From the NCBI RefSeq assembly GCF_006546825.1, contig NZ_VICC01000006.1, forward strand, positions 558,001 to 622,000: a stretch of DNA of 64,000 bases, written 5' to 3'. Positions 1 to 64,000 of this stretch are shown piece by piece; positions within the stretch are counted from its first letter, which is position 1; each line of letters starts with the position of its first letter. A program made the position numbers and the translations under genes. The notes under the pieces are model-generated. The model was not told the DNA's origin. It worked only from the letters and a program-made list of their open reading frames with translations, and made no database searches. The stretch comes from Actinomyces oris (lineage in GTDB: Bacteria > Actinomycetota > Actinomycetes > Actinomycetales > Actinomycetaceae).

Positions 1-1
1 C

Positions 2-1435
2 GAGGTCAAACGCGATCTGTCGTCGCCCGACGGTCCGCTGCGGACGATCGTTGCCTTTGCGAACTCGGCGGGCGGGCGGCTCGTCATCGGGGTCACAGAC
101 GACGGTACGGTCGTCGGCGTCGATGACCCGCTCGCCGAGGAGGAACGCATCGCCAGCCTCATCGACGACCGAATCTCGCCCCAGCTGGTGCCTGCCATCG
201 ACCTAGTGACATTGAGAGACAAGACGGTCCTCATTGTCGACGTGCCGCTCAGCACTCGTCGCCCGCACCACATCACCTGTCTGGGACCGGAAGCCGGCGT
301 CTACGTACGCCTCGGTTCCACCACACGGCAAGCAGACCCGGCACTCGTTGCCGAGTTAGAGCGCAATGCCCGCGGCATCGCTTTCGAAGGCCTGCCCGAG
401 CCACGCGCCATATTTGAGGATCTGGATCTGGAGGTCCTTTCCAAGCTGCGCGGACGCAGCACGTCCGTCGCCGACCTTCTGGCACTCGGCCTCGCCGTCC
501 AACAGGGAGACCAGATCGTCCCCACCAATGCGGGCATCCTCGCAGCCTGCCCCGATCCCACACGCTTTCACCCCTCCGCCTGGGTCCAGTGCGGCCGCCT
601 GCGCGGCCCGCACGGCACAGACATCTTCGACCAGACCGAGATTCACGGCCCCATGCCACTCGCAGTCGACTGTGCCGTGGAGTTCTTGCTCAAACACGCC
701 TACAAGACCGCGGTGTTCGGCGAGGTGCGGCGCCGCGACATCTACTCAATCCCCATCGAGCCGATCCGCGAAGTGATCGTCAACGCCCTTGTGCACGCCT
801 CCTACGCGGAACGCGGCACGCCCATCAGGGTCGGCTTCTACGACGACCGCATTCAGGTGGACAGCCCGGGTTTGCTGTTGCCAGGCATGACCATCGACAC
901 GATGCGACGCGTATCCCGCCTGCGCAACCCCGCCCTCGCGCGCATCTTCCGTGAGGCCGGGATCATGGAGCAGTGGGGCACCGGCGTCCAGCGTGTCTTC
1001 GAGCAAGTGGCCGAAGCCGGCCTGCCCGAGCCCATCATCGAAGAGATCCAGGACCGAGTGAGGGTGACGATCTACATACCCAACCACGATCCACAGCAGG
1101 CTACCGCGCACGGCGCTCGAGAACCGGAAAGCGAGGCGCAGAAGCCAGAGGATCATAACCACCCAGAACATACCTACACACATAGCAATGTCGGTAGGTA
1201 TGATGTGGTTATGATGCGGGCAGCCGCTCAGGGGCCGGTTCACCGAAACGCTCTCCTGGAAGCCGCTGACCTGAAGCCCCTGTCACAGAACTACACGCGT
1301 CACGTGGTTCCACTGGTGAACCGAGGGCTGCTCGCCATGACGGTACCGGACAAGCCCCGCAGCAAAGCACAGCGGTACATCCTGACGGACGAGGGCCGAG
1401 CCTACCTGCGCCACCTCACGGAAGACTCCGAATGA
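2..1435 (+). CDS. AlbA_2 (Schlafen-type) ATP-binding protein with C-terminal winged helix, 5' partial, BREX-associated
   Basis: The reading frame is open from base 2, so the gene starts outside the window. The first ~60 visible codons read like the end of an AlbA_2 domain (FANSAGGRLVIGVTDDG). Next comes a GHKL-type ATPase-like segment (EVIVNALVHASY, then DSPGLLLPG and the G-rich EQWGTGVQRVFE). After a hydrophilic linker, the last ~80 residues look like a winged helix (RNALLEAADLKPLS... VPLVNRGLLAMT). The stop overlaps the pglZ ATG by four bases, so the two are translationally coupled. The position just before pglZ suggests an accessory BREX gene. Such proteins are often annotated as transcriptional regulators or RNA/DNA-binding ATPases. 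The exact role here is not known. Confidence 0.85.
   Translation, partial: EVKRDLSSPDGPLRTIVAFANSAGGRLVIGVTDDGTVVGVDDPLAEEERIASLIDDRISPQLVPAIDLVTLRDKTVLIVDVPLSTRRPHHITCLGPEAGVYVRLGSTTRQADPALVAELERNARGIAFEGLPEPRAIFEDLDLEVLSKLRGRSTSVADLLALGLAVQQGDQIVPTNAGILAACPDPTRFHPSAWVQCGRLRGPHGTDIFDQTEIHGPMPLAVDCAVEFLLKHAYKTAVFGEVRRRDIYSIPIEPIREVIVNALVHASYAERGTPIRVGFYDDRIQVDSPGLLLPGMTIDTMRRVSRLRNPALARIFREAGIMEQWGTGVQRVFEQVAEAGLPEPIIEEIQDRVRVTIYIPNHDPQQATAHGAREPESEAQKPEDHNHPEHTYTHSNVGRYDVVMMRAAAQGPVHRNALLEAADLKPLSQNYTRHVVPLVNRGLLAMTVPDKPRSKAQRYILTDEGRAYLRHLTEDSE
1154..1213. repeat. interrupted 18-bp inverted repeat inside the AlbA_2-type gene
   Basis: Two 9-base arms on each side pair perfectly. CATAACCAC (1154-1162) pairs with GTGGTTATG (1205-1213). 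CATACCTAC (1169-1177) pairs with GTAGGTATG (1194-1202). The loop is 16 bases and the internal bulges are 6 and 2 bases. The repeat lies where the protein passes from the ATPase part to the winged helix and is more AT-rich than its surroundings. Function unknown: it could be a protein-binding site or an mRNA hairpin upstream of pglZ. Confidence 0.6.
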
Positions 1436-3966
1436 ACACCATGACAGCCATCCTGCGCCAGCTCAGCGAGCGCTTCGAGCGTCCCGGCGAAGCCGGGCGG
1501 ATCGTCATCTGGTCGGACCCCGAAGGCAGATACACCGACTCGCTGGATACCTTCTCCCTCCCGGACGTCACCGTGCTGCGGGTGGAAAACAACGAGTTCG
1601 CCCTGAAGCGCCGGGTCTTACTGACCGAATCGAAGCGCAAGTTCCTGCTCTACCGCTTCCGCGAGCCAGACACCCCGGAAACCGTCACCGACAACTGGCT
1701 CAAGGACATGGAGCTCGCTTACGGGACCTTCACCGCGGACCACACCTCGCTCCTGGTGCAGGAGCTCGGGGGCGGATCGGCGCTGCGTAGCGTCGTCGCT
1801 CAGTACCCGCTCTTTTTCGACAGCGGGCAGCGCCGCGACGAGCTCAAGGCCCGCCTGCGCCCGGATGACGACGCTGCCGCCATCGCCGCCTCCATGGTCG
1901 CCGTTGTGCTGGGCACTGAGGAGCGCTCGTTGGAGGCGCTCTGGCGGGCACTGCTGATGGAGAACGCGGACGGGGAGTCCACCGGCATCGATACGATCAC
2001 TCGCCTGGGACTCGCCGAGTTTCACTGGAAAGGGACGCGCAACATCTACGGATACGCCCCCGAGGAAGAGCCCAACGTCGATGACTTCGTGGCGTGGCTA
2101 TTCAACCGGGCGTGGGAAGAGTTCGCCCCCACCCGTGCGGACTTAGGGGCCGAACAGTACGCCAACATCCGCCGCGACTTCAGCACGTGGCACAACGACT
2201 TCCGGTTCGCCGAGTCCTACCGGCGTTTGGCTCGTCGTGCGGCAGAGTTGCTAGGCATTGCGGAGCGTGTCGCCGACTTCGACCTGCCAGAGCTGCTGAG
2301 CCGGCGGACATTCCCTCTGGTGGACCAGGAAATCGTCCGGCGTCTGGCGCAGCAGGTACAAGAGCGCAGCTTGACGGACAAGGAAGTACAGGAGGCCGTG
2401 CAGAGTCGTGCTGCGTTGCCGTGGCACAGCAAGTTCAAGGCCGGTTACGAGGCTGTCAGCGCGGCGTCAACCCTGCTGACTCGTATCGACGCCGGGTCTT
2501 GGAACATGTCCTCCCTGCAGGATGGCTTCGAGCGCTACACCCAGCACTGGTTCACCATTGACCAGGCCTATCGGCGGTTCAACCGAAGCCTCAACCTCTA
2601 CGAGCCGGACTCTGCTCTCGGCATACTGAAGACGGCGGTAGAAGCAGCTTACATCAGAGACTTCCTCACGCCGCTCGGGCAGGAGTGGCGCAGGCACATC
2701 GAGGGTTTGGAACGGTGGGAGGTCGATTCGGTTCCTTCTGCCACGTCTTTCTTCACTGATCAGGTCAGCAGGCCTTGGCTGGACAAGGGCAAGAAGATCG
2801 TCGTCATCATCTCTGACGCGCTGCGCTACGAGGTGGGCGAGGAGCTGGCACGACGTGTCAGCCAGGAGGACCGCTTCACGGCCAGGCCGTCAGCCATGCT
2901 TTCGGTGCTGCCCTCCTACACCCAGCTCGGCATGGCAGCACTATTGCCGCATAAGTCCCTTGCCTTTGCCGACGACGGGTTAGTGGAGGTGGACGGTAAT
3001 CCCAGTGCGGGAACCGAGAACCGCAGCAGGATACTCACGTCAGCAGGGGGTACCGCGATCCAGGCCAATGACCTCCTCGACATGAAGCCAGTTGACGCCC
3101 GCGATTTAGTCAAGAGCCACCAGCTGCTCTACGTCTACCACAACCAGATCGACAACACCGGAGACAAGCAGGCCACCGAGTCAGACACCTTCCGCGCCTG
3201 TGAGGTCGCCATCGAAGAGCTGGTCAGGCTGGTGAAGAAGCTGGCGAACGCCAACGTCAACAACGTCCTCATCACCGCCGATCACGGCTTTCTGTACCAG
3301 GAAAGCCGTTTAGAGGGGCAGGACTATCTATCTGTCAAACCGCACGGTGACACCCTGCTGCATGTGAATCATCGCTTCGCGCTGGGGCACGGCCTCAAGC
3401 GAGACCCCGCATTCATCACCTTCTCATCCCAGCAGCTTCAGATGGTTGGAGACATCGAGGCTCAAGTGCCCGCCTCCATCCACCGAATCCGCACCACCGG
3501 CTCCGGTACGCGTTTCGTGCACGGTGGCGCTTCTCTGCAGGAGGTCGTGGTACCTGTCATCGCCGTCAACAAGGGACGTTCCTCGGACATTCGCAAAACT
3601 CCCGTCAAGATCGTCACCGAAACTGACAAGATCACCACCGGGCAGATCACCATCATGCTGTTCCAACAAGAGCCGGTCAGAGAGAAGGTCAAGGCGCGCC
3701 GCCTGGTCGCAGGACTGTATGCAGGCAACACACTGATCTCCGACGAAGTCACAGTGGACTGCTCACAGGCCTCGCCAGAAGCCAGGGACCGGTTCTTCCC
3801 GCTCACGCTGACGCTGAGTAGGGATGCGGACGCTTTCAACGGCAAGACCATCGAGCTGCGGCTGCACGAACTGGTCGGTTCGCAACGCCGCCCCTATAGC
3901 GAAAAAGCTCATTTCACCCTCTCACGAACCTTCACCAGCGACTTTGGTGCGGACTTCGACTTCTAG
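1432..3966 (+). CDS. pglZ: BREX phosphatase-domain protein PglZ (type A-like)
   Basis: The product is 844 aa, in the usual size range of BREX type 1 PglZ. It belongs to the alkaline-phosphatase superfamily. The metal-binding motifs are visible as IISDALRYEVG (Asp about residue 462) and ITADHGFLYQ (Asp617/His618). PglZ is an essential BREX component that works with the PglX methyltransferase in self/non-self discrimination; its biochemical role is not settled. The ATG overlaps the upstream stop (ATGA), and brxL follows after 9 bases, so the three genes form one transcription unit. brxA, brxB, brxC and pglX would be expected left of the window. Confidence 0.93.
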   Translation: MNTMTAILRQLSERFERPGEAGRIVIWSDPEGRYTDSLDTFSLPDVTVLRVENNEFALKRRVLLTESKRKFLLYRFREPDTPETVTDNWLKDMELAYGTFTADHTSLLVQELGGGSALRSVVAQYPLFFDSGQRRDELKARLRPDDDAAAIAASMVAVVLGTEERSLEALWRALLMENADGESTGIDTITRLGLAEFHWKGTRNIYGYAPEEEPNVDDFVAWLFNRAWEEFAPTRADLGAEQYANIRRDFSTWHNDFRFAESYRRLARRAAELLGIAERVADFDLPELLSRRTFPLVDQEIVRRLAQQVQERSLTDKEVQEAVQSRAALPWHSKFKAGYEAVSAASTLLTRIDAGSWNMSSLQDGFERYTQHWFTIDQAYRRFNRSLNLYEPDSALGILKTAVEAAYIRDFLTPLGQEWRRHIEGLERWEVDSVPSATSFFTDQVSRPWLDKGKKIVVIISDALRYEVGEELARRVSQEDRFTARPSAMLSVLPSYTQLGMAALLPHKSLAFADDGLVEVDGNPSAGTENRSRILTSAGGTAIQANDLLDMKPVDARDLVKSHQLLYVYHNQIDNTGDKQATESDTFRACEVAIEELVRLVKKLANANVNNVLITADHGFLYQESRLEGQDYLSVKPHGDTLLHVNHRFALGHGLKRDPAFITFSSQQLQMVGDIEAQVPASIHRIRTTGSGTRFVHGGASLQEVVVPVIAVNKGRSSDIRKTPVKIVTETDKITTGQITIMLFQQEPVREKVKARRLVAGLYAGNTLISDEVTVDCSQASPEARDRFFPLTLTLSRDADAFNGKTIELRLHELVGSQRRPYSEKAHFTLSRTFTSDFGADFDF

Positions 3967-3975
3967 GATGCAACC

Positions 3976-6093
3976 ATGACAACCCCGGAACCCACCGAGC
4001 TCGAGCTGGCTGACCAGCTACAACACATCTCCCCCACGCCGCTGGACCGCAAGATCGCAGCGGCCTTCCCCGGCGTCGTCGTCCGCAAGGACCTTGTCAA
4101 GACCGTCAAGGGCAACGCCATCGTGCCCACTTACGTCCTGGAGTACCTGCTAGGCCAGTACGCGGCCACGGACGATGAGGCCACTATCCGTTCCGGCATC
4201 GAGCACGTCCGAACCATCCTCCGGGACCACTACGTGCACCGAGGGGAGAACCGACTCATCCAGTCGCGCATCCGGGAGAAGGGCCGGCACCGCATCATTG
4301 ACAAGGTCTCCGTCTCCCTCAATGAGAGGCTGGACATCTATGAGGCCGAGTTCTCCAACCTGGGCATCAGCAGGGTGGAGGTCAGTGCAGAAACGGTACG
4401 CAACCACCCCAAGCTCCTGACCGGCGGTGTCTGGTGCATCTGCGACATCGTCTACGCCTACTCGGGCAACTCAAAAGACGTTCCCTGGCGGTTGCACTCA
4501 CTCAAGCCCATCCAGCTCTCACGCCTGGACCTGGACTCCTATACTCACACCCGGGAACAGTTCAGCACCGAGGAGTGGATCGACCTACTCATTCAGTCCA
4601 TCGGTTTCAACCCCGCCATGTTCGGCCCCCGCGCCAAGCTCCTTCACCTGGTGCGGCTGATTCCTTTCGTTGAGCGCAACTACAACCTGGTGGAGCTCGG
4701 CCCCAAGGGAACCGGCAAGTCGCACATCTACTCCGAGTTCTCACCTCACGGCATGTTGATCTCCGGGGGCGAGGTGACCGTCCCGAAACTCTTCGTGAAC
4801 AACGCCTCCGGGAGAATCGGGCTGGTCGGCTACTGGGACTGCGTTGCCTTTGACGAGTTCGCCGGAAAGAAAAAACGTGCCGACCGCGCACTCGTTGACA
4901 TCATGAAGAACTACATGGCCAACAAGTCCTTCTCCCGCGGTGTCGAGACACTCGGCGCGGAAGCATCCATGGTGTTCGTTGGCAACACCTCCCATACTGT
5001 GCCCTATATGCTCAAGAACTCCGACCTGTTCGAGGAGCTTCCCGAGCAGTACCATGATCCTGCTTTCCTGGACCGCATCCACTGCTACGTGCCCGGTTGG
5101 GAGTTCGAGCAGATTCGTGGCGAGATGTTCTCCGGCGGCTACGGCTTCGTCGTCGACTACCTGGCCGAGGTCCTCCGCTCTTTGCGCGACATCGACTACT
5201 CGCACCACTATGAACGCTATTTCGCGCTATCGGACGACCTGTCCACTCGTGATCGAGATGGCATCCACAAGACCTTCTCCGGCCTCATGAAGCTCATCCA
5301 TCCCTCCGGGCAGGCCAGCCCAGATGAGATCGGTGCCCAGCTTCGGATCGCACTCGAAGGGCGTAAACGCGTCAAGGACCAGCTCATCCGCATCGATGAC
5401 ACCATGACGGCGGTCAACTTCGAATACACCCACGCGGGACAGACCCATAAGGTGACTACTCTGGAGGAAGACGAGTATCCAGAGCTATACCACCCGGGTA
5501 CCGAAGCAGGCGCGGCCCGCTCCGAATCCGCTGATAAGACCACTCCAACCAACGGCGCCAACAGCACCGTTGACGTGGCTCCCAAGAAGCAGAACTCGAG
5601 ACCAGAACTGAAAGAACAGCGTCTCGAGCTCGCCGAAGGTAGGCGCGGCTTCACTTTCGACCGGTATATTGGCCCATATGTGCGCGGAGCTACCCGTATC
5701 GATGTCGTTGACCCGTATATCCGCCAGCCCTACCAGGCGCGCAACCTGATGGAGCTCATTGAGACCATCGCCAAATACACCGACACCACAAAGGAAATCA
5801 CCGTCCACCTGACCACCAAATGCGATAAAGATCCGGACTATGCAACCAAGCAGCAGGAGAAACTAGAGACGATCCGCACCAACTCGGCCGTCGCCGGCAT
5901 CAAGTTCGAGTATTCATTCAACGACACTATCCATGACCGCTCGATCACTACCGACACGGACTGGATCATCATGTTGGGACGCGGACTGGACGTATTCCAG
6001 CCCTTCGATACCGACTGGCTCGATCTGCGCCTGCGTCAGCAGTACTTCCGCCAGGTCAAGGAGTTCACCATCGCATACATGCGCAAGCAGTAG
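3976..6093 (+). CDS. brxL: BrxL-type AAA+ BREX protein with C-terminal MIT_C-like domain
   Basis: The product is 705 aa. The N-terminal ~240 residues and the ATPase are BrxL-like: Walker A GPKGTGKS at 242-249, Walker B VAFDEF at 290-295, and the BrxL segments FSGLMKLIHPSGQ and ALEGRKRVKDQL. In typical BrxL a Lon-like protease domain follows. Here there is instead a Ser/Thr/Pro-rich linker (about 500-550), then residues ~556-705 with DPYIRQPYQARNLMEL, HDRSITTDTDWI (from 653) and LGRGLDVFQPFD (from 667). These resemble the MIT_C (MITD1 C-terminal, phospholipase-D-like fold) family. No Lon Ser/Lys dyad motif was recognised. The domain swap is an inference from motif recognition; the BrxL assignment itself is firm. 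Confidence 0.9.
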   Translation: MTTPEPTELELADQLQHISPTPLDRKIAAAFPGVVVRKDLVKTVKGNAIVPTYVLEYLLGQYAATDDEATIRSGIEHVRTILRDHYVHRGENRLIQSRIREKGRHRIIDKVSVSLNERLDIYEAEFSNLGISRVEVSAETVRNHPKLLTGGVWCICDIVYAYSGNSKDVPWRLHSLKPIQLSRLDLDSYTHTREQFSTEEWIDLLIQSIGFNPAMFGPRAKLLHLVRLIPFVERNYNLVELGPKGTGKSHIYSEFSPHGMLISGGEVTVPKLFVNNASGRIGLVGYWDCVAFDEFAGKKKRADRALVDIMKNYMANKSFSRGVETLGAEASMVFVGNTSHTVPYMLKNSDLFEELPEQYHDPAFLDRIHCYVPGWEFEQIRGEMFSGGYGFVVDYLAEVLRSLRDIDYSHHYERYFALSDDLSTRDRDGIHKTFSGLMKLIHPSGQASPDEIGAQLRIALEGRKRVKDQLIRIDDTMTAVNFEYTHAGQTHKVTTLEEDEYPELYHPGTEAGAARSESADKTTPTNGANSTVDVAPKKQNSRPELKEQRLELAEGRRGFTFDRYIGPYVRGATRIDVVDPYIRQPYQARNLMELIETIAKYTDTTKEITVHLTTKCDKDPDYATKQQEKLETIRTNSAVAGIKFEYSFNDTIHDRSITTDTDWIIMLGRGLDVFQPFDTDWLDLRLRQQYFRQVKEFTIAYMRKQ

Positions 6094-6181
6094 AGCCCGG
6101 TACTCCACCCATGCCAGCTGCCTGAAACCCACTGCGGGCACAGTGACGACGGTGCCAGTCATCGTCCAACAGCTGGTGCCC

Positions 6182-7054
6182 TCAACGGATCAGCATGGCC
6201 AGCGTCCCACCAACGAGCAGCGCCATCCCGGCAAGGTACCGCCTGCTGACGGCCTCTCGCAGGACGAGGGCGGAGAAGAGGACGGTGACCAGGACGCTCA
6301 GCTTGTCGATGGGGACGACCACGCTTGCAGGACCGTCCTGGAGGGCCCGGTAGTAGCAGAGCCAGGAGGCACAGGTCGCGGCCCCGGAGGCCAGGACGAA
6401 GCCGAGTTCACCACGCGGCACGGCACGGACTTCCCGGAGCTTGCCGGTGACGGCCACCATCACCCAGGCCATCACCAGGACCACCCCGGTGCGGATCGCG
6501 GTACCGAGGTTGGACTCCACCCCGGTGATGCCGGCCTTACCGAGGATCGCGGTGAGTGCGGCGAAGAAGGCTGAGCCGAGCGCATAGAGCAGCCAGCCTC
6601 CGCCGTCGCGCACGGCCCGGGGCAGGCCGCGCAGGTCATCGGCGTCGAGCATCAACAACGTCCCGACCGCGATCAGAGCCACTCCGAACGCACCGATGAG
6701 GCTCACTCGCTCCCCCAGGAACATGAGGGCCAGCAGCACCGTCAGCACTGTGCTCAGCTTGTCGATCGGCACGACCTTGCTGACGTTGCCGAGCTGGAGC
6801 GCCTTGAAGTAGCACAGCCAGGAGGCCCCGGTCGCCAGCCCCGAGAGCACCAGCAGGCCGGTGCTGCGGGCATCGAGGCGGGCCAGCTCGGCCTGCGAGC
6901 CAACGATAAACACCATGCCCCAGGCGCCCGCCAGCACCACAACAGTGCGCAGCGCCGTCGCCACGGTCGAGTCGGTGGTGCGGATCCCCTCCTTGGCCAG
7001 GACGGCGGTGATGCCGGCAAAAAGCGCTGAGCCGCAGGCGAAGACGATCCACAT
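6182..7054 (-). CDS. EamA/DMT-family membrane transporter
   Basis: The product is 290 aa, very hydrophobic, with about ten predicted transmembrane segments. It has two internally similar halves: each begins with an ALFAG/AFFAALTA-type segment and ends near VVPIDKLS. This duplicated arrangement is typical of the drug/metabolite transporter superfamily. The substrate cannot be told from sequence. The gene is convergent with brxL and marks the end of the BREX unit. A TAGGGT hexamer six bases before the ATG suggests a leaderless transcript. Confidence 0.85.
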   Translation of the reverse strand: MWIVFACGSALFAGITAVLAKEGIRTTDSTVATALRTVVVLAGAWGMVFIVGSQAELARLDARSTGLLVLSGLATGASWLCYFKALQLGNVSKVVPIDKLSTVLTVLLALMFLGERVSLIGAFGVALIAVGTLLMLDADDLRGLPRAVRDGGGWLLYALGSAFFAALTAILGKAGITGVESNLGTAIRTGVVLVMAWVMVAVTGKLREVRAVPRGELGFVLASGAATCASWLCYYRALQDGPASVVVPIDKLSVLVTVLFSALVLREAVSRRYLAGMALLVGGTLAMLIR

Positions 7055-7140
7055 AAGGCAACCCTAACCCCACCTGCACTACCGCACGGCGGGCACGAAG
7101 GTCCTCGTCCTCGCGCCCGCCATTGCGAACTGTTCCCGGC

Positions 7141-7887
7141 TCAGCGGGTCTTGCGCGGCACGGTGGAGGCCGCCACCCCCAGGACCACCAGACCGAAGCA
7201 GATCAGGTAGGCCAGGTATCGGAAAAAATCGTCGGAGGGCTCGCTGGCCAACGTGAGCTCGGTGACGGCGTCGACCGCCCAGCTCATGGGCAGGGCGTCA
7301 CCGACCACCTCCAGGGCACGCGGCAGCTGGTCGCGGCTGACCAGGAGCCCGCACAGGAACAGCTGGGGCGCGATGACCACCGGCATGAACTGGACGGCCT
7401 GGAACTCGGTGCGCGCAAAGGCCGAGACCAGCAGTCCCAGGGACACCCCGACGAAGGCGTCGATCAGCGCGGTGAGCACCACCCATCCCCAGGAGGCGGA
7501 GATGTCCACGTCCAGGCCCCAGGCGGCCACAGCGCACAGGATGAGGGACTGGATGACAGCGGTCAGCGCAAAGGCTGTGGCGTAGCCGAACAGGAGGTCG
7601 GCCCGGTGGATCGGAGTGGTCCACAACCGCTCCAGGGTCCCACTCACGCGCTCGCGCAGCATGGCGACGCTGGTGACCAGGAACATGACCGTCGTCGGCA
7701 GGATCGCCATCATGGAGACGGCGATGTGGTTGAAGATCAGGTCCGCGCCGGGATAGTCGCGGTAGACGAAGTACAGCAGGGTCAGCAGCGCCGCGGGCAC
7801 GATCGCGATGAGTCCGACCGTGCGCCGGTCGGCGCGCAGCTGGGTGAGGATGCGGCGAGTGGTGGCCAGGTAGGTGCGCAGGTGCAT
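7141..7887 (-). CDS. ABC-2 type transporter permease
   Basis: The product is 248 aa with six predicted membrane segments. Features typical of ABC-2 permeases are present, such as the region after SVAMLRERVSGTLERLWTTP and the motif VIAPQLFLCGLLVS. It overlaps the upstream ATPase gene at a single base (7887), so the pair is co-transcribed and probably forms one exporter. Related systems export drugs or lipids. The substrate here is not known. Confidence 0.88.
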   Translation of the reverse strand: MHLRTYLATTRRILTQLRADRRTVGLIAIVPAALLTLLYFVYRDYPGADLIFNHIAVSMMAILPTTVMFLVTSVAMLRERVSGTLERLWTTPIHRADLLFGYATAFALTAVIQSLILCAVAAWGLDVDISASWGWVVLTALIDAFVGVSLGLLVSAFARTEFQAVQFMPVVIAPQLFLCGLLVSRDQLPRALEVVGDALPMSWAVDAVTELTLASEPSDDFFRYLAYLICFGLVVLGVAASTVPRKTR

Positions 7888-8720
7888 CAGCGCTGCCCTC
7901 CTTTCTGCTCGGGCCGGCTCTCAGAGTCGGCGATGACGGCCAGGAAGGCGGCGTCGACCGTATCCGCCCCGGTGCTGGCCAGGAGATCCTTGGCCGTGGT
8001 GGCGGCCAGGATGCAGCCCTGGCGCATGAGGAGGACCTGGTCGCAGCGGAAGGCCTCGTCCATGACGTGACTGGAGACCAGGAGGGTGGCGCCGCGCTCG
8101 GCCAGGGCGTGGAAGGTGGTCCATAGCTCCTCGCGGGTGACCGGGTCCAGACCGACGGTCGGCTCATCCATGACGAGCAGGTCGGGGTCAGCCACGAGCG
8201 CGCAGGCCAGGCTCACGCGCCCGGCCTCGCCGCCGGAGTAGGTGGACACGGGTCGGTCGGCCAGGGAGGTGAGCCCGACGACGTCGAGGACCTCGTCCAG
8301 GTCGCGGGCCCGGCTGCCGGCCAGGGAGGCGAAGTAGCGCAGGTTCTGGCGGGCGGTCAGGTCTCTGTAGACGGCCTGGTCCTGGGTGACGTAGCCGACC
8401 CGACCGCGCACGGCGGCGACTCCGGGGGCGTGCCCGAGAACCTCGAGCTGCCCGTGGTAGCGCTGGACGCCGACGACGGTGCGCATGAGGGTGGTCTTGC
8501 CGCAGCCCGAGGGGCCGAGCAGGCCGGTGATGGTGCCGGGCGCCAGGTTCAGGTTCAGGCCGTGGAGGATCTCCTTGCGCCCGCGGGTCACGCGCAGGTC
8601 CGTCGCGGTGACGGCCGGCTGCGCCGAGGAGGCAGAGGCCGTGATGTCTCGACTGGAGTCGTGCGATTGGTTGCTGGCCCCCGACTCCCGGGGCGCTTCT
8701 CCTTCATCGCTTTTCATCAT
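7887..8720 (-). CDS. ABC transporter ATP-binding protein
   Basis: The product is 277 aa from the chosen start. Walker A is GPSGCGKTTLMRTV, the signature is YSGGEAGRVSLACAL and Walker B is LLVMDEPTVGLDP, as in DrrA-like exporters. The frame is open to 8780, but the ATG at 8718-8720 is preferred. It lies six bases after a TATATT -10 box with TGGACA 17 bases upstream, so it appears to be the first base of a leaderless mRNA. It forms an operon with the permease. A TetR gene upstream and a palindrome over the start suggest repression. Confidence 0.9.
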   Translation of the reverse strand: MMKSDEGEAPRESGASNQSHDSSRDITASASSAQPAVTATDLRVTRGRKEILHGLNLNLAPGTITGLLGPSGCGKTTLMRTVVGVQRYHGQLEVLGHAPGVAAVRGRVGYVTQDQAVYRDLTARQNLRYFASLAGSRARDLDEVLDVVGLTSLADRPVSTYSGGEAGRVSLACALVADPDLLVMDEPTVGLDPVTREELWTTFHALAERGATLLVSSHVMDEAFRCDQVLLMRQGCILAATTAKDLLASTGADTVDAAFLAVIADSESRPEQKGGQR

Positions 8721-8755
8721 GTGATGAATATAGGTTGACGGCGACCCCCTGTCCA
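8713..8755 (-). promoter_or_regulatory. promoter and palindromic operator of the ABC transporter operon
   Basis: On the minus strand there is a -35 TGGACA (8750-8755), a 17-base spacer and a -10 TATATT (8727-8732), followed six bases later by the ATG. A perfect inverted repeat TTCATCA-N2-TGATGAA (8713-8728) overlaps the -10 end, the inferred start of transcription and the first two ATGs. This position fits a repressor operator. The neighbouring TetR-family protein is the obvious candidate ligand-controlled repressor, by inference only. Confidence 0.65.
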
Positions 8756-8898
8756 GAGCCTGGGGCTGGAAACTGTCCACATGGGACGACTTTGAATACC
8801 CCTTCAGCCAGAGCGGTTCCCATCCGTGCAGGTCAGGGTGGCTTAGCTGAGCCCCAGGCCAGAATCACAGCTTCAAAGCCGTCCCAAACGGACAAAAC

Positions 8899-8919
8899 TC
8901 GGCTCGGAGACCGAGCCGA
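8899..8919 (-). terminator. stem-loop terminator after the tetR gene
   Basis: A 9-bp perfect stem (TCGGCTCGG/CCGAGCCGA) with a 3-base loop is followed on the minus strand by GTTTTG. It lies 10 bases downstream of the TetR stop codon. Confidence 0.6.
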
Positions 8920-8928
8920 TCTCAGTGA

Positions 8929-9546
8929 TCAGGCGGGATCAGTGACGTCGGGCAGGTCGTCGAAGGCGTAGCGCTGGATAGTGGGGCCGACGAGCGCAGC
9001 TAGCGCCTCGACGTCGAGGCCGGCGATGTGGTCCATGCGGGCGACCCAGCGGGCCAGGCCGAGTCCGATGATCTGGCTGGCGATGAGCTGGGCGCGCAGC
9101 TGGGGGCGGTCGGGGCAGAAGTGGGTGACAATCGGCGCGAGGATTCCGGTGGCGATGAAGTCGCGGAAGGGCTCGACGTCGCCGCCCTGGCCGAGCGCGG
9201 CATGGATGACCGCCGTGAAGCGGTCCGCCCCAGCCTCGTCCCACAGGCTGATGACGGCGCGCACGATCCCCTCCCCCAGCTGCTCGGGCTCGAGCTCGGT
9301 GATGGAGGCCGCCCGGTGCATGAGGTTGGCGTCGACCCCGGCGGTCGACTCGATGACGGCCTTCGCGAAGAGTGTGGCTCGGTCCGGGAAGTAGTGGTGG
9401 ACCAGGGCCGGGTCGACGCCAGCGTCGCGCGCGATGCCGCGCAGGGAGGTCTGGTAGCCGTCGCGGGCGAATGTGGTGCGGGCCGCCGCCAGGATGGCCT
9501 CGCGCGTGTCCGGACTGCCCGCCGGCCGCCGCCCCCTCGGGCTCAT
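8929..9546 (-). CDS. TetR/AcrR-family transcriptional regulator
   Basis: The product is 205 aa, the normal TetR length. The N-terminal helix-turn-helix domain is clear (REAILAAARTTFARDGYQTS, then GVDPALVHHYFPDRATLFAKAV). The C-terminal ligand-binding region is of the type often found beside efflux pumps. It lies directly upstream of the ABC transporter operon on the same strand, separated from it by a terminator. The palindrome at the operon start is its likely operator. Confidence 0.9.
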   Translation of the reverse strand: MSPRGRRPAGSPDTREAILAAARTTFARDGYQTSLRGIARDAGVDPALVHHYFPDRATLFAKAVIESTAGVDANLMHRAASITELEPEQLGEGIVRAVISLWDEAGADRFTAVIHAALGQGGDVEPFRDFIATGILAPIVTHFCPDRPQLRAQLIASQIIGLGLARWVARMDHIAGLDVEALAALVGPTIQRYAFDDLPDVTDPA

Positions 9547-9693
9547 CGCTCACTCGTCTCGCTCATAGTCAGAGCATGCCCGCAAGCCGCCCCATTGGGA
9601 AGCAGCCGCGCTACGGCTCCCAACCGCCGCGCGACCCTCCGCACGCAGGCAGGTGCCGCCAGCATCATTGTTTCTGCGACCTCTCAGCGCGTG

Positions 9694-10038
9694 CTATCTG
9701 ATGTAGTCGAGCAGCCATTCGCGCACGTCCCGAAGGACAGATCCCTCCACGACTCCGATCTTTTTGGCGAGACGCTGACGTGAGATCGTGCGCACCTGTT
9801 CGGTCATGGCAAACGACCGCTGCTCCATCCCTGCTCCCGCATTGAGCTCCACGTGATTCGGCCAGCCCCGATCCTTCGTTGTCACAGGAACTACGACGAC
9901 AAGCGTCGTCACCGTTCGATGGAATCGTTCATTGGACACGATGAGGACCGGACGGCGCCCGGACTGCTCTCGCCCGACAGCAGGGTCGGGAAGTGCCCAC
10001 CACACCTCGCCCGGCTCAACCGGGACTGCTAGCTCCAT
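9694..10038 (-). CDS. MazF/PemK-family toxin
   Basis: The product is 114 aa, typical for MazF-like mRNA endoribonucleases. The family start is visible: GEVWWALPDPAVGREQSGRR followed by PVLIVSNE. The second conserved strand is VVVVPVTT. It overlaps the upstream antitoxin gene by 10 bases, the usual arrangement of type II toxin-antitoxin pairs. Cleavage specificity cannot be predicted. Confidence 0.9.
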   Translation of the reverse strand: MELAVPVEPGEVWWALPDPAVGREQSGRRPVLIVSNERFHRTVTTLVVVVPVTTKDRGWPNHVELNAGAGMEQRSFAMTEQVRTISRQRLAKKIGVVEGSVLRDVREWLLDYIR

Positions 10039-10253
10039 GCTTCCGACTCCCAGTCACGGAGCTCGTTGAGGTAGGTCTCGTCCGGCGGATGCACCTCCAT
10101 TGCACGCCGCACCTCGGCGAAGCGGCGCTCACGGGCCGCCTCCTCCAGCAGCTCCTTGAGCGCGGTATCCATGGTCACCCCGCGCTCTGACGCCAGGGCC
10201 CGCAAGCCGTCCCTCGTGCTGCGCTCCACCTTGATCGTCGTCATGCCAGTCAT
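10029..10253 (-). CDS. ribbon-helix-helix-type antitoxin
   Basis: The product is 74 aa from the ATG at 10251-10253. The N-terminus (MTTIKVERSTRDGLRALASE) looks like a ribbon-helix-helix DNA-binding segment and the acidic C-terminus would bind the toxin. Upstream in-frame starts exist up to 10298. The chosen start lies six bases after a CATACT -10-like hexamer with TTCACA 17 bases before it, suggesting a leaderless message. The gene overlaps the toxin gene. Confidence 0.8.
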   Translation of the reverse strand: MTGMTTIKVERSTRDGLRALASERGVTMDTALKELLEEAARERRFAEVRRAMEVHPPDETYLNELRDWESEAWS

Positions 10254-10279
10254 ACTCATAGTATGTATGACGGTCATAC
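10249..10279. promoter_or_regulatory. putative operator of the toxin-antitoxin operon (three half-sites)
   Basis: Three copies of a 7-base half-site occur: GTCATAC (10249-10255), GTATGAC (10265-10271) and GTCATAC (10273-10279). The last two form a perfect palindrome with a 1-base centre. They cover the inferred promoter and the antitoxin start, where autoregulating antitoxins bind. Confidence 0.6.
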
Positions 10280-10339
10280 CCTTGTGAAGGCGGCTCATTC
10301 CATTCCCTGGTCAGGACTCGAGCAACGCACTCGCGCGTT

Positions 10340-11152
10340 TCACTCCCACAGGCCGCTGGCGTGGGCGAGGACGGCCAGGGCGACGGGGCCGGCTGAGGCG
10401 GTGCGCATGACGTGGGGGCCCAGCCGCACCGTCGTCGCCCCGGCGGCCTCCAGGGCCGCCGTCTCCTCGGGGCTGATGCCGCCCTCCGGACCCACGACGA
10501 CGGCTAGCGCCCGCGGTGCCTCTCCGGGCGCGGGCAGGCGCACCGACTCCATGGCGGTGCTGATCGGGGTTCTGGCCTCCTCGTGCAGGACCAGCACCAC
10601 TCCCCCGCCGCGAACAGTCTGCCCCACCCAGTCGGCCAGCCTGCGGGTGTCCCGCACCTCCCCGACCTCGGGGACGCGGGCCCGCCGGGCCTGCTTGGCG
10701 GCCTGGAGGGCGGTGGCCTGCCAGCGCTGGCGTCCCTTGGCCTGCTTGGCCCCCTGCCACACGGACACGCAGCGCTCGGACTGCCAGGGCAGCACCAGTT
10801 CCACCCCGACCTCGGTGGCGGTCTCCACGGCCTGCTCGTCGCGCCCGCCCTTGGCCAGGGCCTGAACGAGGGTGAGCCGCAGCGGCGGCTCGGGCTCCTC
10901 AACGCGCTCCAGGACCCGCACGGCCAGACGGTCCTTGGCTCCGCCGACGCCAGCCCCGGTCACCTCGCACAACAGACGCAGGCCCGCGCCGTCAACGAGG
11001 TCCACGCGCTCCTGGGCACGCAGGCGCTTGACGGTCACGGCATGGCGGGCCTCGGGTCCCGTGAGCATGAGGACGGTGCCGAAGGTGGCCGAGGCGACGG
11101 CGTCGGCGGGCTCGATGGTCTCGGGCGTGAAGAGGAAGACGGGTGCGGTCAC
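10340..11152 (-). CDS. rsmE: 16S rRNA (uracil(1498)-N(3))-methyltransferase
   Basis: The product is 270 aa. The SPOUT-type C-terminal knot is visible: VVVGPEGGISPEETAALEAA and VRLGPHVMRTASAGPVALAV. The N-terminal PUA-like part includes HAVTVKRLRAQERVDLVDG. It methylates U1498 of 16S rRNA using S-adenosylmethionine. In actinobacteria rsmE usually follows dnaJ. Here it is on the same strand, but yggS lies between on the opposite strand. Confidence 0.93.
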   Translation of the reverse strand: MTAPVFLFTPETIEPADAVASATFGTVLMLTGPEARHAVTVKRLRAQERVDLVDGAGLRLLCEVTGAGVGGAKDRLAVRVLERVEEPEPPLRLTLVQALAKGGRDEQAVETATEVGVELVLPWQSERCVSVWQGAKQAKGRQRWQATALQAAKQARRARVPEVGEVRDTRRLADWVGQTVRGGGVVLVLHEEARTPISTAMESVRLPAPGEAPRALAVVVGPEGGISPEETAALEAAGATTVRLGPHVMRTASAGPVALAVLAHASGLWE

Positions 11153-11212
11153 GGCTCCAGCCTACGGGCCGTATCGAACCGGTGTCCGCCGGCGGTGCTA
11201 GCGTCAGTGACC

Positions 11213-12010
11213 ATGACCGAGCCTTCAGCCGCCCATACCCCTCAGTCGTCCCCATCCCCCGCCTACACCACCGCCGTCACGGTGGAGGACTTCCGCCGCA
11301 ACCTGGCCGCCATCCGCGCCCGGATTGACGCCGCCGCGAAGCGCGCCGGCCGCGACGCCGCCGAGATCCGTCTGCTGCCGGTGTCCAAGACCGTCCCGGA
11401 GGAGCGCCTGCGCACCGCCTTCGCCGCGGGCATCACCCAGATGGGTGAGAACAAGGTCCAGGAGGCCCAGCGCAAGAGTGAGAACCTGGCGGACCTGGGC
11501 ATTTCCTGGTCGGTCATCGGCCACCTGCAGACGAACAAGGCCAAGAACGTGGCCGCCTTCGCTGACGAGTTCCAGGCCCTGGACTCCCTGCGCCTGGCCG
11601 AGGCCCTTGACCGGCGCCTCCAGGCGGCCGGGCGGGGCCTGGACGTCTACGTGCAGGTCAACTCCTCGGGCGAGCCCAGTAAGTTCGGGCTGGAGCCCGA
11701 CGACGTCGCAGACTTCCTCGCAGCGCTACCGGCCTACTCCTCGCTGCGGGTGCGTGGGCTCATGACCCTGGCCGCCAACACCAGTGACGAGGCACGGGTG
11801 CGCGAGTGCTTCAGCGTCATGCGCCGGCTGCGCGACGCCGCGCTCGAAGCGGGCACCGTCGGCGACGGACTGCTGTCGATGGGAATGAGCGGGGACTTCG
11901 AGGCCGCCATCGAGGGCGGCTCCACCTGCGTGCGGGTCGGCCAGGCGATCTTCGGGGCCCGGGCCACCCCCGACTCCCACTACTGGCCCGAGACGCCTCA
12001 GAACGCTTAG
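11213..12010 (+). CDS. YggS/PLPBP family pyridoxal-phosphate homeostasis protein
   Basis: The product is 265 aa. The PLP lysine lies in RLLPVSKTVPEERLRTAF. Further family motifs are MGENKVQEAQRK, WSVIGHLQTNKAKNV and the phosphate-binding end LLSMGMSGDFEAAIEGGSTCVRVGQAIFG (cut here into known parts). The family keeps free PLP balanced rather than catalysing a defined reaction. The start at 11213 has no clear ribosome-binding site. TAGCGT lies eight bases upstream, so a leaderless start is likely. Confidence 0.92.
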   Translation: MTEPSAAHTPQSSPSPAYTTAVTVEDFRRNLAAIRARIDAAAKRAGRDAAEIRLLPVSKTVPEERLRTAFAAGITQMGENKVQEAQRKSENLADLGISWSVIGHLQTNKAKNVAAFADEFQALDSLRLAEALDRRLQAAGRGLDVYVQVNSSGEPSKFGLEPDDVADFLAALPAYSSLRVRGLMTLAANTSDEARVRECFSVMRRLRDAALEAGTVGDGLLSMGMSGDFEAAIEGGSTCVRVGQAIFGARATPDSHYWPETPQNA

Positions 12011-12025
12011 CTACGGGTCGCCTGC

Positions 12026-13150
12026 TTAGCGCCCGGAGAAGCGCTCCTTGAGCTTGCCCATGACACTCGAGTCGCGCACGGGCTCGACGTCGTCCTCCCC
12101 GCGCAGGCGGGCCAGCTCGGCCAGCAGCTCGCGCTGACGGTCGTCCAGGCGCGTGGGGGTCTCCACGACGATGGACACGTGCAGGTCCCCGCGGCCCTTG
12201 CGGCGCAGGCGCCCCACGCCCAGGCCGTCGAGGACGACCTCGTCGCCGGGCTGGCTGCCGGCCTTGACGGTGACGTTCTGCTCGCCGTCGAGGGTCTGCA
12301 GCGGGAAGACGGCACCCAGGGCGGCCGCGGTCATGGGCACGCGCAGCTCGGTGTAGAGGTCGTCGCCGTCACGCTCGAGGAACTCGTGCGGCTTCTCGTG
12401 GATCTCCAGGTAGAGGTCGCCGTTGGGGCCACCGGCCGGGCCGGCCTCGCCGCGCCCGGACATGCGGATCCGGGTCCCGGTGGACACCCCGGCGGGGATG
12501 GAGACCTCCAGGTCCTGGCGCACCCGGGTGCGGCCCTCGCCGGAGCAGTCCTTGCAGGGGGTGACGATGACGGTGCCGTAGCCCTGGCAGCCCGGGCAGG
12601 GCGAGGAGGTCATCACCTGTCCCAGCAGGGTGCGGGTCATGCGCTGGACGTTGCCGACCCCGTTGCACTGGGAGCAGGTGACCGGCTCGGTGCCCGGTGC
12701 GCAGCAGGAGCCGTCGCAGGCGGTGCAGGTGACGTAGGTGTCGATGGGGACCGACCGGGTCGCTCCGAAGGCGACGTCGGCGAGCTCCACGTCCACGGCA
12801 ACGAGGGCATCCTGGCCGCGGCGGGCCCGGGAGGCCGGTCCGCGGCTGGCCGCTCCCCCGCCGAAGAAGGACTGGAAGATGCCGCCCAGGTCGCCGAAGT
12901 CGGCTCCGGCGAACCCTCCGCCGAATCCGCCGCCGCCTCGCACGGCGTCCTCCCCGCCCAGGTCGTACATTTGGCGCTTGTCGGGGTCGGAGAGGACCTC
13001 GTAGGCGGAGGAGACCTCCTTGAACTCGTCCTCGTGGCCGGGGCCGGCGACGTCGGGGTGCAGCTGGCGGGCCTTCTTGCGGTAGGCCTTCTTGATCTCC
13101 TCGGGGCTGGCGTCGCGGCTGACGCCGAGGACCTCGTAGTAGTTGCTCAC
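12026..13150 (-). CDS. dnaJ: chaperone DnaJ (DnaJ2 type)
   Basis: The product is 374 aa. The J domain carries HPD (about residue 32), then comes a G/F-rich stretch ([19 protein letters not shown]) and a zinc domain with four Cys repeats: [24 protein letters not shown] and CKDCSGEG. The first repeat deviates at its last positions from CxxCxGxG. DnaJ delivers substrates to DnaK and stimulates its ATPase. It lies 91 bases downstream of hrcA in the same unit. Confidence 0.96.
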
Positions 13151-13241
13151 TGCGTTCTTCCTTTACGGCTACGACTTCTGCGGTGGTGGTCTGGGGGCGT
13201 GCCCGGCCGGGCCGCTTGGGGCGGGTCGGGCAGGCCGGTTC

Positions 13242-14327
13242 TCAGGTCTCCGGTGGGGACAGGAACCGGGACAGGTAGCGGGCCACGGCCCGGACGGCGG
13301 TCATGGTGGCCGGGTAGTCCATACGGGTAGGGCCGATGACCCCGAGGTGGGCGACGGCCTCACCGGTGCCCGGCCCGTAGGTGGTGGTGACGACGGAGGC
13401 CTCGGCCAGGGCGTCGTCGTTGTTCTCCGAGCCGATGCTCACGCGCATCCGGTTCTCGCCGGCCGGGGCGCCGTTGTCGGCGGTGAACAGGCGAAGCAGC
13501 ACCACCTGCTCCTCGACGGCGTCCAGGAGGGGCCCCAGGGAGGAGAAGTCGGGGGTGGCGCGAGCCAGGTTCGCGGTCCCAGCGACGACGAGCCGCTCCT
13601 CCGCGTCGGGGCGCAGGGCGGTGATGAGCTCGTCGGAGACGGCCTCGAGCAGGAAGCGCTCGTCGGCGGACGCCTGCTCGGCCAGGGCCGCCAGGATCGG
13701 GGCGACGTCGGCGGCGCGGCGGCCCGCGAGGGCGCCGTTGAGCCGGGTGCGCAGGCGCTCCAGGACGAGGGGGTCGACGACGTCGGCGATGTCGAAGCCC
13801 CCGTCATGGCGCGCGCTCAGGGAACCCCGGGACCTGAGGGTCACGGTGCGCTGGTCGACGCGGCCGGTGTCGGTGATGATGACCAGCAGGACGCGCTCGG
13901 GCCCCAGGGCCACGAGCTCGAGGTGCTGGAGCGCCGCGTACCGCAGGCTCGGGTACTCGACGACGGCGAGCTGGCCGGTCAGCTGGGCCAGGGCCCGCAC
14001 GGTGCGGGCCACGACCTGCTCCAGGTCGACCGCTCCGGACAGGAGCGCGGTGATGGCGGCTCGCTCGGGTGCCGAGAGGGGCTTGATGCGGGCGACCTCG
14101 TCGACGAAGAGCCGGTAGCCCTTCTGGGTGGGTACGCGCCCGGCGGAGGTGTGCGGCTGGTGGATGTAGCCCTCATCCTCCAGGGCCGCCATGTCGTTGC
14201 GGATGGTCGCCGGGGACACGCCCAGGCGGTAGCGCTCCACGAGGGCCTTGGACCCGACGGGCTCGCGCGTGCGCACGTAGTCGGTGACGATGGCGGACAG
14301 GACCTTGAGACGTCGATCGTTGGCCAC
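13242..14327 (-). CDS. hrcA: heat-inducible transcription repressor HrcA
   Basis: The product is 361 aa from the GTG at 14325-14327 (VANDRRLKVLSAIVTDYVR), which has a strong GGAGGAGG ribosome-binding site. An in-frame ATG at 14345 precedes that site and is less likely. The winged-helix N-terminus includes GVSPATIRNDMAALEDEGY, the HrcA DNA-binding signature. HrcA represses heat-shock genes by binding CIRCE; a CIRCE element lies ~90 bases upstream, so the gene controls its own operon with dnaJ. Confidence 0.95.
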   Translation of the reverse strand: MANDRRLKVLSAIVTDYVRTREPVGSKALVERYRLGVSPATIRNDMAALEDEGYIHQPHTSAGRVPTQKGYRLFVDEVARIKPLSAPERAAITALLSGAVDLEQVVARTVRALAQLTGQLAVVEYPSLRYAALQHLELVALGPERVLLVIITDTGRVDQRTVTLRSRGSLSARHDGGFDIADVVDPLVLERLRTRLNGALAGRRAADVAPILAALAEQASADERFLLEAVSDELITALRPDAEERLVVAGTANLARATPDFSSLGPLLDAVEEQVVLLRLFTADNGAPAGENRMRVSIGSENNDDALAEASVVTTTYGPGTGEAVAHLGVIGPTRMDYPATMTAVRAVARYLSRFLSPPET

Positions 14328-14417
14328 GGGTCCTCCTCCCCTCATCAGTGCCGAAACGCGATCAGTGCTGGCGTTAGGCGACAGGCCGCCCGCACACCGG
14401 TGGGGTGCGGCCAGCGA

Positions 14418-14444
14418 TTAGCACTCACCCCACGTGAGTGCCAT
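14418..14444. promoter_or_regulatory. CIRCE element (HrcA operator)
   Basis: TTAGCACTC-N9-GAGTGCCAT matches the consensus TTAGCACTC-N9-GAGTGCTAA at 16 of 18 arm positions. It is upstream of hrcA-dnaJ and also between that unit and the divergent DUF3097 gene. Confidence 0.9.
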
Positions 14445-14507
14445 CCTACGCTGTGGTCCGGCGGGTCCACCGCCGGTGGACCGTGAGTTTCCCCTACCGT
14501 GCCGAGG

Positions 14508-15575
14508 GTGAACACGCCCGCCCCGTACCGCTCCCCCGTTCCCGGATCGACCGCCGCCCGCCGCGCCGCCCTGAGGGCTCGCGCCGAGGCGGAGCAGAAG
14601 CAGCAGGCGCAGGGCGCCCCGGCCGCTTCACGCTCGCGAGGCGGGGCGGCTGCGAGCACACCCACTGCCCGCAGGCCCTCGTCGAGTGACCGCTATGGCG
14701 GGGACGTGCTGTCGGTCAACCCGCACCGCACGGGGCCCGGCGCCATACGCCCGGAGTCGGTGCACGTGCCGGTGACGCCGGGACTGGTGGTTGAGGACCG
14801 CCAGACCGGCTTCGTCGGGGCCGCGGTGGCGGTGGAGAAGTCGGGCGGCCAGCACGTCGTGGTCCTGGAGGACCGCCACGGTGTGCGCCGCGGCTTCGCT
14901 CTGGGGCCGGGTTTCTGGATCGAGGGCCGCCCGGTGATCCTGGACCCGCCCGTGGCACGCAAGCGCAAGCCCACCGGCGCGGTGAGCGCCGCCGGCAGGC
15001 GGCTGACGGCCTCGGGCTCCTACGCGGTTGAGGGTGAGCGGGCCAAGGTGGCGCGCGCCTCGCGCATCTGGGTGGAGGGCAAGCACGACGCCGAGCTGGT
15101 GGAGAAGGTCTGGGGTGACGACCTGCGCCACGAGGGCGTCGTCGTCCTCATGCTCGACGGCGTCGACAACCTTGAGGAGGTTATGGCCGACTTCGGTCCG
15201 GCCCCCGAGCGGCGGGCCGGCGTCCTGGTGGACCACCTGGTGGCCGGTTCCAAGGAGTCGCGGATCGCCCAGCGGGTGTCCGAGATGCCCGGCGGGGAGA
15301 ACGTGCTGGTCCTGGGGCACCCGTATGTGGACGTGTGGCAGGCGGTCAAGCCGGCCCGGGTGGGGCTGGAGCGCTGGCCGGACATCCCGCGGGGCACCGA
15401 CATCAAGCACGGCACCCTGGAGGCACTGGGCTGGCCGCACGCCGACCAGGCTGACGTCGCCCGGGGCTGGCAGCGCATCCTGGCGACGGTGCGCTCCTAC
15501 AAGGACCTCGAGCCGAGCCTGCTGGGCCGCATGGAGGAGCTCATCGACTTCGTCACCGCCCCGGGAACGCACTGA
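14508..15575 (+). CDS. DUF3097 family protein
   Basis: The product is 355 aa from the GTG at 14508, next to gene-start-like context; an ORF start nine bases earlier is also possible. The first ~65 residues are an Ala/Arg/Gln-rich low-complexity tail. The conserved DUF3097 part starts near YGGDVLSVNPHRTGPG. The stretch IWVEGKHDAELVEKVWGDDL followed by VVVLMLDGVDNL looks like a TOPRIM-type Glu and Asp pattern, an inference only. The function is unknown. The family is common in actinobacteria. Confidence 0.88.
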   Translation: MNTPAPYRSPVPGSTAARRAALRARAEAEQKQQAQGAPAASRSRGGAAASTPTARRPSSSDRYGGDVLSVNPHRTGPGAIRPESVHVPVTPGLVVEDRQTGFVGAAVAVEKSGGQHVVVLEDRHGVRRGFALGPGFWIEGRPVILDPPVARKRKPTGAVSAAGRRLTASGSYAVEGERAKVARASRIWVEGKHDAELVEKVWGDDLRHEGVVVLMLDGVDNLEEVMADFGPAPERRAGVLVDHLVAGSKESRIAQRVSEMPGGENVLVLGHPYVDVWQAVKPARVGLERWPDIPRGTDIKHGTLEALGWPHADQADVARGWQRILATVRSYKDLEPSLLGRMEELIDFVTAPGTH

Positions 15576-15655
15576 CGAGCCTGGGTCCTCAGCTCACCCC
15601 TCTCGGGGGACCTCATAGGGCCATGGAAGTAGAAGTGGACACCGACGTCGCGGTC

Positions 15656-15711
15656 GTACCTTACGGCGCGCGTTCGAGGGGTAGAGGGTACGAACGCGCA
15701 ACATAAGGTAC
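15656..15711. repeat. large imperfect inverted repeat between convergent genes
   Basis: Arms 15656-15676 and 15691-15711 pair at 18 of 21 positions (GTACCTTA and GCGCGTTCG blocks) around a 14-base loop. It lies between the ends of the DUF3097 gene and the antiporter gene. There is no T-run, so a classical terminator is uncertain. GGTACGAAC is repeated directly at 15707-15715. Confidence 0.5.
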
Positions 15712-15777
15712 GAACAGGCGGAGACTTCATCCGGCTCTCACAGCAGGCGCCGGTCCCCCTCCAGTCCGACAGGCGCT

Positions 15778-17199
15778 TCAGCCCTCAGCGGCCTCGGCCT
15801 GGTCGGCCAGTGCCAGGCGGCGGGACTGGGACAGCAGACGGGCGTCGAGCGCCAGCAGCCCCACGGTGAGCACTCCGCCCAGGGCCTTCCACAGGAGGCC
15901 CGGGGCGATGAAGAGCAGGACCATGGCGGCGATGATCGGCACCAGGTGCTTCATGGAGCGCCCCACGTAACCGCCGAAGCTGGGCATCTCAACGCCGTCG
16001 GACTCTGCGACAGACTTGACCATGAAGTTCGGGCCGTTGCCGATGTAGGTGATGGCTCCGCACAGGACGGCGCCCAGCGAGATGGACACGAGGTAAAGCT
16101 CGGGAATCCCGGCAACGTCGGCGCCGCCGGGGTGGGAGACCTTGCCGGCCATCTCGAAGAAGGTCGCGTAGGTGGGGGCGTTGTCCAGGACGGAGGAGAG
16201 GCCACCGGTGAAGACGAAGAAGGTGACCTCGTTGAGCGGCAGCGAGCCGGCCACCTCGTCGAGGTAGTGCAGGGCCGGGATCATGGTGAGGAAGATGCCG
16301 ATGAACAGGATGGCGACCTCGGCGATGGGCCCCCAGGTGAACTGGTTGTCCTTGAAGCGGACCTCGCGGCTGCCCAGGAAGTAGGAGCCGGCCGCGGAGG
16401 CGAGCATGATGAACTCGCGAACGGGGATCCAGTCGCCCAGGGCGGCGTGACCCTCCTCGATGGCGTGGACGTCAACGGAGGGGGCGAAGGCGACGGCGGC
16501 GATGATGGCGGCGAAGAAGACGAAGTTGAGCGAGCCCTTGAGGCCCAGGGGCTCGATCTCGGTGTCGTCGTCGTGCACGGCCTTGGCGGGCTCCTGGGAG
16601 TAGTAGTAGGAGTCCAGGGCGTAGTAGCTCGCCAGCAGCATGGCGTTGACGAAGAGGTACTCACGCAGGAGGTTGAAGGTCCAGGTGAAGGGCACCCCGC
16701 GCAGGAAGCCCAGGAACAGGGGCGGGTCGCCCAGGGGCGTGAGGAGCCCACCGCAGTTGGCCACCATGAAGATCGTGTACAGCACCGTGTGCACCCGGTA
16801 GTGGCGTTCCTTGTTGGTGGCCAGCAGGGGCCGGATGAGGAGCATGGCGGCACCGGTGGTACCCACGAAGGAGGCGATGACTCCGCCGATGGCCAGGAAG
16901 ATCGTGTTGTTGCGGGGCGTGGCCCGGATGTCGCCCTTGAGGAAGATACCTCCGGAGACGACGAACAGGGCCAGCAGCAGGCAGATGAACTGGACGTACT
17001 CCACCACGGCGGCGAAGACGGACGTCCAGCCCAGGGCAACCCACATCCATGCGGCCACCGGCACCCCCAGGCCCACGGCGACGATCAGCTGGCTGGAGTG
17101 CTTCTCCCACCAGTGGGCCGTGGCCGGGATCAGCGGTAGGACGGCGATACAGGCGAGCATGCCCGCAAAGGGCAGGACGGACCACCACTCAAGATGCAC
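15778..17199 (-). CDS. NhaD-like sodium:proton antiporter (ion transporter superfamily)
   Basis: The product is 473 aa with about 11-13 hydrophobic segments. It carries ion-transporter-superfamily motifs such as GTTGAAMLLIRPLL, NCGGLLTPLGDPPLFLGFLR, SSVLDNAPTYATFF and ITYIGNGPNFMVKS. These match NhaD-type Na+/H+ antiporters, which share the fold with citrate and arsenite permeases. Its likely role is sodium and pH homeostasis at the membrane. It is expressed alone or with hemH, 135 bases upstream. Confidence 0.9.
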   Translation of the reverse strand: MHLEWWSVLPFAGMLACIAVLPLIPATAHWWEKHSSQLIVAVGLGVPVAAWMWVALGWTSVFAAVVEYVQFICLLLALFVVSGGIFLKGDIRATPRNNTIFLAIGGVIASFVGTTGAAMLLIRPLLATNKERHYRVHTVLYTIFMVANCGGLLTPLGDPPLFLGFLRGVPFTWTFNLLREYLFVNAMLLASYYALDSYYYSQEPAKAVHDDDTEIEPLGLKGSLNFVFFAAIIAAVAFAPSVDVHAIEEGHAALGDWIPVREFIMLASAAGSYFLGSREVRFKDNQFTWGPIAEVAILFIGIFLTMIPALHYLDEVAGSLPLNEVTFFVFTGGLSSVLDNAPTYATFFEMAGKVSHPGGADVAGIPELYLVSISLGAVLCGAITYIGNGPNFMVKSVAESDGVEMPSFGGYVGRSMKHLVPIIAAMVLLFIAPGLLWKALGGVLTVGLLALDARLLSQSRRLALADQAEAAEG

Positions 17200-17334
17200 G
17201 GCATTTTCCTCACAGAATCGGGACTGTTCGCGTCACCATACCGTCCCGGGCATCAGTTTCCCCGGTGAGGGCCTGTGGTCTCTCGTGCTGAGACTGACTT
17301 TCCGGCCTGCTGCGGCCGCGGGACCGCGCCGGCC

Positions 17335-18378
17335 TCAGATCCAGCCGGCCAGTACCTTTCTGGCCTGCTGAGCCAGGGTGGCGACGACGCCGTCGGAGTC
17401 GTTGCCCCAGGGGACGTAGTGGAATCTGCCGCCCCCGGCAGTGGTGAAGGTCTCGCGGTTGAGCTGGTTGATCTCCTCGAGAGTCTCCAGGCAGTCCGAG
17501 ACGAAGCCGGGGCAGATGACGTCGAGGCGGGGGCAGCCGGCGCGGCCCAGCTCTTCGACGGTGTCGATGGTGGCCGGCCCGATCCAGGCGGCGGGCCCGA
17601 AGACGGACTGGAAGGTGAGCTGGGCGAGGCCCTCGGGCAGGTCGAGTCGCCCTGAGAGGAGCTGGGCGGTGCGCTCGCACTCGGAGCGGTAAGGGTCTCC
17701 GGCGTCATGCATGGCCTGGGGGATGGAGTGGAAGGACAGCAGGAGGCGCTCGCCGGCGGCCGGGTCGGGACGGCCGTGGACCTGCCAGTGCTGCTCCAGG
17801 GCGGTGGCGAGGGCCTCGATGTAGGCGGGCGCCGTCTCGAAGGAGCGGATGGTGCGCAGCTCGGGCTGGTTGCGGGAGGCCAGGATGAAGCGGGCGGCCT
17901 CATCGACGACGGTGCCGGCCGAGGAGGCGGCGTACTGCGGGTAGAGCGGGATGAGGGCGATCCTGCGGCAGCCGGCCTCCATGAGCTCACCCATGACGCG
18001 GCGCAGGGCCGGCTGCCCGTAGCGCATGGCGATACGGACCTGGACCGATTCGCCGAGCTCGTCTTGGAGCAGCTCGCCCTGGCGCTCGCTGTAGTGCATG
18101 AGCGGGGAGCCCGAGCGGCTGGTCTCCTCGCCGGGGCGCCAGATGGTGGCGTACTTCGCCGCCGACGCGCGAGGTCGCACCCGCAGGATGATGCCTTCCA
18201 GGACGGGGCGCCACAGGAGGGGGTGCGTCTCAACGATCCGGCGATCGGAGAGGAACTCCCGCAGGAAGGGCCGGACGGCTCTGGCCGTGGGGGCCGCTGG
18301 CGTGCCGAGGTTGGCCAGGATGAGGGCGGGGCGCTCGTCCGCGTCACGCGGGTCAGGGATGGTGGGGCTCAGGGGCAC
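17335..18378 (-). CDS. hemH: ferrochelatase
   Basis: The product is 347 aa. The start of the family (LILANLGTPAAPTARAVRPF), the catalytic-loop motif LLSFHSIPQAMHDAGDPY and the C-terminal CPGFVSDCLETLEEI are all present. It inserts ferrous iron into porphyrin (proto- or coproporphyrin III; actinobacteria normally use the coproporphyrin route). The GTG start at 18376-18378 gives the full N-terminus. The heme chaperone hemW lies nearby on the same strand. Confidence 0.95.
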   Translation of the reverse strand: MPLSPTIPDPRDADERPALILANLGTPAAPTARAVRPFLREFLSDRRIVETHPLLWRPVLEGIILRVRPRASAAKYATIWRPGEETSRSGSPLMHYSERQGELLQDELGESVQVRIAMRYGQPALRRVMGELMEAGCRRIALIPLYPQYAASSAGTVVDEAARFILASRNQPELRTIRSFETAPAYIEALATALEQHWQVHGRPDPAAGERLLLSFHSIPQAMHDAGDPYRSECERTAQLLSGRLDLPEGLAQLTFQSVFGPAAWIGPATIDTVEELGRAGCPRLDVICPGFVSDCLETLEEINQLNRETFTTAGGGRFHYVPWGNDSDGVVATLAQQARKVLAGWI

Positions 18379-18476
18379 GGATAACCTTGGGAGGGGAAGG
18401 ATCGTTCTCGACGACGGCGTTGAGCGACGTCGGCCTCACTCTAGCCGAGCGGGTGCGCCCTCCAGCTCGCAACGAG

Positions 18477-18512
18477 TTCGCGCCCCGCCGGCTGGAGCTG
18501 GCGGGGCGCGAA
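18477..18512 (-). terminator. stem-loop downstream of the 18533-19498 gene
   Basis: A 13-bp perfect stem (TTCGCGCCCCGCC at 18477-18489 with its complement at 18500-18512) and a 10-base loop lie about 20 bases after the stop codon of the minus-strand membrane protein gene. There is no T-run. Confidence 0.6.
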
Positions 18513-18532
18513 GGAGACTGGGGGGGATGAGG

Positions 18533-19498
18533 TCAGCGAACGACGTCGTAGCCCTGGATGCGCACGTAGGAGTAGGCGGAGAGCAACATCACCAGCGGGA
18601 CCGTCACCAGCCAGCCGATCAGTGTGATCGCGCCGAGAATGTAGAGGCCAACACCGGTCAGAGCGAAGGGGAAGAGCTCTCCGACATGACTGGACAGAGT
18701 GGCCCAGGACGCCTTCATTCCGGCGATGCCGTCCATCCCCTTGTCCACAGTGAAGTACACCGAGTAGTGGAAGAGGAAGGCCGCGATAATGCCTGGAACA
18801 ACACACAGGAGGGAGCCCACGGACGTGGCGAGCCACGTGAGAAAAGCCGCGAGAAGGCTCGCACCGAAGTTCGGGAAAGTGAACAGGTCGCCCCAGGCCA
18901 AGGGTCTCCCGGTGGCCACCTTGATCGCCATGTGAGTGGTCACGATACTAGCGAAGAGACCAATGGCTAAGGCGATATAGGTTCCGAAGGGAACTCCCAG
19001 GCCGAAGCCGTGCTCCTCTCCGTTGACAGTGTAGTGGGCCTCTACAGTGAAGCTGGAAAGAACAGTCCACAGGCCCATACCCACAACGAGAATGAGCGCA
19101 TTCTCCTTGAACTTGGACCACGCCCAGGACATGCCGTCACCGACGCTCAGCGGCGCCCCTCCCATCGCACCTGGAGGATAAGGAGGCATCCCTCCACCGG
19201 TGCCCATACCGGGCTGGGGACCGTAGCCCGGGACGGCCCCCGGCTGGGAGGCGTAGTCCGGACCGGCAGCGGGTTGAGGACCGTATCCCTGCGTCGCCCC
19301 GGGCTGAGGGCCATAGCCGGGTTGCTGTTGAGGGTCGGGGCCAGCCCCGTAGCCGGGCTGTGCCCCGTAGCCCGGAACGCTCCCGGCCTGGGGGTCGTAG
19401 CCTGGTTGCGGCCCATAGCCGGGGATACCTGCTCCCTGAGGGACACCACCAGCCTGGGAACCGTCGTCTGGGTAACCTGGATACTGTGGAGTAGTCAT
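18533..19498 (-). CDS. integral membrane protein with Gly/Tyr/Pro/Gln-rich N-terminus
   Basis: The product is 321 aa from the ATG at 19496-19498. The first ~105 residues are low complexity, with repeats of the type PGYGPQPG and PGYGAQPG. Four to five transmembrane segments follow (LILVVGMGLWTVLSSF, YIALAIGLFASIVTTHMA and the C-terminal VTVPLVMLLSAYSYV). The membrane part resembles DUF975/YciC-like bacterial membrane proteins. Function unknown. The repetitive cytosolic tail may bind partners or phase-separate, which is speculation. Confidence 0.8.
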   Translation of the reverse strand: MTTPQYPGYPDDGSQAGGVPQGAGIPGYGPQPGYDPQAGSVPGYGAQPGYGAGPDPQQQPGYGPQPGATQGYGPQPAAGPDYASQPGAVPGYGPQPGMGTGGGMPPYPPGAMGGAPLSVGDGMSWAWSKFKENALILVVGMGLWTVLSSFTVEAHYTVNGEEHGFGLGVPFGTYIALAIGLFASIVTTHMAIKVATGRPLAWGDLFTFPNFGASLLAAFLTWLATSVGSLLCVVPGIIAAFLFHYSVYFTVDKGMDGIAGMKASWATLSSHVGELFPFALTGVGLYILGAITLIGWLVTVPLVMLLSAYSYVRIQGYDVVR

Positions 19499-19540
19499 CC
19501 CGTCAGATTGCCACAACTCCCTGGCACTACACTGAAAATA

Positions 19541-19876
19541 TCAAGACATCAGCAGGGGTAGATCGTGAGCGGCCCGCACCTGCCTACTCACAGCAAGGAC
19601 CTTCATCCTACTGAAGCGGAGCGCGAGGACGACCTCCGTGGTGGCGCCCAGGAGATGCCCTCGACGCGCCACGCGACACCACTTACTGCCGCATCTTCTG
19701 GCTCTCCCGCAGTTTCCACCGGGCTGCGAAAAACGATTAAGAACTGCTCCGATCAGCCCTAGAATAATGAGAGCCGCAAGTACGCGCTTGAGCCAGATGG
19801 AAAGCGCAGTCAGAATACCTTCGATAGCAGATCGAAACCCCAACCTACCAGAAGTTCGGATCGGCTTCGGGCTCAC
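19541..19876 (-). CDS. possible small membrane protein, or remnant
   Basis: A 111-codon frame starts with a GTG that overlaps the hemW stop (GTGA). Residues ~33-52 form one hydrophobic segment (VLAALIILGLIGAVLNRF). The rest is basic and unlike its neighbours, and the local GC is lower than in adjacent genes. It could be a real small gene coupled to hemW or a decaying fragment. No family was recognised. Confidence 0.35.
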   Translation of the reverse strand: MSPKPIRTSGRLGFRSAIEGILTALSIWLKRVLAALIILGLIGAVLNRFSQPGGNCGRARRCGSKWCRVARRGHLLGATTEVVLALRFSRMKVLAVSRQVRAAHDLPLLMS

Positions 19877-21159
19877 TGGGTCAGGGCGCGGGTGACGGTG
19901 TCGGCCATGAGACGGCCGCGCAGGGTGAGGACCGCCCGGCCTCTCAGTGCCGCGCCGGCGTCGAGGAGTCCATCGCCGACGAGGCCGGCCACGACGGGCA
20001 CCAGGTGCGGTGGGGTGGCTCGGCCCCTATCAGGCCGGTCTGCTGAGGGGCAGTCCGGCCGGTTCCCGAGGCTCGCCAGCTCGATGCCCTCACGCAGGCG
20101 GATGCCCAGCATGATCCGCTCCAGCTCGCGGGAGTCGGCGTCAATGACCTCGTGTCCGGCCACGGGCAGGTGACCAGTGGCGATCTGCCCGGCCCAGGCG
20201 ACCGGGTGCTTGGTGTTCCACAGGCGCACGTCCCCCAGGTGGGAGTGGGCTCCGGGCCCGGCGCCCCACCAGTCCCAGTCGAGCCAGTAGGCCTGGTTGT
20301 GGCGGCACTCGGAGCCGGGCTGAGCCCAGTTGGAGATTTCGTACCACTCGTAGCCGGCCTGCCCCAGGGCGGCGTCGGCCATCTCGTACTTGGTGGCCTC
20401 GTCGTCGTCCTCGGGCATGGGCAGCTCTCCGCGACGGACCTGCCCCCACATGCGAGTGCCCTCCTCGATGACCAGGGCGTAGGCGCTCACGTGGTCCGGG
20501 CCGATGCGGGTCACCGCGTCCAGGGAGCGCTGCCAGTCCTCAGCGGACTCCCCCGGCGCCCCGTAGATGAGGTCCAGGGAGGTACTGAGGCCCGCCCGTC
20601 GTGCCCACTCCACCACGCGGGGCACCCGGGCGGGCTCGTGGGTGCGCTCCAGGACCTTCAGCACGTGGGGCACGGCCGACTGCATCCCGAAGGAGACCCG
20701 GGTGAAGCCGCCTTCGGCCAGGGCTGCCAGGCCGGCCTCGTCCACGGAGTCCGGGTTGGCCTCCGTGGTCACCTCCGCGTCGGCAGCAAGCCCGAAGCAC
20801 TCGCGCACCAGCTCCAGCATGCTCACCAGGTCGGCGGCGGGCAGCATGGTGGGGGTTCCTCCGCCCACGAAGACGGTCTGCGCAGCGCGCACCGGCAGGC
20901 CCGCCTTGTCCATGGCGCGGCGGGCGGCGCGCAGCTCGCCGGCGAGGGTTCCCACGAAGTCCTCGGCCGAGGCGCCCTGCCCCATGGTCAGGTTCGTGTA
21001 GGTGTTGAAGTCGCAGTAGCCGCAACGCACTCGGCAGTAGGGCACGTGCAGGTACACCGAGAACGGGCGCTCATTGCCGTCCGGTGCGGAGGCTGCCGCC
21101 TGCGCCGGCAGCTCCCCCATCCCCGGCAGGGGCTCCCCCACTGGCTGGGTCGGGCTCAC
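19873..21159 (-). CDS. hemW: radical SAM heme chaperone HemW
   Basis: The product is 428 aa. The radical SAM cluster motif is YCRVRCGYCDFNTYTN, preceded by FSVYLHVP. Other family motifs are TVFVGGGTPTMLPAADL, RVSFGMQSAV and the HemW segment YEISNWAQPGSECRHNQAYW. HemW binds heme and SAM and inserts heme into proteins. It does not oxidise coproporphyrinogen like HemN. It overlaps the MFS gene upstream by four bases. Confidence 0.94.
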   Translation of the reverse strand: MSPTQPVGEPLPGMGELPAQAAASAPDGNERPFSVYLHVPYCRVRCGYCDFNTYTNLTMGQGASAEDFVGTLAGELRAARRAMDKAGLPVRAAQTVFVGGGTPTMLPAADLVSMLELVRECFGLAADAEVTTEANPDSVDEAGLAALAEGGFTRVSFGMQSAVPHVLKVLERTHEPARVPRVVEWARRAGLSTSLDLIYGAPGESAEDWQRSLDAVTRIGPDHVSAYALVIEEGTRMWGQVRRGELPMPEDDDEATKYEMADAALGQAGYEWYEISNWAQPGSECRHNQAYWLDWDWWGAGPGAHSHLGDVRLWNTKHPVAWAGQIATGHLPVAGHEVIDADSRELERIMLGIRLREGIELASLGNRPDCPSADRPDRGRATPPHLVPVVAGLVGDGLLDAGAALRGRAVLTLRGRLMADTVTRALTQ

Positions 21160-22472
21160 TGGTCGCCGCCTTGCTCGGCCTGCTCGTCGTCGCCGGACAG
21201 GACGCCGGCGGGAATGGCCGGCTCAGGCCTGCCGGAGTCGCCGGCGCGGGCCGCGATCTGGGCGCACACGGTCATAAGCACCAGTACCCCCACGACCATG
21301 GCGAAAGGAGCCACCCAGCCGCCGCTGTGCTCATGGACCCAGCCCATGACCACCGGCCCCGTGGCGGCCAGGCAGTAGCCGGTCGTCTGGATGACCGCGG
21401 TGGTTTGGCGGTTCTCGTCGACCGACGACGAGCGGCGGATGACCAGGGTGAACAGGGCGGCGAAGAAGGCGCCCTGCGCAATACCGGAGAGCATGCAAGG
21501 CACCAGCCAGTAGGTGGGGGCCACTGTCAGGCAGATCGGCAGCATGAGCCAGCAGGCGCAGATGACGCCCAGGACCCTGCTGGCCGGCCACCCCAGCGCC
21601 TCGAACATGACCGGGACCAGGAGGGGGCCCACGATTCCCAGCAGGGAGAACACGGAGGCAGCGACGCCCGCACCGGACTCGCTCATGGAGAGCTCGTCGA
21701 CCAGGGCCGTGGGCAGCCACCCCGAGATCGCATAGTAGGAGAAGGTCTGGGCCGCGAAGGCCACCGCCATCACCCAGGTCAGGGGGCGTTTCCAGACGGC
21801 GGCACCGGTCGACGACGTCGGACGGGCCAGGGAGCGCTCCGTCACCCAGGAGGTCATGCCTGACCGCTCCCGCAGGCTCTGCCGGGGCGCCTGGCTGCCG
21901 GGCGGGAAGACCCACAGCCACATGGCACCGGCCAGCAGCACCGGGATGGCAGTCCAGGCGGCGGCCGAGCCCTGCCAGCCGATGAGGAGGGCCAGCGGTA
22001 CGGCCAGGGCTGTGGCCGCGGTGACGATGACATTGCAGGTCGAGGAGTACAGGCCCGTCATGAGTGAGGTGCGGTGCCAGAAGTCGCGGCCGATGACCAT
22101 GGGCGCCACCAGGTTGCCCACCGTCAGCCCCGCCCCGATGATGACGGTTCCGGCGAAGGCCGCCCAGGTGGTGCCGGCCGAGCGCAGCAGTGCCCCGGCC
22201 AGAGCCATGACCAGGGTGAGCAGGCCCGCGGTGTTGATGCCGACGCGGCGTACCACCATCGAGGCCAGTGGGGTGAGCAGCCCGAAGCACAGGATCGGCA
22301 CGGAGGTCAGTGCGCCGCGTGCCACCTCCCCCATCCCCAGGTCCTGCCCCAGGCGCGTCAGCAGGGGCGGGATGACGCCGACCGGTGCCCGCAGGACCGC
22401 GCAGAACCCGAGGAAGCCGACGACGATGGCCATGAGCCAGGCGCGGCGGGGCAGCCTGGCAGCTGCGCTCAC
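21156..22472 (-). CDS. MFS transporter, CynX/NimT-like
   Basis: The product is 438 aa with about 12 membrane segments. The N-terminal segment FLGFCAVLRAPVGVIPPLL is typical of the CynX/NimT cyanate/nitroimidazole-type branch of the major facilitator superfamily. It overlaps both trmB upstream and hemW downstream by four bases, so it is part of the same minus-strand unit. Substrate unknown. Confidence 0.87.
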   Translation of the reverse strand: MSAAARLPRRAWLMAIVVGFLGFCAVLRAPVGVIPPLLTRLGQDLGMGEVARGALTSVPILCFGLLTPLASMVVRRVGINTAGLLTLVMALAGALLRSAGTTWAAFAGTVIIGAGLTVGNLVAPMVIGRDFWHRTSLMTGLYSSTCNVIVTAATALAVPLALLIGWQGSAAAWTAIPVLLAGAMWLWVFPPGSQAPRQSLRERSGMTSWVTERSLARPTSSTGAAVWKRPLTWVMAVAFAAQTFSYYAISGWLPTALVDELSMSESGAGVAASVFSLLGIVGPLLVPVMFEALGWPASRVLGVICACWLMLPICLTVAPTYWLVPCMLSGIAQGAFFAALFTLVIRRSSSVDENRQTTAVIQTTGYCLAATGPVVMGWVHEHSGGWVAPFAMVVGVLVLMTVCAQIAARAGDSGRPEPAIPAGVLSGDDEQAEQGGDQ

Positions 22473-23479
22473 GACCGGTCCGCCGGGTGCAGCAGGCCGT
22501 CGCCGCGTCCCTCACGCAGGCGCCAGGGCTGGGACTCCAGGTGGTTCCAGACCTGCCCCTCGGCCTCGAGGTGATCCAGCATGGAGGCGCCGCGCTCGGG
22601 GATCCAGGCCGCCTCGGTGCGCACGGCGGTCAGGTCGCGGATCGTGCGCCCGGCATCCAGGCCCCGCTGCTCGAAGCGGGTCATGACCCGACCCTCGTAA
22701 CGGGGTGACCACCCGCCGCGCACGCCCGCCGGGGATCCGGGGTCCAGGCCGTTGCCCAGGCTGTCCTCCTCGGCGGTCTCGGCCCCCAGGTCGGGGCGAG
22801 CACCGGCGTCGTCGTGCCGGAAGTAGGGCAGGGTGATGTCCGGGCGCAGGCCGGTGGGCAGCGCCGCCACGGCCTCGATGACGTCGCGCATCTGCCAGGC
22901 GTAGTCCGCCCAGTCGGTGGCCAGGCGCCACACCCCTCCGGGACGCAGCACCCGGGCCACCGAGTCGGCGAAGGCCGTGGTCACCAGACGGCGCTTGCGG
23001 TGGCGGGGCTTGCGCCAGGGGTCGGGGAAGAACACCCACACCTCACTGGCGCAGGACACCGGCAGGGCCGTGGCCAGCAGCTGGGAGGCGTCGGCGGGGA
23101 CGACGCGCACGTTGTGCAGGCCCTGACGGTGGATCGAGGTCACCAGGCGGGCGATGGCGGTCTCCCAGACCTCCACCGCCAGGTAGTCCACCCCCGGGTG
23201 GGCGGCTGCATGCGCCAGGAGGGCCTCACCGCTGCCCGAGCCGACCTCGACGATCAGCGGCCGCACCTGGCCCATGTGTCCGAAGACCTTCTCCGGATCG
23301 AGGCGGAAGCTCGGGGACACGGTGCGCACGGCGTCGGCCCGCGGCACATCGACCACGTAGCGGGGGCCAAGCTGGGCCAGGGCCTCGGCCTGGACGGGAC
23401 GCAGCCTGCCGCCGGCGCGCGAGAAGGAGCGCACCCTGGAGTGGATGGCGTGGGAGCGGGGCGGGTGGTGCTGAGCCAT
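22469..23479 (-). CDS. trmB: tRNA (guanine(46)-N(7))-methyltransferase
   Basis: The product is 336 aa from the ATG at 23477-23479 (MAQHHPPRSHAIHSRVRSFS). The frame is open further upstream, but the conserved family start is here. Motifs: LIVEVGSGSGEALLAHAAAH (SAM binding), EVWVFFPDPWRKPRHRKRRL, RLATDWADYAWQM and the C-terminal RYEGRVMTRFEQRGLDAG. It makes m7G46 in tRNA. A C-terminal extension of ~45 residues is not part of the core family. Confidence 0.93.
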   Translation of the reverse strand: MAQHHPPRSHAIHSRVRSFSRAGGRLRPVQAEALAQLGPRYVVDVPRADAVRTVSPSFRLDPEKVFGHMGQVRPLIVEVGSGSGEALLAHAAAHPGVDYLAVEVWETAIARLVTSIHRQGLHNVRVVPADASQLLATALPVSCASEVWVFFPDPWRKPRHRKRRLVTTAFADSVARVLRPGGVWRLATDWADYAWQMRDVIEAVAALPTGLRPDITLPYFRHDDAGARPDLGAETAEEDSLGNGLDPGSPAGVRGGWSPRYEGRVMTRFEQRGLDAGRTIRDLTAVRTEAAWIPERGASMLDHLEAEGQVWNHLESQPWRLREGRGDGLLHPADRS

Positions 23480-23555
23480 GCGGAGCCTTGCGTCCTTTAC
23501 TTCTGTGAGGTCTCGAAACCGTCTGCCCGGGGTCGTCGGGCACCCAGCGGCGCCG

Positions 23556-24371
23556 TCAGCCGACCTGCTCGTGGGCGGCGGCCCGCACGTACTTCTTGGT
23601 GAAGTCGGCGATGACGCAGTTGCCGAAGATCTCGGAGTTGAGCAGTCCCTGGGCGTCGCGCGGGTCGTGGTGGGCGAACCAGCGCCTGCAGGTGACCCGG
23701 TGCCCCGGGGAGGAGACCACGCGCACCTCGTCGCCGGCCTGCACCGTCCCCTCGGTGAGCACCGCCAGGTAGACGCCCACCCGGTTGCGCGCCGAGAAGA
23801 CCTCCACCCAGTCCGCACGGCCCACACCGCGGGCGAAGGTGGCACACGGGTTGCGCACGCCGGTCACCCTGACCCGCAGTCCTGCGTTGCTCGGGTCGCC
23901 GATGGACAGGATCGCGCCGATCTCCACGTCGTCGATGTCGCCCTCGATGAGGAGATTCTCCCCCAGCCGCCCCGGCTCGATACCGCCCAGGACCTCGGAC
24001 CAGTGACGCTGCTCAGCGGCGCTCATGACGTAGAGGGCCTTATCACTGCCCCCGTGGTGGGCACGGTCCCCGTGCCTGTCGGTGACGATCCCGGTCCGGC
24101 TCACCTCAACCGGCCCGTCGACGGCGCCCTTGTGGATCGCCGAGACGCCCGCCGCTCCGGCGTCGGGCCGCAGCCCCTTGACGGTGCACACCGCGCCGAC
24201 GGTTCCCACCAGGTCGCCGTCGTGGAACGGTGAGGGCTCGTCCTGGTGGCGCCCGTCCGCACCGGCGTGGGGCTCACCCAGCACCCGGGCCAGCTCCCGG
24301 GTCAGAACCAGGCCGGAGCCGTCGTCGCTCAGGGCAGCGTCAACCGTGGTCTGCCTGCTCGTGTCACTCAT
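23556..24371 (-). CDS. MOSC domain protein
   Basis: The product is 271 aa. The MOSC core is visible: DRHGDRAHHGGSDKALYVMS, LGENLLIEGDIDDVEIGAIL, RVTGVRNPCATFARGVGRAD (Cys) and GTVQAGDEVRVV. MOSC proteins carry or deliver sulfur and molybdenum cofactor. This one resembles the YiiM-type stand-alone group. Its substrate is not known. It lies between lepA and trmB on the same strand. Confidence 0.88.
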   Translation of the reverse strand: MSDTSRQTTVDAALSDDGSGLVLTRELARVLGEPHAGADGRHQDEPSPFHDGDLVGTVGAVCTVKGLRPDAGAAGVSAIHKGAVDGPVEVSRTGIVTDRHGDRAHHGGSDKALYVMSAAEQRHWSEVLGGIEPGRLGENLLIEGDIDDVEIGAILSIGDPSNAGLRVRVTGVRNPCATFARGVGRADWVEVFSARNRVGVYLAVLTEGTVQAGDEVRVVSSPGHRVTCRRWFAHHDPRDAQGLLNSEIFGNCVIADFTKKYVRAAAHEQVG

Positions 24372-24466
24372 GTCCGCAGCCGTCCTTCCGTCGTCCGCCG
24401 GCGCCGTCCTAGTCCTGCTCGGTCCTACTCAGCCCTGCTCGATCCTGCTCGTGCCTGCCGGCGGCG

Positions 24467-26386
24467 CTACTTGCCCGGCTTGGCACCGGTGGGAGTGTCC
24501 GCGCCAAGGGCCGCGATGAAGGCCTCCTGAGGCACCTCGACCCGGCCGATGGCCTTCATGCGCTTCTTGCCCTCCTTCTGCTTCTCCAGCAGTTTGCGCT
24601 TACGGGTGATGTCACCGCCGTAGCACTTGGCGAGCATGTCCTTGCGCAGGGCCCGGATGGTCTCGCGGGCGATGACGCGGGTGCCGATGGCCGCCTGCAC
24701 GGGGACCTCGAACTGCTGACGCGGGATGAGGTCCTTGAGACGCTTGGTCATCATGACGCCGTAGGAGTAGGCCGAGTCGCGGTGGACGATGGCGCTGAAG
24801 GCGTCCACCTTGTCCCCGTTGAGCAGGATGTCGACCTTGACCAGGTTGGCGTCCTGGGAGCCGTCCGCCTCGTAGTCCAGGGAGGCGTAGCCACGGGTAC
24901 GCGACTTCAGAGCGTCGAAGAAGTCGAAGACGATCTCCGCCAGTGGCAGCACGTAGTGCATCTCCACGCGGGACTCGGAGAGGTAGTCCATGCCCTGCAT
25001 GGTGCCGCGACGCGACTGGCACAGCTCCATGACCGTGCCCACGAACTCGCTGGGGGTCAGGATCGTGGCCCGCACCACCGGCTCGGAGACGGAGGAGACC
25101 TTGCCCTCGGGGAACTCGCTGGGGTTGGTCACCGTGTGCGTGCTGCGGTCCTCCATCGTCACCTCGTAGACCACGGAGGGTGCGGTGGAGATGATGTCCA
25201 GGTTGAACTCGCGCTCCAGGCGCTCGCGGATGATCTCCAGGTGCAGCAGGCCCAGGTAGCCGCAGCGGAAGCCGAAGCCCAGGGCCACGGAGGTCTCCGG
25301 CTCGTAGGTCAGGGCGGCGTCGTTGAGCTTGAGCTTGTCCAGGGCGTCGCGCAGGGCCGGGAAGTCCGAGCCGTCCACCGGGAACAGGCCGGAGAAGACC
25401 ATGGGCTTGGGGTCCTGGTAGCCCGACAGGGGCTCGTCGGCTGGCGCCGCCGCGGAGGTGACCGTGTCACCGACCTTGGACTGGCGCACGTCCTTGACCC
25501 CGGTGATGAGGTAGCCGACCTCGCCGGCCCCCAGCCCGGCCGACGGCGTGGGCTCGGGGCTGATGACGCCGATCTCCAGCAGGTCGTGGACGGCCTTGGT
25601 GGAGAGCATCTCGATGCGCTCGCGGGGCTTGAGGGCGCCGTCGACGACGCGCACGTAGGTGACCACGCCGCGGTAGGTGTCGTAGACGGAGTCGAAGATC
25701 ATGGCGCGGGCCGGGGCCTCGGGGTCGCCGTGCGGGGGTGGGACGGTCTCGACGATCCGGTCGAGCAGCTCGGGCACGCCCTGGCCGGTCTTGCCCGAGA
25801 CCTTGAGGACGTCGTCGACGTCGCAGCCGATGAGGGAGGCGATCTCCTCGGCGTGCTTCTCCGGCTCGGCGGCGGGCAGGTCGATCTTGTTGAGGACCGG
25901 GATGATGGTCAGGTCCCCCTCGATGGCCATGTAGAGGTTGGCCAGGGTCTGGGCCTGGATGCCCTGGGCGGCGTCGACCAGGAGGACCGCGCCCTCGCAG
26001 GCCGCCAGGGAGCGGTTGACCTCGTAGGAGAAGTCGACGTGCCCGGGGGTGTCGATCATGTTGAGGGCGTAGGCGCGCGTGACGCCGTCGTCACCTTCGA
26101 TGGCCCAGGGCATGCGCACGGCCTGGGACTTGATGGTGATGCCGCGCTCGCGCTCGATGTCCATGCGGTCCAGGTACTGGGCGCGCATGTCGCGGGGCTG
26201 GACGACGCCGGTGGCCTGGAGCATGCGGTCGGCCAGGGTGGACTTGCCGTGGTCGATGTGCGCGATGATGCAGAAGTTACGCAGCCGGGCCTGCTCGGTG
26301 GCGGCGGGCTGGACGCTGGTCATCTGCTCTGGTGTGGGGATCGGTGACACGGAGATCGGTTCCTGGCTCTTCCTCATATCCGGCAT
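24467..26386 (-). CDS. lepA: elongation factor 4 (LepA)
   Basis: The product is 639 aa. The GTPase motifs are [14 protein letters not shown] (G1), DTPGHVDF (G3) and [14 protein letters not shown] (G4). The LepA-specific C-terminus is present ([20 protein letters not shown] and [20 protein letters not shown]). LepA is a ribosomal GTPase that acts on translation. The N-terminal ~25 residues before [14 protein letters not shown] are an extension. Neighbours on the same strand (trmB, hemW) are often linked with lepA in actinobacteria. Confidence 0.97.
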
Positions 26387-26543
26387 GGGTCTAGTCCAAG
26401 TCTCCCACGACGGCGGCCCGCCGCCCCAGCCCGCCGGGCCAACCCACAGTGTGAGGTGCGGCCACGCGCCGGTTCCCCATGCCTCCCGCGGGCGCAGGCG
26501 TAAGCACGGGCATAGGCGAGCCCGCCACCGGGCACCGATCGAC

Positions 26544-26562
26544 TTAGGTTAGCCTTCCTCGC
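26544..26562 (+). promoter_or_regulatory. DtxR/IdeR iron-box-like site
   Basis: The 19 bases TTAGGTTAGCCTTCCTCGC match the DtxR/IdeR consensus (TTAGGTTAGGCTAACCTAA) closely in the left two-thirds and poorly at the right end. It ends directly at the ATG of the VTT membrane protein gene, with a -10-like TAGCCT inside. It is the best iron-box-like site seen in this window. Confidence 0.5.
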
Positions 26563-27051
26563 ATGCTGGAACGGATCCACTCCCTGCCCTATCCCTGGGT
26601 CTTCCTGTTCTTCTGGTGTCTGGCCATGATGCGTTCGCACACCATGTACTGGATCGGCCGGGGCATCACGGCGGGGACCGCGCGCACCCGGTGGGTCTCG
26701 CTGCTCGAGTCCCCCGTGTACGCCCGCGCCCAGGCGTGGTCGGCGCGCTGGGGCGTGCTGGCCGTGCCGGTGTCCTTCCTGACCGTCGGCATCCAGAGCG
26801 TCATCCAGCTCTCCGCGGGAGTGGCCCGCATGCCGCTGCGCCGCTACGTGGCGGCCACGGCCGCCGGGGCGATCGCCTGGGCCGCCGTCTACACGACTAT
26901 CGGCATGGCAATCCTGACGGCCTGGCTCACCGGGCCGACAGGGCGTCTCATCTGCCTCCTGATGCTCACGGCCCTGGCGCTCGCCGTGGTCATTCGCCGC
27001 AGTCGGGTCATGCGCGCAGGCCGGGGCGGCGGGCGCCGCGAGCGCGTCTGA
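26563..27051 (+). CDS. VTT/DedA-like membrane protein (short)
   Basis: The product is 162 aa with 3-4 hydrophobic segments. The VTT-type re-entrant pattern is visible: SFLTVGIQSVIQLSAGVARM followed by PLRRYVAATAAGAIAWAAVY. The N-terminus (MYWIGRGI) matches the start of the family, but the protein is shorter than usual DedA (~200 aa). Members influence membrane physiology and lipid transport. It is divergent from lepA and begins at an iron-box-like site. Confidence 0.75.
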   Translation: MLERIHSLPYPWVFLFFWCLAMMRSHTMYWIGRGITAGTARTRWVSLLESPVYARAQAWSARWGVLAVPVSFLTVGIQSVIQLSAGVARMPLRRYVAATAAGAIAWAAVYTTIGMAILTAWLTGPTGRLICLLMLTALALAVVIRRSRVMRAGRGGGRRERV

Positions 27052-27199
27052 CCCGGGCAGCTCCGTCCCCAGAACCCGCTGGGGAGGCCTCCCCACACTC
27101 ACCGGTGGGAGTTTTCCGCCGTCTCATGCCAGAATCGTCGCATTCGGGGTTCCTGTGCACTTCCTGTCCCGAGACGTCCCTACCGAAAGCCTCCCCACC

Positions 27200-28789
27200 A
27201 TGACCCTCAGCAGAAAACGCGTCCTGCTCATCGTCGTCGCCTCCGTCGCGACAGTCTGTCTCATCGCCGTCGGCCTGGTTCGCGCCGGAGTCCTCGGCGG
27301 ACACAAAGCCACCGCTGCGGCATCGGCCTCGGCCCACGGCAACGCGGCGAAGGTCACCGAGCCCAGTGACCGCTTCATCATCTCTTACGCCGAGAACTCG
27401 GCGGCGGGCAAGGTCATCGCCTCCGCGAAGGCCTACGGAGAGAACGTCCTCAACTCCCTGCCCGCCAAGGACAAGGAGGCGCTGACCGCCGCCGCGGGCA
27501 AGTTCTCGGTCAAGCTGGAGAGCGTGACCGCTCACGCCATGAGCACGGCTGCCGTGAAGCTGAGTGACAAGCTCACCGTGGATCAGGTCAAGGAGTTCAT
27601 CTCCACGCTCGAGGCCGCCGACGGTATCGAGGCCGTCGAGCCCGATCTGCACGTCACCGCCCTGGGCAATACCTCCACCCAGGACAGCAATGTCCCCAAC
27701 GACCCCTACTTCTCCGAGCAGTGGGACATGACCTCGGGCTCCTACGGGATCAACGCCACCAACGCCTGGTCGCAGTCCACCGGCAAGGGCGTCACGGTCG
27801 CCGTCATCGATAACGGCGTCCTGACCGACCACCCGGACCTCGAGGGTCAGCTCCTGCCCGGCTACGACTTCATCTCCGACGCCGAGAGAGCCCGTGACAA
27901 CGACGGCTACGACGCCGATCCCTACGACGAGGGTGACTGGAACGAACCGGGTGAGTGCCCCGCCCCGAACGGAGCCGATAGGGGCCGGCCGTCGTCCTGG
28001 CACGGCTCCCATGTTGCCGGGACCATTGCGGCGCGCACGAACAACGGCGATGGTGTGGCAGGTGTCGCCCCGGACGCCAAGATCGTGCCCGTCCGCGCCC
28101 TGGGTCGTTGCGGTGGCGAGAGCGCCAATATCGTCGACGCCATCACCTGGGCCTCGGGCGGCAAGGTCAACGGCGCACCGACCAACAAGAACCCCGCCCA
28201 GATCCTCAACTTGAGCCTGGGCGGCGCCCGCGTCTGCCCTCGCTTCTACCAGAAGGCCATCAATGCTGCCGTCGAACGCGGCTCCATCGTCGTGGCGGCC
28301 GCCGGCAACAATAATGAGGACGCCAGAAACGCCGCCCCTGCCAGCTGCGAGAACGTCATCACCGTCGGTGCCACGACGAGCACCGGGACCCGCTCGTCCT
28401 TCTCGAACTACGGTGACACCGTCGAGATCTCCGCCCCCGGTGGAGACAGCGACAGGAACAGCCCGAAGATCCTGTCCACGACCGATGAGTCGCCGACAGT
28501 GCCTCGGAGCATCGGCTACTCCGACATGGTGGGCACCAGTCAGGCGGCTCCCCACGTCTCCGGCACCATCGCGCTGATGCTGTCCGCCAACCCCAATCTG
28601 AAGACCACGGAGATCGTCACCATCCTGCAGAACACGGCCACCCCCTTGTCCACGTGCGACCAGAAGTCCTGCGGCGCCGGCATCGTCAACGCGGCCTCCG
28701 CCGTCGCCGAGGCGAGCAGCAAGAGCGCCAAACCCAGCAGCAAGCCCAGCGCCACCTCCGGTAGAAGAACCCTCCGCCTGGGCAACTGA
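27200..28789 (+). CDS. secreted S8 family (subtilisin-like) serine peptidase
   Basis: The product is 529 aa from the ATG at 27200. A hydrophobic signal anchor (VLLIVVASVATVCLIAVGLV) follows the basic start. A pro-region of I9 type follows, with VEAVEPD-like ending near AVEPDLHV. The catalytic triad is in place: Asp204 (VIDNGVLTDHPDLEG), His268 (SWHGSHVAGTIAA), Ser447 (GTSQAAPHVSGTIAL). The C-terminal tail is Ser/Lys-rich with no sortase motif. It is probably an exported protease; the substrate is unknown. Confidence 0.93.
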   Translation: MTLSRKRVLLIVVASVATVCLIAVGLVRAGVLGGHKATAAASASAHGNAAKVTEPSDRFIISYAENSAAGKVIASAKAYGENVLNSLPAKDKEALTAAAGKFSVKLESVTAHAMSTAAVKLSDKLTVDQVKEFISTLEAADGIEAVEPDLHVTALGNTSTQDSNVPNDPYFSEQWDMTSGSYGINATNAWSQSTGKGVTVAVIDNGVLTDHPDLEGQLLPGYDFISDAERARDNDGYDADPYDEGDWNEPGECPAPNGADRGRPSSWHGSHVAGTIAARTNNGDGVAGVAPDAKIVPVRALGRCGGESANIVDAITWASGGKVNGAPTNKNPAQILNLSLGGARVCPRFYQKAINAAVERGSIVVAAAGNNNEDARNAAPASCENVITVGATTSTGTRSSFSNYGDTVEISAPGGDSDRNSPKILSTTDESPTVPRSIGYSDMVGTSQAAPHVSGTIALMLSANPNLKTTEIVTILQNTATPLSTCDQKSCGAGIVNAASAVAEASSKSAKPSSKPSATSGRRTLRLGN

Positions 28790-28872
28790 CACGGACGAGC
28801 ACCTGAGCCGCACCGATTCCTGTGCACACCACACGACAGGTGCGGGCAGGCGTCTCATCTCCGGCCGACGAT

Positions 28873-29063
28873 TTGGTCACGTCACGACCTCGTTCTACCC
28901 TCGGTGCCATGACAGCGTTCCGTGACCGCCAGTGGTGGTGGCTCCCCTCAAGGCGAGCCGCCATCATCCTGACGCGTTAGGACCTTCCGGCTCGCTCACC
29001 GCGGGCCCGCCCGACGCATGAGTGAGAGGCCCGCCTGAACCCCGATCTCAGGAAAGAGGCCCC
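28873..29063 (+). promoter_or_regulatory. trp operon promoter and attenuator leader
   Basis: -35 TTGGTC (28873-28878), 17-base spacer and -10 TACCCT (28896-28901) lie seven bases before the leader ATG, so the leader peptide is probably translated from a leaderless mRNA. Downstream, GCGGGCC (29001-29007) can pair with GGCCCGC (29028-29034) just before the trpE ribosome-binding site (GGAAAGAGG). A T-run is missing, so the stop-and-go mechanism could be translational rather than transcriptional. Confidence 0.75.
28909..28980 (+). CDS. trpL: trp operon leader peptide with three consecutive tryptophans
   Basis: A 23-codon frame begins MTAFRDRQWWWLPS and ends with TAG at 28980, 83 bases before trpE. 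Three Trp codons in a row are diagnostic for ribosome-mediated attenuation: low charged tRNA-Trp stalls the ribosome at the TGG codons and changes the downstream fold. Confidence 0.88.
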   Translation: MTAFRDRQWWWLPSRRAAIILTR

Positions 29064-30857
29064 ATGTCACCCACCGTGCCAGACTCCGTGCCAGAAACTG
29101 CCCCCGAGGCCGCACCGTCAGCCGTCTCGCCCACCGTCTCACCCACTGTGCTGACACGCTCAGTGCGCTACCACGCCGACGGAGGTGCCCTGCTGGAGCA
29201 GCTGACTCGCTCCGGTCTGCTGCGCACCACTGCGGGCCCGGCCGCGCAGGGCGGCTCCGTGCGCCCGGTGGACTGCGTCTTGCTGGAGAGCGCCGACATC
29301 ACGACCAAGGCCTCCCGTACCACGGTCGCCGTCCTGGAGGCCTCGGCCAGGCTGACGTGCTGGGGCGGAACCGTGATGTCTGAGGCGCTGGACGCCGTCG
29401 ACGGAGGGGGCCCCGGGGCCGATGGTCTGGCGGCTCTGGCGCGTCTTGAGGCGGGGCTGGCCGAGCACGTCACCGACCGCCGCCCCGGCCGGCTGACTCT
29501 GACCCTGCCCACGATCTGCGACGACGACCCGACCGTCGAGGAGCGCGAGCGGCTCACCGCCCTGTCCACGATCGAGCCGCTGCGCCTCCTGGCCCGGGCC
29601 GAGGTCGACCACCCCCACCTGCCGCTGGAGGCGGGGGCCTTCGCCTTCGACTACCTGTCCACCTTCGAGTCCATGCCCGAGGTGGCCCAGGGCGCCAACA
29701 CCTGCCCGGACTACCTCTTCTACGACGCGCGCATCATCCTGGTCGTCGACCACCCCACCCAGGAGGCGACCCTGGTGGGGGCCTCGGTCGATGCCGCCGA
29801 CCTGGAGCGGCGCATGGAGGCGTTGGCCGCTGCCATCGACGGGATCGAGGACCCGGCCGACAGCGCCGACACAGCCGCCAACGCAGCTGCCGACACAGCC
29901 ATTGAGGCACCGGCCGGTGGCCCCGACTCCCCCGTCCTGCACGCGGTGCCCACCGTCTCCGACGCCGACTTCGAGGCGGTCGTGGAGGAGATGCGCGGAT
30001 ACATCGCCGACGGCGACGTCTACCAGGTGGTGCCCTCGCGCGGCTTCACCATTGACTGCCCCGATGCGCTGGCCGCCTACCACGTGCTGCGCCACGCCAA
30101 CCCCAGCCCCTACATGTTCTACCTGGCCGCCCCGGACTTCGAGCTCTTCGGCGCCTCCCCGGAGTCGGCGCTGCTGTACTCGGTGCGCAGCGGCCGGGTC
30201 GCCATCCGCCCCATCGCCGGGACCCGGCCGCGCGGGCTGCACCCCGACGGCTCGGTGGACCATGAGCGAGACACCCGCTTGGAGCTGGAGCTGCGCACCG
30301 ACGCCAAGGAGGTCGCCGAGCACGTCATGCTCGTGGACCTGGCCCGTAACGACGTCGCCCGGGTCAGCCGTCCGGGCACCCGCAGTGTGCAGGACCTGCT
30401 GCGCGTGGACCGCTACAGCCGGGTGATGCACCTGGTCTCCGAGGTCTCCGGCGAGCTGGCTGAGGACCTCGACGCCCTGGACGCCTTCCGCGCCTCCATG
30501 ACGATGGGCACCCTCACCGGGGCCCCCAAGCTGCGGGCCGCCGAGCTCATCCGCCAGGCCGAGGGCGTGCGTCGCGGCTCCTACGGCGGCTCGGTGGGGT
30601 ACATCCGCGGTGACGGGGAGCTGGACACCTGCATCGTCATCCGCTCCGGCTTCGTGTCCGCCGGCACCGCCCTGGTCCAGGCCGGGGCCGGTGTCGTGGC
30701 GGCCTCCTCCCCGGCCGCCGAGGCCGCCGAGACCGTCCACAAGGCCCGCGCCGTCCTGGAGGCGGTCGCCGCCGCGCAGGGCGCCGCCCTCGTCATCGAC
30801 CAGACCAGCAGCCAAACCGACAGCCGGACCGGCAGCCGGACCAGCAAGGAGGCCTGA
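29064..30857 (+). CDS. trpE: anthranilate synthase component I
   Basis: The product is 597 aa from the ATG at 29064, which has the AGGAAAGAGG site. A ~30-residue low-complexity Pro/Ser/Thr N-terminus precedes the Anth_synt_I_N domain (SVRYHADGGALLEQL). The chorismate-binding domain is C-terminal: VVPSRGFTIDCPDALAAYH, RPIAGTRPRGLHPDGS, LVDLARNDVARVSRPGT and GTLTGAPKLRAAELI. With TrpG it makes anthranilate from chorismate. It is the first gene of the trp operon. Confidence 0.96.
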   Translation: MSPTVPDSVPETAPEAAPSAVSPTVSPTVLTRSVRYHADGGALLEQLTRSGLLRTTAGPAAQGGSVRPVDCVLLESADITTKASRTTVAVLEASARLTCWGGTVMSEALDAVDGGGPGADGLAALARLEAGLAEHVTDRRPGRLTLTLPTICDDDPTVEERERLTALSTIEPLRLLARAEVDHPHLPLEAGAFAFDYLSTFESMPEVAQGANTCPDYLFYDARIILVVDHPTQEATLVGASVDAADLERRMEALAAAIDGIEDPADSADTAANAAADTAIEAPAGGPDSPVLHAVPTVSDADFEAVVEEMRGYIADGDVYQVVPSRGFTIDCPDALAAYHVLRHANPSPYMFYLAAPDFELFGASPESALLYSVRSGRVAIRPIAGTRPRGLHPDGSVDHERDTRLELELRTDAKEVAEHVMLVDLARNDVARVSRPGTRSVQDLLRVDRYSRVMHLVSEVSGELAEDLDALDAFRASMTMGTLTGAPKLRAAELIRQAEGVRRGSYGGSVGYIRGDGELDTCIVIRSGFVSAGTALVQAGAGVVAASSPAAEAAETVHKARAVLEAVAAAQGAALVIDQTSSQTDSRTGSRTSKEA

Positions 30858-30860
30858 GCC

Positions 30861-31568
30861 ATGCCCCTCACCAGCAGCCAGAGCACCGCGCAGGCCACCG
30901 GGAGTCGTGCCGAGGCATCGGCACCGGCTCGAGTGGTTCTGCTCGACAACCGCGACTCCTTCGTCTACAACCTCGTCGACCAGTTCGCGACCCTCGGCTC
31001 CCAGATCGAGGTCTACCGCAACAACGTACCGGCTTCCCGGGTGCTCACCGCCCTGGAGCCCACCGAGGCCGAGCGCCAGGCAGGGCGGCGCCCGGTCCTG
31101 TGCCTGTCCCCCGGGCCGGGCTACCCGGCGACGTCGGGCTGCCTCATGGACCTCATCGCCACCGCCCTGGATGAGGCGATCCCCACGCTGGGCATCTGCC
31201 TGGGGTTCCAGGCCCTGGTCGAGGCCTGTGGCGGGCGGGTCGCCCCGGTCGGCCCGGTCCACGGCCGCTCCGACCGCCTCGAGGTCACTGAGGCGGGACG
31301 CGCGGACGAGGCCTTCGCGGTCCTCGACGGCGGTCCGCTGGACGTGGCCCGCTACCACTCCCTGGGCACGCGCACACTTCCTGAGACACTTGTCAGCCTT
31401 GCCCGGACTACCCCGACAGATGAGGACCCAAGCGGAGGCATCGTCATGGCGGCCCGGCACCGGTCGCTGCCCGCGGTCGGGCTGCAGTTCCACCCCGAGT
31501 CGATCCTCACCCCGCAGGGCCCGGCCCTGCTCAAGGCCGTCACCACCGGCCTGGCCCGGACCCCCTGA
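30861..31568 (+). CDS. trpG: anthranilate synthase component II (glutamine amidotransferase)
   Basis: The product is 235 aa. Class I amidotransferase motifs: LLDNRDSFVYNLVDQF, CLSPGPGYP and the nucleophile Cys in LGICLGFQALVEACGG. The catalytic His/Glu lie in FHPESILTPQGPALL near the C-terminus. It supplies ammonia to TrpE. It starts 3 bases after the trpE stop. Confidence 0.95.
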   Translation: MPLTSSQSTAQATGSRAEASAPARVVLLDNRDSFVYNLVDQFATLGSQIEVYRNNVPASRVLTALEPTEAERQAGRRPVLCLSPGPGYPATSGCLMDLIATALDEAIPTLGICLGFQALVEACGGRVAPVGPVHGRSDRLEVTEAGRADEAFAVLDGGPLDVARYHSLGTRTLPETLVSLARTTPTDEDPSGGIVMAARHRSLPAVGLQFHPESILTPQGPALLKAVTTGLARTP

Positions 31569-31681
31569 GCCACACCTGCGCCCCGTCGGCCCGCACATAC
31601 CGACGTCGGAGCCGCCGTTCGGGCAGAATCACCCCCGGGCGCTCGACCAGCCTCAACCACCTGCGAAGGAGCTACAGACCG

Positions 31682-32770
31682 ATGAGTCAGACCAACAGCG
31701 CGGCCCCGGCCGCTGCGCAGGCCGCGCCTGCCGCCACGGCGCAGGAGGCGCACGAGCTGCTGCGAGAGGTGGTGCAGGGACGGCGCCTGAGCCGCGAGCA
31801 GGCCTCCGCGGTCTTCGCGGCCCTGGGCGCCGGCGAGCTGTCCGAGGTGGAGACGGCGGCGCTGCTGGCGGCGCTGCACACCCGTGGTGAGGAGCCCCAG
31901 GAGGTCGCCGGGGCCGCGAGCGCCTTCCGCCAGGTGGCTCGGGACTTCCCGTCGGTGTCCTTCCCGCTGGTGGACGTCGTGGGCACCGGGGGCGACGGCG
32001 TGGGCACGATCAACATCTCCACGGGGGCGGGCCTGGTGGCCGCCTCGATGGGGGTCGCGGTGGCCAAGCACGGCAACCGGGCCGTGTCCTCCAAGACGGG
32101 GGCGGCCGACGTCATCGCCAAGCTGGGGCTGCCGCTGGATGTGGAGCCGGCCACCGCGGTCGAGCTGTTGGCCCGTGACCACTTCACCTTCCTGTTCGCC
32201 CAGGCCTACCACCCGGCGATGCGGCATGTTGCCCCGGTGCGCAAGGCGCTGGCCACACCCACGATTTTCAATGTCCTGGGGCCGCTGGTGAACCCGGCCC
32301 ACCTGACCTTCCAGCTCATGGGCGTGTGGGACCCGGGCATGCTGGACATGATCGCTGAGGCGATGGTCCAGCTGGGGCGCGAGCGCGCGCTCGTGGTCCA
32401 CGGCTCGGGCCTGGACGAGATCGCCGTCCACGGGCCCACCCTCATGCGTGAGGCGACGCCCGACGGGGTGCGGGCCTACGAGGTCACGCCCACGGATCTG
32501 GGAGTGCCCGCCTACGAGCTGGCCGACCTGCTGGGCGGGGAGCCGGCCGACAACGCCCGCCTGCTGCGCGAGGCCGTCTCGGGCGAGGGACGGCCCGCCC
32601 ACCGCGACGCCATCGCCGTCAATGCCGGTGCCCTGCTGTACCTCACCGGCCAGGCCGACAGCCTCGCCGACGGCACTGCGGCGGCCTTGGAGCAGATCCT
32701 TTCCGGTGGCGTGGCCCGCCACCTGGAGTCCATGACCAAAGCCAGTGACCTCGCCACTGAGACGGCCTGA
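31682..32770 (+). CDS. trpD: anthranilate phosphoribosyltransferase
   Basis: The product is 362 aa. The PRPP-binding motif is VDVVGTGGDGVGTINISTGA, followed by VAKHGNRAVSSKTGAADVI. The anthranilate-binding part PTIFNVLGPLVNPAHLTFQL is typical. It transfers phosphoribose to anthranilate. An AAGGAG site precedes the start. The gap to trpG is 113 bases and that to the trpC-trpB fusion gene is 9 bases. Confidence 0.96.
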   Translation: MSQTNSAAPAAAQAAPAATAQEAHELLREVVQGRRLSREQASAVFAALGAGELSEVETAALLAALHTRGEEPQEVAGAASAFRQVARDFPSVSFPLVDVVGTGGDGVGTINISTGAGLVAASMGVAVAKHGNRAVSSKTGAADVIAKLGLPLDVEPATAVELLARDHFTFLFAQAYHPAMRHVAPVRKALATPTIFNVLGPLVNPAHLTFQLMGVWDPGMLDMIAEAMVQLGRERALVVHGSGLDEIAVHGPTLMREATPDGVRAYEVTPTDLGVPAYELADLLGGEPADNARLLREAVSGEGRPAHRDAIAVNAGALLYLTGQADSLADGTAAALEQILSGGVARHLESMTKASDLATETA

Positions 32771-32779
32771 GGAGAAGCC

Positions 32780-35047
<2,268 letters not shown>

Positions 35048-35048
35048 G

Positions 35049-35924
35049 ATGAGTCGTTATCCCGCGATGTTCGCCGCCCTCAGGGAGCGCGGTGAGGGCG
35101 CTTTCGTCCCCTTCGTCATGGTCGGTGACCCCGACCCGGACACCAGCGAGGCCGTCATCGAGGCGCTCATCGCCGGTGGAGCCGACGCCCTCGAGCTCGG
35201 TGTGCCCTTCACCGACCCGGTCGCCGACGGCCCCACGATCCAGAAGGCGCATGTGCGGGCCCTGGCCGCGGATGTGGGTTTCCAGGACTGCCTGGAGGTG
35301 GTTCGGCGGGTGCGCCGGCGCCACCCGTGGCTGCCCATCGGCATGCTCATCTACGGCAACGTGCCCTTCGCCATGGGCCTGGAGCGCTTCTACTCCGAGT
35401 GCGCGCAGGCCGGCATCGACTCGGTGCTGCTGCCCGACGTCCCGATCCGCGAGTCGGCCCCCTTCAGCCGGGCCGCCGAGGAGGCCGGTGTCGACGCCGT
35501 CTACATCGCCCCGCCGTCGGCCGCGGCCGAGACTCTGGACGCAGTGGCGGCGGCCTCACGCGGTTACGTCTACGCCGTCTCCCGGGTGGGGGTGACCGGC
35601 ACCGAGCGGGCCTCCTCCACCGTGGGGCTCGCCGAGTCGGTGGAACGCCTGCGCGCCGACGCCGCCGCACCAGTGATGCTGGGCTTCGGCATCTCCACGC
35701 CCGAGCAGGTCGCCGAGGCCATCGCAGCCGGTGCCGACGGCGCCATCAGTGGATCGGCCACGGTCAAGATCGTGGAGCGCTACGCCCCCGAGATCGTGGC
35801 GGCGACCTCCGCCAGCAACGGCGCAGGCGGTCATGAGGAGCGCCGCCACTACGCGCTCGGAGCGCTGCGCAGTGACCTGGTCACCTTCACCGCCACGATG
35901 AAGGAGGCCACGCGCCCGCACTGA
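35049..35924 (+). CDS. trpA: tryptophan synthase alpha chain
   Basis: The product is 291 aa from the ATG at 35049. Motifs: FVPFVMVGDPDPDTSEAVIE, DALELGVPFTDPVADGPTIQ (catalytic Glu and Asp), SVLLPDVPIRESAPF and YVYAVSRVGVTGTE. It cleaves indole-glycerol-phosphate and passes indole to TrpB. The start is directly after the trpC-trpB fusion gene and gives 1:1 coupling. The last ~25 residues are an extension. Confidence 0.95.
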   Translation: MSRYPAMFAALRERGEGAFVPFVMVGDPDPDTSEAVIEALIAGGADALELGVPFTDPVADGPTIQKAHVRALAADVGFQDCLEVVRRVRRRHPWLPIGMLIYGNVPFAMGLERFYSECAQAGIDSVLLPDVPIRESAPFSRAAEEAGVDAVYIAPPSAAAETLDAVAAASRGYVYAVSRVGVTGTERASSTVGLAESVERLRADAAAPVMLGFGISTPEQVAEAIAAGADGAISGSATVKIVERYAPEIVAATSASNGAGGHEERRHYALGALRSDLVTFTATMKEATRPH

Positions 35925-35973
35925 ACCGGTCACCTGCAGGGTGATGGCTGAGAGTCAGGGGCAGTAACCCCTC

Positions 35974-36002
35974 TTTACGAGTGACGCGCACCACGTTATA
36001 TT
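35974..36002 (+). promoter_or_regulatory. promoter of the first secreted paralog
   Basis: -35 TTTACG (35974-35979), 17-base spacer, -10 TATATT (35997-36002). It sits ~50 bases before the start at 36051. Confidence 0.6.
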
Positions 36003-36050
36003 AACTGGGCAGTCATTTCCGTCCCGGCTACCCCGGAAAAGAGGTTGCTC

Positions 36051-36719
36051 ATGCATCTGCGACAACGACGACCAGCTTCATCCTGGCGACGCTTCACCGG
36101 CGTCGCCGCAGCCCTTCCCCTACTCGTCGCCGGCCTACTCACCTCGCCGGCACAGGCCGCCCCCGGCACGGAGAGCGTCATCGCCTCCGGAATCTACAAC
36201 TCGAGCGGCACCGGCTGCCAGGGTTCGGACACCAGCGCCGACTGCCTCACCTGGGGCCTGCGCGTCCCCTCGACCATCGCACCGAAGAAGGACCTCACCG
36301 TCACCATTGAGGCCGACTCCGCCCCCGGTCAGTGGGTGTGGAACTGCCTCGCGAGCGACCGGGTCGCCGGTACGGCATCGTTCTACGACTCCCCGACCGG
36401 AAATGGGACCAGGAAGCTGAGCGAGTCAGACCTCAGATACTTCGCGCATCTCTATTACGGAATATACGGGGACAGCGCCGGACAGGTCGACGCCATCACG
36501 TGCACCCCGGAGCATCTGAGCATCACCTACAAGATCGATTACCTGGTGCGCTCGGAGGGCTCGTACCTCGATCTGAGCTTTGGAACGACCACGGTGACCC
36601 CGGGATCGGGCGAGCACACCTACTCCTTCTCACCGACCGTCACGACCTCCGCAGACAACACCCCTCAGAAGATCACAGCAACCGTGAAGAAGCCTGCTGA
36701 GAACGCAGTGCCCCGTTAG
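36051..36719 (+). CDS. secreted protein, short member of a tandem paralog family
   Basis: The product is 222 aa. A Sec signal peptide is clear: basic start, hydrophobic core FTGVAAALPLLVAGLLTS and cleavage-like AQAA. The mature part contains the family block SGIYNSSGTGCQGSDTSADC and VPSTIAPKKDLTVTIEADSA with PGQWVWNC and TCTPEHLSITYKIDYL. Conserved cysteines suggest disulfides. It lacks the middle and C-terminal domains of the next two genes. Function unknown. The preferred ATG follows AAAGAGG by six bases; a TTG six bases earlier is less likely. Confidence 0.85.
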   Translation: MHLRQRRPASSWRRFTGVAAALPLLVAGLLTSPAQAAPGTESVIASGIYNSSGTGCQGSDTSADCLTWGLRVPSTIAPKKDLTVTIEADSAPGQWVWNCLASDRVAGTASFYDSPTGNGTRKLSESDLRYFAHLYYGIYGDSAGQVDAITCTPEHLSITYKIDYLVRSEGSYLDLSFGTTTVTPGSGEHTYSFSPTVTTSADNTPQKITATVKKPAENAVPR

Positions 36720-36737
36720 AGGCACGGAAGACAGAAG

Positions 36738-36783
36738 GACGAAGGTCGGGTAGGCGAAAGTCGTCGCCTACCCGACCTTCGTC
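36738..36783 (+). terminator. terminator after the first secreted paralog
   Basis: A perfect 20-bp stem (GACGAAGGTCGGGTAGGCGA with its complement) and a 6-base loop at 36758-36763 follow the stop codon by ~19 bases. Confidence 0.7.
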
Positions 36784-36834
36784 TTCGCCATCCCTAACGG
36801 GAAATAGATCGCACGTGGGGAGTATTCCAACCTT

Positions 36835-36862
36835 TTGATAATGTCCTTCTTGACGATATATT
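36835..36862 (+). promoter_or_regulatory. promoter of the second secreted paralog
   Basis: -35 TTGATA (36835-36840), 16-base spacer, -10 TATATT (36857-36862), ~50 bases before the GTG at 36912. Confidence 0.6.
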
Positions 36863-36911
36863 AATGAGGCAATTGGTTCCCTTCCCGATCCCCTCGGAGA
36901 AAGGCGTGCTC

Positions 36912-38441
36912 GTGCACACCCCACCTTCTCTTCCCGCTGGGCTGCGGCGACGCCTCCTGGGCGTCGCCATGGCTCTTCCCCTGCTCACCGTCGGTGCCGT
37001 CGCCGCTCCGGTGAGCGCAGCCGCCCCAACCGCCGCCCCGAGCCCAGGAATCACCGTGGAGGGGCGCTATCATCCCGCCGGCGCCGGCTGTCACGGCTCC
37101 GACAGTGCTGAGGGCTGCCTGAGCTGGGGTGTGCGAGTCCCCTCGACCATCGCCCCGAACTCATCGACCACCGTCACCATTGAGGCCGACTCCGTGCCGG
37201 GTCAGTGGACCTGGTCCTGTCCCTCTCCGGACGGTGACAGGGTGGCCGGGACCAGTGCCTTCTACATCGACGGTGGCAAGGGCGAGCCCGTTTCGAAGCT
37301 GGCCGACTCCGGCCTGGGTTTCTTCGACCACCTGTACTACAACCAGCACGGGGACAGCGCCGGCTCGGTCACAGCCGCTTCCTGTACCCCTGAGCACCTG
37401 AGCCTGACCTATGAGGTCAACTTCGGCGCCGCCCGGGACCAGAGCTCCTATCTCGACCTGGACCTGGGGACCACGGTGGTGGCGCCCGGCGCGGACGCAC
37501 GCAGCTACACCTTCAGCCCGAAGATCACGACCTCCACGGGCAGCCTGGTTCTCACGCCCAACGCGACAGCCAAGAAGCCGGCTGCCAGCGCGGCTCACGC
37601 CACCGTGTCCACCAAGGAGGTAGCGGTTGACGGCGCCGCCAAGGACACCTCCCGCTTCACCATGACGGCGAGGAACGACTCCACCACACCCCTGTCCGAC
37701 TTCACCATCTCCGCCTCCCGGACCAGAGGACAGGCCCAGGTGACCGCCCTGACCTGCGACCTGACGTCTTTCGGAGGCAAGGTCGTCTCCGCCACGGGAC
37801 CGGCCGAGAACCTCTCCGTCTCCAGCGGTACAGCGAAGGTCCCCCAGGGCAAGGAGATCACCTGCCAGGTCGACCTGAGCGGCGTCACGGGACGCAACAC
37901 GGTCAAGGCCGCCCTCACCACCGGCGGACAGACCTTCTCCAGTGACTACACCAAGGACCGGCCGGTGGTTGAGGTGGAGACTCATCCCACGGATCTCCTG
38001 GTCGAGGCCGCCCCCACCGGCACCTACGAGGTCGAGGTCGGCTACAGCGTCACCTTCACCAACAACACCGACGCCGTGGGACAGACCTCCAATATCGTCC
38101 TGCATCCCCCGGTCCCGGCCGGCTTCACCCTCAAGTACGTGTGGGGCAGTGGTGTCCCGTGGTGGATCAGCCCGGACGACTACGCGCTCCAGCCCGATGG
38201 CTCCATGCCCCTGTCCACAGGCGACACCCTGTACGCCCACTCGTCGACCATGATGACCTTCACCTCCTTCTACGAGGTCAATGCCGCGGCGGTCACCGAG
38301 GAGACCTGGAAGGCCCTGAGCACCTGCGATCCCAAGGACCCCTCCAAGGGACTGACCACTCAGATCGACGTCGTCGGCAGCGACGGGGTTGAGCCCGGCA
38401 CCTACTCGGCCTGCACCGTCGTGACGCGCACGAAGAACTGA
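36912..38441 (+). CDS. secreted multi-domain protein, tandem paralog family
   Basis: The product is 509 aa from GTG 36912 (GAAAGG site; a GTG six bases earlier is also in frame). A signal peptide ends near PVSAAAP. Residues ~35-190 are the Cys-containing family domain (GCHGSDSAEGCLSWGVRVPS, PGQWTWSCPS, SCTPEHLSLTYEV). Next is a domain starting KPAASAAHATVSTKEVAVDG and then a DUF11-like part (VEVGYSVTFTNNTDAVGQTS). No sortase motif or C-terminal membrane segment is seen, so it is probably released. Function unknown. Confidence 0.85.
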   Translation: MHTPPSLPAGLRRRLLGVAMALPLLTVGAVAAPVSAAAPTAAPSPGITVEGRYHPAGAGCHGSDSAEGCLSWGVRVPSTIAPNSSTTVTIEADSVPGQWTWSCPSPDGDRVAGTSAFYIDGGKGEPVSKLADSGLGFFDHLYYNQHGDSAGSVTAASCTPEHLSLTYEVNFGAARDQSSYLDLDLGTTVVAPGADARSYTFSPKITTSTGSLVLTPNATAKKPAASAAHATVSTKEVAVDGAAKDTSRFTMTARNDSTTPLSDFTISASRTRGQAQVTALTCDLTSFGGKVVSATGPAENLSVSSGTAKVPQGKEITCQVDLSGVTGRNTVKAALTTGGQTFSSDYTKDRPVVEVETHPTDLLVEAAPTGTYEVEVGYSVTFTNNTDAVGQTSNIVLHPPVPAGFTLKYVWGSGVPWWISPDDYALQPDGSMPLSTGDTLYAHSSTMMTFTSFYEVNAAAVTEETWKALSTCDPKDPSKGLTTQIDVVGSDGVEPGTYSACTVVTRTKN

Positions 38442-38471
38442 GCACGAGCTCAGGTCGATCAGCCCGCCTGG

Positions 38472-38514
38472 ATGAAGGTCGGATAGGTGAGCACCTCGCC
38501 TATCCGACCTTCAT
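38472..38514 (+). terminator. terminator after the second secreted paralog
   Basis: A 16-bp perfect stem (38472-38487 with 38499-38514) sits ~30 bases after the stop. Its arm shares GAAGGTCGG and TAGG with the terminator of the first paralog, which suggests the whole unit was copied. Confidence 0.7.
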
Positions 38515-38643
38515 ATGGCTTTCTCCCACAACGGGAATCAACACAGTAAGAAGCACTCCGCCACCCCGAATTCACCCTCCCCAGCAGCCCGTTGAAGACG
38601 CGATTCGTTCCTTACTCCATTCACCTCACTGAAAGGCATGCTC

Positions 38644-40155
38644 ATGCACTTCCCATCCTCCCCACCCTCTCGTCCCTGGCGGCGCCTCCTGCGCATCGCC
38701 CTGGCTCTTCCCCTGCTCGCCGCCGCAGCCGTCGCAGCCCCAGCCTCCGCTGATACCGACATCACTGTGGAGGGGCTTTACCACACGGCCGGCGTCGGCT
38801 GCCACGGCTCCGGCAATGCCAATGGCTGCCTGAGCTGGAGGGTTCGCATTCCATCGACCATCGCCCCGAAGAGCTCCACGAATGTCACCATTGAGGCCGA
38901 CTCCGTGCCGGGCCAGTGGACCTGGTCCTGCCCCTCCCAGAGCGGTGACGAGGTGACCGGGACGAGCTCCTTCTACATCGACAACGGCGGCGGCGAGCCC
39001 CCGGCCTTGGAGGCGGAATCCGAGCTGAGCTCCATCTCCGAGCTGTACAACCCACTGCTGAACGAGTCCATCGGCTCGGTCAGAGCCGTTTCCTGCACTC
39101 CTGAGCACCTGAGCCTGACCTATGAGGTTAACTTCTACACCTACTGGGACAAGAGCAGCTACTTCGACCTGGACCTGGGGACCACGGTGGCGGCTCCCGG
39201 TGCGGACGCGCGCAGCTACCATTTCGCGCCCACGATCGAGGTCTCGACGCGCAACGCGGTTCTTCGGCCCACTGTCACGGCGAACAAGCCGGCCGCCAGC
39301 GAGGCTCACGCCACCGTGTCCACCAAGGAGGTAGCGGTTGACGGCGCCGCCAAGGACACCTCCCGCTTCACCATGACGGCGAGGAACGACTCCACCACGC
39401 CCCTGTCCGACTTCACCATCTCCGCCTCCCGGTCCAGAGGACAGGCCCAGGTGACCGCCCTGACCTGCGACCTGACCGCCTTCGGAGGCAAGGTCGTCTC
39501 CGCCACGGGACCGGCCGAGAACCTCTCCGTCTCCAGCGGTACAGCGAAGGTCCCCCAGGGCAAGGAGATCACCTGCCAGGTCGACCTGACCGGCGTCGTG
39601 GGGCGCAACCGGGTCAAAGCCGCGCTGACCACCGGCAACCAGACCTTCTCCAGTGACTACACCAAGGACCGGCCGGTGGTTGAGGTGGAGACTCATCCCA
39701 CGGATCTCCTGGTCGAGGCCGCCCCCACCGGCACCTACGAGGTCGAGGTCGGCTACACCATCACCTTCACCAACACCACCGACGCCGGGGGAAGCAGCTC
39801 CGATATCGTCCTGCGCCCCCGGATCCCCTCCGGTTTCACCCTCAAGAGCGTCACGGGTACCGGCACCCCGCGGTGGGTCGGCCCGAACAACTACGTCCTC
39901 CAGGATGACGGCTCCATGCCCCTGCCCACCAGTAACAGCCTGGATGCCAACTCATCAGCCACGATGACCTTCACCAGCACCTACCAGGTCAACGCCGAGG
40001 CGGTCACCGCTGACACCTGGAATGCCCTGGCCACCTGCAACCCCCAGGACCCCTCCCAGGGACTGACCATGCAGATCGACGTCGCCGGCAGCTACGGCGG
40101 CACCGAGGCCGGGACCCACACGCTCTGCACCCCCGTGACGCGTACTGGGAACTAG
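38644..40155 (+). CDS. secreted multi-domain protein, third tandem paralog
   Basis: The product is 503 aa from ATG 38644 (GAAAGG site). It has a signal peptide with hydrophobic core LALPLLAAAAVAAPAS. It has the same layout as the second paralog: Cys-containing domain, ~150-residue middle domain and DUF11-like end (VEVGYTITFTNTTDAGGSSS). The bases for the middle part (39304-39757) are nearly identical to 37593-38046, while both flanks diverge. Function unknown; as a group they look like surface or secreted adhesin-type proteins, an inference. Confidence 0.85.
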   Translation: MHFPSSPPSRPWRRLLRIALALPLLAAAAVAAPASADTDITVEGLYHTAGVGCHGSGNANGCLSWRVRIPSTIAPKSSTNVTIEADSVPGQWTWSCPSQSGDEVTGTSSFYIDNGGGEPPALEAESELSSISELYNPLLNESIGSVRAVSCTPEHLSLTYEVNFYTYWDKSSYFDLDLGTTVAAPGADARSYHFAPTIEVSTRNAVLRPTVTANKPAASEAHATVSTKEVAVDGAAKDTSRFTMTARNDSTTPLSDFTISASRSRGQAQVTALTCDLTAFGGKVVSATGPAENLSVSSGTAKVPQGKEITCQVDLTGVVGRNRVKAALTTGNQTFSSDYTKDRPVVEVETHPTDLLVEAAPTGTYEVEVGYTITFTNTTDAGGSSSDIVLRPRIPSGFTLKSVTGTGTPRWVGPNNYVLQDDGSMPLPTSNSLDANSSATMTFTSTYQVNAEAVTADTWNALATCNPQDPSQGLTMQIDVAGSYGGTEAGTHTLCTPVTRTGN

Positions 40156-40205
40156 TACCTCCACGACGTGAGACTTGCGGGCGCACCGCACCATCACCCC
40201 ATTCG

Positions 40206-40265
40206 CCAGCGCCACCAGTGATCCTCCCCTCCCGCATGAGGGAGCAGGACCACCGGTGGCGCTGG
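40206..40265 (+). terminator. stem-loop after the third secreted paralog
   Basis: An 11-bp stem (CCAGCGCCACC at 40206-40216 with its complement at 40255-40265) around a 38-base loop that has its own small CTCCC/GGGAG hairpin. It sits ~50 bases after the stop codon. Confidence 0.5.
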
Positions 40266-40322
40266 TCGCCGTCGTGAGCCTGCGGCAGCCGGCGCGTCCC
40301 GCCCGGCGGTAGGGTGACGCCC

Positions 40323-40976
40323 ATGGCCAGCCTTCTCAACCGGATCCTCACCCTGCTCGGACGCGCTGCCTCCGACGCCGTCAGCGACGCCCTTTCCCAG
40401 AAGTCCTCGACGCCGTCCGGCACGTCGGAGAGCAGGCCATCCGGTTCGGCCGAGACCGTGCAGTCCCGCGCCCCCAAGTCATCGGCGGCGAAGCCGGCAC
40501 CGACCCGGCCCCGCTCCCATGACAGCGATGCCGGGGCGGGTGCGACAGCCCCCTCGTCGCGAGGCGTCAGCGTCTACGACGTCTCCGCCCTGGGGCTGCC
40601 CGACTTCAGCTACTCCCCCGACCCGGACGGCGACGCCGACCCCGGTGAGGTGGTGTGGGCCTGGGTTCCCTTCGAGGAGGATCCCGCTCAGGGCAAAGAC
40701 CGGCCCGTCCTGGTTTTGGCTCGCCACGAGAGCCGCCTGGTCGTGGCCCAGATGACGAGCAAGGACCACGACCGCGACGCCGCCCAGGAGGCGCGCTGGG
40801 GCCGCTTCTGGTACGACGTCGGCACTGGCGACTGGGACCGGCAGGACCGTCCCAGTGAGGTGCGCCTGGACCGCCTGCTCCTGGTGGAGCCGACCTCCGT
40901 GCGCCGCGAGGGGGCCACGATGAACCGCGAGGTCTTCGACGGCGTCGTGGCCGCCCTGCGCCACCACCACTCCTGA
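40323..40976 (+). CDS. PemK/MazF-like protein with disordered N-terminus
   Basis: The product is 217 aa. Residues ~20-85 are Ser/Pro/Ala-rich and likely disordered. The rest matches the actinobacterial PemK-like group: YSPDPDGDADPGEVVWAWVP, FEEDPAQGKDRPVLVLARHE and VRLDRLLLVEPTSVRREGAT. A type II antitoxin is not adjacent, so this may not be a classical toxin. Function is inferred only from the family. The ATG at 40323 is preferred over one nine bases upstream. Confidence 0.82.
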   Translation: MASLLNRILTLLGRAASDAVSDALSQKSSTPSGTSESRPSGSAETVQSRAPKSSAAKPAPTRPRSHDSDAGAGATAPSSRGVSVYDVSALGLPDFSYSPDPDGDADPGEVVWAWVPFEEDPAQGKDRPVLVLARHESRLVVAQMTSKDHDRDAAQEARWGRFWYDVGTGDWDRQDRPSEVRLDRLLLVEPTSVRREGATMNREVFDGVVAALRHHHS

Positions 40977-40978
40977 TC

Positions 40979-41008
40979 GCCTCCGCAGCACCGCCTGGTC
41001 GCGGAGGC
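40979..41008 (+). terminator. stem-loop after the PemK-like gene
   Basis: GCCTCCGC (40979-40986) pairs with GCGGAGGC (41001-41008) over a 14-base loop, directly after the stop codon. There is no T-run. Confidence 0.5.
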
Positions 41009-41216
41009 TCGTGGGGCGATGCACCTCACGCCTGGAGGCCGCTTCGTGCCTGGGGGCATGGGGATCCTGAATGATACAGTCGCCTACTGGACCTCTGGCC
41101 TGGCCGGCTGCGGGGTCCGGCGACCGGGTCAGCCAGGTGCCCCACCACCTCATGTCAACCCGTGGCGCGAACCCTCTCTCCGGCCATTGACCAATCAGAC
41201 GCGAGAAAGTTTCACC

Positions 41217-41477
41217 GTGGCGAACATCAAGTCCCAGATCAAGCGCATCAAGACCAACGAGAAGGCCCGCCTGCGCAACAAGTCCGTCAAGTCCGAGCTC
41301 AAGACCTACGTGCGCCGCGTGCGCGAGGCCGTCGAGGCCGGCGACAAGGACGCCGCGCTCGAGCACCTCAAGGCCGCCTCCCGCAAGCTGGACAAGGCCG
41401 TCTCCAAGGGCGTCATCCACAAGAACCAGGCCGCCAACCGCAAGTCCAAGCTCGCCAAGCGCGTCGCCTCCCTCTGA
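41217..41477 (+). CDS. rpsT: 30S ribosomal protein S20
   Basis: The product is 86 aa, basic and helical ([21 protein letters not shown]-terminal [17 protein letters not shown]), the normal S20 size. Start is GTG at 41217. It binds 16S rRNA during small-subunit assembly. In many actinobacteria rpsT is near holA and lepA. Here it stands alone between a PemK-like gene and DUF1846, with a strong terminator downstream. Confidence 0.96.
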
Positions 41478-41502
41478 GGCCACCGCAGCAGTGAGCATCT
41501 GA

Positions 41503-41539
41503 AGGGCGCCTCCCACCGGGGAGGCGCCCTCCCCTTTTT
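41503..41539 (+). terminator. rho-independent terminator after rpsT
   Basis: A 12-bp perfect stem (AGGGCGCCTCCC with its complement, 4-base loop) is followed by CCCC and a run of five T (41535-41539). Confidence 0.85.
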
Positions 41540-41584
41540 CCCATCACCTTCACCCGTTCATCAGACCGCTTCAAGGAGAGCCCA

Positions 41585-43072
41585 TTGCGCATCGGATTCG
41601 ACCGCGACAAGTACCTGCGGATGCAGTCCAGCCACATCGCGGAGCGCCGCGCCCAGTTCGGCGGCAAGCTCTATCTAGAGTTCGGCGGCAAGCTCATCGA
41701 CGACATGCACGCCTCGCGCGTGCTGCCGGGCTTCACCCCGGACAACAAGATCGTCATGCTCGCCGAGCTGGCCGACGAGGTCGAGATCGTCATGGCGGTC
41801 AACGCCAAGCACCTCGCCCGCAACAAGGTCCGCGCGGACCTGGGCATCCCCTACGAGGACGACCTGCTGCGCCACATCGACGCCTTCCGCAGCTACGGGC
41901 TCTACGTGGGCAGCGTCGTCGTGACCCAGTGGACTGATGACAACCGCCAGGCCCAGGACTTCAAGCGCAAGCTCGAGGCGCTGGGCATCACCGTCTACCG
42001 CCACTTCCCCATCCCCGGCTACCCCGGTGACGTCGCCCGCATCGTCTCGGCGGAGGGCTACGGGCGCAACGAGTACATCGAGACCAGGCGGGACCTCGTG
42101 GTCGTCACCGCCCCCGGCCCGGGCAGCGGCAAGATGGCCACCTGCCTGTCCCAGATCTACCACGACCACCAGCGGGGCATCTCCTCGGGCTACGCGAAGT
42201 TCGAGACCTTCCCGATCTGGAACCTGCCCCTGGACCACCCGGTCAACATCGCCTACGAGGCCGCCACCGCCGACCTCGACGACGTCAACATGATCGACCC
42301 CTTCCACCTGGCGGCCCACGGCGTCCAGACCGTCAACTACAACCGCGACGTCGAGGTCTTCCCGGTCCTGAGCCGCCTGTTCGAGGAGATCCTGGGCTCC
42401 TCGCCCTACGCCTCTCCTACGGACATGGGTGTCAACATGGCCGGCAACTGCATCAGCGATGATGATGCCTGCCGGCAGGCCGCCTGCCAGGAGATCATCC
42501 GCCGCTACTACCGGGCCCTGGTGACCGAGAAGCGCGAGGTCATCGCCCCCGTCCAGTCCCAGCGGATCGCGCTGCTCATGGCCAAGGTGGGGGTGAGCAA
42601 GGAGGACCGCCCTGTCGTGCGGCCCACACTGGAGGTGGCTGAGGCCACCGGCGAGCCGGCCTCGGCGATCGAGCTGCCCGACGGGCGCATCGTGACGGGC
42701 AAGACCTCCGCCCTGCTGGGGTGCTCCTCGGCGATGCTGCTCAACGCTCTCAAGCTCCTGGCCGGGATCGATGATGACGTCAACCTGCTGGCCCCGGCCT
42801 CCATCGAACCCATCCAGAAGCTCAAGACCCAGAGGCTGGGAAGCCGCAACCCGCGCCTGCACACCGACGAGGTGCTCATCGCCCTGGCCGTGTCCGCCAA
42901 CGGGGATGACAACGCCCGCAAGGCTCTCGACCAGCTCGAGACGCTGCGGGGCTGCGACGTTCACACCTCCACGATCCTGGGCTCGGTGGACGAGGGCATC
43001 TTCCGCGCCCTGGGAGTCCAGGTCACCAACGAGCCCGTCTACGCCACTAAGTCCCTGTACCGCAAGAAGTGA
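41585..43072 (+). CDS. DUF1846 family protein
   Basis: The product is 495 aa from a TTG start with an AAGGAG site seven bases upstream; there is no better start nearby. The family signature is visible: [40 protein letters not shown] and [23 protein letters not shown]1846 members are conserved in Firmicutes and Actinobacteria and occur as cytosolic proteins of uncertain, possibly ATP-linked function. The GPGSGK stretch looks like a P-loop but is only a resemblance. Confidence 0.88.
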
Positions 43073-43156
43073 GGCCCGGTGCGGGCCACCCTCCTGCGGT
43101 GCGCCCGCACCCGGACACCCTGCCGAGGTGTGGATGGTCACATAGGTGCGCAGAGG

Positions 43157-43185
43157 TGACTGAACGCACTCGCGCGCGGTACATT
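43157..43185 (+). promoter_or_regulatory. promoter of the riboflavin operon
   Basis: -35 TGACTG (43157-43162), 17-base spacer, -10 TACATT (43180-43185), about 20 bases before the FMN riboswitch. Confidence 0.5.
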
Positions 43186-43205
43186 CTCCCCAACGAGATG
43201 AGCTC

Positions 43206-43331
43206 GTGTGCTCTGGGGTCGGTGAAAGTCCGAACCGGCGGTGACAGTCCGCGACCCGGTCGCATCCAGCGACCGGCTGACCAGGTGGAACTCCTGGACC
43301 GACGGTGAGAGTCCGGATGGGAAGCGCACAC
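43206..43331 (+). ncRNA. FMN riboswitch (RFN element)
   Basis: The conserved core is present: GGGGTCGGTGAAAGTCCG, then CCGGCGGTGACAGTCCG, and the 3' part CCGACGGTGAGAGTCCGGAT. P1 is closed by GTGTGC (43206-43211) with GCACAC (43326-43331). It senses FMN and controls the ribD-ribE-ribBA-ribH operon that starts 88 bases downstream. Confidence 0.93.
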
Positions 43332-43419
43332 GGGACACACCATGCCTCGCCCGCTGCCGTGCACCCGGCGGTCGACCATGGCGGTGTCTCTCCCCAGCGC
43401 ACCCGAGGGAGAGGACCGG

Positions 43420-44508
43420 ATGACCTCGTTCACCACCGTGCAGACGGCCGCGATGCAGCGCGCCCTACGGGCCGCGGCCTCCCCCGACGCCCCGCCCGGC
43501 CCCAACCCCCGGGTCGGCTGCGTCATCCTCTCCCCCGACGGCGACGTCCTCGCCGAGGGCCATCACCGTGGCGCCGGCAGCGCCCACGCCGAGGTCGACG
43601 CACTGGCGAACCTCGCCGCGACGGGCGCCTCCGCCCGAGGAGCGAGCGTCCTGGTCACCCTCGAACCGTGCAACCACCAGGGCCGCACCGGCCCGTGCGT
43701 CCAGGCGCTCCTCGACGCCGGCGTGGCCGAGGTCATCTACGCCCAGGACGACCCGACCGAGCAGGCCGGGGGCGGCGCGGCGGCGCTGGAGGCCGCCGGC
43801 GTGCGGGTACGGCGCGGGCTGTGCGCCCAGGAGGCCGCGCGTCTCAACCGCCCGTGGCTCCTGGCCGTGACCCGCGGGCGCCCCATGGTGACGTGGAAGC
43901 TCGCCGCCACCCTCGACGGCCGTATCGCCGCTGCTGACGGCACCAGCCAGTGGATCACCCCGGTGGCGGCCCGCCACGACGCCCACCGCCTGCGCCGCCA
44001 GTGCGACGCCATCATGGTGGGCACCGGCACCGCCCTCGCCGACGACCCCGCCCTCACCGTCCGCGATGAGGCGGGTCAGCACGCGCCGGCCCACCTCCAG
44101 CCGCTGCGCGTCGTCGTCGGCTCCAGGAGCCTGCCTCCCACCTCCAGGGTGCTCGCCGACGATCACTACCTCCTCCTGCCCGACCACGATCCGCGCGCCG
44201 TCCTGGCCGTCCTCGCCGGGCGCGAGATCCGCCATGTCCTGCTCGAAGGAGGCCCGACCCTCGCGACCGCATTCCTGCGCGCCGGTCTCGTCGACCAGGT
44301 CATCGCCTACACGGCCCCCACGCTTCTGGGCGCGGGAGCGGCCGCCCTCGCCGACTTCGGGGCGGCGACGATCAGCGATGCCCTGAGGCTGAGTCACCCC
44401 CGCGTCGAGGTCCTCGGCGCAGGTGACGAGCTCGCCGTCCGCTTCTGCGGTGATCTGGAGGCCGACGACGTTCCCACTGCCCACATCCACACCGAGGAGA
44501 GTCACTGA
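43420..44508 (+). CDS. ribD: riboflavin biosynthesis deaminase/reductase RibD
   Basis: The product is 362 aa from the ATG at 43420, which has GAGGGAGAGG upstream; an in-frame ATG at 43342 lies in the riboswitch expression region and is less likely. N-terminal deaminase zinc site: HAEVDALANLA, then TLEPCNHQGRTGPCVQALLD. C-terminal reductase: PMVTWKLAATLDGRIAAADG and HVLLEGGPTLATAF. It converts the GTP cyclohydrolase II product in two steps. The stop overlaps the ribE start (TGATG). Confidence 0.95.
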   Translation: MTSFTTVQTAAMQRALRAAASPDAPPGPNPRVGCVILSPDGDVLAEGHHRGAGSAHAEVDALANLAATGASARGASVLVTLEPCNHQGRTGPCVQALLDAGVAEVIYAQDDPTEQAGGGAAALEAAGVRVRRGLCAQEAARLNRPWLLAVTRGRPMVTWKLAATLDGRIAAADGTSQWITPVAARHDAHRLRRQCDAIMVGTGTALADDPALTVRDEAGQHAPAHLQPLRVVVGSRSLPPTSRVLADDHYLLLPDHDPRAVLAVLAGREIRHVLLEGGPTLATAFLRAGLVDQVIAYTAPTLLGAGAAALADFGAATISDALRLSHPRVEVLGAGDELAVRFCGDLEADDVPTAHIHTEESH

Positions 44509-45167
44509 TGTTCACCGGAATCGTCGAGGAGCTCGGACGCGTCGTCCGGCTCGAGACCGTCGAGGACAGCGCCCGGCTGACGGTCGAGGCGCCCACCGTC
44601 ACCCAGGACGTGAGCCTGGGCGACTCCGTCAGCGTCAACGGGTGCTGCCTGACGGTCACCGCCGTGCACGGGAGCACCTTCACCGCCGACCTCATGGCCG
44701 AGACTCTCACGCGCACCACCCTGGGCTCTCAGGCGCCGGGAGACCCGGTCAACCTCGAGCGCGCCCTGCGCGCCAGTGACCGGCTCGGCGGGCACATCGT
44801 CCAGGGGCACGTCGATGCCACCGCCGAGGTCCTCGACCACCACCGCGGTGAGCACTGGGACCTCCTACGCATCGGCCTGCCGCAGGAGATCGCCCGTTAC
44901 GTGGCCGTCAAGGGATCGGTCGCCCTCGACGGGGTGTCGCTGACAGTCGTCGACGTCGTCGACGCCCCCAGCACCCTCGACGTCGCCCCTGTGCCGGGTG
45001 CGGGGGCATCGCTCAGCGTCGGGCTCATTCCCGAGACGCTGCGACGCACGACCCTGGGCTCGAGGCGACCCGGAGAACGGGTCAACCTCGAAGTCGACGT
45101 CATGGCCAAGTACGCCGAGCGTCTTCTGGGCGCCCGCCCGAGCCAGGAGGGGCAGCAGGCATGCTGA
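44508..45167 (+). CDS. ribE: riboflavin synthase alpha chain
   Basis: The product is 219 aa with two lumazine-binding repeats: MFTGIVEELG and VNGCCLTVTAVHG in the first, LDHHRGEHWDLLRIG and GVSLTVVDVV in the second. It dismutates two 6,7-dimethyl-8-ribityllumazine molecules to riboflavin. The gene overlaps ribD by one base and ribBA by seven bases. Confidence 0.95.
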   Translation: MFTGIVEELGRVVRLETVEDSARLTVEAPTVTQDVSLGDSVSVNGCCLTVTAVHGSTFTADLMAETLTRTTLGSQAPGDPVNLERALRASDRLGGHIVQGHVDATAEVLDHHRGEHWDLLRIGLPQEIARYVAVKGSVALDGVSLTVVDVVDAPSTLDVAPVPGAGASLSVGLIPETLRRTTLGSRRPGERVNLEVDVMAKYAERLLGARPSQEGQQAC

Positions 45168-46492
45168 GCACCAGGAGCGCATCCCCGGGCACGCGCATGG
45201 ACCGCGTCGAGGACGCTCTCGCCGCCCTGCGCGAGGGCCGGACGGTCATCGTCGTCGACGATGAGAGCCGGGAGAACGAGGGGGACCTCATCCTGCCCGC
45301 GCAGAGCGCCACGACCGAGCAACTGGCCTTCGCGATCCGGCACTCGACCGGCATCATCTGCGCACCCATGGCGGGCCAGGAACTCGACCGCCTGGGCATC
45401 CCCATGATGACCGAGCACAACACCGATCCCAAGAGGACGGCCTTCACCCTGAGCGCCGACGCCCGCACCGGCATCACCACGGGTGTGAGCGCCGCCGACC
45501 GGGCTCGCACCGTCCGCGTCCTGGCGGACCCGGGCTCAGCTCCCGACGACCTCGTCCGCCCCGGCCACGTCTTCCCCCTGCGGGCGCGCGAGGGCGGGAT
45601 CCTCACGCGCCGCGGTCACACGGAGGCCGCCGTTGACCTCATGCGCCTGTCGGGCAACCGGCCCGTGGGGGTCCTCGTGGAGGTCATCAACGACGACGGC
45701 ACCATGGCGCGGCGGCACCAGCTGCGTGAGCTCGCCGACGCCCACGCCATGCCCATGATCTCGATCAGTGACCTGGAGCGCTACCGGTGGCTGCACGAGG
45801 AGCTCGTCGAGGAGGTCGTCTCGGCGCACCTGCCCACCGCGCACGGGGAGTTCACCGCCCACGCCCTGCGCAGCAGGGTTGACGGCACCGAGTACCTCGC
45901 ACTGGTGTGCGGCCGCATCGCTGACGGCGAGGAGGTCCTCACCCGAGTCCACTCCGCCTGCCTGACCGGCGACGTCCTGTCCTCCCTGCGCTGTGACTGC
46001 GGGCCGCAGCTGCGCGCCGCCATGGAGGCGATCAGTGCCCGTGGCCGCGGGGTCCTCGTCTACGCCTCCGACCATGAGGGGCGCGGCATCGGGCTCATCG
46101 ACAAGCTCCGCGCCTACGCGCTGCAGGAGGAGGGTATGGACACCCTCGACGCCAACGTCGCGCTGGGGCTGCCGGCCGACGCCCGCAGCTACGCCACCGC
46201 CGCCCAGGTGCTGCGGCATCTGGGAGTGCGCTCGGTCGAGCTCATGACGAACAACCCGGACAAGGTGGCCGGCCTGGAGCGCTACGGCGTCGGTGTCCGC
46301 TCCATGACGCCGACACCGACCTTCGCCAACGGGGAGAACCTCGACTACCTGCGCACCAAGCGCGACCGCATGGGCCATCTGCTCAGCGGGCTCGACCGCA
46401 CCGGGGCCGACACGGACTCACCTCCCGGTGAGACGAGGGCCGACGACGACACCTGGCACACGAGCGACCACAACGAAGGAGAGGAACGATGA
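45161..46492 (+). CDS. ribBA: bifunctional DHBP synthase / GTP cyclohydrolase II
   Basis: The product is 443 aa. The RibB half has [20 protein letters not shown] and [16 protein letters not shown]; the RibA half has the zinc Cys cluster [20 protein letters not shown] and [20 protein letters not shown]. It supplies both precursors of riboflavin. The C-terminal ~30 residues are an acidic extension. The start at 45161 overlaps ribE; a second ATG at 45197 (MDRVEDAL) is also possible. Confidence 0.95.
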
Positions 46493-46962
46493 GCGGATCC
46501 GGGGCACCTGAGCAGAGCGCACCTCACGCACGGGGCATGAGGGTGACAGTCGTGGCCGCCCAGTGGCACGAGCGCATCATGGGGGGCCTGGTCGCCGGGG
46601 CGCTGCGCGCCGTCGAGGAGGCCGGAGCCCAGGCGAGCGTCGTCCGGGCGGTGGGCTCCTTCGAGCTACCGGTCCTCGCCGCGGCCGCCGCCCGGGGCGG
46701 TGCCGAGGCGGTCGTCGCGCTGGGCGTCGTCATCCGCGGCGGCACCCCGCACTTCGACTACGTGTGCCGGGCCGCGACCGACGGGCTGAGCCGGGTGGCG
46801 CTGGACACCGGGGTGCCGGTGGGCTTCGGCGTGCTCACCTGCGACGACGAGGCCCAGGCACTGGCCCGCTGCGGAGGACCGGGATCGCAGGAGGACAAGG
46901 GCTACGAGGCGGCGTGCGCGGCGATGTCCACGGCGCTCACGCTGGCCGCCATGCGGGGCTGA
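46489..46962 (+). CDS. ribH: 6,7-dimethyl-8-ribityllumazine synthase
   Basis: The product is 157 aa. The family motifs [20 protein letters not shown] and [20 protein letters not shown] are visible. It overlaps the ribBA stop by 4 bases and ends the riboflavin operon. The N-terminal ~18 residues are an extension. Confidence 0.95.
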
Positions 46963-46969
46963 GAACGAC

Positions 46970-48001
46970 TCAGCGCCGGCGACTGCCGGCGCGGCGGGCG
47001 TTGCAGATCGTCAGGACCGCCCGCTCGACGGCGTAGACGGGGTCGCGGCTGGCCCCCTTGGCCTCGGCGTCGGCCCGGGCCACGGCCAGGATCGAGGTGG
47101 CCAGGGCGTCGTCGGACCAGCCCTGGAGCTCGCGGCGGGCCCGGTCCACCTGCCAGGGGGCCATGCCCAGCTCGGCGGGGCTCATGCGTCTGCCCCCGGC
47201 GGCCGCGACCCGGGCGAGCTGGCGCACCTTCATGGCCAGGGCCGCGACGATGGCCACCGGGTCGGTGCCGGTGGCCACGGCGTGGCGCAGGGCCGTGATG
47301 GCGGCCGGGGTGTTGCCGGCCGCGGCGGCGTCGGCCACGGTGAAGCCGGTGGCCTCGATGCGCCCGGCGTAGTAGGTGCGCACGTGGTCGACGCTGATGG
47401 TGCCCTGGGTGTCGGCGAGGAGCTGGTCGACGGCGGAGCACAGCTCGCGCAGGTCGCTGCCCAGGGCGTCGACGAGGGCACCGACGGCCTCGGGGGCGAT
47501 GCTTCGTCCGGCGCGGCGCACGTCGGCCACGACCAGGGAGGACTTGTCCTTGGCGCTCTTGACGGCCTCGCACTGAATGGTCGGGTAGGGCGAGGCCTTG
47601 ATGGCGTCCAGCAGGCGCTTGCCCCGCTGGCCCCCGTTGTGGCGCAGGATGACGCTGACCTCGGGGTCGGCGGCGCCCACGTAGGCGATGAGGTCGCTCA
47701 GCAGGGCGTCAGTCATCTGCTCCAGCGCGGGGACGTAGACGAGCCGGGGCTCACCGAACAGGGAGGGCGACACGAGGGTGTCGAGCTGGTGGGGCTCGTA
47801 GGTGGCGGCCTCCAGGCGCGTGATCTCGGTGGTGGGGTCCTTGGCCTTGGCCAGCGCCAGGAGGCTCCTCACCGCTCGGTCGGCGAGGACCTCCTCGCCG
47901 GCGCGGATGAGGACGATCGGCGCCAGCTGGGCCTGGTCCCAGCGCAGTCCAGCCGGTGCCTTGCGCGGGCCCCGGGAGCGGGGGGTGCGGGTCGCTGCCA
48001 T
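46970..48001 (-). CDS. holA: DNA polymerase III subunit delta
   Basis: The product is 343 aa. The AAA+-like HolA features are seen: APIVLIRAGEEVLADRAVRS, PSLFGEPRLVYVPAL, IALLRHNGG-type VILRHNGGQRGKRLLDAIKA and SDLRELCSAVDQLLADTQG. It opens the sliding clamp in the clamp loader. Its first 133 bases lie inside the 3' end of comEC in another frame. It is convergent with ribH. Confidence 0.94.
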   Translation of the reverse strand: MAATRTPRSRGPRKAPAGLRWDQAQLAPIVLIRAGEEVLADRAVRSLLALAKAKDPTTEITRLEAATYEPHQLDTLVSPSLFGEPRLVYVPALEQMTDALLSDLIAYVGAADPEVSVILRHNGGQRGKRLLDAIKASPYPTIQCEAVKSAKDKSSLVVADVRRAGRSIAPEAVGALVDALGSDLRELCSAVDQLLADTQGTISVDHVRTYYAGRIEATGFTVADAAAAGNTPAAITALRHAVATGTDPVAIVAALAMKVRQLARVAAAGGRRMSPAELGMAPWQVDRARRELQGWSDDALATSILAVARADAEAKGASRDPVYAVERAVLTICNARRAGSRRR

Positions 48002-49761
48002 GGGGCAAGCCTGCCACGAGCAGGCCGCGTCAACCGCCCGGCTTTCTCCAGCAGGGCGCGGCGGGCGCGGGGAGCCACCAGGATCAGGACCCCGATCTCA
48101 CAGGCCCCCAGTGCCAGGGCGCCCGCGAGGCCGCCAGGCCAGGGCAGGGCGGCGCCGGGCAGGTGGGCGAAGAAGCCGGCGACGAGCACCATCCAGGAGC
48201 AGGCCGCGAGCGCCGGCCAGGCGGTGACGGTGGCGGCCGCGGGCCAGGCCGGTGCGATCAGCGCCGCCAGGAGCCCGCTGATGGTGGCGATGACGGCGGC
48301 CGGTTCACTGAGCAGGTTGGCGGGCACCGACCAGGCCCCCACCGAGGGCTGAAGGAGGATGAGGATCGGCCCGCAGGCAGCCTGGGCCACCAGCGGCAGG
48401 GCCACGGCGGTGGCCAGCCACCTGGGCAGGCGGCGTGAGAGGTGGGCCGCGACTGGCTTGGAGCCGATGACGATCCCGGCGGTGGCCGCCACGGACAGTG
48501 CGAAGCCGTAGTCGCGGGACTGCCAGGGGTCGATGAGCAGCAGGACGATGGCTCCGGCGCACAGGGCGGGCACGGAGGCGGCGCGTCTGCCGGCAACGAC
48601 GCCCAGCAGCATGACGGCCCCCATGGTGGCGGCGCGCAGCACGGAGCCTGAGGGGCGCACCAGGATGACGAGGAGGGTGAGCATGACTGCGCCGAGCAGT
48701 GCCCGCCACCGCCGGGGCAGCGCCCCGAGGGCTTCCAGGCCCAGTCCCAGGATGATGGCGACGTGCTGCCCGGAGACGGCGGTCAGGTGCGTCATGGAGA
48801 CGGTGCGCATGTCCTCGCGCAACGGGGCCGGCAGGGCGTGGTCGTCGCCCAGGGCGACACCGGGTACGAGGCTGCGGGCTCCCGGCGGCCAGAGACCTGT
48901 CTCCTCCCCCGCTCCTGCGGCGACCGGGGCCCCGATGCCCGGGGCGCCGACGGCCTGGGCGAGACCGGCGCGGACGGAGGTGACGGCCCCGAGTATCCCG
49001 CTCGGTGGGCCAAGGACGGTCAGACCGGTGCGCTTGGGGATGATGGCCGCCTCGGCGCGGCCGGGCTCGGTGGGCCTCAGGCGCGTGCGCACGCGGACGC
49101 GGGTCCCCATGGGCAGGCTCAGCCACTGCGTGTCGCCCAGGACGGTGGCGCTCAGGGTGGAGGCCCGCGTGTCCACTTGCTCGACGTCGAGGGTGGTGAT
49201 GACCAGGGTGGAGCGGCTGGTGGCTGAGACTCGCGGCTGCTGGGAGACGGTGCCGATGAGGGTGACCGGCTGCCCAGTGGCCACTGCCGCGGTCAGCGGG
49301 TCGCGCTGGCGGGCCCACAGGTGGACGGCGCTGATGGTCAGGACCGTCGCGGCGCACAGGGCGCACACGAGCAGGCTGGCGCTGAGGGTCCCCATCGCTC
49401 CGGGGTCGTGCTCGGGGGCGCCGGGACGCGGGTCGGCCCGGTGGCGCGGTGGCCGGAAGCGCAGGACAAGAACCACGAGCAGCGCAGCCAGGGCGGTGCA
49501 CCCGGAGGCCAGGAGCAGGACCTGCCTCCAGGCGTCTGCCGCCTCACGTCCAACGGCCCACCCGGCGCCGGCCCAGCAGGCCAGCACTGGGGCGAGCAGG
49601 CGCAGGTCGAGGGCCTCGGGGGCCTTGGAGGAGGTGGCGTGCTGACCTCCGTCTGGGTACCGGTTGCGCTCCTGCTCCTGGCGCAGGTGCGCATACAGCG
49701 CGGGGTCGTCCCAGGGGGCCCTGGGACTGCCCCCACCATTGCCCCCGTGGTCCTCGTTCAT
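47869..49761 (-). CDS. comEC: competence protein ComEC/Rec2 (channel only)
   Basis: The product is 630 aa with many membrane segments. The competence core is visible: VSMTHLTAVSGQHVAIILGL, RPSGSVLRAATMGAVMLLGV, SRDYGFALSVAATAGIVI and the N-terminal OB-like DUF4131 part. The C-terminal metallo-beta-lactamase domain of full ComEC is absent. The last ~50 residues overlap the holA start and look unconserved. Downstream of comEA with a 4-base overlap, it forms the DNA-uptake channel of natural competence. Confidence 0.9.
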   Translation of the reverse strand: MNEDHGGNGGGSPRAPWDDPALYAHLRQEQERNRYPDGGQHATSSKAPEALDLRLLAPVLACWAGAGWAVGREAADAWRQVLLLASGCTALAALLVVLVLRFRPPRHRADPRPGAPEHDPGAMGTLSASLLVCALCAATVLTISAVHLWARQRDPLTAAVATGQPVTLIGTVSQQPRVSATSRSTLVITTLDVEQVDTRASTLSATVLGDTQWLSLPMGTRVRVRTRLRPTEPGRAEAAIIPKRTGLTVLGPPSGILGAVTSVRAGLAQAVGAPGIGAPVAAGAGEETGLWPPGARSLVPGVALGDDHALPAPLREDMRTVSMTHLTAVSGQHVAIILGLGLEALGALPRRWRALLGAVMLTLLVILVRPSGSVLRAATMGAVMLLGVVAGRRAASVPALCAGAIVLLLIDPWQSRDYGFALSVAATAGIVIGSKPVAAHLSRRLPRWLATAVALPLVAQAACGPILILLQPSVGAWSVPANLLSEPAAVIATISGLLAALIAPAWPAAATVTAWPALAACSWMVLVAGFFAHLPGAALPWPGGLAGALALGACEIGVLILVAPRARRALLEKAGRLTRPARGRLAPWQRPAPPAPGARARHRLDCAGTRPSWRRSSSSAPARRSSPTER

Positions 49762-50612
49762 ACGGTGGCCTGTTCTCGCAGGCCCTCGAGCTTGGCCTTG
49801 CCGATGCCGGGGACGTCGGTGAGGGCGTCAACGCTGGCGAAGGGCCCGTGGGAGTCGCGGTACTCAACGATGCGTTGGGCCAGGGCCGGGCCGATTCCGG
49901 GCAGCTTCTCCAAGTCGGTTGCGGAGGCCGTGTTGATGTTGATCGTCCCGGATGCGCCGCCGTCGCCGGACTTTCCCGGGGCGGTTCGCGCACCGGAGGC
50001 GGCGTCCCCACCGGTTTGGGGTGCAGGATCGGGCAGGACCTCGCCGATGCGCGGGACCCGGATCTGCTCGCCGTCGATCAGGACCCGGGCGAGGTTGAGC
50101 TGCTGGGTGTCTGCCTCCGCGCTGGCTCCTCCGACGGCGTTGATGGCGTCGGTGACGCGGCTTCCCGGAGGTAGGGTCACCACCCCCGGCCTGCTCACCG
50201 CCCCGGTGACGTGGACGACGACGCTGCCCGATGTCGTGCTCAAGCCACCTGGTCCTGCTGCCGGTCCCGTGGTCGGCACCATGGCCGGTTTCATGGCTGG
50301 ACTCGCGGCCGCCCCTGTGGGTGGGGGCCGCATTGGAGCCGATGCCCCTGCCGCTGCGGCCGGAGCCTCGTGGCCGCCGGTGCCGGCGGAGACCAGCACG
50401 GCTCTCAGGGCCAGGGCGAGAGCCAGGATGAGGAGGGCGGAGCCGGCGATGATCGCCGCCCGGGGCGCGATCGCGAGGCGACGTGGCCGGCGCACCGGCT
50501 CCTCGGGGTCGGTTGAGCAGGCCAGACGCACAAGGTCGTCCAGGGACCTGTGCGCGTCGCTCCGTCTGGCTCCCATGTCCTCGACGGTAGGGACCGGACC
50601 CATGGGGCGCAT
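49758..50612 (-). CDS. comEA: ComEA family DNA receptor (SLBB and HhH)
   Basis: The product is 284 aa. One membrane anchor (AAIIAGSALLILALALALRA), a Pro/Ala/Gly linker, an SLBB domain (VVVHVTGAVSRPGVVTLPPG) and two helix-hairpin-helix motifs at the C-terminus (DLEKLPGIGPALAQRIVEYR and ALTDVPGIGKAKLEGLREQA) are present. It binds double-stranded DNA outside the membrane and hands it to ComEC. The overlap with comEC shows operon linkage. Confidence 0.93.
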   Translation of the reverse strand: MRPMGPVPTVEDMGARRSDAHRSLDDLVRLACSTDPEEPVRRPRRLAIAPRAAIIAGSALLILALALALRAVLVSAGTGGHEAPAAAAGASAPMRPPPTGAAASPAMKPAMVPTTGPAAGPGGLSTTSGSVVVHVTGAVSRPGVVTLPPGSRVTDAINAVGGASAEADTQQLNLARVLIDGEQIRVPRIGEVLPDPAPQTGGDAASGARTAPGKSGDGGASGTININTASATDLEKLPGIGPALAQRIVEYRDSHGPFASVDALTDVPGIGKAKLEGLREQATV

Positions 50613-50688
50613 GGTGAGGCCGTCTGCCCTGTGGAGAGCACTGGCGCCTGGCGGCCTGTGGCAACCGGGCCGCGTCGTCAGGCCTGGC

Positions 50689-51564
50689 TCAATGGGTCTT
50701 CAGGTCCGGGGCGACGGCGATGCCGAGGGCGCCGGGGCCCACGTGGGTGCTCGTCGCCTCGTCGACCGGGAGGGGGAGGACCTCGGAGACCTTGGCTCCT
50801 GCCTCCTCCATGGCCTGGCGCAGATCGGTCTCGAGCAGTGCCAGCTTGGAGGCGTCGTCGCCTTGAATGACCAGGCGCACCGGGTCTGCGGGGTGCCTGG
50901 GGCCGGACAGGACGGTCCCGCCGGCGACGCGGACGGCCTGCGCGATGAGGTGGCGCCTGGCGCGGGCCGCTCCGCGCACGGTCTCCAGCGTCCGGATTCC
51001 GTCGCGGGTCAGGGCCAGGACCGGGCGGATTCCCAGGACACCGTCCAGGCGGGCCGTGGTGCGGTCGATCCTTCCCGAGCGGGCCAGGCGTCCCAGGTCG
51101 TCGACGACGAAGAGCTGGCAGGAGCGGGCGGTGCTGGCCTGAGCCAGGGCGGCGCCGCGACGGGCGTCGTGGGCGCCGGAGGCTGCCAGTACCGCGAGCC
51201 CCAGGGCGCCGGAGCTGGTGCCGGAGTCGACCACGCGCAGCCACTGCGGGCGTCGGCGCCCCGCGCTCGGGCCCGGGCCGTTGGGCTGGTCCCGGTACTC
51301 GGCCTCGAGCTGGGCGGCGGCGATGCGGGCGTTGTCCACGGTGCCGGACAGGGCCGAGGAGATGTGGATGGCCAGGACCTCCTCGGCCCTGCTGGCCGCA
51401 CGCCGGTAGGCGTCCACCAGCTCCTGGACACTGGGCCGTGAGGTGGTGGCGGACTCACCGTTGTCAGCGGGGATGGCGTGCAGCGGCACCACCTCGATCG
51501 CGCGCTCACGCAGCAGGGGCTCCGTCAGGCAGGCGGCGGAGTCGGTGACGACGGCGAGCGACAT
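50689..51564 (-). CDS. DegV family fatty-acid-binding protein
   Basis: The product is 291 aa from the ATG at 51562-51564 (MSLAVVTDSAACLTEPLLRE). Typical motifs: VTDSAACL, SGTVDNARIAA and VVDSGTSSGALGLAVLAASG. DegV/FakB-type proteins bind fatty acids and can support FakA. No FakA is seen nearby, so the partner is not known. The frame is open to 51603, but the chosen start matches the family. Confidence 0.9.
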   Translation of the reverse strand: MSLAVVTDSAACLTEPLLRERAIEVVPLHAIPADNGESATTSRPSVQELVDAYRRAASRAEEVLAIHISSALSGTVDNARIAAAQLEAEYRDQPNGPGPSAGRRRPQWLRVVDSGTSSGALGLAVLAASGAHDARRGAALAQASTARSCQLFVVDDLGRLARSGRIDRTTARLDGVLGIRPVLALTRDGIRTLETVRGAARARRHLIAQAVRVAGGTVLSGPRHPADPVRLVIQGDDASKLALLETDLRQAMEEAGAKVSEVLPLPVDEATSTHVGPGALGIAVAPDLKTH

Positions 51565-51633
51565 GCCGCATACCTTATCGGCAAGCCGCCCACTGACCGG
51601 CAAGGCGCCACGGCTGCTCTCCAGGGCCGGCCG

Positions 51634-52890
51634 TCAGCGATACGAGACCAGGAGATCCTCGTAGAGGTTGATGAGCCGCCTGGTCATCGTCTCGGAGTCG
51701 AACTGCTGAGCCACCTCCAGGGCCCCCTCGGACAGCGCGGCGAGCCGGGCGTCGTCGGACAGCAGGGAGGCGAAGACCCGGGCGAAGTCCTCCCCCTCGA
51801 TGCCGTCGGTGAGAATCGCGTTGCGCTCGGTGAGGCACTCGGTCATCCGCTCGTCGCAGTAGACGATCGGCAGCCCGCAGGCAGCGGCCTCCAGGAACAC
51901 CATGGGCTGGTTGTCGAAGTGGTAGGAGGCCAGGGAGAAAACGTCGGCCTGCTTGAGCAGGACGGCGACCTCCTCCGGCGAGCACTTGCCGGTCAGGATC
52001 ACCCGGTCAGCCACCCCGAGCTCCTCGGCTCGCCGCCCCAGCTCCTCCTGGGAGGGGCCCGGGCCCACGAGCACCAGCTTGACCGGCAGGCCGGACAGGT
52101 GGGGCATGGCCTCAACGAGCGTCATCTGCCGCTTCTCCGGGCTGAGGCGGGCCACGCAGATGATGATCTTCTCGCCGGGGGCCTTGGGGATCGGTGAGTC
52201 GGCCGCGCGGGCACTGCGGTAGCGGGTGGAGTCCAGCCCGTTGGGCAGCACCATGCAGGGGGTGGTCAGTCCGCCGTCGTCGATGAGGATCCGGGCCAGG
52301 TGCTGGGAGGGCGACAGGCAAGCGTCGCACTTGTTGGCGAAGGCCGCCGTCAGGCGCCACCCCTGACGGGACAGGGCCGTCTTCATGTCGCGCTTGTTGA
52401 GGTGCTTGATGGTCTCCCGGTGAACGCGCGGCAGGACAGGCTGCGACTTGAGCGCCACGGGGAAGGCGACGGACAGGGCCAGCAGGCCCGAGAGCACGGC
52501 CAGCGGGTAGTCGTCGATGAGCTCGGTGTAGAGGGTGTGGATGGTGGTGACGTGGGGGATGTTCTGGCGCTTGGCCACCCAGTGCGCCAGGACCCCCAGG
52601 CTGAACTGGGTCTGGCTGTGGACGATGTCGAAGTCGTAAGCGTCGAAGCGCCGGGCCAGGCCCGGATAGATGGTGGCGACCTCGCGGCTGTCGAAGACGT
52701 AGTAGCGCGAGGAGGACAGGCGGATGACGTGGTCGTCGGTCTCCTCATAGCCCTCGGCCTTGGGGGCCACCACGTAGACCTCGTGTCCCATGCGCTCCAG
52801 GGCGGCACGGAAGGTGGCTGTGGAGGTTGCCACGCCGTGGACGGAGGGCAGGTAGTCGTCAATGAAGAAGGCGATCCGCACAGCGTTCAC
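51634..52890 (-). CDS. GT4-family glycosyltransferase
   Basis: The product is 418 aa. The GT-B fold is recognisable: FFIDDYLPSVHGVATSTATF at the N-terminus, PNGLDSTRYRS, LVGPGPSQEELGRRAEELG and DNQPMVFLEAAACGLPIVYC (acceptor E in E-x7-E region). It is similar to diacylglycerol or mannosyl-type glycosyltransferases of actinobacteria (MgdA/PimB-like). The acceptor is not determined. It is divergent from the HerA-like gene. Confidence 0.88.
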   Translation of the reverse strand: MNAVRIAFFIDDYLPSVHGVATSTATFRAALERMGHEVYVVAPKAEGYEETDDHVIRLSSSRYYVFDSREVATIYPGLARRFDAYDFDIVHSQTQFSLGVLAHWVAKRQNIPHVTTIHTLYTELIDDYPLAVLSGLLALSVAFPVALKSQPVLPRVHRETIKHLNKRDMKTALSRQGWRLTAAFANKCDACLSPSQHLARILIDDGGLTTPCMVLPNGLDSTRYRSARAADSPIPKAPGEKIIICVARLSPEKRQMTLVEAMPHLSGLPVKLVLVGPGPSQEELGRRAEELGVADRVILTGKCSPEEVAVLLKQADVFSLASYHFDNQPMVFLEAAACGLPIVYCDERMTECLTERNAILTDGIEGEDFARVFASLLSDDARLAALSEGALEVAQQFDSETMTRRLINLYEDLLVSYR

Positions 52891-53156
52891 CTGTTCCTGT
52901 GGTTCGGGTGCACCAGCAGCCGGCCCGTCAGGGGCGGTTCTTTCGGAAACGACGACGCAGGGGGCAGCATGGGGCGTGTAAACCTCGCGGCACTGGGGCG
53001 GGCAGGTGCGGGATCAGACGTACTATCTCAACGCCATTGAGGCCCGAGGGTACCTTGTTAGCCGGGCTCCTGCTTCTCTCGCGGTCAGAAACGGCGCCGG
53101 CTCCACTGGCACGCCCAGGTCAGCGCACTGGCAGGTTCGGCGTTTACGATGGCTCC

Positions 53157-55169
53157 ATGACCGATTCCGCTGAGATCGCACGCCTCAAGGCCGAGGCCGC
53201 CCAGGCCGCCGCCGAAGCCGCCGCAGCCAAGGCAGCCGCCGCCCAGGCGGCCCTTGACGCCGCCATCGCCTCCACCCCGGCCTCGGCCGTGGAGCAGGCC
53301 GGTGAGCCCCGCACTACTGACGCATCGGGCGAGACCCCCGCTCAGGCAGCCGACGCCGCTCCCTCCGACGAACCGGCTGCGGCCGCCGAACAGCCCCAGC
53401 AACCGGTGCAGGAGCCAGTTCAGGAGCCGGCCCCCGCGCAGGCTGAGACCGCCGCTGCAGCCGAGCAGGCATCGGGCAGTCAGGAGGCCGAGGAGACCGG
53501 CTACACCGCCCAGGTGCGTTCCGGCTACAGCTTCTCCTCCCCCACCCTGCCGGTGGGCACCTACCTCGACACGCTCTCGGGCGGCGAGCCCGCGGCGGTC
53601 AAGGACCTGTCGGTGGGCATCCCGCTGGGACTGCTCAACCGGCACGCACTGGTGGCCGGGGCGACCGGAACCGGTAAGACCCGCACGCTCCAGCTCCTGG
53701 CCGAGGGGCTGTCCGCCGCCGGCGTCCCGGTGTTCCTGGCCGACGTCAAGGGGGACCTGACCGGACTGGCCGAGGCCGGAGCCTCCAACGACAAGATCGC
53801 CTCCCGCATCGCCTCCACCGGTCAGGACTGGACGGGCCAGTCCTTCCCCATCGAGCTGTTCAACCTCGGCGGGTCGGACTCCGGCGCCGGCATCAGCGGC
53901 ACCCCGATCCGCACGACGGTCACCGAGTTCGGGCCGATCCTGCTCTCGCGGGTCCTGGGCCTGAACGACACGCAGGCCTCCGCCCTCCAGCTGGTCTTCC
54001 ACTGGGCCGACAGCCAGGGGCTGGCCCTGCTGGACCTGAAGGACCTGCGCGCCGTCGTCGACTACCTGACGAACACGGAGGCCGGTAAGGAGGAGCTCAA
54101 GACCATCGGCGGGGTCTCCGCGGCCACGGCCGGGGTCATCCTGCGGGAGATCGCCGCCCTGGAGGCGGCCGGCGGCGAGGCCTTCTTCGGTGAGCCGGCG
54201 CTCGACGTGCGTGACCTCATGCGGGTCTCCCCCGATGGGCGCGGCATCATCTCCGCCCTGGAGCTGGCCGACATCCAGTCCCAGGGCACGCTGTTCTCCA
54301 CCTTCCTCATGTGGCTGCTCGCCGAACTCTTCGAGACCCTGCCGGAGGTCGGCGACCCGGACAAGCCCACCATGGTGTTCTTCTTCGACGAGGCGCACCT
54401 GCTGTTCTCCGGCGCCTCGAAGGCCTTCCTGGAGGCCGTGGTGCGCACGGTGCGGCTCATCCGCTCCAAGGGCGTGGGCATCGTCTTCATCACCCAGTCC
54501 CCCACGGACGTCCCCGACGAGGTCCTGGCCCAGCTCGGCAGCCGGGTGCAGCACGCGCTGCGCGCCCACACCCCGGCCGACGCCGCCAACCTCAAGAAGG
54601 CGGTCTCCACCTTCCCGGTCAGCCCGGTGGACCTCAGCCGGGTGCTCACGTCGCTGGGCACCGGCCAGGCCGTCGTCAGCGTGCTGGACGAGAAGGGGCG
54701 CCCGGCGCCGGTGGCCCCGGTGGTCATCAACGTCCCCGCCGCCGTCATGGGGCCGGCCCAGGACGGCACCGTCAGCCAGGTACTGACCTCCTCACCGCTG
54801 AAACCCAAGTACGCCACGAGTGTGGACAACGAGTCCGCCTACGAGCTGCTGGCCCAGCGGGTCCAGGCCGACGCCGAGGCCGCCGAGGCCGCTCGCGCCG
54901 CCGAGCAGGCCGCCAAGGAGCAGGCCAAGGCCGACGCCGCCGCGCAGAAGGCCCTGGAGAAGGAGGCCGCCCGCCAGGCGGCTCAGCGTCAGAAGGAGGC
55001 CGAGCGCCTGGAGCGCGAGGCCGTCAAGGAGGCCCAGCGTCGCCAGCGCGAGGCGGAGAGGGCCGCCGAGCGCCGCAAGCGGGAGGTCGAGAAGACCATC
55101 GGCTCGGTGGGTCGCCAGATCACCCGCGAGATCACGCGCTCCATCTTCGGCACCCTCAGGCGCCGCTGA
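53157..55169 (+). CDS. HerA-like/DUF853 ATPase
   Basis: The product is 670 aa from the ATG at 53157, six bases after a TACGAT -10-like hexamer (leaderless-type). Walker A is GATGTGKTRTLQ (from residue 168). Walker B is FFFDEAHLLFSGA (about 406-415). The N-terminal ~100 residues are Ala/Glu/Pro-rich. The C-terminal ~110 form a charged Ala/Lys/Glu/Arg coiled coil. DUF853 proteins are bacterial HerA-type ATPases with unclear physiological role. Confidence 0.9.
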   Translation: MTDSAEIARLKAEAAQAAAEAAAAKAAAAQAALDAAIASTPASAVEQAGEPRTTDASGETPAQAADAAPSDEPAAAAEQPQQPVQEPVQEPAPAQAETAAAAEQASGSQEAEETGYTAQVRSGYSFSSPTLPVGTYLDTLSGGEPAAVKDLSVGIPLGLLNRHALVAGATGTGKTRTLQLLAEGLSAAGVPVFLADVKGDLTGLAEAGASNDKIASRIASTGQDWTGQSFPIELFNLGGSDSGAGISGTPIRTTVTEFGPILLSRVLGLNDTQASALQLVFHWADSQGLALLDLKDLRAVVDYLTNTEAGKEELKTIGGVSAATAGVILREIAALEAAGGEAFFGEPALDVRDLMRVSPDGRGIISALELADIQSQGTLFSTFLMWLLAELFETLPEVGDPDKPTMVFFFDEAHLLFSGASKAFLEAVVRTVRLIRSKGVGIVFITQSPTDVPDEVLAQLGSRVQHALRAHTPADAANLKKAVSTFPVSPVDLSRVLTSLGTGQAVVSVLDEKGRPAPVAPVVINVPAAVMGPAQDGTVSQVLTSSPLKPKYATSVDNESAYELLAQRVQADAEAAEAARAAEQAAKEQAKADAAAQKALEKEAARQAAQRQKEAERLEREAVKEAQRRQREAERAAERRKREVEKTIGSVGRQITREITRSIFGTLRRR

Positions 55170-55190
55170 GAACCGGCTCATGCTGAGCGA

Positions 55191-55228
55191 AGGGGCTGCA
55201 CCAACCATCTCGGATTGGTGCAGCCCCT
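55191..55228 (+). terminator. stem-loop terminator between the HerA-like gene and leuS
   Basis: A perfect 14-bp stem (AGGGGCTGCACCAA with its complement, 10-base loop) lies between two convergent genes and can serve both. There is no long T-run. Confidence 0.7.
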
Positions 55229-55290
55229 CGTGCTACTGCTGGGCTACCGCGGCGCGGCCGTGAGCGGCGCCGTCGGGGAGCCCGCCGCGG

Positions 55291-58272
55291 TTACTCGGGG
55301 ACGATGCTCACCAGCTTGGGGGCGCGCACGATCACCTTGCGCACGCCGCGCCCGTCCAGGGTGCGGATGACGCCGGGGGCCTCCAGGGCCAGTTTCTCGA
55401 GCTCGGCCTCGGAGATGTCGGGGTCGACTTCGAGGCGGTCGCGGACCTTGCCCTTGACCTGGATGACGCAGGTGACCTTCTCGGCGGCCAGCAGCGCCTC
55501 GTCGGTCACGACCGGGAAGTCCTCGTGGGCCAGGGAGTGCTCGTGGCCCAGGCGCTTCCAGATCTCCTCGGCGATGTGCGGAGCCACAGGCGCCGTCATG
55601 AGGACGAGGGCCTCGACGGCCTCGCGCGGGACCTCCCCGAGCCCGGTGAGGTGGTTGTTGAGGACGATGAGCTTGGCGATGGCCGTGTTCAGGCGCATCC
55701 CCTCGTAGTCCTCGCGCACGCCCACGATCGTCTTGGCCACGAGCCGGCGGGTCTCCTCGTCGGCGCTCTGCTCGGTCACCGTCAGCTCGCCGGTGGTCTC
55801 GTCGACGACGTTGCGCCACAGGCGCTGCAGGAAGCGCTGGCTGCCGGCGACGGCGCGGGTGTCCCACGGGCGGTCGGCGTCCAGCGGCCCCATGCTCATC
55901 TCGTAGACGCGGAAGGTGTCGGCGCCGTAGGCCTCGTACATGTCGTCGGGTGTGACGATGTTCTTCAGGGACTTGCCCATCTTGCCGTACTCGCGGCGCA
56001 CCGGCTGCCCCTGCCAGAGGTAGCTGGTGGAGCCGTCCTCGGCGGTGACCTCCTCGACCTCGTCGGCGGGCACGTACTGGCCGCGAGCATCGGTGTAGGC
56101 GTAGGCCTGGACGTAGCCCTGGTTGAAGAGGCGGTGGTAGGGCTCGGAGGAGGAGACGTGGCCCAGGTCGAACAGGACCTTGTGCCAGAAGCGCGCGTAA
56201 AGCAAGTGCAGGACGGCATGCTCGACACCGCCGACGTACAGGTCGGTGCCGCCGGAGACGTTGCCGGCCTGCGGGCGCGGCCCCATCCAGTAGGCCTCGT
56301 TAGCCGGGTCGACGAGCGCCTTGTCATCGGTGGGGTCGATGTAGCGCATCTCGTACCAGCACGAGCCGGCCCACTGCGGCATCGTGTTGGTCTCGCGGTA
56401 GTACCTCCGGGGGCCGTCGCCCAGGTCGAGCTCGACCTCGACCCACTCGGTGGCCTTGCCCAGCGGCGGCTCCGGGGAGGAGTCGGCGTCGTCGGGGTCG
56501 TAGGAGCGCGGCGAGTAGTCGGTGACCTCGGGCAGCTCGACCGGCAGCATCGACTCGGGCAGGGCGTGGACGCCGCCGTCCTCGTCCCACACGATCGGGA
56601 AGGGCTCACCCCAGTAGCGCTGGCGGGAGAAGAGCCAGTCGCGCAGGCGGTAGGTGACCGCGCCGCGGCCGGCGCCCTTGGCCTCCAGCCAGCCGATCAT
56701 GGTGGCCTTGGCCTCGTCCTTGCCCATGCCATTGATGTCCAGGTCGCCCTGGGCGGAGTTCACGACCACACCGTCACCGGTGTAGGCCTGGGCACTCAGG
56801 TCGACGCCGTGGGGGTCGTCGGCCGGGCCGATGGTCTGGATGATGTCAATGTCGTACTTGGTGGCGAAGGCGTAGTCGCGCTCGTCGTGGGCGGGCACGG
56901 CCATGATGGCGCCGGTCCCGTAGCCCATGAGGACGTAGTCGGCCACGAAGACCGGCACCTTCGCCCCGTTGACGGGGTTGATGCCGAAGAAGCCGGTGAA
57001 GACGCCGGTCTTGACCCGGCCCTCGTCGGTGCGGTCGGTGTCCGACGTCGCCGCGGCCTGGGCGCGGTAGGCGGCCACGGCCTCGGCGGGGGTCGCGTAG
57101 CCGCCGGTCCAAGCCTCCTTGGTGCCCTCGGGCCAGGCGGCCGGGACGGTCAGGGCCGCGGCGTCGTCAGCGATCTGGGCCTCGGTGCGCACCGAGCCGG
57201 AGGCCTGCAGGCCACCCAGCATGGGGTGCTCGGGAGCCACCACCATGAAGGTGGCGCCGAAGAGGGTGTCGGGGCGGGTGGTGTAGACGCTCAGCGACGC
57301 GTCCTGCTGGGCGCCTTGTCCGGCCCCGGGCACGGTGAAGGTCACCTCGGCGCCCTCGGAGCGTCCGATCCAGTTGCGCTGCATGAGCTTGACCTTCTCG
57401 GGCCAGTCCACGGTGTCCAGGTCTTCGGCGAGGCGGTCGCCGTAGGCGGTGATGCGCATCATCCACTGGCGCAGGTTGCGCTTGAAGACCGGGTAGTTGC
57501 CCCGCTCGGAGCGGCCCTCGGAGGTGACCTCCTCGTTGGCCAGCACCGTGCCCAGGCCGGGGCACCAGTTGACAGGGGCGCTGGAGACGTAGGCCAGGCG
57601 GAAGGAGTCGATGACCTCGGCCTGCTCGGCGGCGCTCAGAGCGTCCCAGTCGCGGCCGTCGGGAACGGGGACCTGGCCGGAGGCGAGTTTGTCGCGCAGC
57701 TCGGTCACCGGCCGGGCCGCACCCTTGCCGCGGCCGTCGCGGCGCGGGGCCTCGGGGTCGAACCAGGAGTTGAAGACCTGCAGGAAGATCCACTGGGTCC
57801 AGCGCACGTAGTCGACGTCGATCGTGGCCAGGGAGCGGCGCGGGTCGTGGGACAGGCCCAGGCGACGCAGCTGGCGGCGCATGTTGGCGATGTTGGCCTC
57901 GGTGGAGATGCGCGGGTGCTGGCCGGTGGTGACGGCGTACTGCTCGGCGGGCAGGCCGAAGGCGTCGTAGCCCATCGTGTACAGGACGTTCTTGCCGGTC
58001 ATCCGGGTGAAGCGGGCGACGACGTCGGTGGCGATGTAGCCCAGCGGGTGGCCCACGTGCAGGCCCTTGCCGGAGGGGTAGGGGAACATGTCCAGCAGGA
58101 AGAACTTCTCCTTGTCCGCCCCGGGTCCGGCCAGAGCGCCGACTGGGTTGTCGGCGTTGAAGGTGCCCTCGGCCTCCCAGCGGTCCTGCCAGGCGGTCTC
58201 GATGGAGTCCGCCAGCTCCGCCGTGTAGCGGAAGGGGGTGTCGGACTCGACCGGTGCGGTTCTCTCTGACAT
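55291..58272 (-). CDS. leuS: leucyl-tRNA synthetase
   Basis: The product is 993 aa. The class I motifs are visible: the HIGH-type HVGHPLGY in [17 protein letters not shown] and the KMSKS-type [10 protein letters not shown] in the C-terminal half. The large editing domain is inserted ([20 protein letters not shown]). It charges tRNA-Leu. A T-box signature was not seen in the ~280-base upstream region. Confidence 0.97.
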
Positions 58273-58556
58273 CGCGGCAGCGCTCTTTTCCTACTCGTGC
58301 TTCCTGGTGCTGGGGCACAGCCTATCGCCCGCCAGCAGTGGGGCCCGGCGGCGTCCGCCCCACGGGCGGGCGAGACCGGTCACGTCGGTAGAGCCCAGCA
58401 AGGTTCGAGCGGTCTCGGCGGGCCCTCACGCCGGCTCCGAGAGGACAAGGCGCCGTCGATGAAGGCCCCAGATATGCGGCTAATCGTTGCTGTTCCAGTG
58501 ATTCTGGAGTCTGCTTCAGCGTGCGGGGCACGGGCACCACTTGCTATACTGTACAT
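58273..58556. other. intergenic region between leuS and the DUF222-HNH gene
   Basis: About 280 bases between divergent genes. It holds the leuS promoter region on one side and the extended -10 and SOS-like site of the DUF222 gene on the other. No T-box signature and no small gene was recognised. Confidence 0.6.
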
Positions 58557-58564
58557 ATGTTCGA
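58541..58564 (+). promoter_or_regulatory. extended -10 promoter with LexA/SOS-box-like site
   Basis: TGCTATACT is an extended -10 (TGN before TATACT). Six bases later the ATG starts, so the mRNA is probably leaderless. TGTACATATGTTCG (58550-58563) matches the Gram-positive SOS box CGAACATATGTTCG at 12 of 14 positions. The box covers the start codon, so LexA binding would block the gene. Confidence 0.6.
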
Positions 58565-59777
58565 AGGTGGTGTGCTTCCTCGCGTCCCGGCCGGTGATGC
58601 GGTCGGGATGCTGGGTGCGCCTGGCGGGGCTCCCACGTCGATACCGCAGGTCTCGGCAGAGGAGACGGCAGGCCTGTTGGCCTCCCTGGGTGCGGGCCAG
58701 GCGCTGGCCGGTGTGGTGGAGGGGCTGCTGGCCCGCCTGCTGGTGGCTGCCCAGGACGCCGACGACGAGTGCTCCACCGCTGACGGGGATGCAGTGCCGC
58801 CTCTCTTCACCAATGAGTCGGGTACTGACGTGGCGCTGGTGGCCGCCTCCGAGCAGCGCCGGACGATGGGCGTGGAGGAGGTCGGCACGTCGGGACTGAT
58901 CGGCCTGGGGGCCTCGGGTTTGGGGGAACTGGCCGCGGCCTGCCGCCGTCTGGCGGCCTGGGCCACCTGGGGCGAGGCTCTGGCGGCGGCCTGCCTGACA
59001 GGGTGCCCTGAGTTGTCGAGTCACCCGGGCCAGTGGGGCCCGCATGGTGAGGTCTCTCCGGTGGTGGGTTATGAGGAGCGGCGGTTCAATGCCACCTGTC
59101 TGCTCTCCACCCGCCTGGGCATCTCTCGGACTCGGGCCGGTCAGATGGTGGATCACGGCCAGGCCCTCATGAGCATGGGCTTCGCCCCGGTCGAGGCCAT
59201 GGAACGCTGCGGGGTCCTGGACTCGGCGAAGGCGTTCCTGGTGACCCGCCGCCTGGAAGACGTACCCACTCCGGTGGCGCTCGCAGTCCAGGACAAGGTT
59301 CTGCCTCAGGCGCCTAGGCGGAGCGTGTCGCAGGTGGGGCGGGATCTGGATCGTGCCCTGATGGAGATCGACCCTGACGGCCACGCTGAGCGGAGCCAGA
59401 ACAATACCGAGCGGCGGTGTGTGTCGCGCCCCCGGCCTGCGGGAGAGGGCCTCTGCCAAGTCCGGCTTCTGCTGCCGACTATGGACGCCCTGCTGCTGGA
59501 CGCCACTCTGGACGCGATCGCCGCTTCGGCGCGGGCCTGCGGCGAGAAGCGCACCCTGGGTCAGCTTAGAGCCGATGCCATCACCGCGATGACCCTCTCA
59601 ACACTGCGCACCAGCCAGCAGGCCGCCTACCATATGCCCGCGCAAGCCCCCACCACCCCCCGCAAGCACAAATCACGACGGCAGCAGCGGTGGCGACGAC
59701 GGTACCGACAACGACAATCACGGAGGGTACAGCCTCGGCGGCGGCATCTGCGGCAGCGGCATCGGTGCCAGCGGTGA
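58557..59777 (+). CDS. DUF222 domain protein, N-terminal part of a frameshifted DUF222-HNH gene
   Basis: The 406-aa frame contains the DUF222 (13E12-type) domain: ERRFNATCLLSTRLGISRTR, ALMSMGFAPVEAMERCGVL and LLLPTMDALLLDATLDAIAA. The last ~45 residues after MPAQAPTTP turn into an Arg/Gln-rich tail that does not look real. The +1 frame from ~59641 carries a Gly/Asp-rich linker and then the HNH part. Removing one base of the C6 run at 59656-59661 would join the two frames. It is probably a gene with an extra C (or a sequence error). Confidence 0.75.
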   Translation: MFEGGVLPRVPAGDAVGMLGAPGGAPTSIPQVSAEETAGLLASLGAGQALAGVVEGLLARLLVAAQDADDECSTADGDAVPPLFTNESGTDVALVAASEQRRTMGVEEVGTSGLIGLGASGLGELAAACRRLAAWATWGEALAAACLTGCPELSSHPGQWGPHGEVSPVVGYEERRFNATCLLSTRLGISRTRAGQMVDHGQALMSMGFAPVEAMERCGVLDSAKAFLVTRRLEDVPTPVALAVQDKVLPQAPRRSVSQVGRDLDRALMEIDPDGHAERSQNNTERRCVSRPRPAGEGLCQVRLLLPTMDALLLDATLDAIAASARACGEKRTLGQLRADAITAMTLSTLRTSQQAAYHMPAQAPTTPRKHKSRRQQRWRRRYRQRQSRRVQPRRRHLRQRHRCQR

Positions 59778-59802
59778 TGACGGTATCTGTGGTGGTGGTG
59801 GT

Positions 59803-61086
59803 TTGAGTGAGCCGGGTTCAGTGCTCTCGTCCTCGGTTCCTCTTGAGCCCCCTTCCCCGGGGCGGCTGCTGCCTGACGGGGTACCTCTGGAAGGGCTCCT
59901 GGGCGCTTTGAGCGGCCTGGTGGGATCGAACAGCCCGTGGTGGACCCCTTCAGCCACCGGTCACCTTCCTCTGCCAGAAGGCATCCGTATCAACGTCAAC
60001 GTCACCGTTCCTCTGAGCAGCCTGGTTGGTCTGGCTCTGCCGGAAGAGGGCCCCACCGGCGGCGTCGATCCCGGAGGCGGCAGCCCCGGCACCTCATCCG
60101 AAGACAACCGGCTCCGGGACGGCATTTCTGGGGGCTGTGGTCCTGGGGACAGCGAGAGCCCCGACGACCCCCGCTGTCTTGATCCAGGTGGAGCCGGCCC
60201 TGGCGAATGCTCCACCGCCGCGTCCGAGCCTCTCAACAGCGCAGACTCCCCGAGCGGCGGGAGAAATCTGCCCACCCCCGGTGGGAGAAGTCTGCCCGGG
60301 CCTAGAGGGAGGAGTCTGCCTGAACTCGCCCCGGTTGCTCCCACCATCCAGCCCACCGCCCAGGTCGTCTCCCCGTTTTCCGCCACACCAGTACAGGTCG
60401 CTGAGGTGAGGATCGAGACGCGCAGCGCAGCGGTACCGGCCATGACCGCCTGGGCCCTGGCCGCCGGCGGGACCTGGAGGCGCCTGGTGACCGACCCCGC
60501 CAGCGGCACCGTCCTGGACGTCGGCCGCACCAGGTACCGGCCTCCGGTGGGACTTGCGGACCTCGTAAGAGCCCGCGACAAAACATGTGTTTTCCCCACC
60601 TGCCAGACTCCGGCCTCCCGCTGCGACATCGACCACCTCACCGCCTGGAGCCAGGGCGGGACCACCAGCCTGGACAACCTCGTGGTGCTCTGTCAGGCCC
60701 ATCACCGACTCAAGCACACTCCCGGATGGGCACTCACCAGAGACCGTGACAGCGGGGTCTTGTCTTGGCACACCCCGGACAAGACCGGCTATCGGCGCCA
60801 CCCAGACGGCACCATCGACCGCCTGCCCCACAAGGTCGGCCCCCACCAGCACCTTGTTCCCAGCACCGTCGTCCCGGCCGACCTGAGCCAGCAGATCGGC
60901 CCTGAGCTCATCGACCGACTCAACACCGCCCTCGACCGTACCCAGCCCAGCAGCGGCAGTGCCCGCCTCGTGACCCGAGGCCCCCTACCCGGCGAAAAGG
61001 CGGGAGACTACGAGACCACCCCTCTTCCGAGGGCCGCCCACTCCCTGGGACTAGCGCCCCTCATCGACCAAGCCCCACCCTTCTGA
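59803..61086 (+). CDS. HNH endonuclease part of the DUF222-HNH gene
   Basis: This frame (427 aa from the chosen start) carries the DUF222-HNH C-terminal features: RINVNVTVPLSSLVGLALPE, TWRRLVTDPASGTVLDVGRT and the HNH site around CVFPTCQTPASRCDIDHLTA with HHRLKHTPGW. In-frame open codons extend back to ~59641 and read as a Gly/Asp-rich linker. It belongs to the same gene as the preceding frame. The 13E12-type proteins are repeated, mobile-like nucleases in actinobacteria. Confidence 0.75.
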   Translation: MSEPGSVLSSSVPLEPPSPGRLLPDGVPLEGLLGALSGLVGSNSPWWTPSATGHLPLPEGIRINVNVTVPLSSLVGLALPEEGPTGGVDPGGGSPGTSSEDNRLRDGISGGCGPGDSESPDDPRCLDPGGAGPGECSTAASEPLNSADSPSGGRNLPTPGGRSLPGPRGRSLPELAPVAPTIQPTAQVVSPFSATPVQVAEVRIETRSAAVPAMTAWALAAGGTWRRLVTDPASGTVLDVGRTRYRPPVGLADLVRARDKTCVFPTCQTPASRCDIDHLTAWSQGGTTSLDNLVVLCQAHHRLKHTPGWALTRDRDSGVLSWHTPDKTGYRRHPDGTIDRLPHKVGPHQHLVPSTVVPADLSQQIGPELIDRLNTALDRTQPSSGSARLVTRGPLPGEKAGDYETTPLPRAAHSLGLAPLIDQAPPF

Positions 61087-61112
61087 CGAGGACGAAGCGG
61101 GTAGCGTCGGGG

Positions 61113-61559
61113 CTACGCGAGCGCCGCGCTGTCCATCTGCGCGGGCACGAACTCGCCCCAGCCGTCCTCGACAAGGCCGGCCCGCAGGCGCTCCATGGCG
61201 GCATCGAGTTCGGGGGCCTCGGGGTGGCGGGCCGAGGAGAAGGACAGGTCCTCCTCGCAGCGGATCGGCAGCACGTGCAGGTGCAGGTGGTCGACGCCGT
61301 AACCGGCCACGACGAGCCCGGCGCGGGGCGCCTCGAAGACGCGCACCTGTGCAGCTCCAATGCGCTTGGCGACCACGGCCAGGTGCGCCACCACGTCATC
61401 GGGCGCGTCCACGTAGGAGTCGACCTCGAGCCGCGGGACCACGAGGACGTGCCCGTCGGTGTGCGGCTCAATGGTGGCGAAGGCGACACAGACCTCGTCC
61501 GCCCACACGAAACGGCCGGGGATCTCGCCGGCGATGATCTTGGTGAAAATCGTGCTCAT
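61113..61559 (-). CDS. HIT family hydrolase
   Basis: The product is 148 aa from the ATG at 61557-61559 (MSTIFTKIIAGEIPGRFVWA). The histidine triad is visible as YGVDHLHLHVLPIR, and the N-terminal part ATIEPHTDGHVLVVPRLEVD is typical. Members hydrolyse nucleoside phosphoramidates or related compounds. The frame is open to 61724, but the family start is the chosen one. Confidence 0.92.
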   Translation of the reverse strand: MSTIFTKIIAGEIPGRFVWADEVCVAFATIEPHTDGHVLVVPRLEVDSYVDAPDDVVAHLAVVAKRIGAAQVRVFEAPRAGLVVAGYGVDHLHLHVLPIRCEEDLSFSSARHPEAPELDAAMERLRAGLVEDGWGEFVPAQMDSAALA

Positions 61560-62090
61560 GGCAGCATTGTCCCCCAGCCGCGCCCGGATCCATCCAGGTT
61601 TGTCAGCAGACGAGCAGTCGCTCACGGGCACGAGTCGGCACGACGTCGAGCCACAGGCGAGTGCACAGATACCGCGCCAACTAATCCGGAACGAACTGGA
61701 CCTGAGCGGGATCGAGCCGTTCAACGTGCTCGATGGCCGTGAAGAAGATGGCCTCCTGGTCGCGAACCAGGGCCGAGCCCCCCCGTCACCTCAAGGTGCA
61801 GGCCGGGAGTCGCCGGGCCACCATCCATACTGTCCACTCCTCATCATGGATGAGAACGTGCTCTCTGATGGCGTAGGCGGAAGTGTCTGCCTCGCTTTGG
61901 AAGAAACGGTGTCGCCAGGAACTGCCTATTGCTGCCCCATGAGTCACTCTCTCGCTCGAGCCACGATGAACGCACAGGAGCCTATCAAGTCGACAAGTAC
62001 GCAACACCCTGACTTTGAGTAGTTTCGATAGCAATAGTCCGACAATTCAAGTTCACACCACCAACTACACCTCACAACACACTAGATGTC
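61560..62090. other. gene-poor stretch with a decayed frame
   Basis: About 530 bases without a convincing gene. On the minus strand one frame (from ~62034 to a TGA at ~61786) ends ...RRLPACTLR; after this stop the same frame continues for ~33 codons (RGGSALVRDQEAIFFTAIEH onwards). This looks like a broken old gene, helped by a G7 run nearby. The base composition falls towards the Abi gene. The family was not recognised. Confidence 0.35.
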
Positions 62091-63014
62091 CTACAATTTC
62101 CATAGTCCACCCTGAACCCAACCATCAGGAGCGCCCGTGCTCCAAAAAGGAACAACCTCGTTTTCGGGAAACGTCCTGAACACCGAAGGTAGTATTTTAA
62201 GATTACCCGCCTTAAGAACTCTCAGTAGATATTGAATCAAAGTAGCCTGACCAAAAATTCGATTCATTGCATCGACACAGAATAGCACCTCGGGATGCGT
62301 TTCCCTTCTCGGCAACCTAGGCGTTTTACCATAAACTCGATTATACATACGTCCATGATGTGCCGCGATGTTTCTCACGATATTCAGGGCTTTTAGCCAA
62401 GATTCCAACTGAGGAGAAGTGAGATTGACAGCATCAGCAACCTTCACCTGAGCAACGCGAGGTGACATTGAATAAAGATGCGTCAACATCCCCCAGTCCA
62501 ACAACTCAACCGCCACCCATATCGGAAGGGTTCCACCATATCTCTCCTTGTGGTGCTGCACAAAGTCCTCACGAGAAGTATCCAACTTTTCGTTATACCT
62601 CTTCAGCCACTCTTTGTATTCTGACGAGCGCTCCCCTCTTGCGACAGGACCTAACAAATCTGCATTAAGATGGATGCACGGGTCTATCTCACCCAACGCA
62701 TGCCCAACCAAGGCTCGCATCGACAGTTCAACTGGCGCCAGCGCAGCGAGGACCGCCACCCTAAGTCGTGCATCAAAATCATAGAGAGCAACCACATCAT
62801 CAAAAGCAGAGCCAGGAAGAAAACGATCAGATCGACCACCCCCATCCGGCCTACGCATACGGAACGGATACCAGTACCCCGATAGGCGATAGTAGTTGAC
62901 CCGACGCAATTTCTCGATGGCTCGCTCACGATCTGCAACACACATTCCCCGCCCTATAAGGAGATCTACCTGCTCCTCATAAGTTTTAAAGCTCTTGGGC
63001 TGTTCAACCACCAT
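62091..63014 (-). CDS. Abi_2 family abortive infection protein
   Basis: The product is 307 aa from the ATG at 63012-63014 (AAGG site five bases upstream; a GTG six bases earlier is also in frame). The family start KSFKTYEEQVDLLIGRGM and NYYRLSGYWYPFRM are typical for AbiD/AbiF-like proteins. The segment ALNIVRNIAAHHGRMYNRVY fits an R-x4-H-type HEPN ribonuclease motif. It would act in phage defence by abortive infection. Its GC is clearly lower than that of neighbours, which suggests horizontal gain. Confidence 0.9.
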   Translation of the reverse strand: MVVEQPKSFKTYEEQVDLLIGRGMCVADRERAIEKLRRVNYYRLSGYWYPFRMRRPDGGGRSDRFLPGSAFDDVVALYDFDARLRVAVLAALAPVELSMRALVGHALGEIDPCIHLNADLLGPVARGERSSEYKEWLKRYNEKLDTSREDFVQHHKERYGGTLPIWVAVELLDWGMLTHLYSMSPRVAQVKVADAVNLTSPQLESWLKALNIVRNIAAHHGRMYNRVYGKTPRLPRRETHPEVLFCVDAMNRIFGQATLIQYLLRVLKAGNLKILPSVFRTFPENEVVPFWSTGAPDGWVQGGLWKL

Positions 63015-63098
63015 TGCCACCTTGACTCATCATCGAGATAAAACGAAGACCGGCCCTGGACTTCCTTGACGGAAGCGGAACCGGTCGTGATGGCTAGA

Positions 63099-63128
63099 AA
63101 TATAATCGACGAAATGCCCGAGATCCAA
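63099..63128 (-). promoter_or_regulatory. promoter of the Abi_2 gene
   Basis: On the minus strand: -35 TTGGAT (63123-63128), 18-base spacer, -10 TATATT (63099-63104). A perfect 12-base palindrome TGACTTAAGTCA (63141-63152) lies just upstream of the -35. Confidence 0.55.
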
Positions 63129-63140
63129 CTTAATGCAACA

Positions 63141-63152
63141 TGACTTAAGTCA
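63141..63152. repeat. 12-base perfect palindrome upstream of the Abi_2 promoter
   Basis: TGACTTAAGTCA reads identically on both strands. It lies between the DtxR-family gene end and the Abi_2 promoter, ~13 bases upstream of the -35. It may be a regulator site; nothing more can be said. Confidence 0.45.
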
Positions 63153-63188
63153 CAACTTTGCACAAAATAGGGTAGTGACAGCTTCAGG

Positions 63189-63953
63189 TCAGGCCAGCAG
63201 CCACAGGGAGCCGTCAGGGATGACGGCCTCCGGAGCACCCTTGGACGCTGCACCGCGTGAGGCGTCGTCGTCCAGCAGGGTGATGACGGTCGCCCGCCTG
63301 CGGCCGCCGCCCTCCACGGCCGGTGCCACGGTGCCCCGATCGCGGATCCGCACCCGGCTGTCCAGCCCGATGCCGGCCCGCTCCAGGCGGCGCAGCGTCT
63401 CGGTGTCGTCCTGAATCCGTCCGACGACGCCGTCGGAGCCCACCGGCAACGTCTCCAGGCCCACCAGGTGGGGCACGATGAGGCGGCCGTCGGCCGTGGG
63501 GATCGGGTCCCCATGCGGATCACGGGTGGGGTGCCCCAGGACCGCATCGAGCCTCTCCAGCAGCCGCTCAGAGACGGCGTGCTCGAGCTCCTCGGCCTCA
63601 GCATGCACCTCATCCCAGCCGAAGCCGAGCCGAGTGACCAGGTAGGTCTCCAGGATGCGGTGACGGCGGATCATGCCCATGGCCCGACGTCGCCCCTCCT
63701 CGGAGAGGGTGACGGCCTTGTAGGGCTCGTGGACGAGCAGCCCCTCCTCCACGAGGCGAGCCACGTTCTCCGAGGCGGTCGAGGGGGCCACCTCCATGCG
63801 TTTGGCCAGGCCGGTGACAGAGGCGCCCGCGCCGCCCCACTCGCACGCGGCCCACACAACCTTGAGATAGTCCTGCGTGACGGTCGAGTCCCCCGCCACC
63901 GAGGACTTCCCACCAGACCCGCTTGGAGCCCTCCGCTCCTTGGGCGCAGTCAC
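63189..63953 (-). CDS. DtxR-family metal-dependent transcriptional regulator
   Basis: The product is 254 aa from the GTG at 63951-63953, which overlaps the stop of the gene upstream (GTGA). The N-terminal winged helix (VTQDYLKVVWAACEWGG, VTGLAKRMEVAPSTASENVA) and metal-binding/dimerisation helix (HRILETYLVTRLGFGWDEVH and EAEELEHAVSERLLERLDAV) are typical. The C-terminal part is SH3-like. It is probably an iron- or manganese-dependent repressor (IdeR/MntR type). Translational coupling to the upstream gene suggests a metal transport context. Confidence 0.9.
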   Translation of the reverse strand: MTAPKERRAPSGSGGKSSVAGDSTVTQDYLKVVWAACEWGGAGASVTGLAKRMEVAPSTASENVARLVEEGLLVHEPYKAVTLSEEGRRRAMGMIRRHRILETYLVTRLGFGWDEVHAEAEELEHAVSERLLERLDAVLGHPTRDPHGDPIPTADGRLIVPHLVGLETLPVGSDGVVGRIQDDTETLRRLERAGIGLDSRVRIRDRGTVAPAVEGGGRRRATVITLLDDDASRGAASKGAPEAVIPDGSLWLLA

Positions 63954-64000
63954 CCGAACAGCCTCGCCAGCTGGCCGCCGAAAGCGATGACGATGGTGAG
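63950..64000 (-). CDS. C-terminus of an unidentified gene upstream of the DtxR-family gene (5' partial)
   Basis: The visible 16 residues (LTIVIAFGGQLARLFG) are hydrophobic and end with a TGA overlapping the next start. It may be the end of a membrane transporter, which would fit its partner, but the family is not known. Confidence 0.5.
   Translation of the reverse strand, partial: LTIVIAFGGQLARLFG

What the first reader, a model, noticed from the sequence alone, without database searches (positions are those of the whole stretch)
3976..6093. BrxL whose C-terminal Lon-like domain appears replaced by an MIT_C-type domain
Up to ~residue 460 the protein reads as BrxL (Walker A 242-249, Walker B 290-295, ALEGRKRVKDQL). 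Instead of a Lon-like domain, a flexible linker and then an MITD1-C-like block (DPYIR, HDRSI, LGRGLDVFQ) follow. In eukaryotes this domain has a phospholipase-D-like fold and binds membranes or acidic lipids. A BREX motor with this end would need a different way of acting, for example membrane or nucleic-acid targeting.
Basis: partly seen in the sequence, partly recalled or inferred. Interest (0 to 1): 0.75.

Follow-up and report, generated by a model that had tools for sequence, protein, structure and literature searches.

The report
BrxL with MITD1-like PLD-fold tail
This is a complete type 1 BREX anti-phage operon whose ring-shaped motor protein BrxL ends in a phospholipase-D-fold domain shared with human MITD1 instead of the usual inert Lon-like domain; the swap is real and common, and was already published as a likely DNA-cutting variant, but whether the domain cuts DNA or only binds something is still untested.

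Summary
Window 3976-6093 encodes BrxL_N + BrxL_ATPase + MIT_C (E = 1e-38, residues 558-703). The predicted C-terminal fold (pLDDT 94) matches human MITD1-C (Z 22.6), then PLD-fold enzymes. No Lon-like domain remains. The locus is a complete type 1 BREX operon.

The variant is not new. PADLOC has a full-length model, at least 80 full-length relatives exist across phyla, and a 2026 NAR survey reports the swap in 1030 of 2913 type 1 BrxL taxa as an HKD-endoDNase with an HRD motif (PMC12839542). Membrane targeting is possible but not favoured. It does not track with AlbA_2 (about 16 of 80 loci).

What I add: the HxR site, Asp579, Arg583, Gln587, Asn590 and GRGLD are near-invariant and shared with human MITD1, described as a membrane tether, so 'active nuclease' is not established. 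MIT_C also sits on a type-4-like BrxL (single clade rejected, p = 2.6e-7). Other BrxLs end in a Schlafen AlbA_2 or kinase domain. BrxL's C-terminus looks like an exchangeable effector slot.

The parts
3976..6093 (+). brxL, 705 aa, BrxL_N + BrxL_ATPase + MIT_C
4063..4455 (+). BrxL_N domain, residues 30-160
   Evidence: PF20442, E 5e-47
4489..5409 (+). BrxL AAA+ (MCM-like) ATPase domain, residues 172-478
   Evidence: PF13337, E 2e-126; matches 8EMC
4699..4722 (+). Walker A GPKGTGKS, residues 242-249
   Evidence: sequence; invariant in 42 rows
4843..4860 (+). Walker B VAFDEF, residues 290-295
   Evidence: sequence
5500..5598 (+). flexible linker, residues 509-541
   Evidence: pLDDT under 50 in the full-length model; poorly conserved
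5647..6084 (+). MIT_C / MITD1-C-like PLD-fold domain, residues 558-703, in place of the Lon-like domain
   Evidence: PF16565 E 1e-38; fold Z 22.6 to MITD1
5710..5724 (+). DPYIR motif, residues 579-583
   Evidence: D579 and R583 present in every row that covers them; same residues in human MITD1
5932..5955 (+). HDRSITTD, HxR(x4)D motif at the place of the PLD HxK(x4)D motif, residues 653-660
   Evidence: H653 87 of 87, R655 86 of 87, D660 77 of 87 and Asn in the other 10
5977..5991 (+). GRGLD motif, residues 668-672, at the place of the PLD GSxN motif
   Evidence: R669, G670, L671 and D672 87 of 87
1432..3966 (+). pglZ, BREX-1 type A; overlaps the AlbA_2 gene by 4 bases and ends 9 bases before brxL
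   Evidence: TIGR02687 E 7e-194; PF08665
1..1435 (+). SLFN_AlbA_2 + HATPase_c_4 + Fic-like_C gene (498 aa in full; it starts 62 bases before the window)

Best explanation
It is the BrxL subunit of a complete type 1 BREX system, of the published subclass in which the Lon-like tail is replaced by a PLD-fold domain of the MITD1-C (MIT_C) family. Most likely the N-terminal and AAA+ parts assemble in an ATP-dependent way as a ring around DNA, as shown for Acinetobacter BrxL. The tail sits where the Lon-like domain joins two rings, and there it acts as an effector on phosphodiesters in the loaded DNA, using H653 as nucleophile and R655, R669 and the other conserved Arg, Gln and Asn residues to hold the phosphate. 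A PLD-type site of this kind needs two chains, which the tail-to-tail double ring could supply. Shown here: domain content, predicted fold, residue conservation, operon context. Inferred from a homologue: ring assembly. Inferred only: position of the tail, dimeric site, DNA cleavage.
For: Fold: MITD1-C first, then PLD-fold enzymes including SauUSI, NgoAVII R-protein, BfiI, Nuc and NucT. H653 in 87 of 87 rows, R655 in 86 of 87, D or N at 660 in all, R669 and D672 in all: an HxR(x4)D/N layout at the HKD position. A genuine HKD protein with HxK(x4)D and GSxN is picked up weakly by the Pfam MIT_C profile and by my own HMM, with the His columns aligned. The domain occurs in the bacteria sampled essentially only on BrxL (all matches over the cut-off). 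Other BrxLs carry different effector-like domains at the same position (Schlafen, kinase). A published survey reaches the same reading (PMC12839542). The BrxL ring, DNA loading and CTD-mediated ring dimerisation are established for 8EMC (PMC10164562).
Against: The catalytic Lys is Arg, and GSxN is GRGLD. The same residues are conserved in human MITD1, described as a membrane-binding tether (PMC6015221); I found no report of nuclease activity for it. One relative (L114, Tenacibaculum) has HDC instead of HDR. PglZ is already reported as a nuclease in type 1 BREX, so a second one is not required. No multimer model could be made, and the full-length model of the AAA+ part is poor.
Confidence: 0.5

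Rival explanations
1. The MIT_C domain is a non-catalytic PLD-fold module. It replaces the Lon-like domain only as the contact that joins two BrxL rings, or as a binder of a phosphate-bearing ligand (DNA backbone, nucleotide) that licenses the motor. PglZ does the cutting.
For: The Lon-like domain it replaces is itself inactive and mediates ring dimerisation (PMC10164562). Lys and GSxN of the HKD motif are missing. The same site is conserved in MITD1, for which I found no reported catalysis. One relative has lost R655.
Against: H653, R655, R669 and D672 and the polar residues D579, R583, Q587 and N590 are almost perfectly kept, more than a structural spacer needs. At the same position other BrxLs carry catalytic-type domains.
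Confidence: 0.33
2. The domain anchors BrxL to the cell membrane or acidic lipids, as MITD1-C does in eukaryotes, placing the motor near the site of phage DNA entry.
For: Closest solved structure and sequence is MITD1-C (Z 22.6, 26% identity), a membrane-binding domain needed for abscission (PMC6015221). Columns at least 95% conserved in bacteria are much more often identical to human than other columns (19 of 24 against 31 of 96, Fisher p = 5e-5).
Against: The shared residues map to the place of the PLD active site, not to a known lipid-binding patch (which I could not examine: the MITD1 papers are not held). All bacterial matches over the cut-off are on a DNA-loaded motor. No transmembrane or amphipathic feature was looked for.
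Confidence: 0.12

Closest known systems
BrxL with C-terminal HKD-endoDNase (type 1 BREX, PMC12839542; PADLOC PDLC02508)
   Same: Same architecture and same HxR-D motif; PDLC02508 aligns over residues 23-704 at 1056 bits. Published in 1030 of 2913 taxa with type 1 BrxL.
   Different: Nothing specific to this protein. The main text of the published description does not mention the relation to MITD1.
BrxL of Acinetobacter (8EMC/8EMH)
   Same: N-terminal and AAA+ domains, E about 1e-135 over 464 residues.
   Different: It ends in a Lon-like inactive domain; here MIT_C.
Human MITD1 C-terminal domain (2YMB, 4A5Z; Pfam MIT_C)
   Same: Fold (Z 22.6) and the DPYxR, Q, N, HDR, W, GRGLD residues.
   Different: No MIT domain and no ESCRT-III partner; fused to a DNA-binding AAA+ ring.
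Single-HKD PLD-fold nucleases (Nuc, NucT, BfiI, NgoAVII R, SauUSI)
   Same: PLD fold with one HxR/K motif per chain (Z 8.0-9.6).
   Different: Arg for Lys; GRGLD for GSxN; no activity shown.

Membership tests
BrxL (type 1 BREX) | BrxL_N and BrxL_ATPase domains with Walker A and B | tested here: met
BrxL (type 1 BREX) | Lon-like C-terminal domain (the TIGR02653 type) | tested here: not met
   TIGR02653 matches only to position 470 of 675 and is below its cut-off; Lon-tail HMM finds none of the MIT_C rows. TIGR02688, which stops before the tail, is met.
Type 1 BREX | brxA, brxB, brxC, pglX, pglZ and brxL together | tested here: met
   All six in one operon, L003 9035 onward to window 6093
BrxL-HKD variant (PMC12839542) | PLD-fold C-terminal domain with HRD motif on a type 1 BrxL | tested here: met
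   text
MIT_C (PF16565) | Score over the gathering cut-off across the whole profile, MITD1-C fold | tested here: met
   132.9 bits against 25, 1-142 of 142; Z 22.6
HKD/PLD nuclease superfamily (active members) | HxK(x4)D followed by GSxN | tested here: not met
   H and D/N kept, K is R, GSxN is GRGLD
HKD/PLD nuclease superfamily (active members) | DNA cleavage | not testable with these tools
   needs purified protein

The most novel reading that the evidence does not exclude
BrxL's C-terminus is a general exchangeable effector slot. A Lon-like domain, MIT_C (placed on BrxL at least twice, once in a type-4-like BREX), a Schlafen AlbA_2 domain (in at least two branches) and a protein kinase occupy the same position behind the same DNA-loaded ring, so the ring couples DNA loading to different outputs. 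MIT_C would then be a catalytic member whose HxR site is also kept in human MITD1.
Probability: 0.4. Interest if true: 0.65.

Novelty: new member of a known kind. Interest (0 to 1): 0.36.

Why it matters
How BREX restricts phage is still open. If BrxL variants differ only in an exchangeable tail, swapping or mutating the tail tells directly what BrxL contributes. The shared site with human MITD1 links a bacterial defence motor to an ESCRT factor and makes one question testable on both sides: is the HxR site of MIT_C domains catalytic?

Tried and rejected
Membrane-targeting reading: kept as a rival only. Chance match to MIT_C: rejected (E 1e-38, fold Z 22.6). Cryptic Lon-like domain: rejected. 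Tracking with AlbA_2: not supported. Weak MIT_C hits in other proteins (E about 1e-4): one is an ordinary HKD protein (L125); two looked at (L150, L153) lie in stretches with short-chain dehydrogenase and ABC-transporter genes, without a recognisable PLD protein, and were taken as chance; two (L151, L152) were not examined. P0002 search in viral contigs: no relatives. The MITD1 structure papers and the Menshen paper cited for BrxL-HKD are not held. Full-length model: AAA+ part too poor to use. MIT_C domain tree could not place MITD1 or the type-4-like tail (long branches).

Full report
CHECK OF THE OBSERVATION. Pfam assigns BrxL_N 30-160, BrxL_ATPase 172-478 and MIT_C 558-703, the last with 132.9 bits over the whole profile. 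Against solved structures the protein splits cleanly: residues 21-484 to BrxL 8EMC/8EMH, residues 547-676 to human MITD1 2YMB/4A5Z. The C-terminal 169 residues, predicted from 62 aligned tails, have mean pLDDT 94. The nearest folds are MITD1-C (Foldseek E 2.5e-17; Z 22.6, rmsd 2.5 over 155 residues, 26% identity), then SauUSI, NucT, phosphatidylserine synthase, Tdp1, NgoAVII R, BfiI, Nuc and others at Z 8-10. Z near 8 alone may mean little by the tool's own note, but nearly all the leading rows are of one superfamily. The full-length model shows the linker 509-541 as disordered and the tail as confident; its AAA+ part is poor and was not used. An HMM from Lon-type BrxL tails hits most non-MIT_C BrxLs and none of the MIT_C ones.

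CONTEXT. Reading the genome upstream of the window (L003) completes the operon: brxA, brxB, brxC, pglX, an AAA_13 ATPase gene, the AlbA_2 gene, pglZ type A, brxL. brxL is the last gene; the next gene is on the other strand (EamA transporter). So this is a full type 1 BREX with two accessory genes between pglX and pglZ. Both kinds of accessory gene have parallels in the published survey (ABC-ATPases and Schlafen genes beside BREX).

HOW COMMON. A scan of genome contigs found 530 stretches encoding a relative, and the 80 kept all match into the C-terminus and all carry MIT_C. In samples of about 400 genomes each, MIT_C was on BrxL in 4 of 22 other genomes with BrxL in the window's phylum (one of the 22 only a fragment) and in 6 of 16 in the phylum of G396, about a quarter together; the published figure is 1030 of 2913. 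All MIT_C matches over the family cut-off in these samples are BrxL tails. AlbA_2 relatives lie near about 16 of the 80 loci, so the two do not travel together; tblastn may miss diverged copies.

SITE. Over 87 tails H653 is invariant, R655 is Arg in 86, position 660 is Asp in 77 and Asn in 10, and R669-G-L-D672 is invariant; D579, R583, Q587 and N590 are almost so. The layout is HxR(x4)D/N followed by GRGLD, where active PLD enzymes have HxK(x4)D and GSxN. Human MITD1 has the same residues (Asn at the place of D660), and columns at least 95% conserved in bacteria match human in 19 of 24 cases against 31 of 96 for the rest (p = 5e-5). The site is therefore a property of the MIT_C family and not an adaptation special to BrxL. 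That weakens the inference 'HRD, hence nuclease' as much as 'MITD1, hence membrane'; experiments must decide.

ORIGIN. On a tree of the N-terminal and AAA+ parts, type 1 MIT_C BrxLs form one fully supported clade next to Lon-type BrxLs. One MIT_C BrxL (G060; L124:8969-11032) lies elsewhere, with a 485-aa BrxL of an Abditibacteriota plasmid that has no tail (support 100/100). The two loci share gene order: DUF4007 (SspB-like), small gene, 1374/1371-aa gene (SspC-like ATPase in G060), PglZ-like, BrxL. A single MIT_C clade is rejected (p-AU 2.6e-7). The survey states that type 4 BrxL has no C-terminal extension and that the HKD variants are type-1-specific; G060 is one exception, in a locus with a DrmMI-like methyltransferase nearby, so its exact type is open, and it is a single genome.

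OTHER TAILS. In the same phylum sample four genomes have BrxL ending in SLFN_AlbA_2 (L089, L091, L103, L108), falling in two places on the tree, and one has BrxL ending in a protein kinase (L107). L161, L162 and L163 have pglX upstream of brxL, and L161 also a detectable pglZ. The main text of the survey does not mention such fusions as far as the searched terms show; its supplements could not be read. Together these suggest that the BrxL C-terminus is an exchangeable output slot, the main thing added here beyond what was published.

VERDICT. Observation confirmed; interpretation partly supported; architecture already published; mechanism untested. Most likely a PLD-fold effector on a DNA-loaded ring (0.5), with a non-catalytic ring-joining or binding module next (0.33) and membrane anchoring last (0.12).

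Noticed in passing
L161:7941-9968 (-), L164:2953-5052 (-), L091, L108: BrxL proteins ending in a Schlafen AlbA_2 domain instead of Lon-like or MIT_C, in four genomes and two branches of the BrxL tree; the same domain type that the window's operon carries as a separate gene.
   Followed up: partly
L162:8344-10791 (+): BrxL (816 aa) ending in a protein-kinase domain (PF00069, E 1e-33) in a BREX locus with pglX upstream.
   Followed up: partly
L124:8969-11032 (-): MIT_C on a BrxL of a type-4-like locus (SspB-like DUF4007, SspC-like ATPase, divergent PglZ, DrmMI-like methyltransferase); the syntenic relative L156:8953-10410 has no tail.
   Followed up: yes
L003:17443-19842 (+), just upstream of the window: 799-aa AAA_13 ATPase gene with a CLFCGQ (CxxC) in its middle, inside the BREX operon; PADLOC candidate PDC-S06 (E 3.5e-135). 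Recalls RloC-type anticodon nucleases from memory; not tested.
   Followed up: partly
window 1-1435 (+): SLFN_AlbA_2 + HATPase_c_4 + Fic-like_C gene in the operon between the AAA_13 gene and pglZ, overlapping both by 4 bases.
   Followed up: partly
L114:5995-7998 (+): Tenacibaculum plasmid BrxL-MIT_C with HDC in place of HDR, the only one of 87 tails that lacks the Arg; a natural test case for whether that residue matters.
   Followed up: no
L116 around 4001-4246: Sphingobium plasmid: the last part of a BrxL-MIT_C gene next to an IS21 element, apparently a remnant.
   Followed up: no
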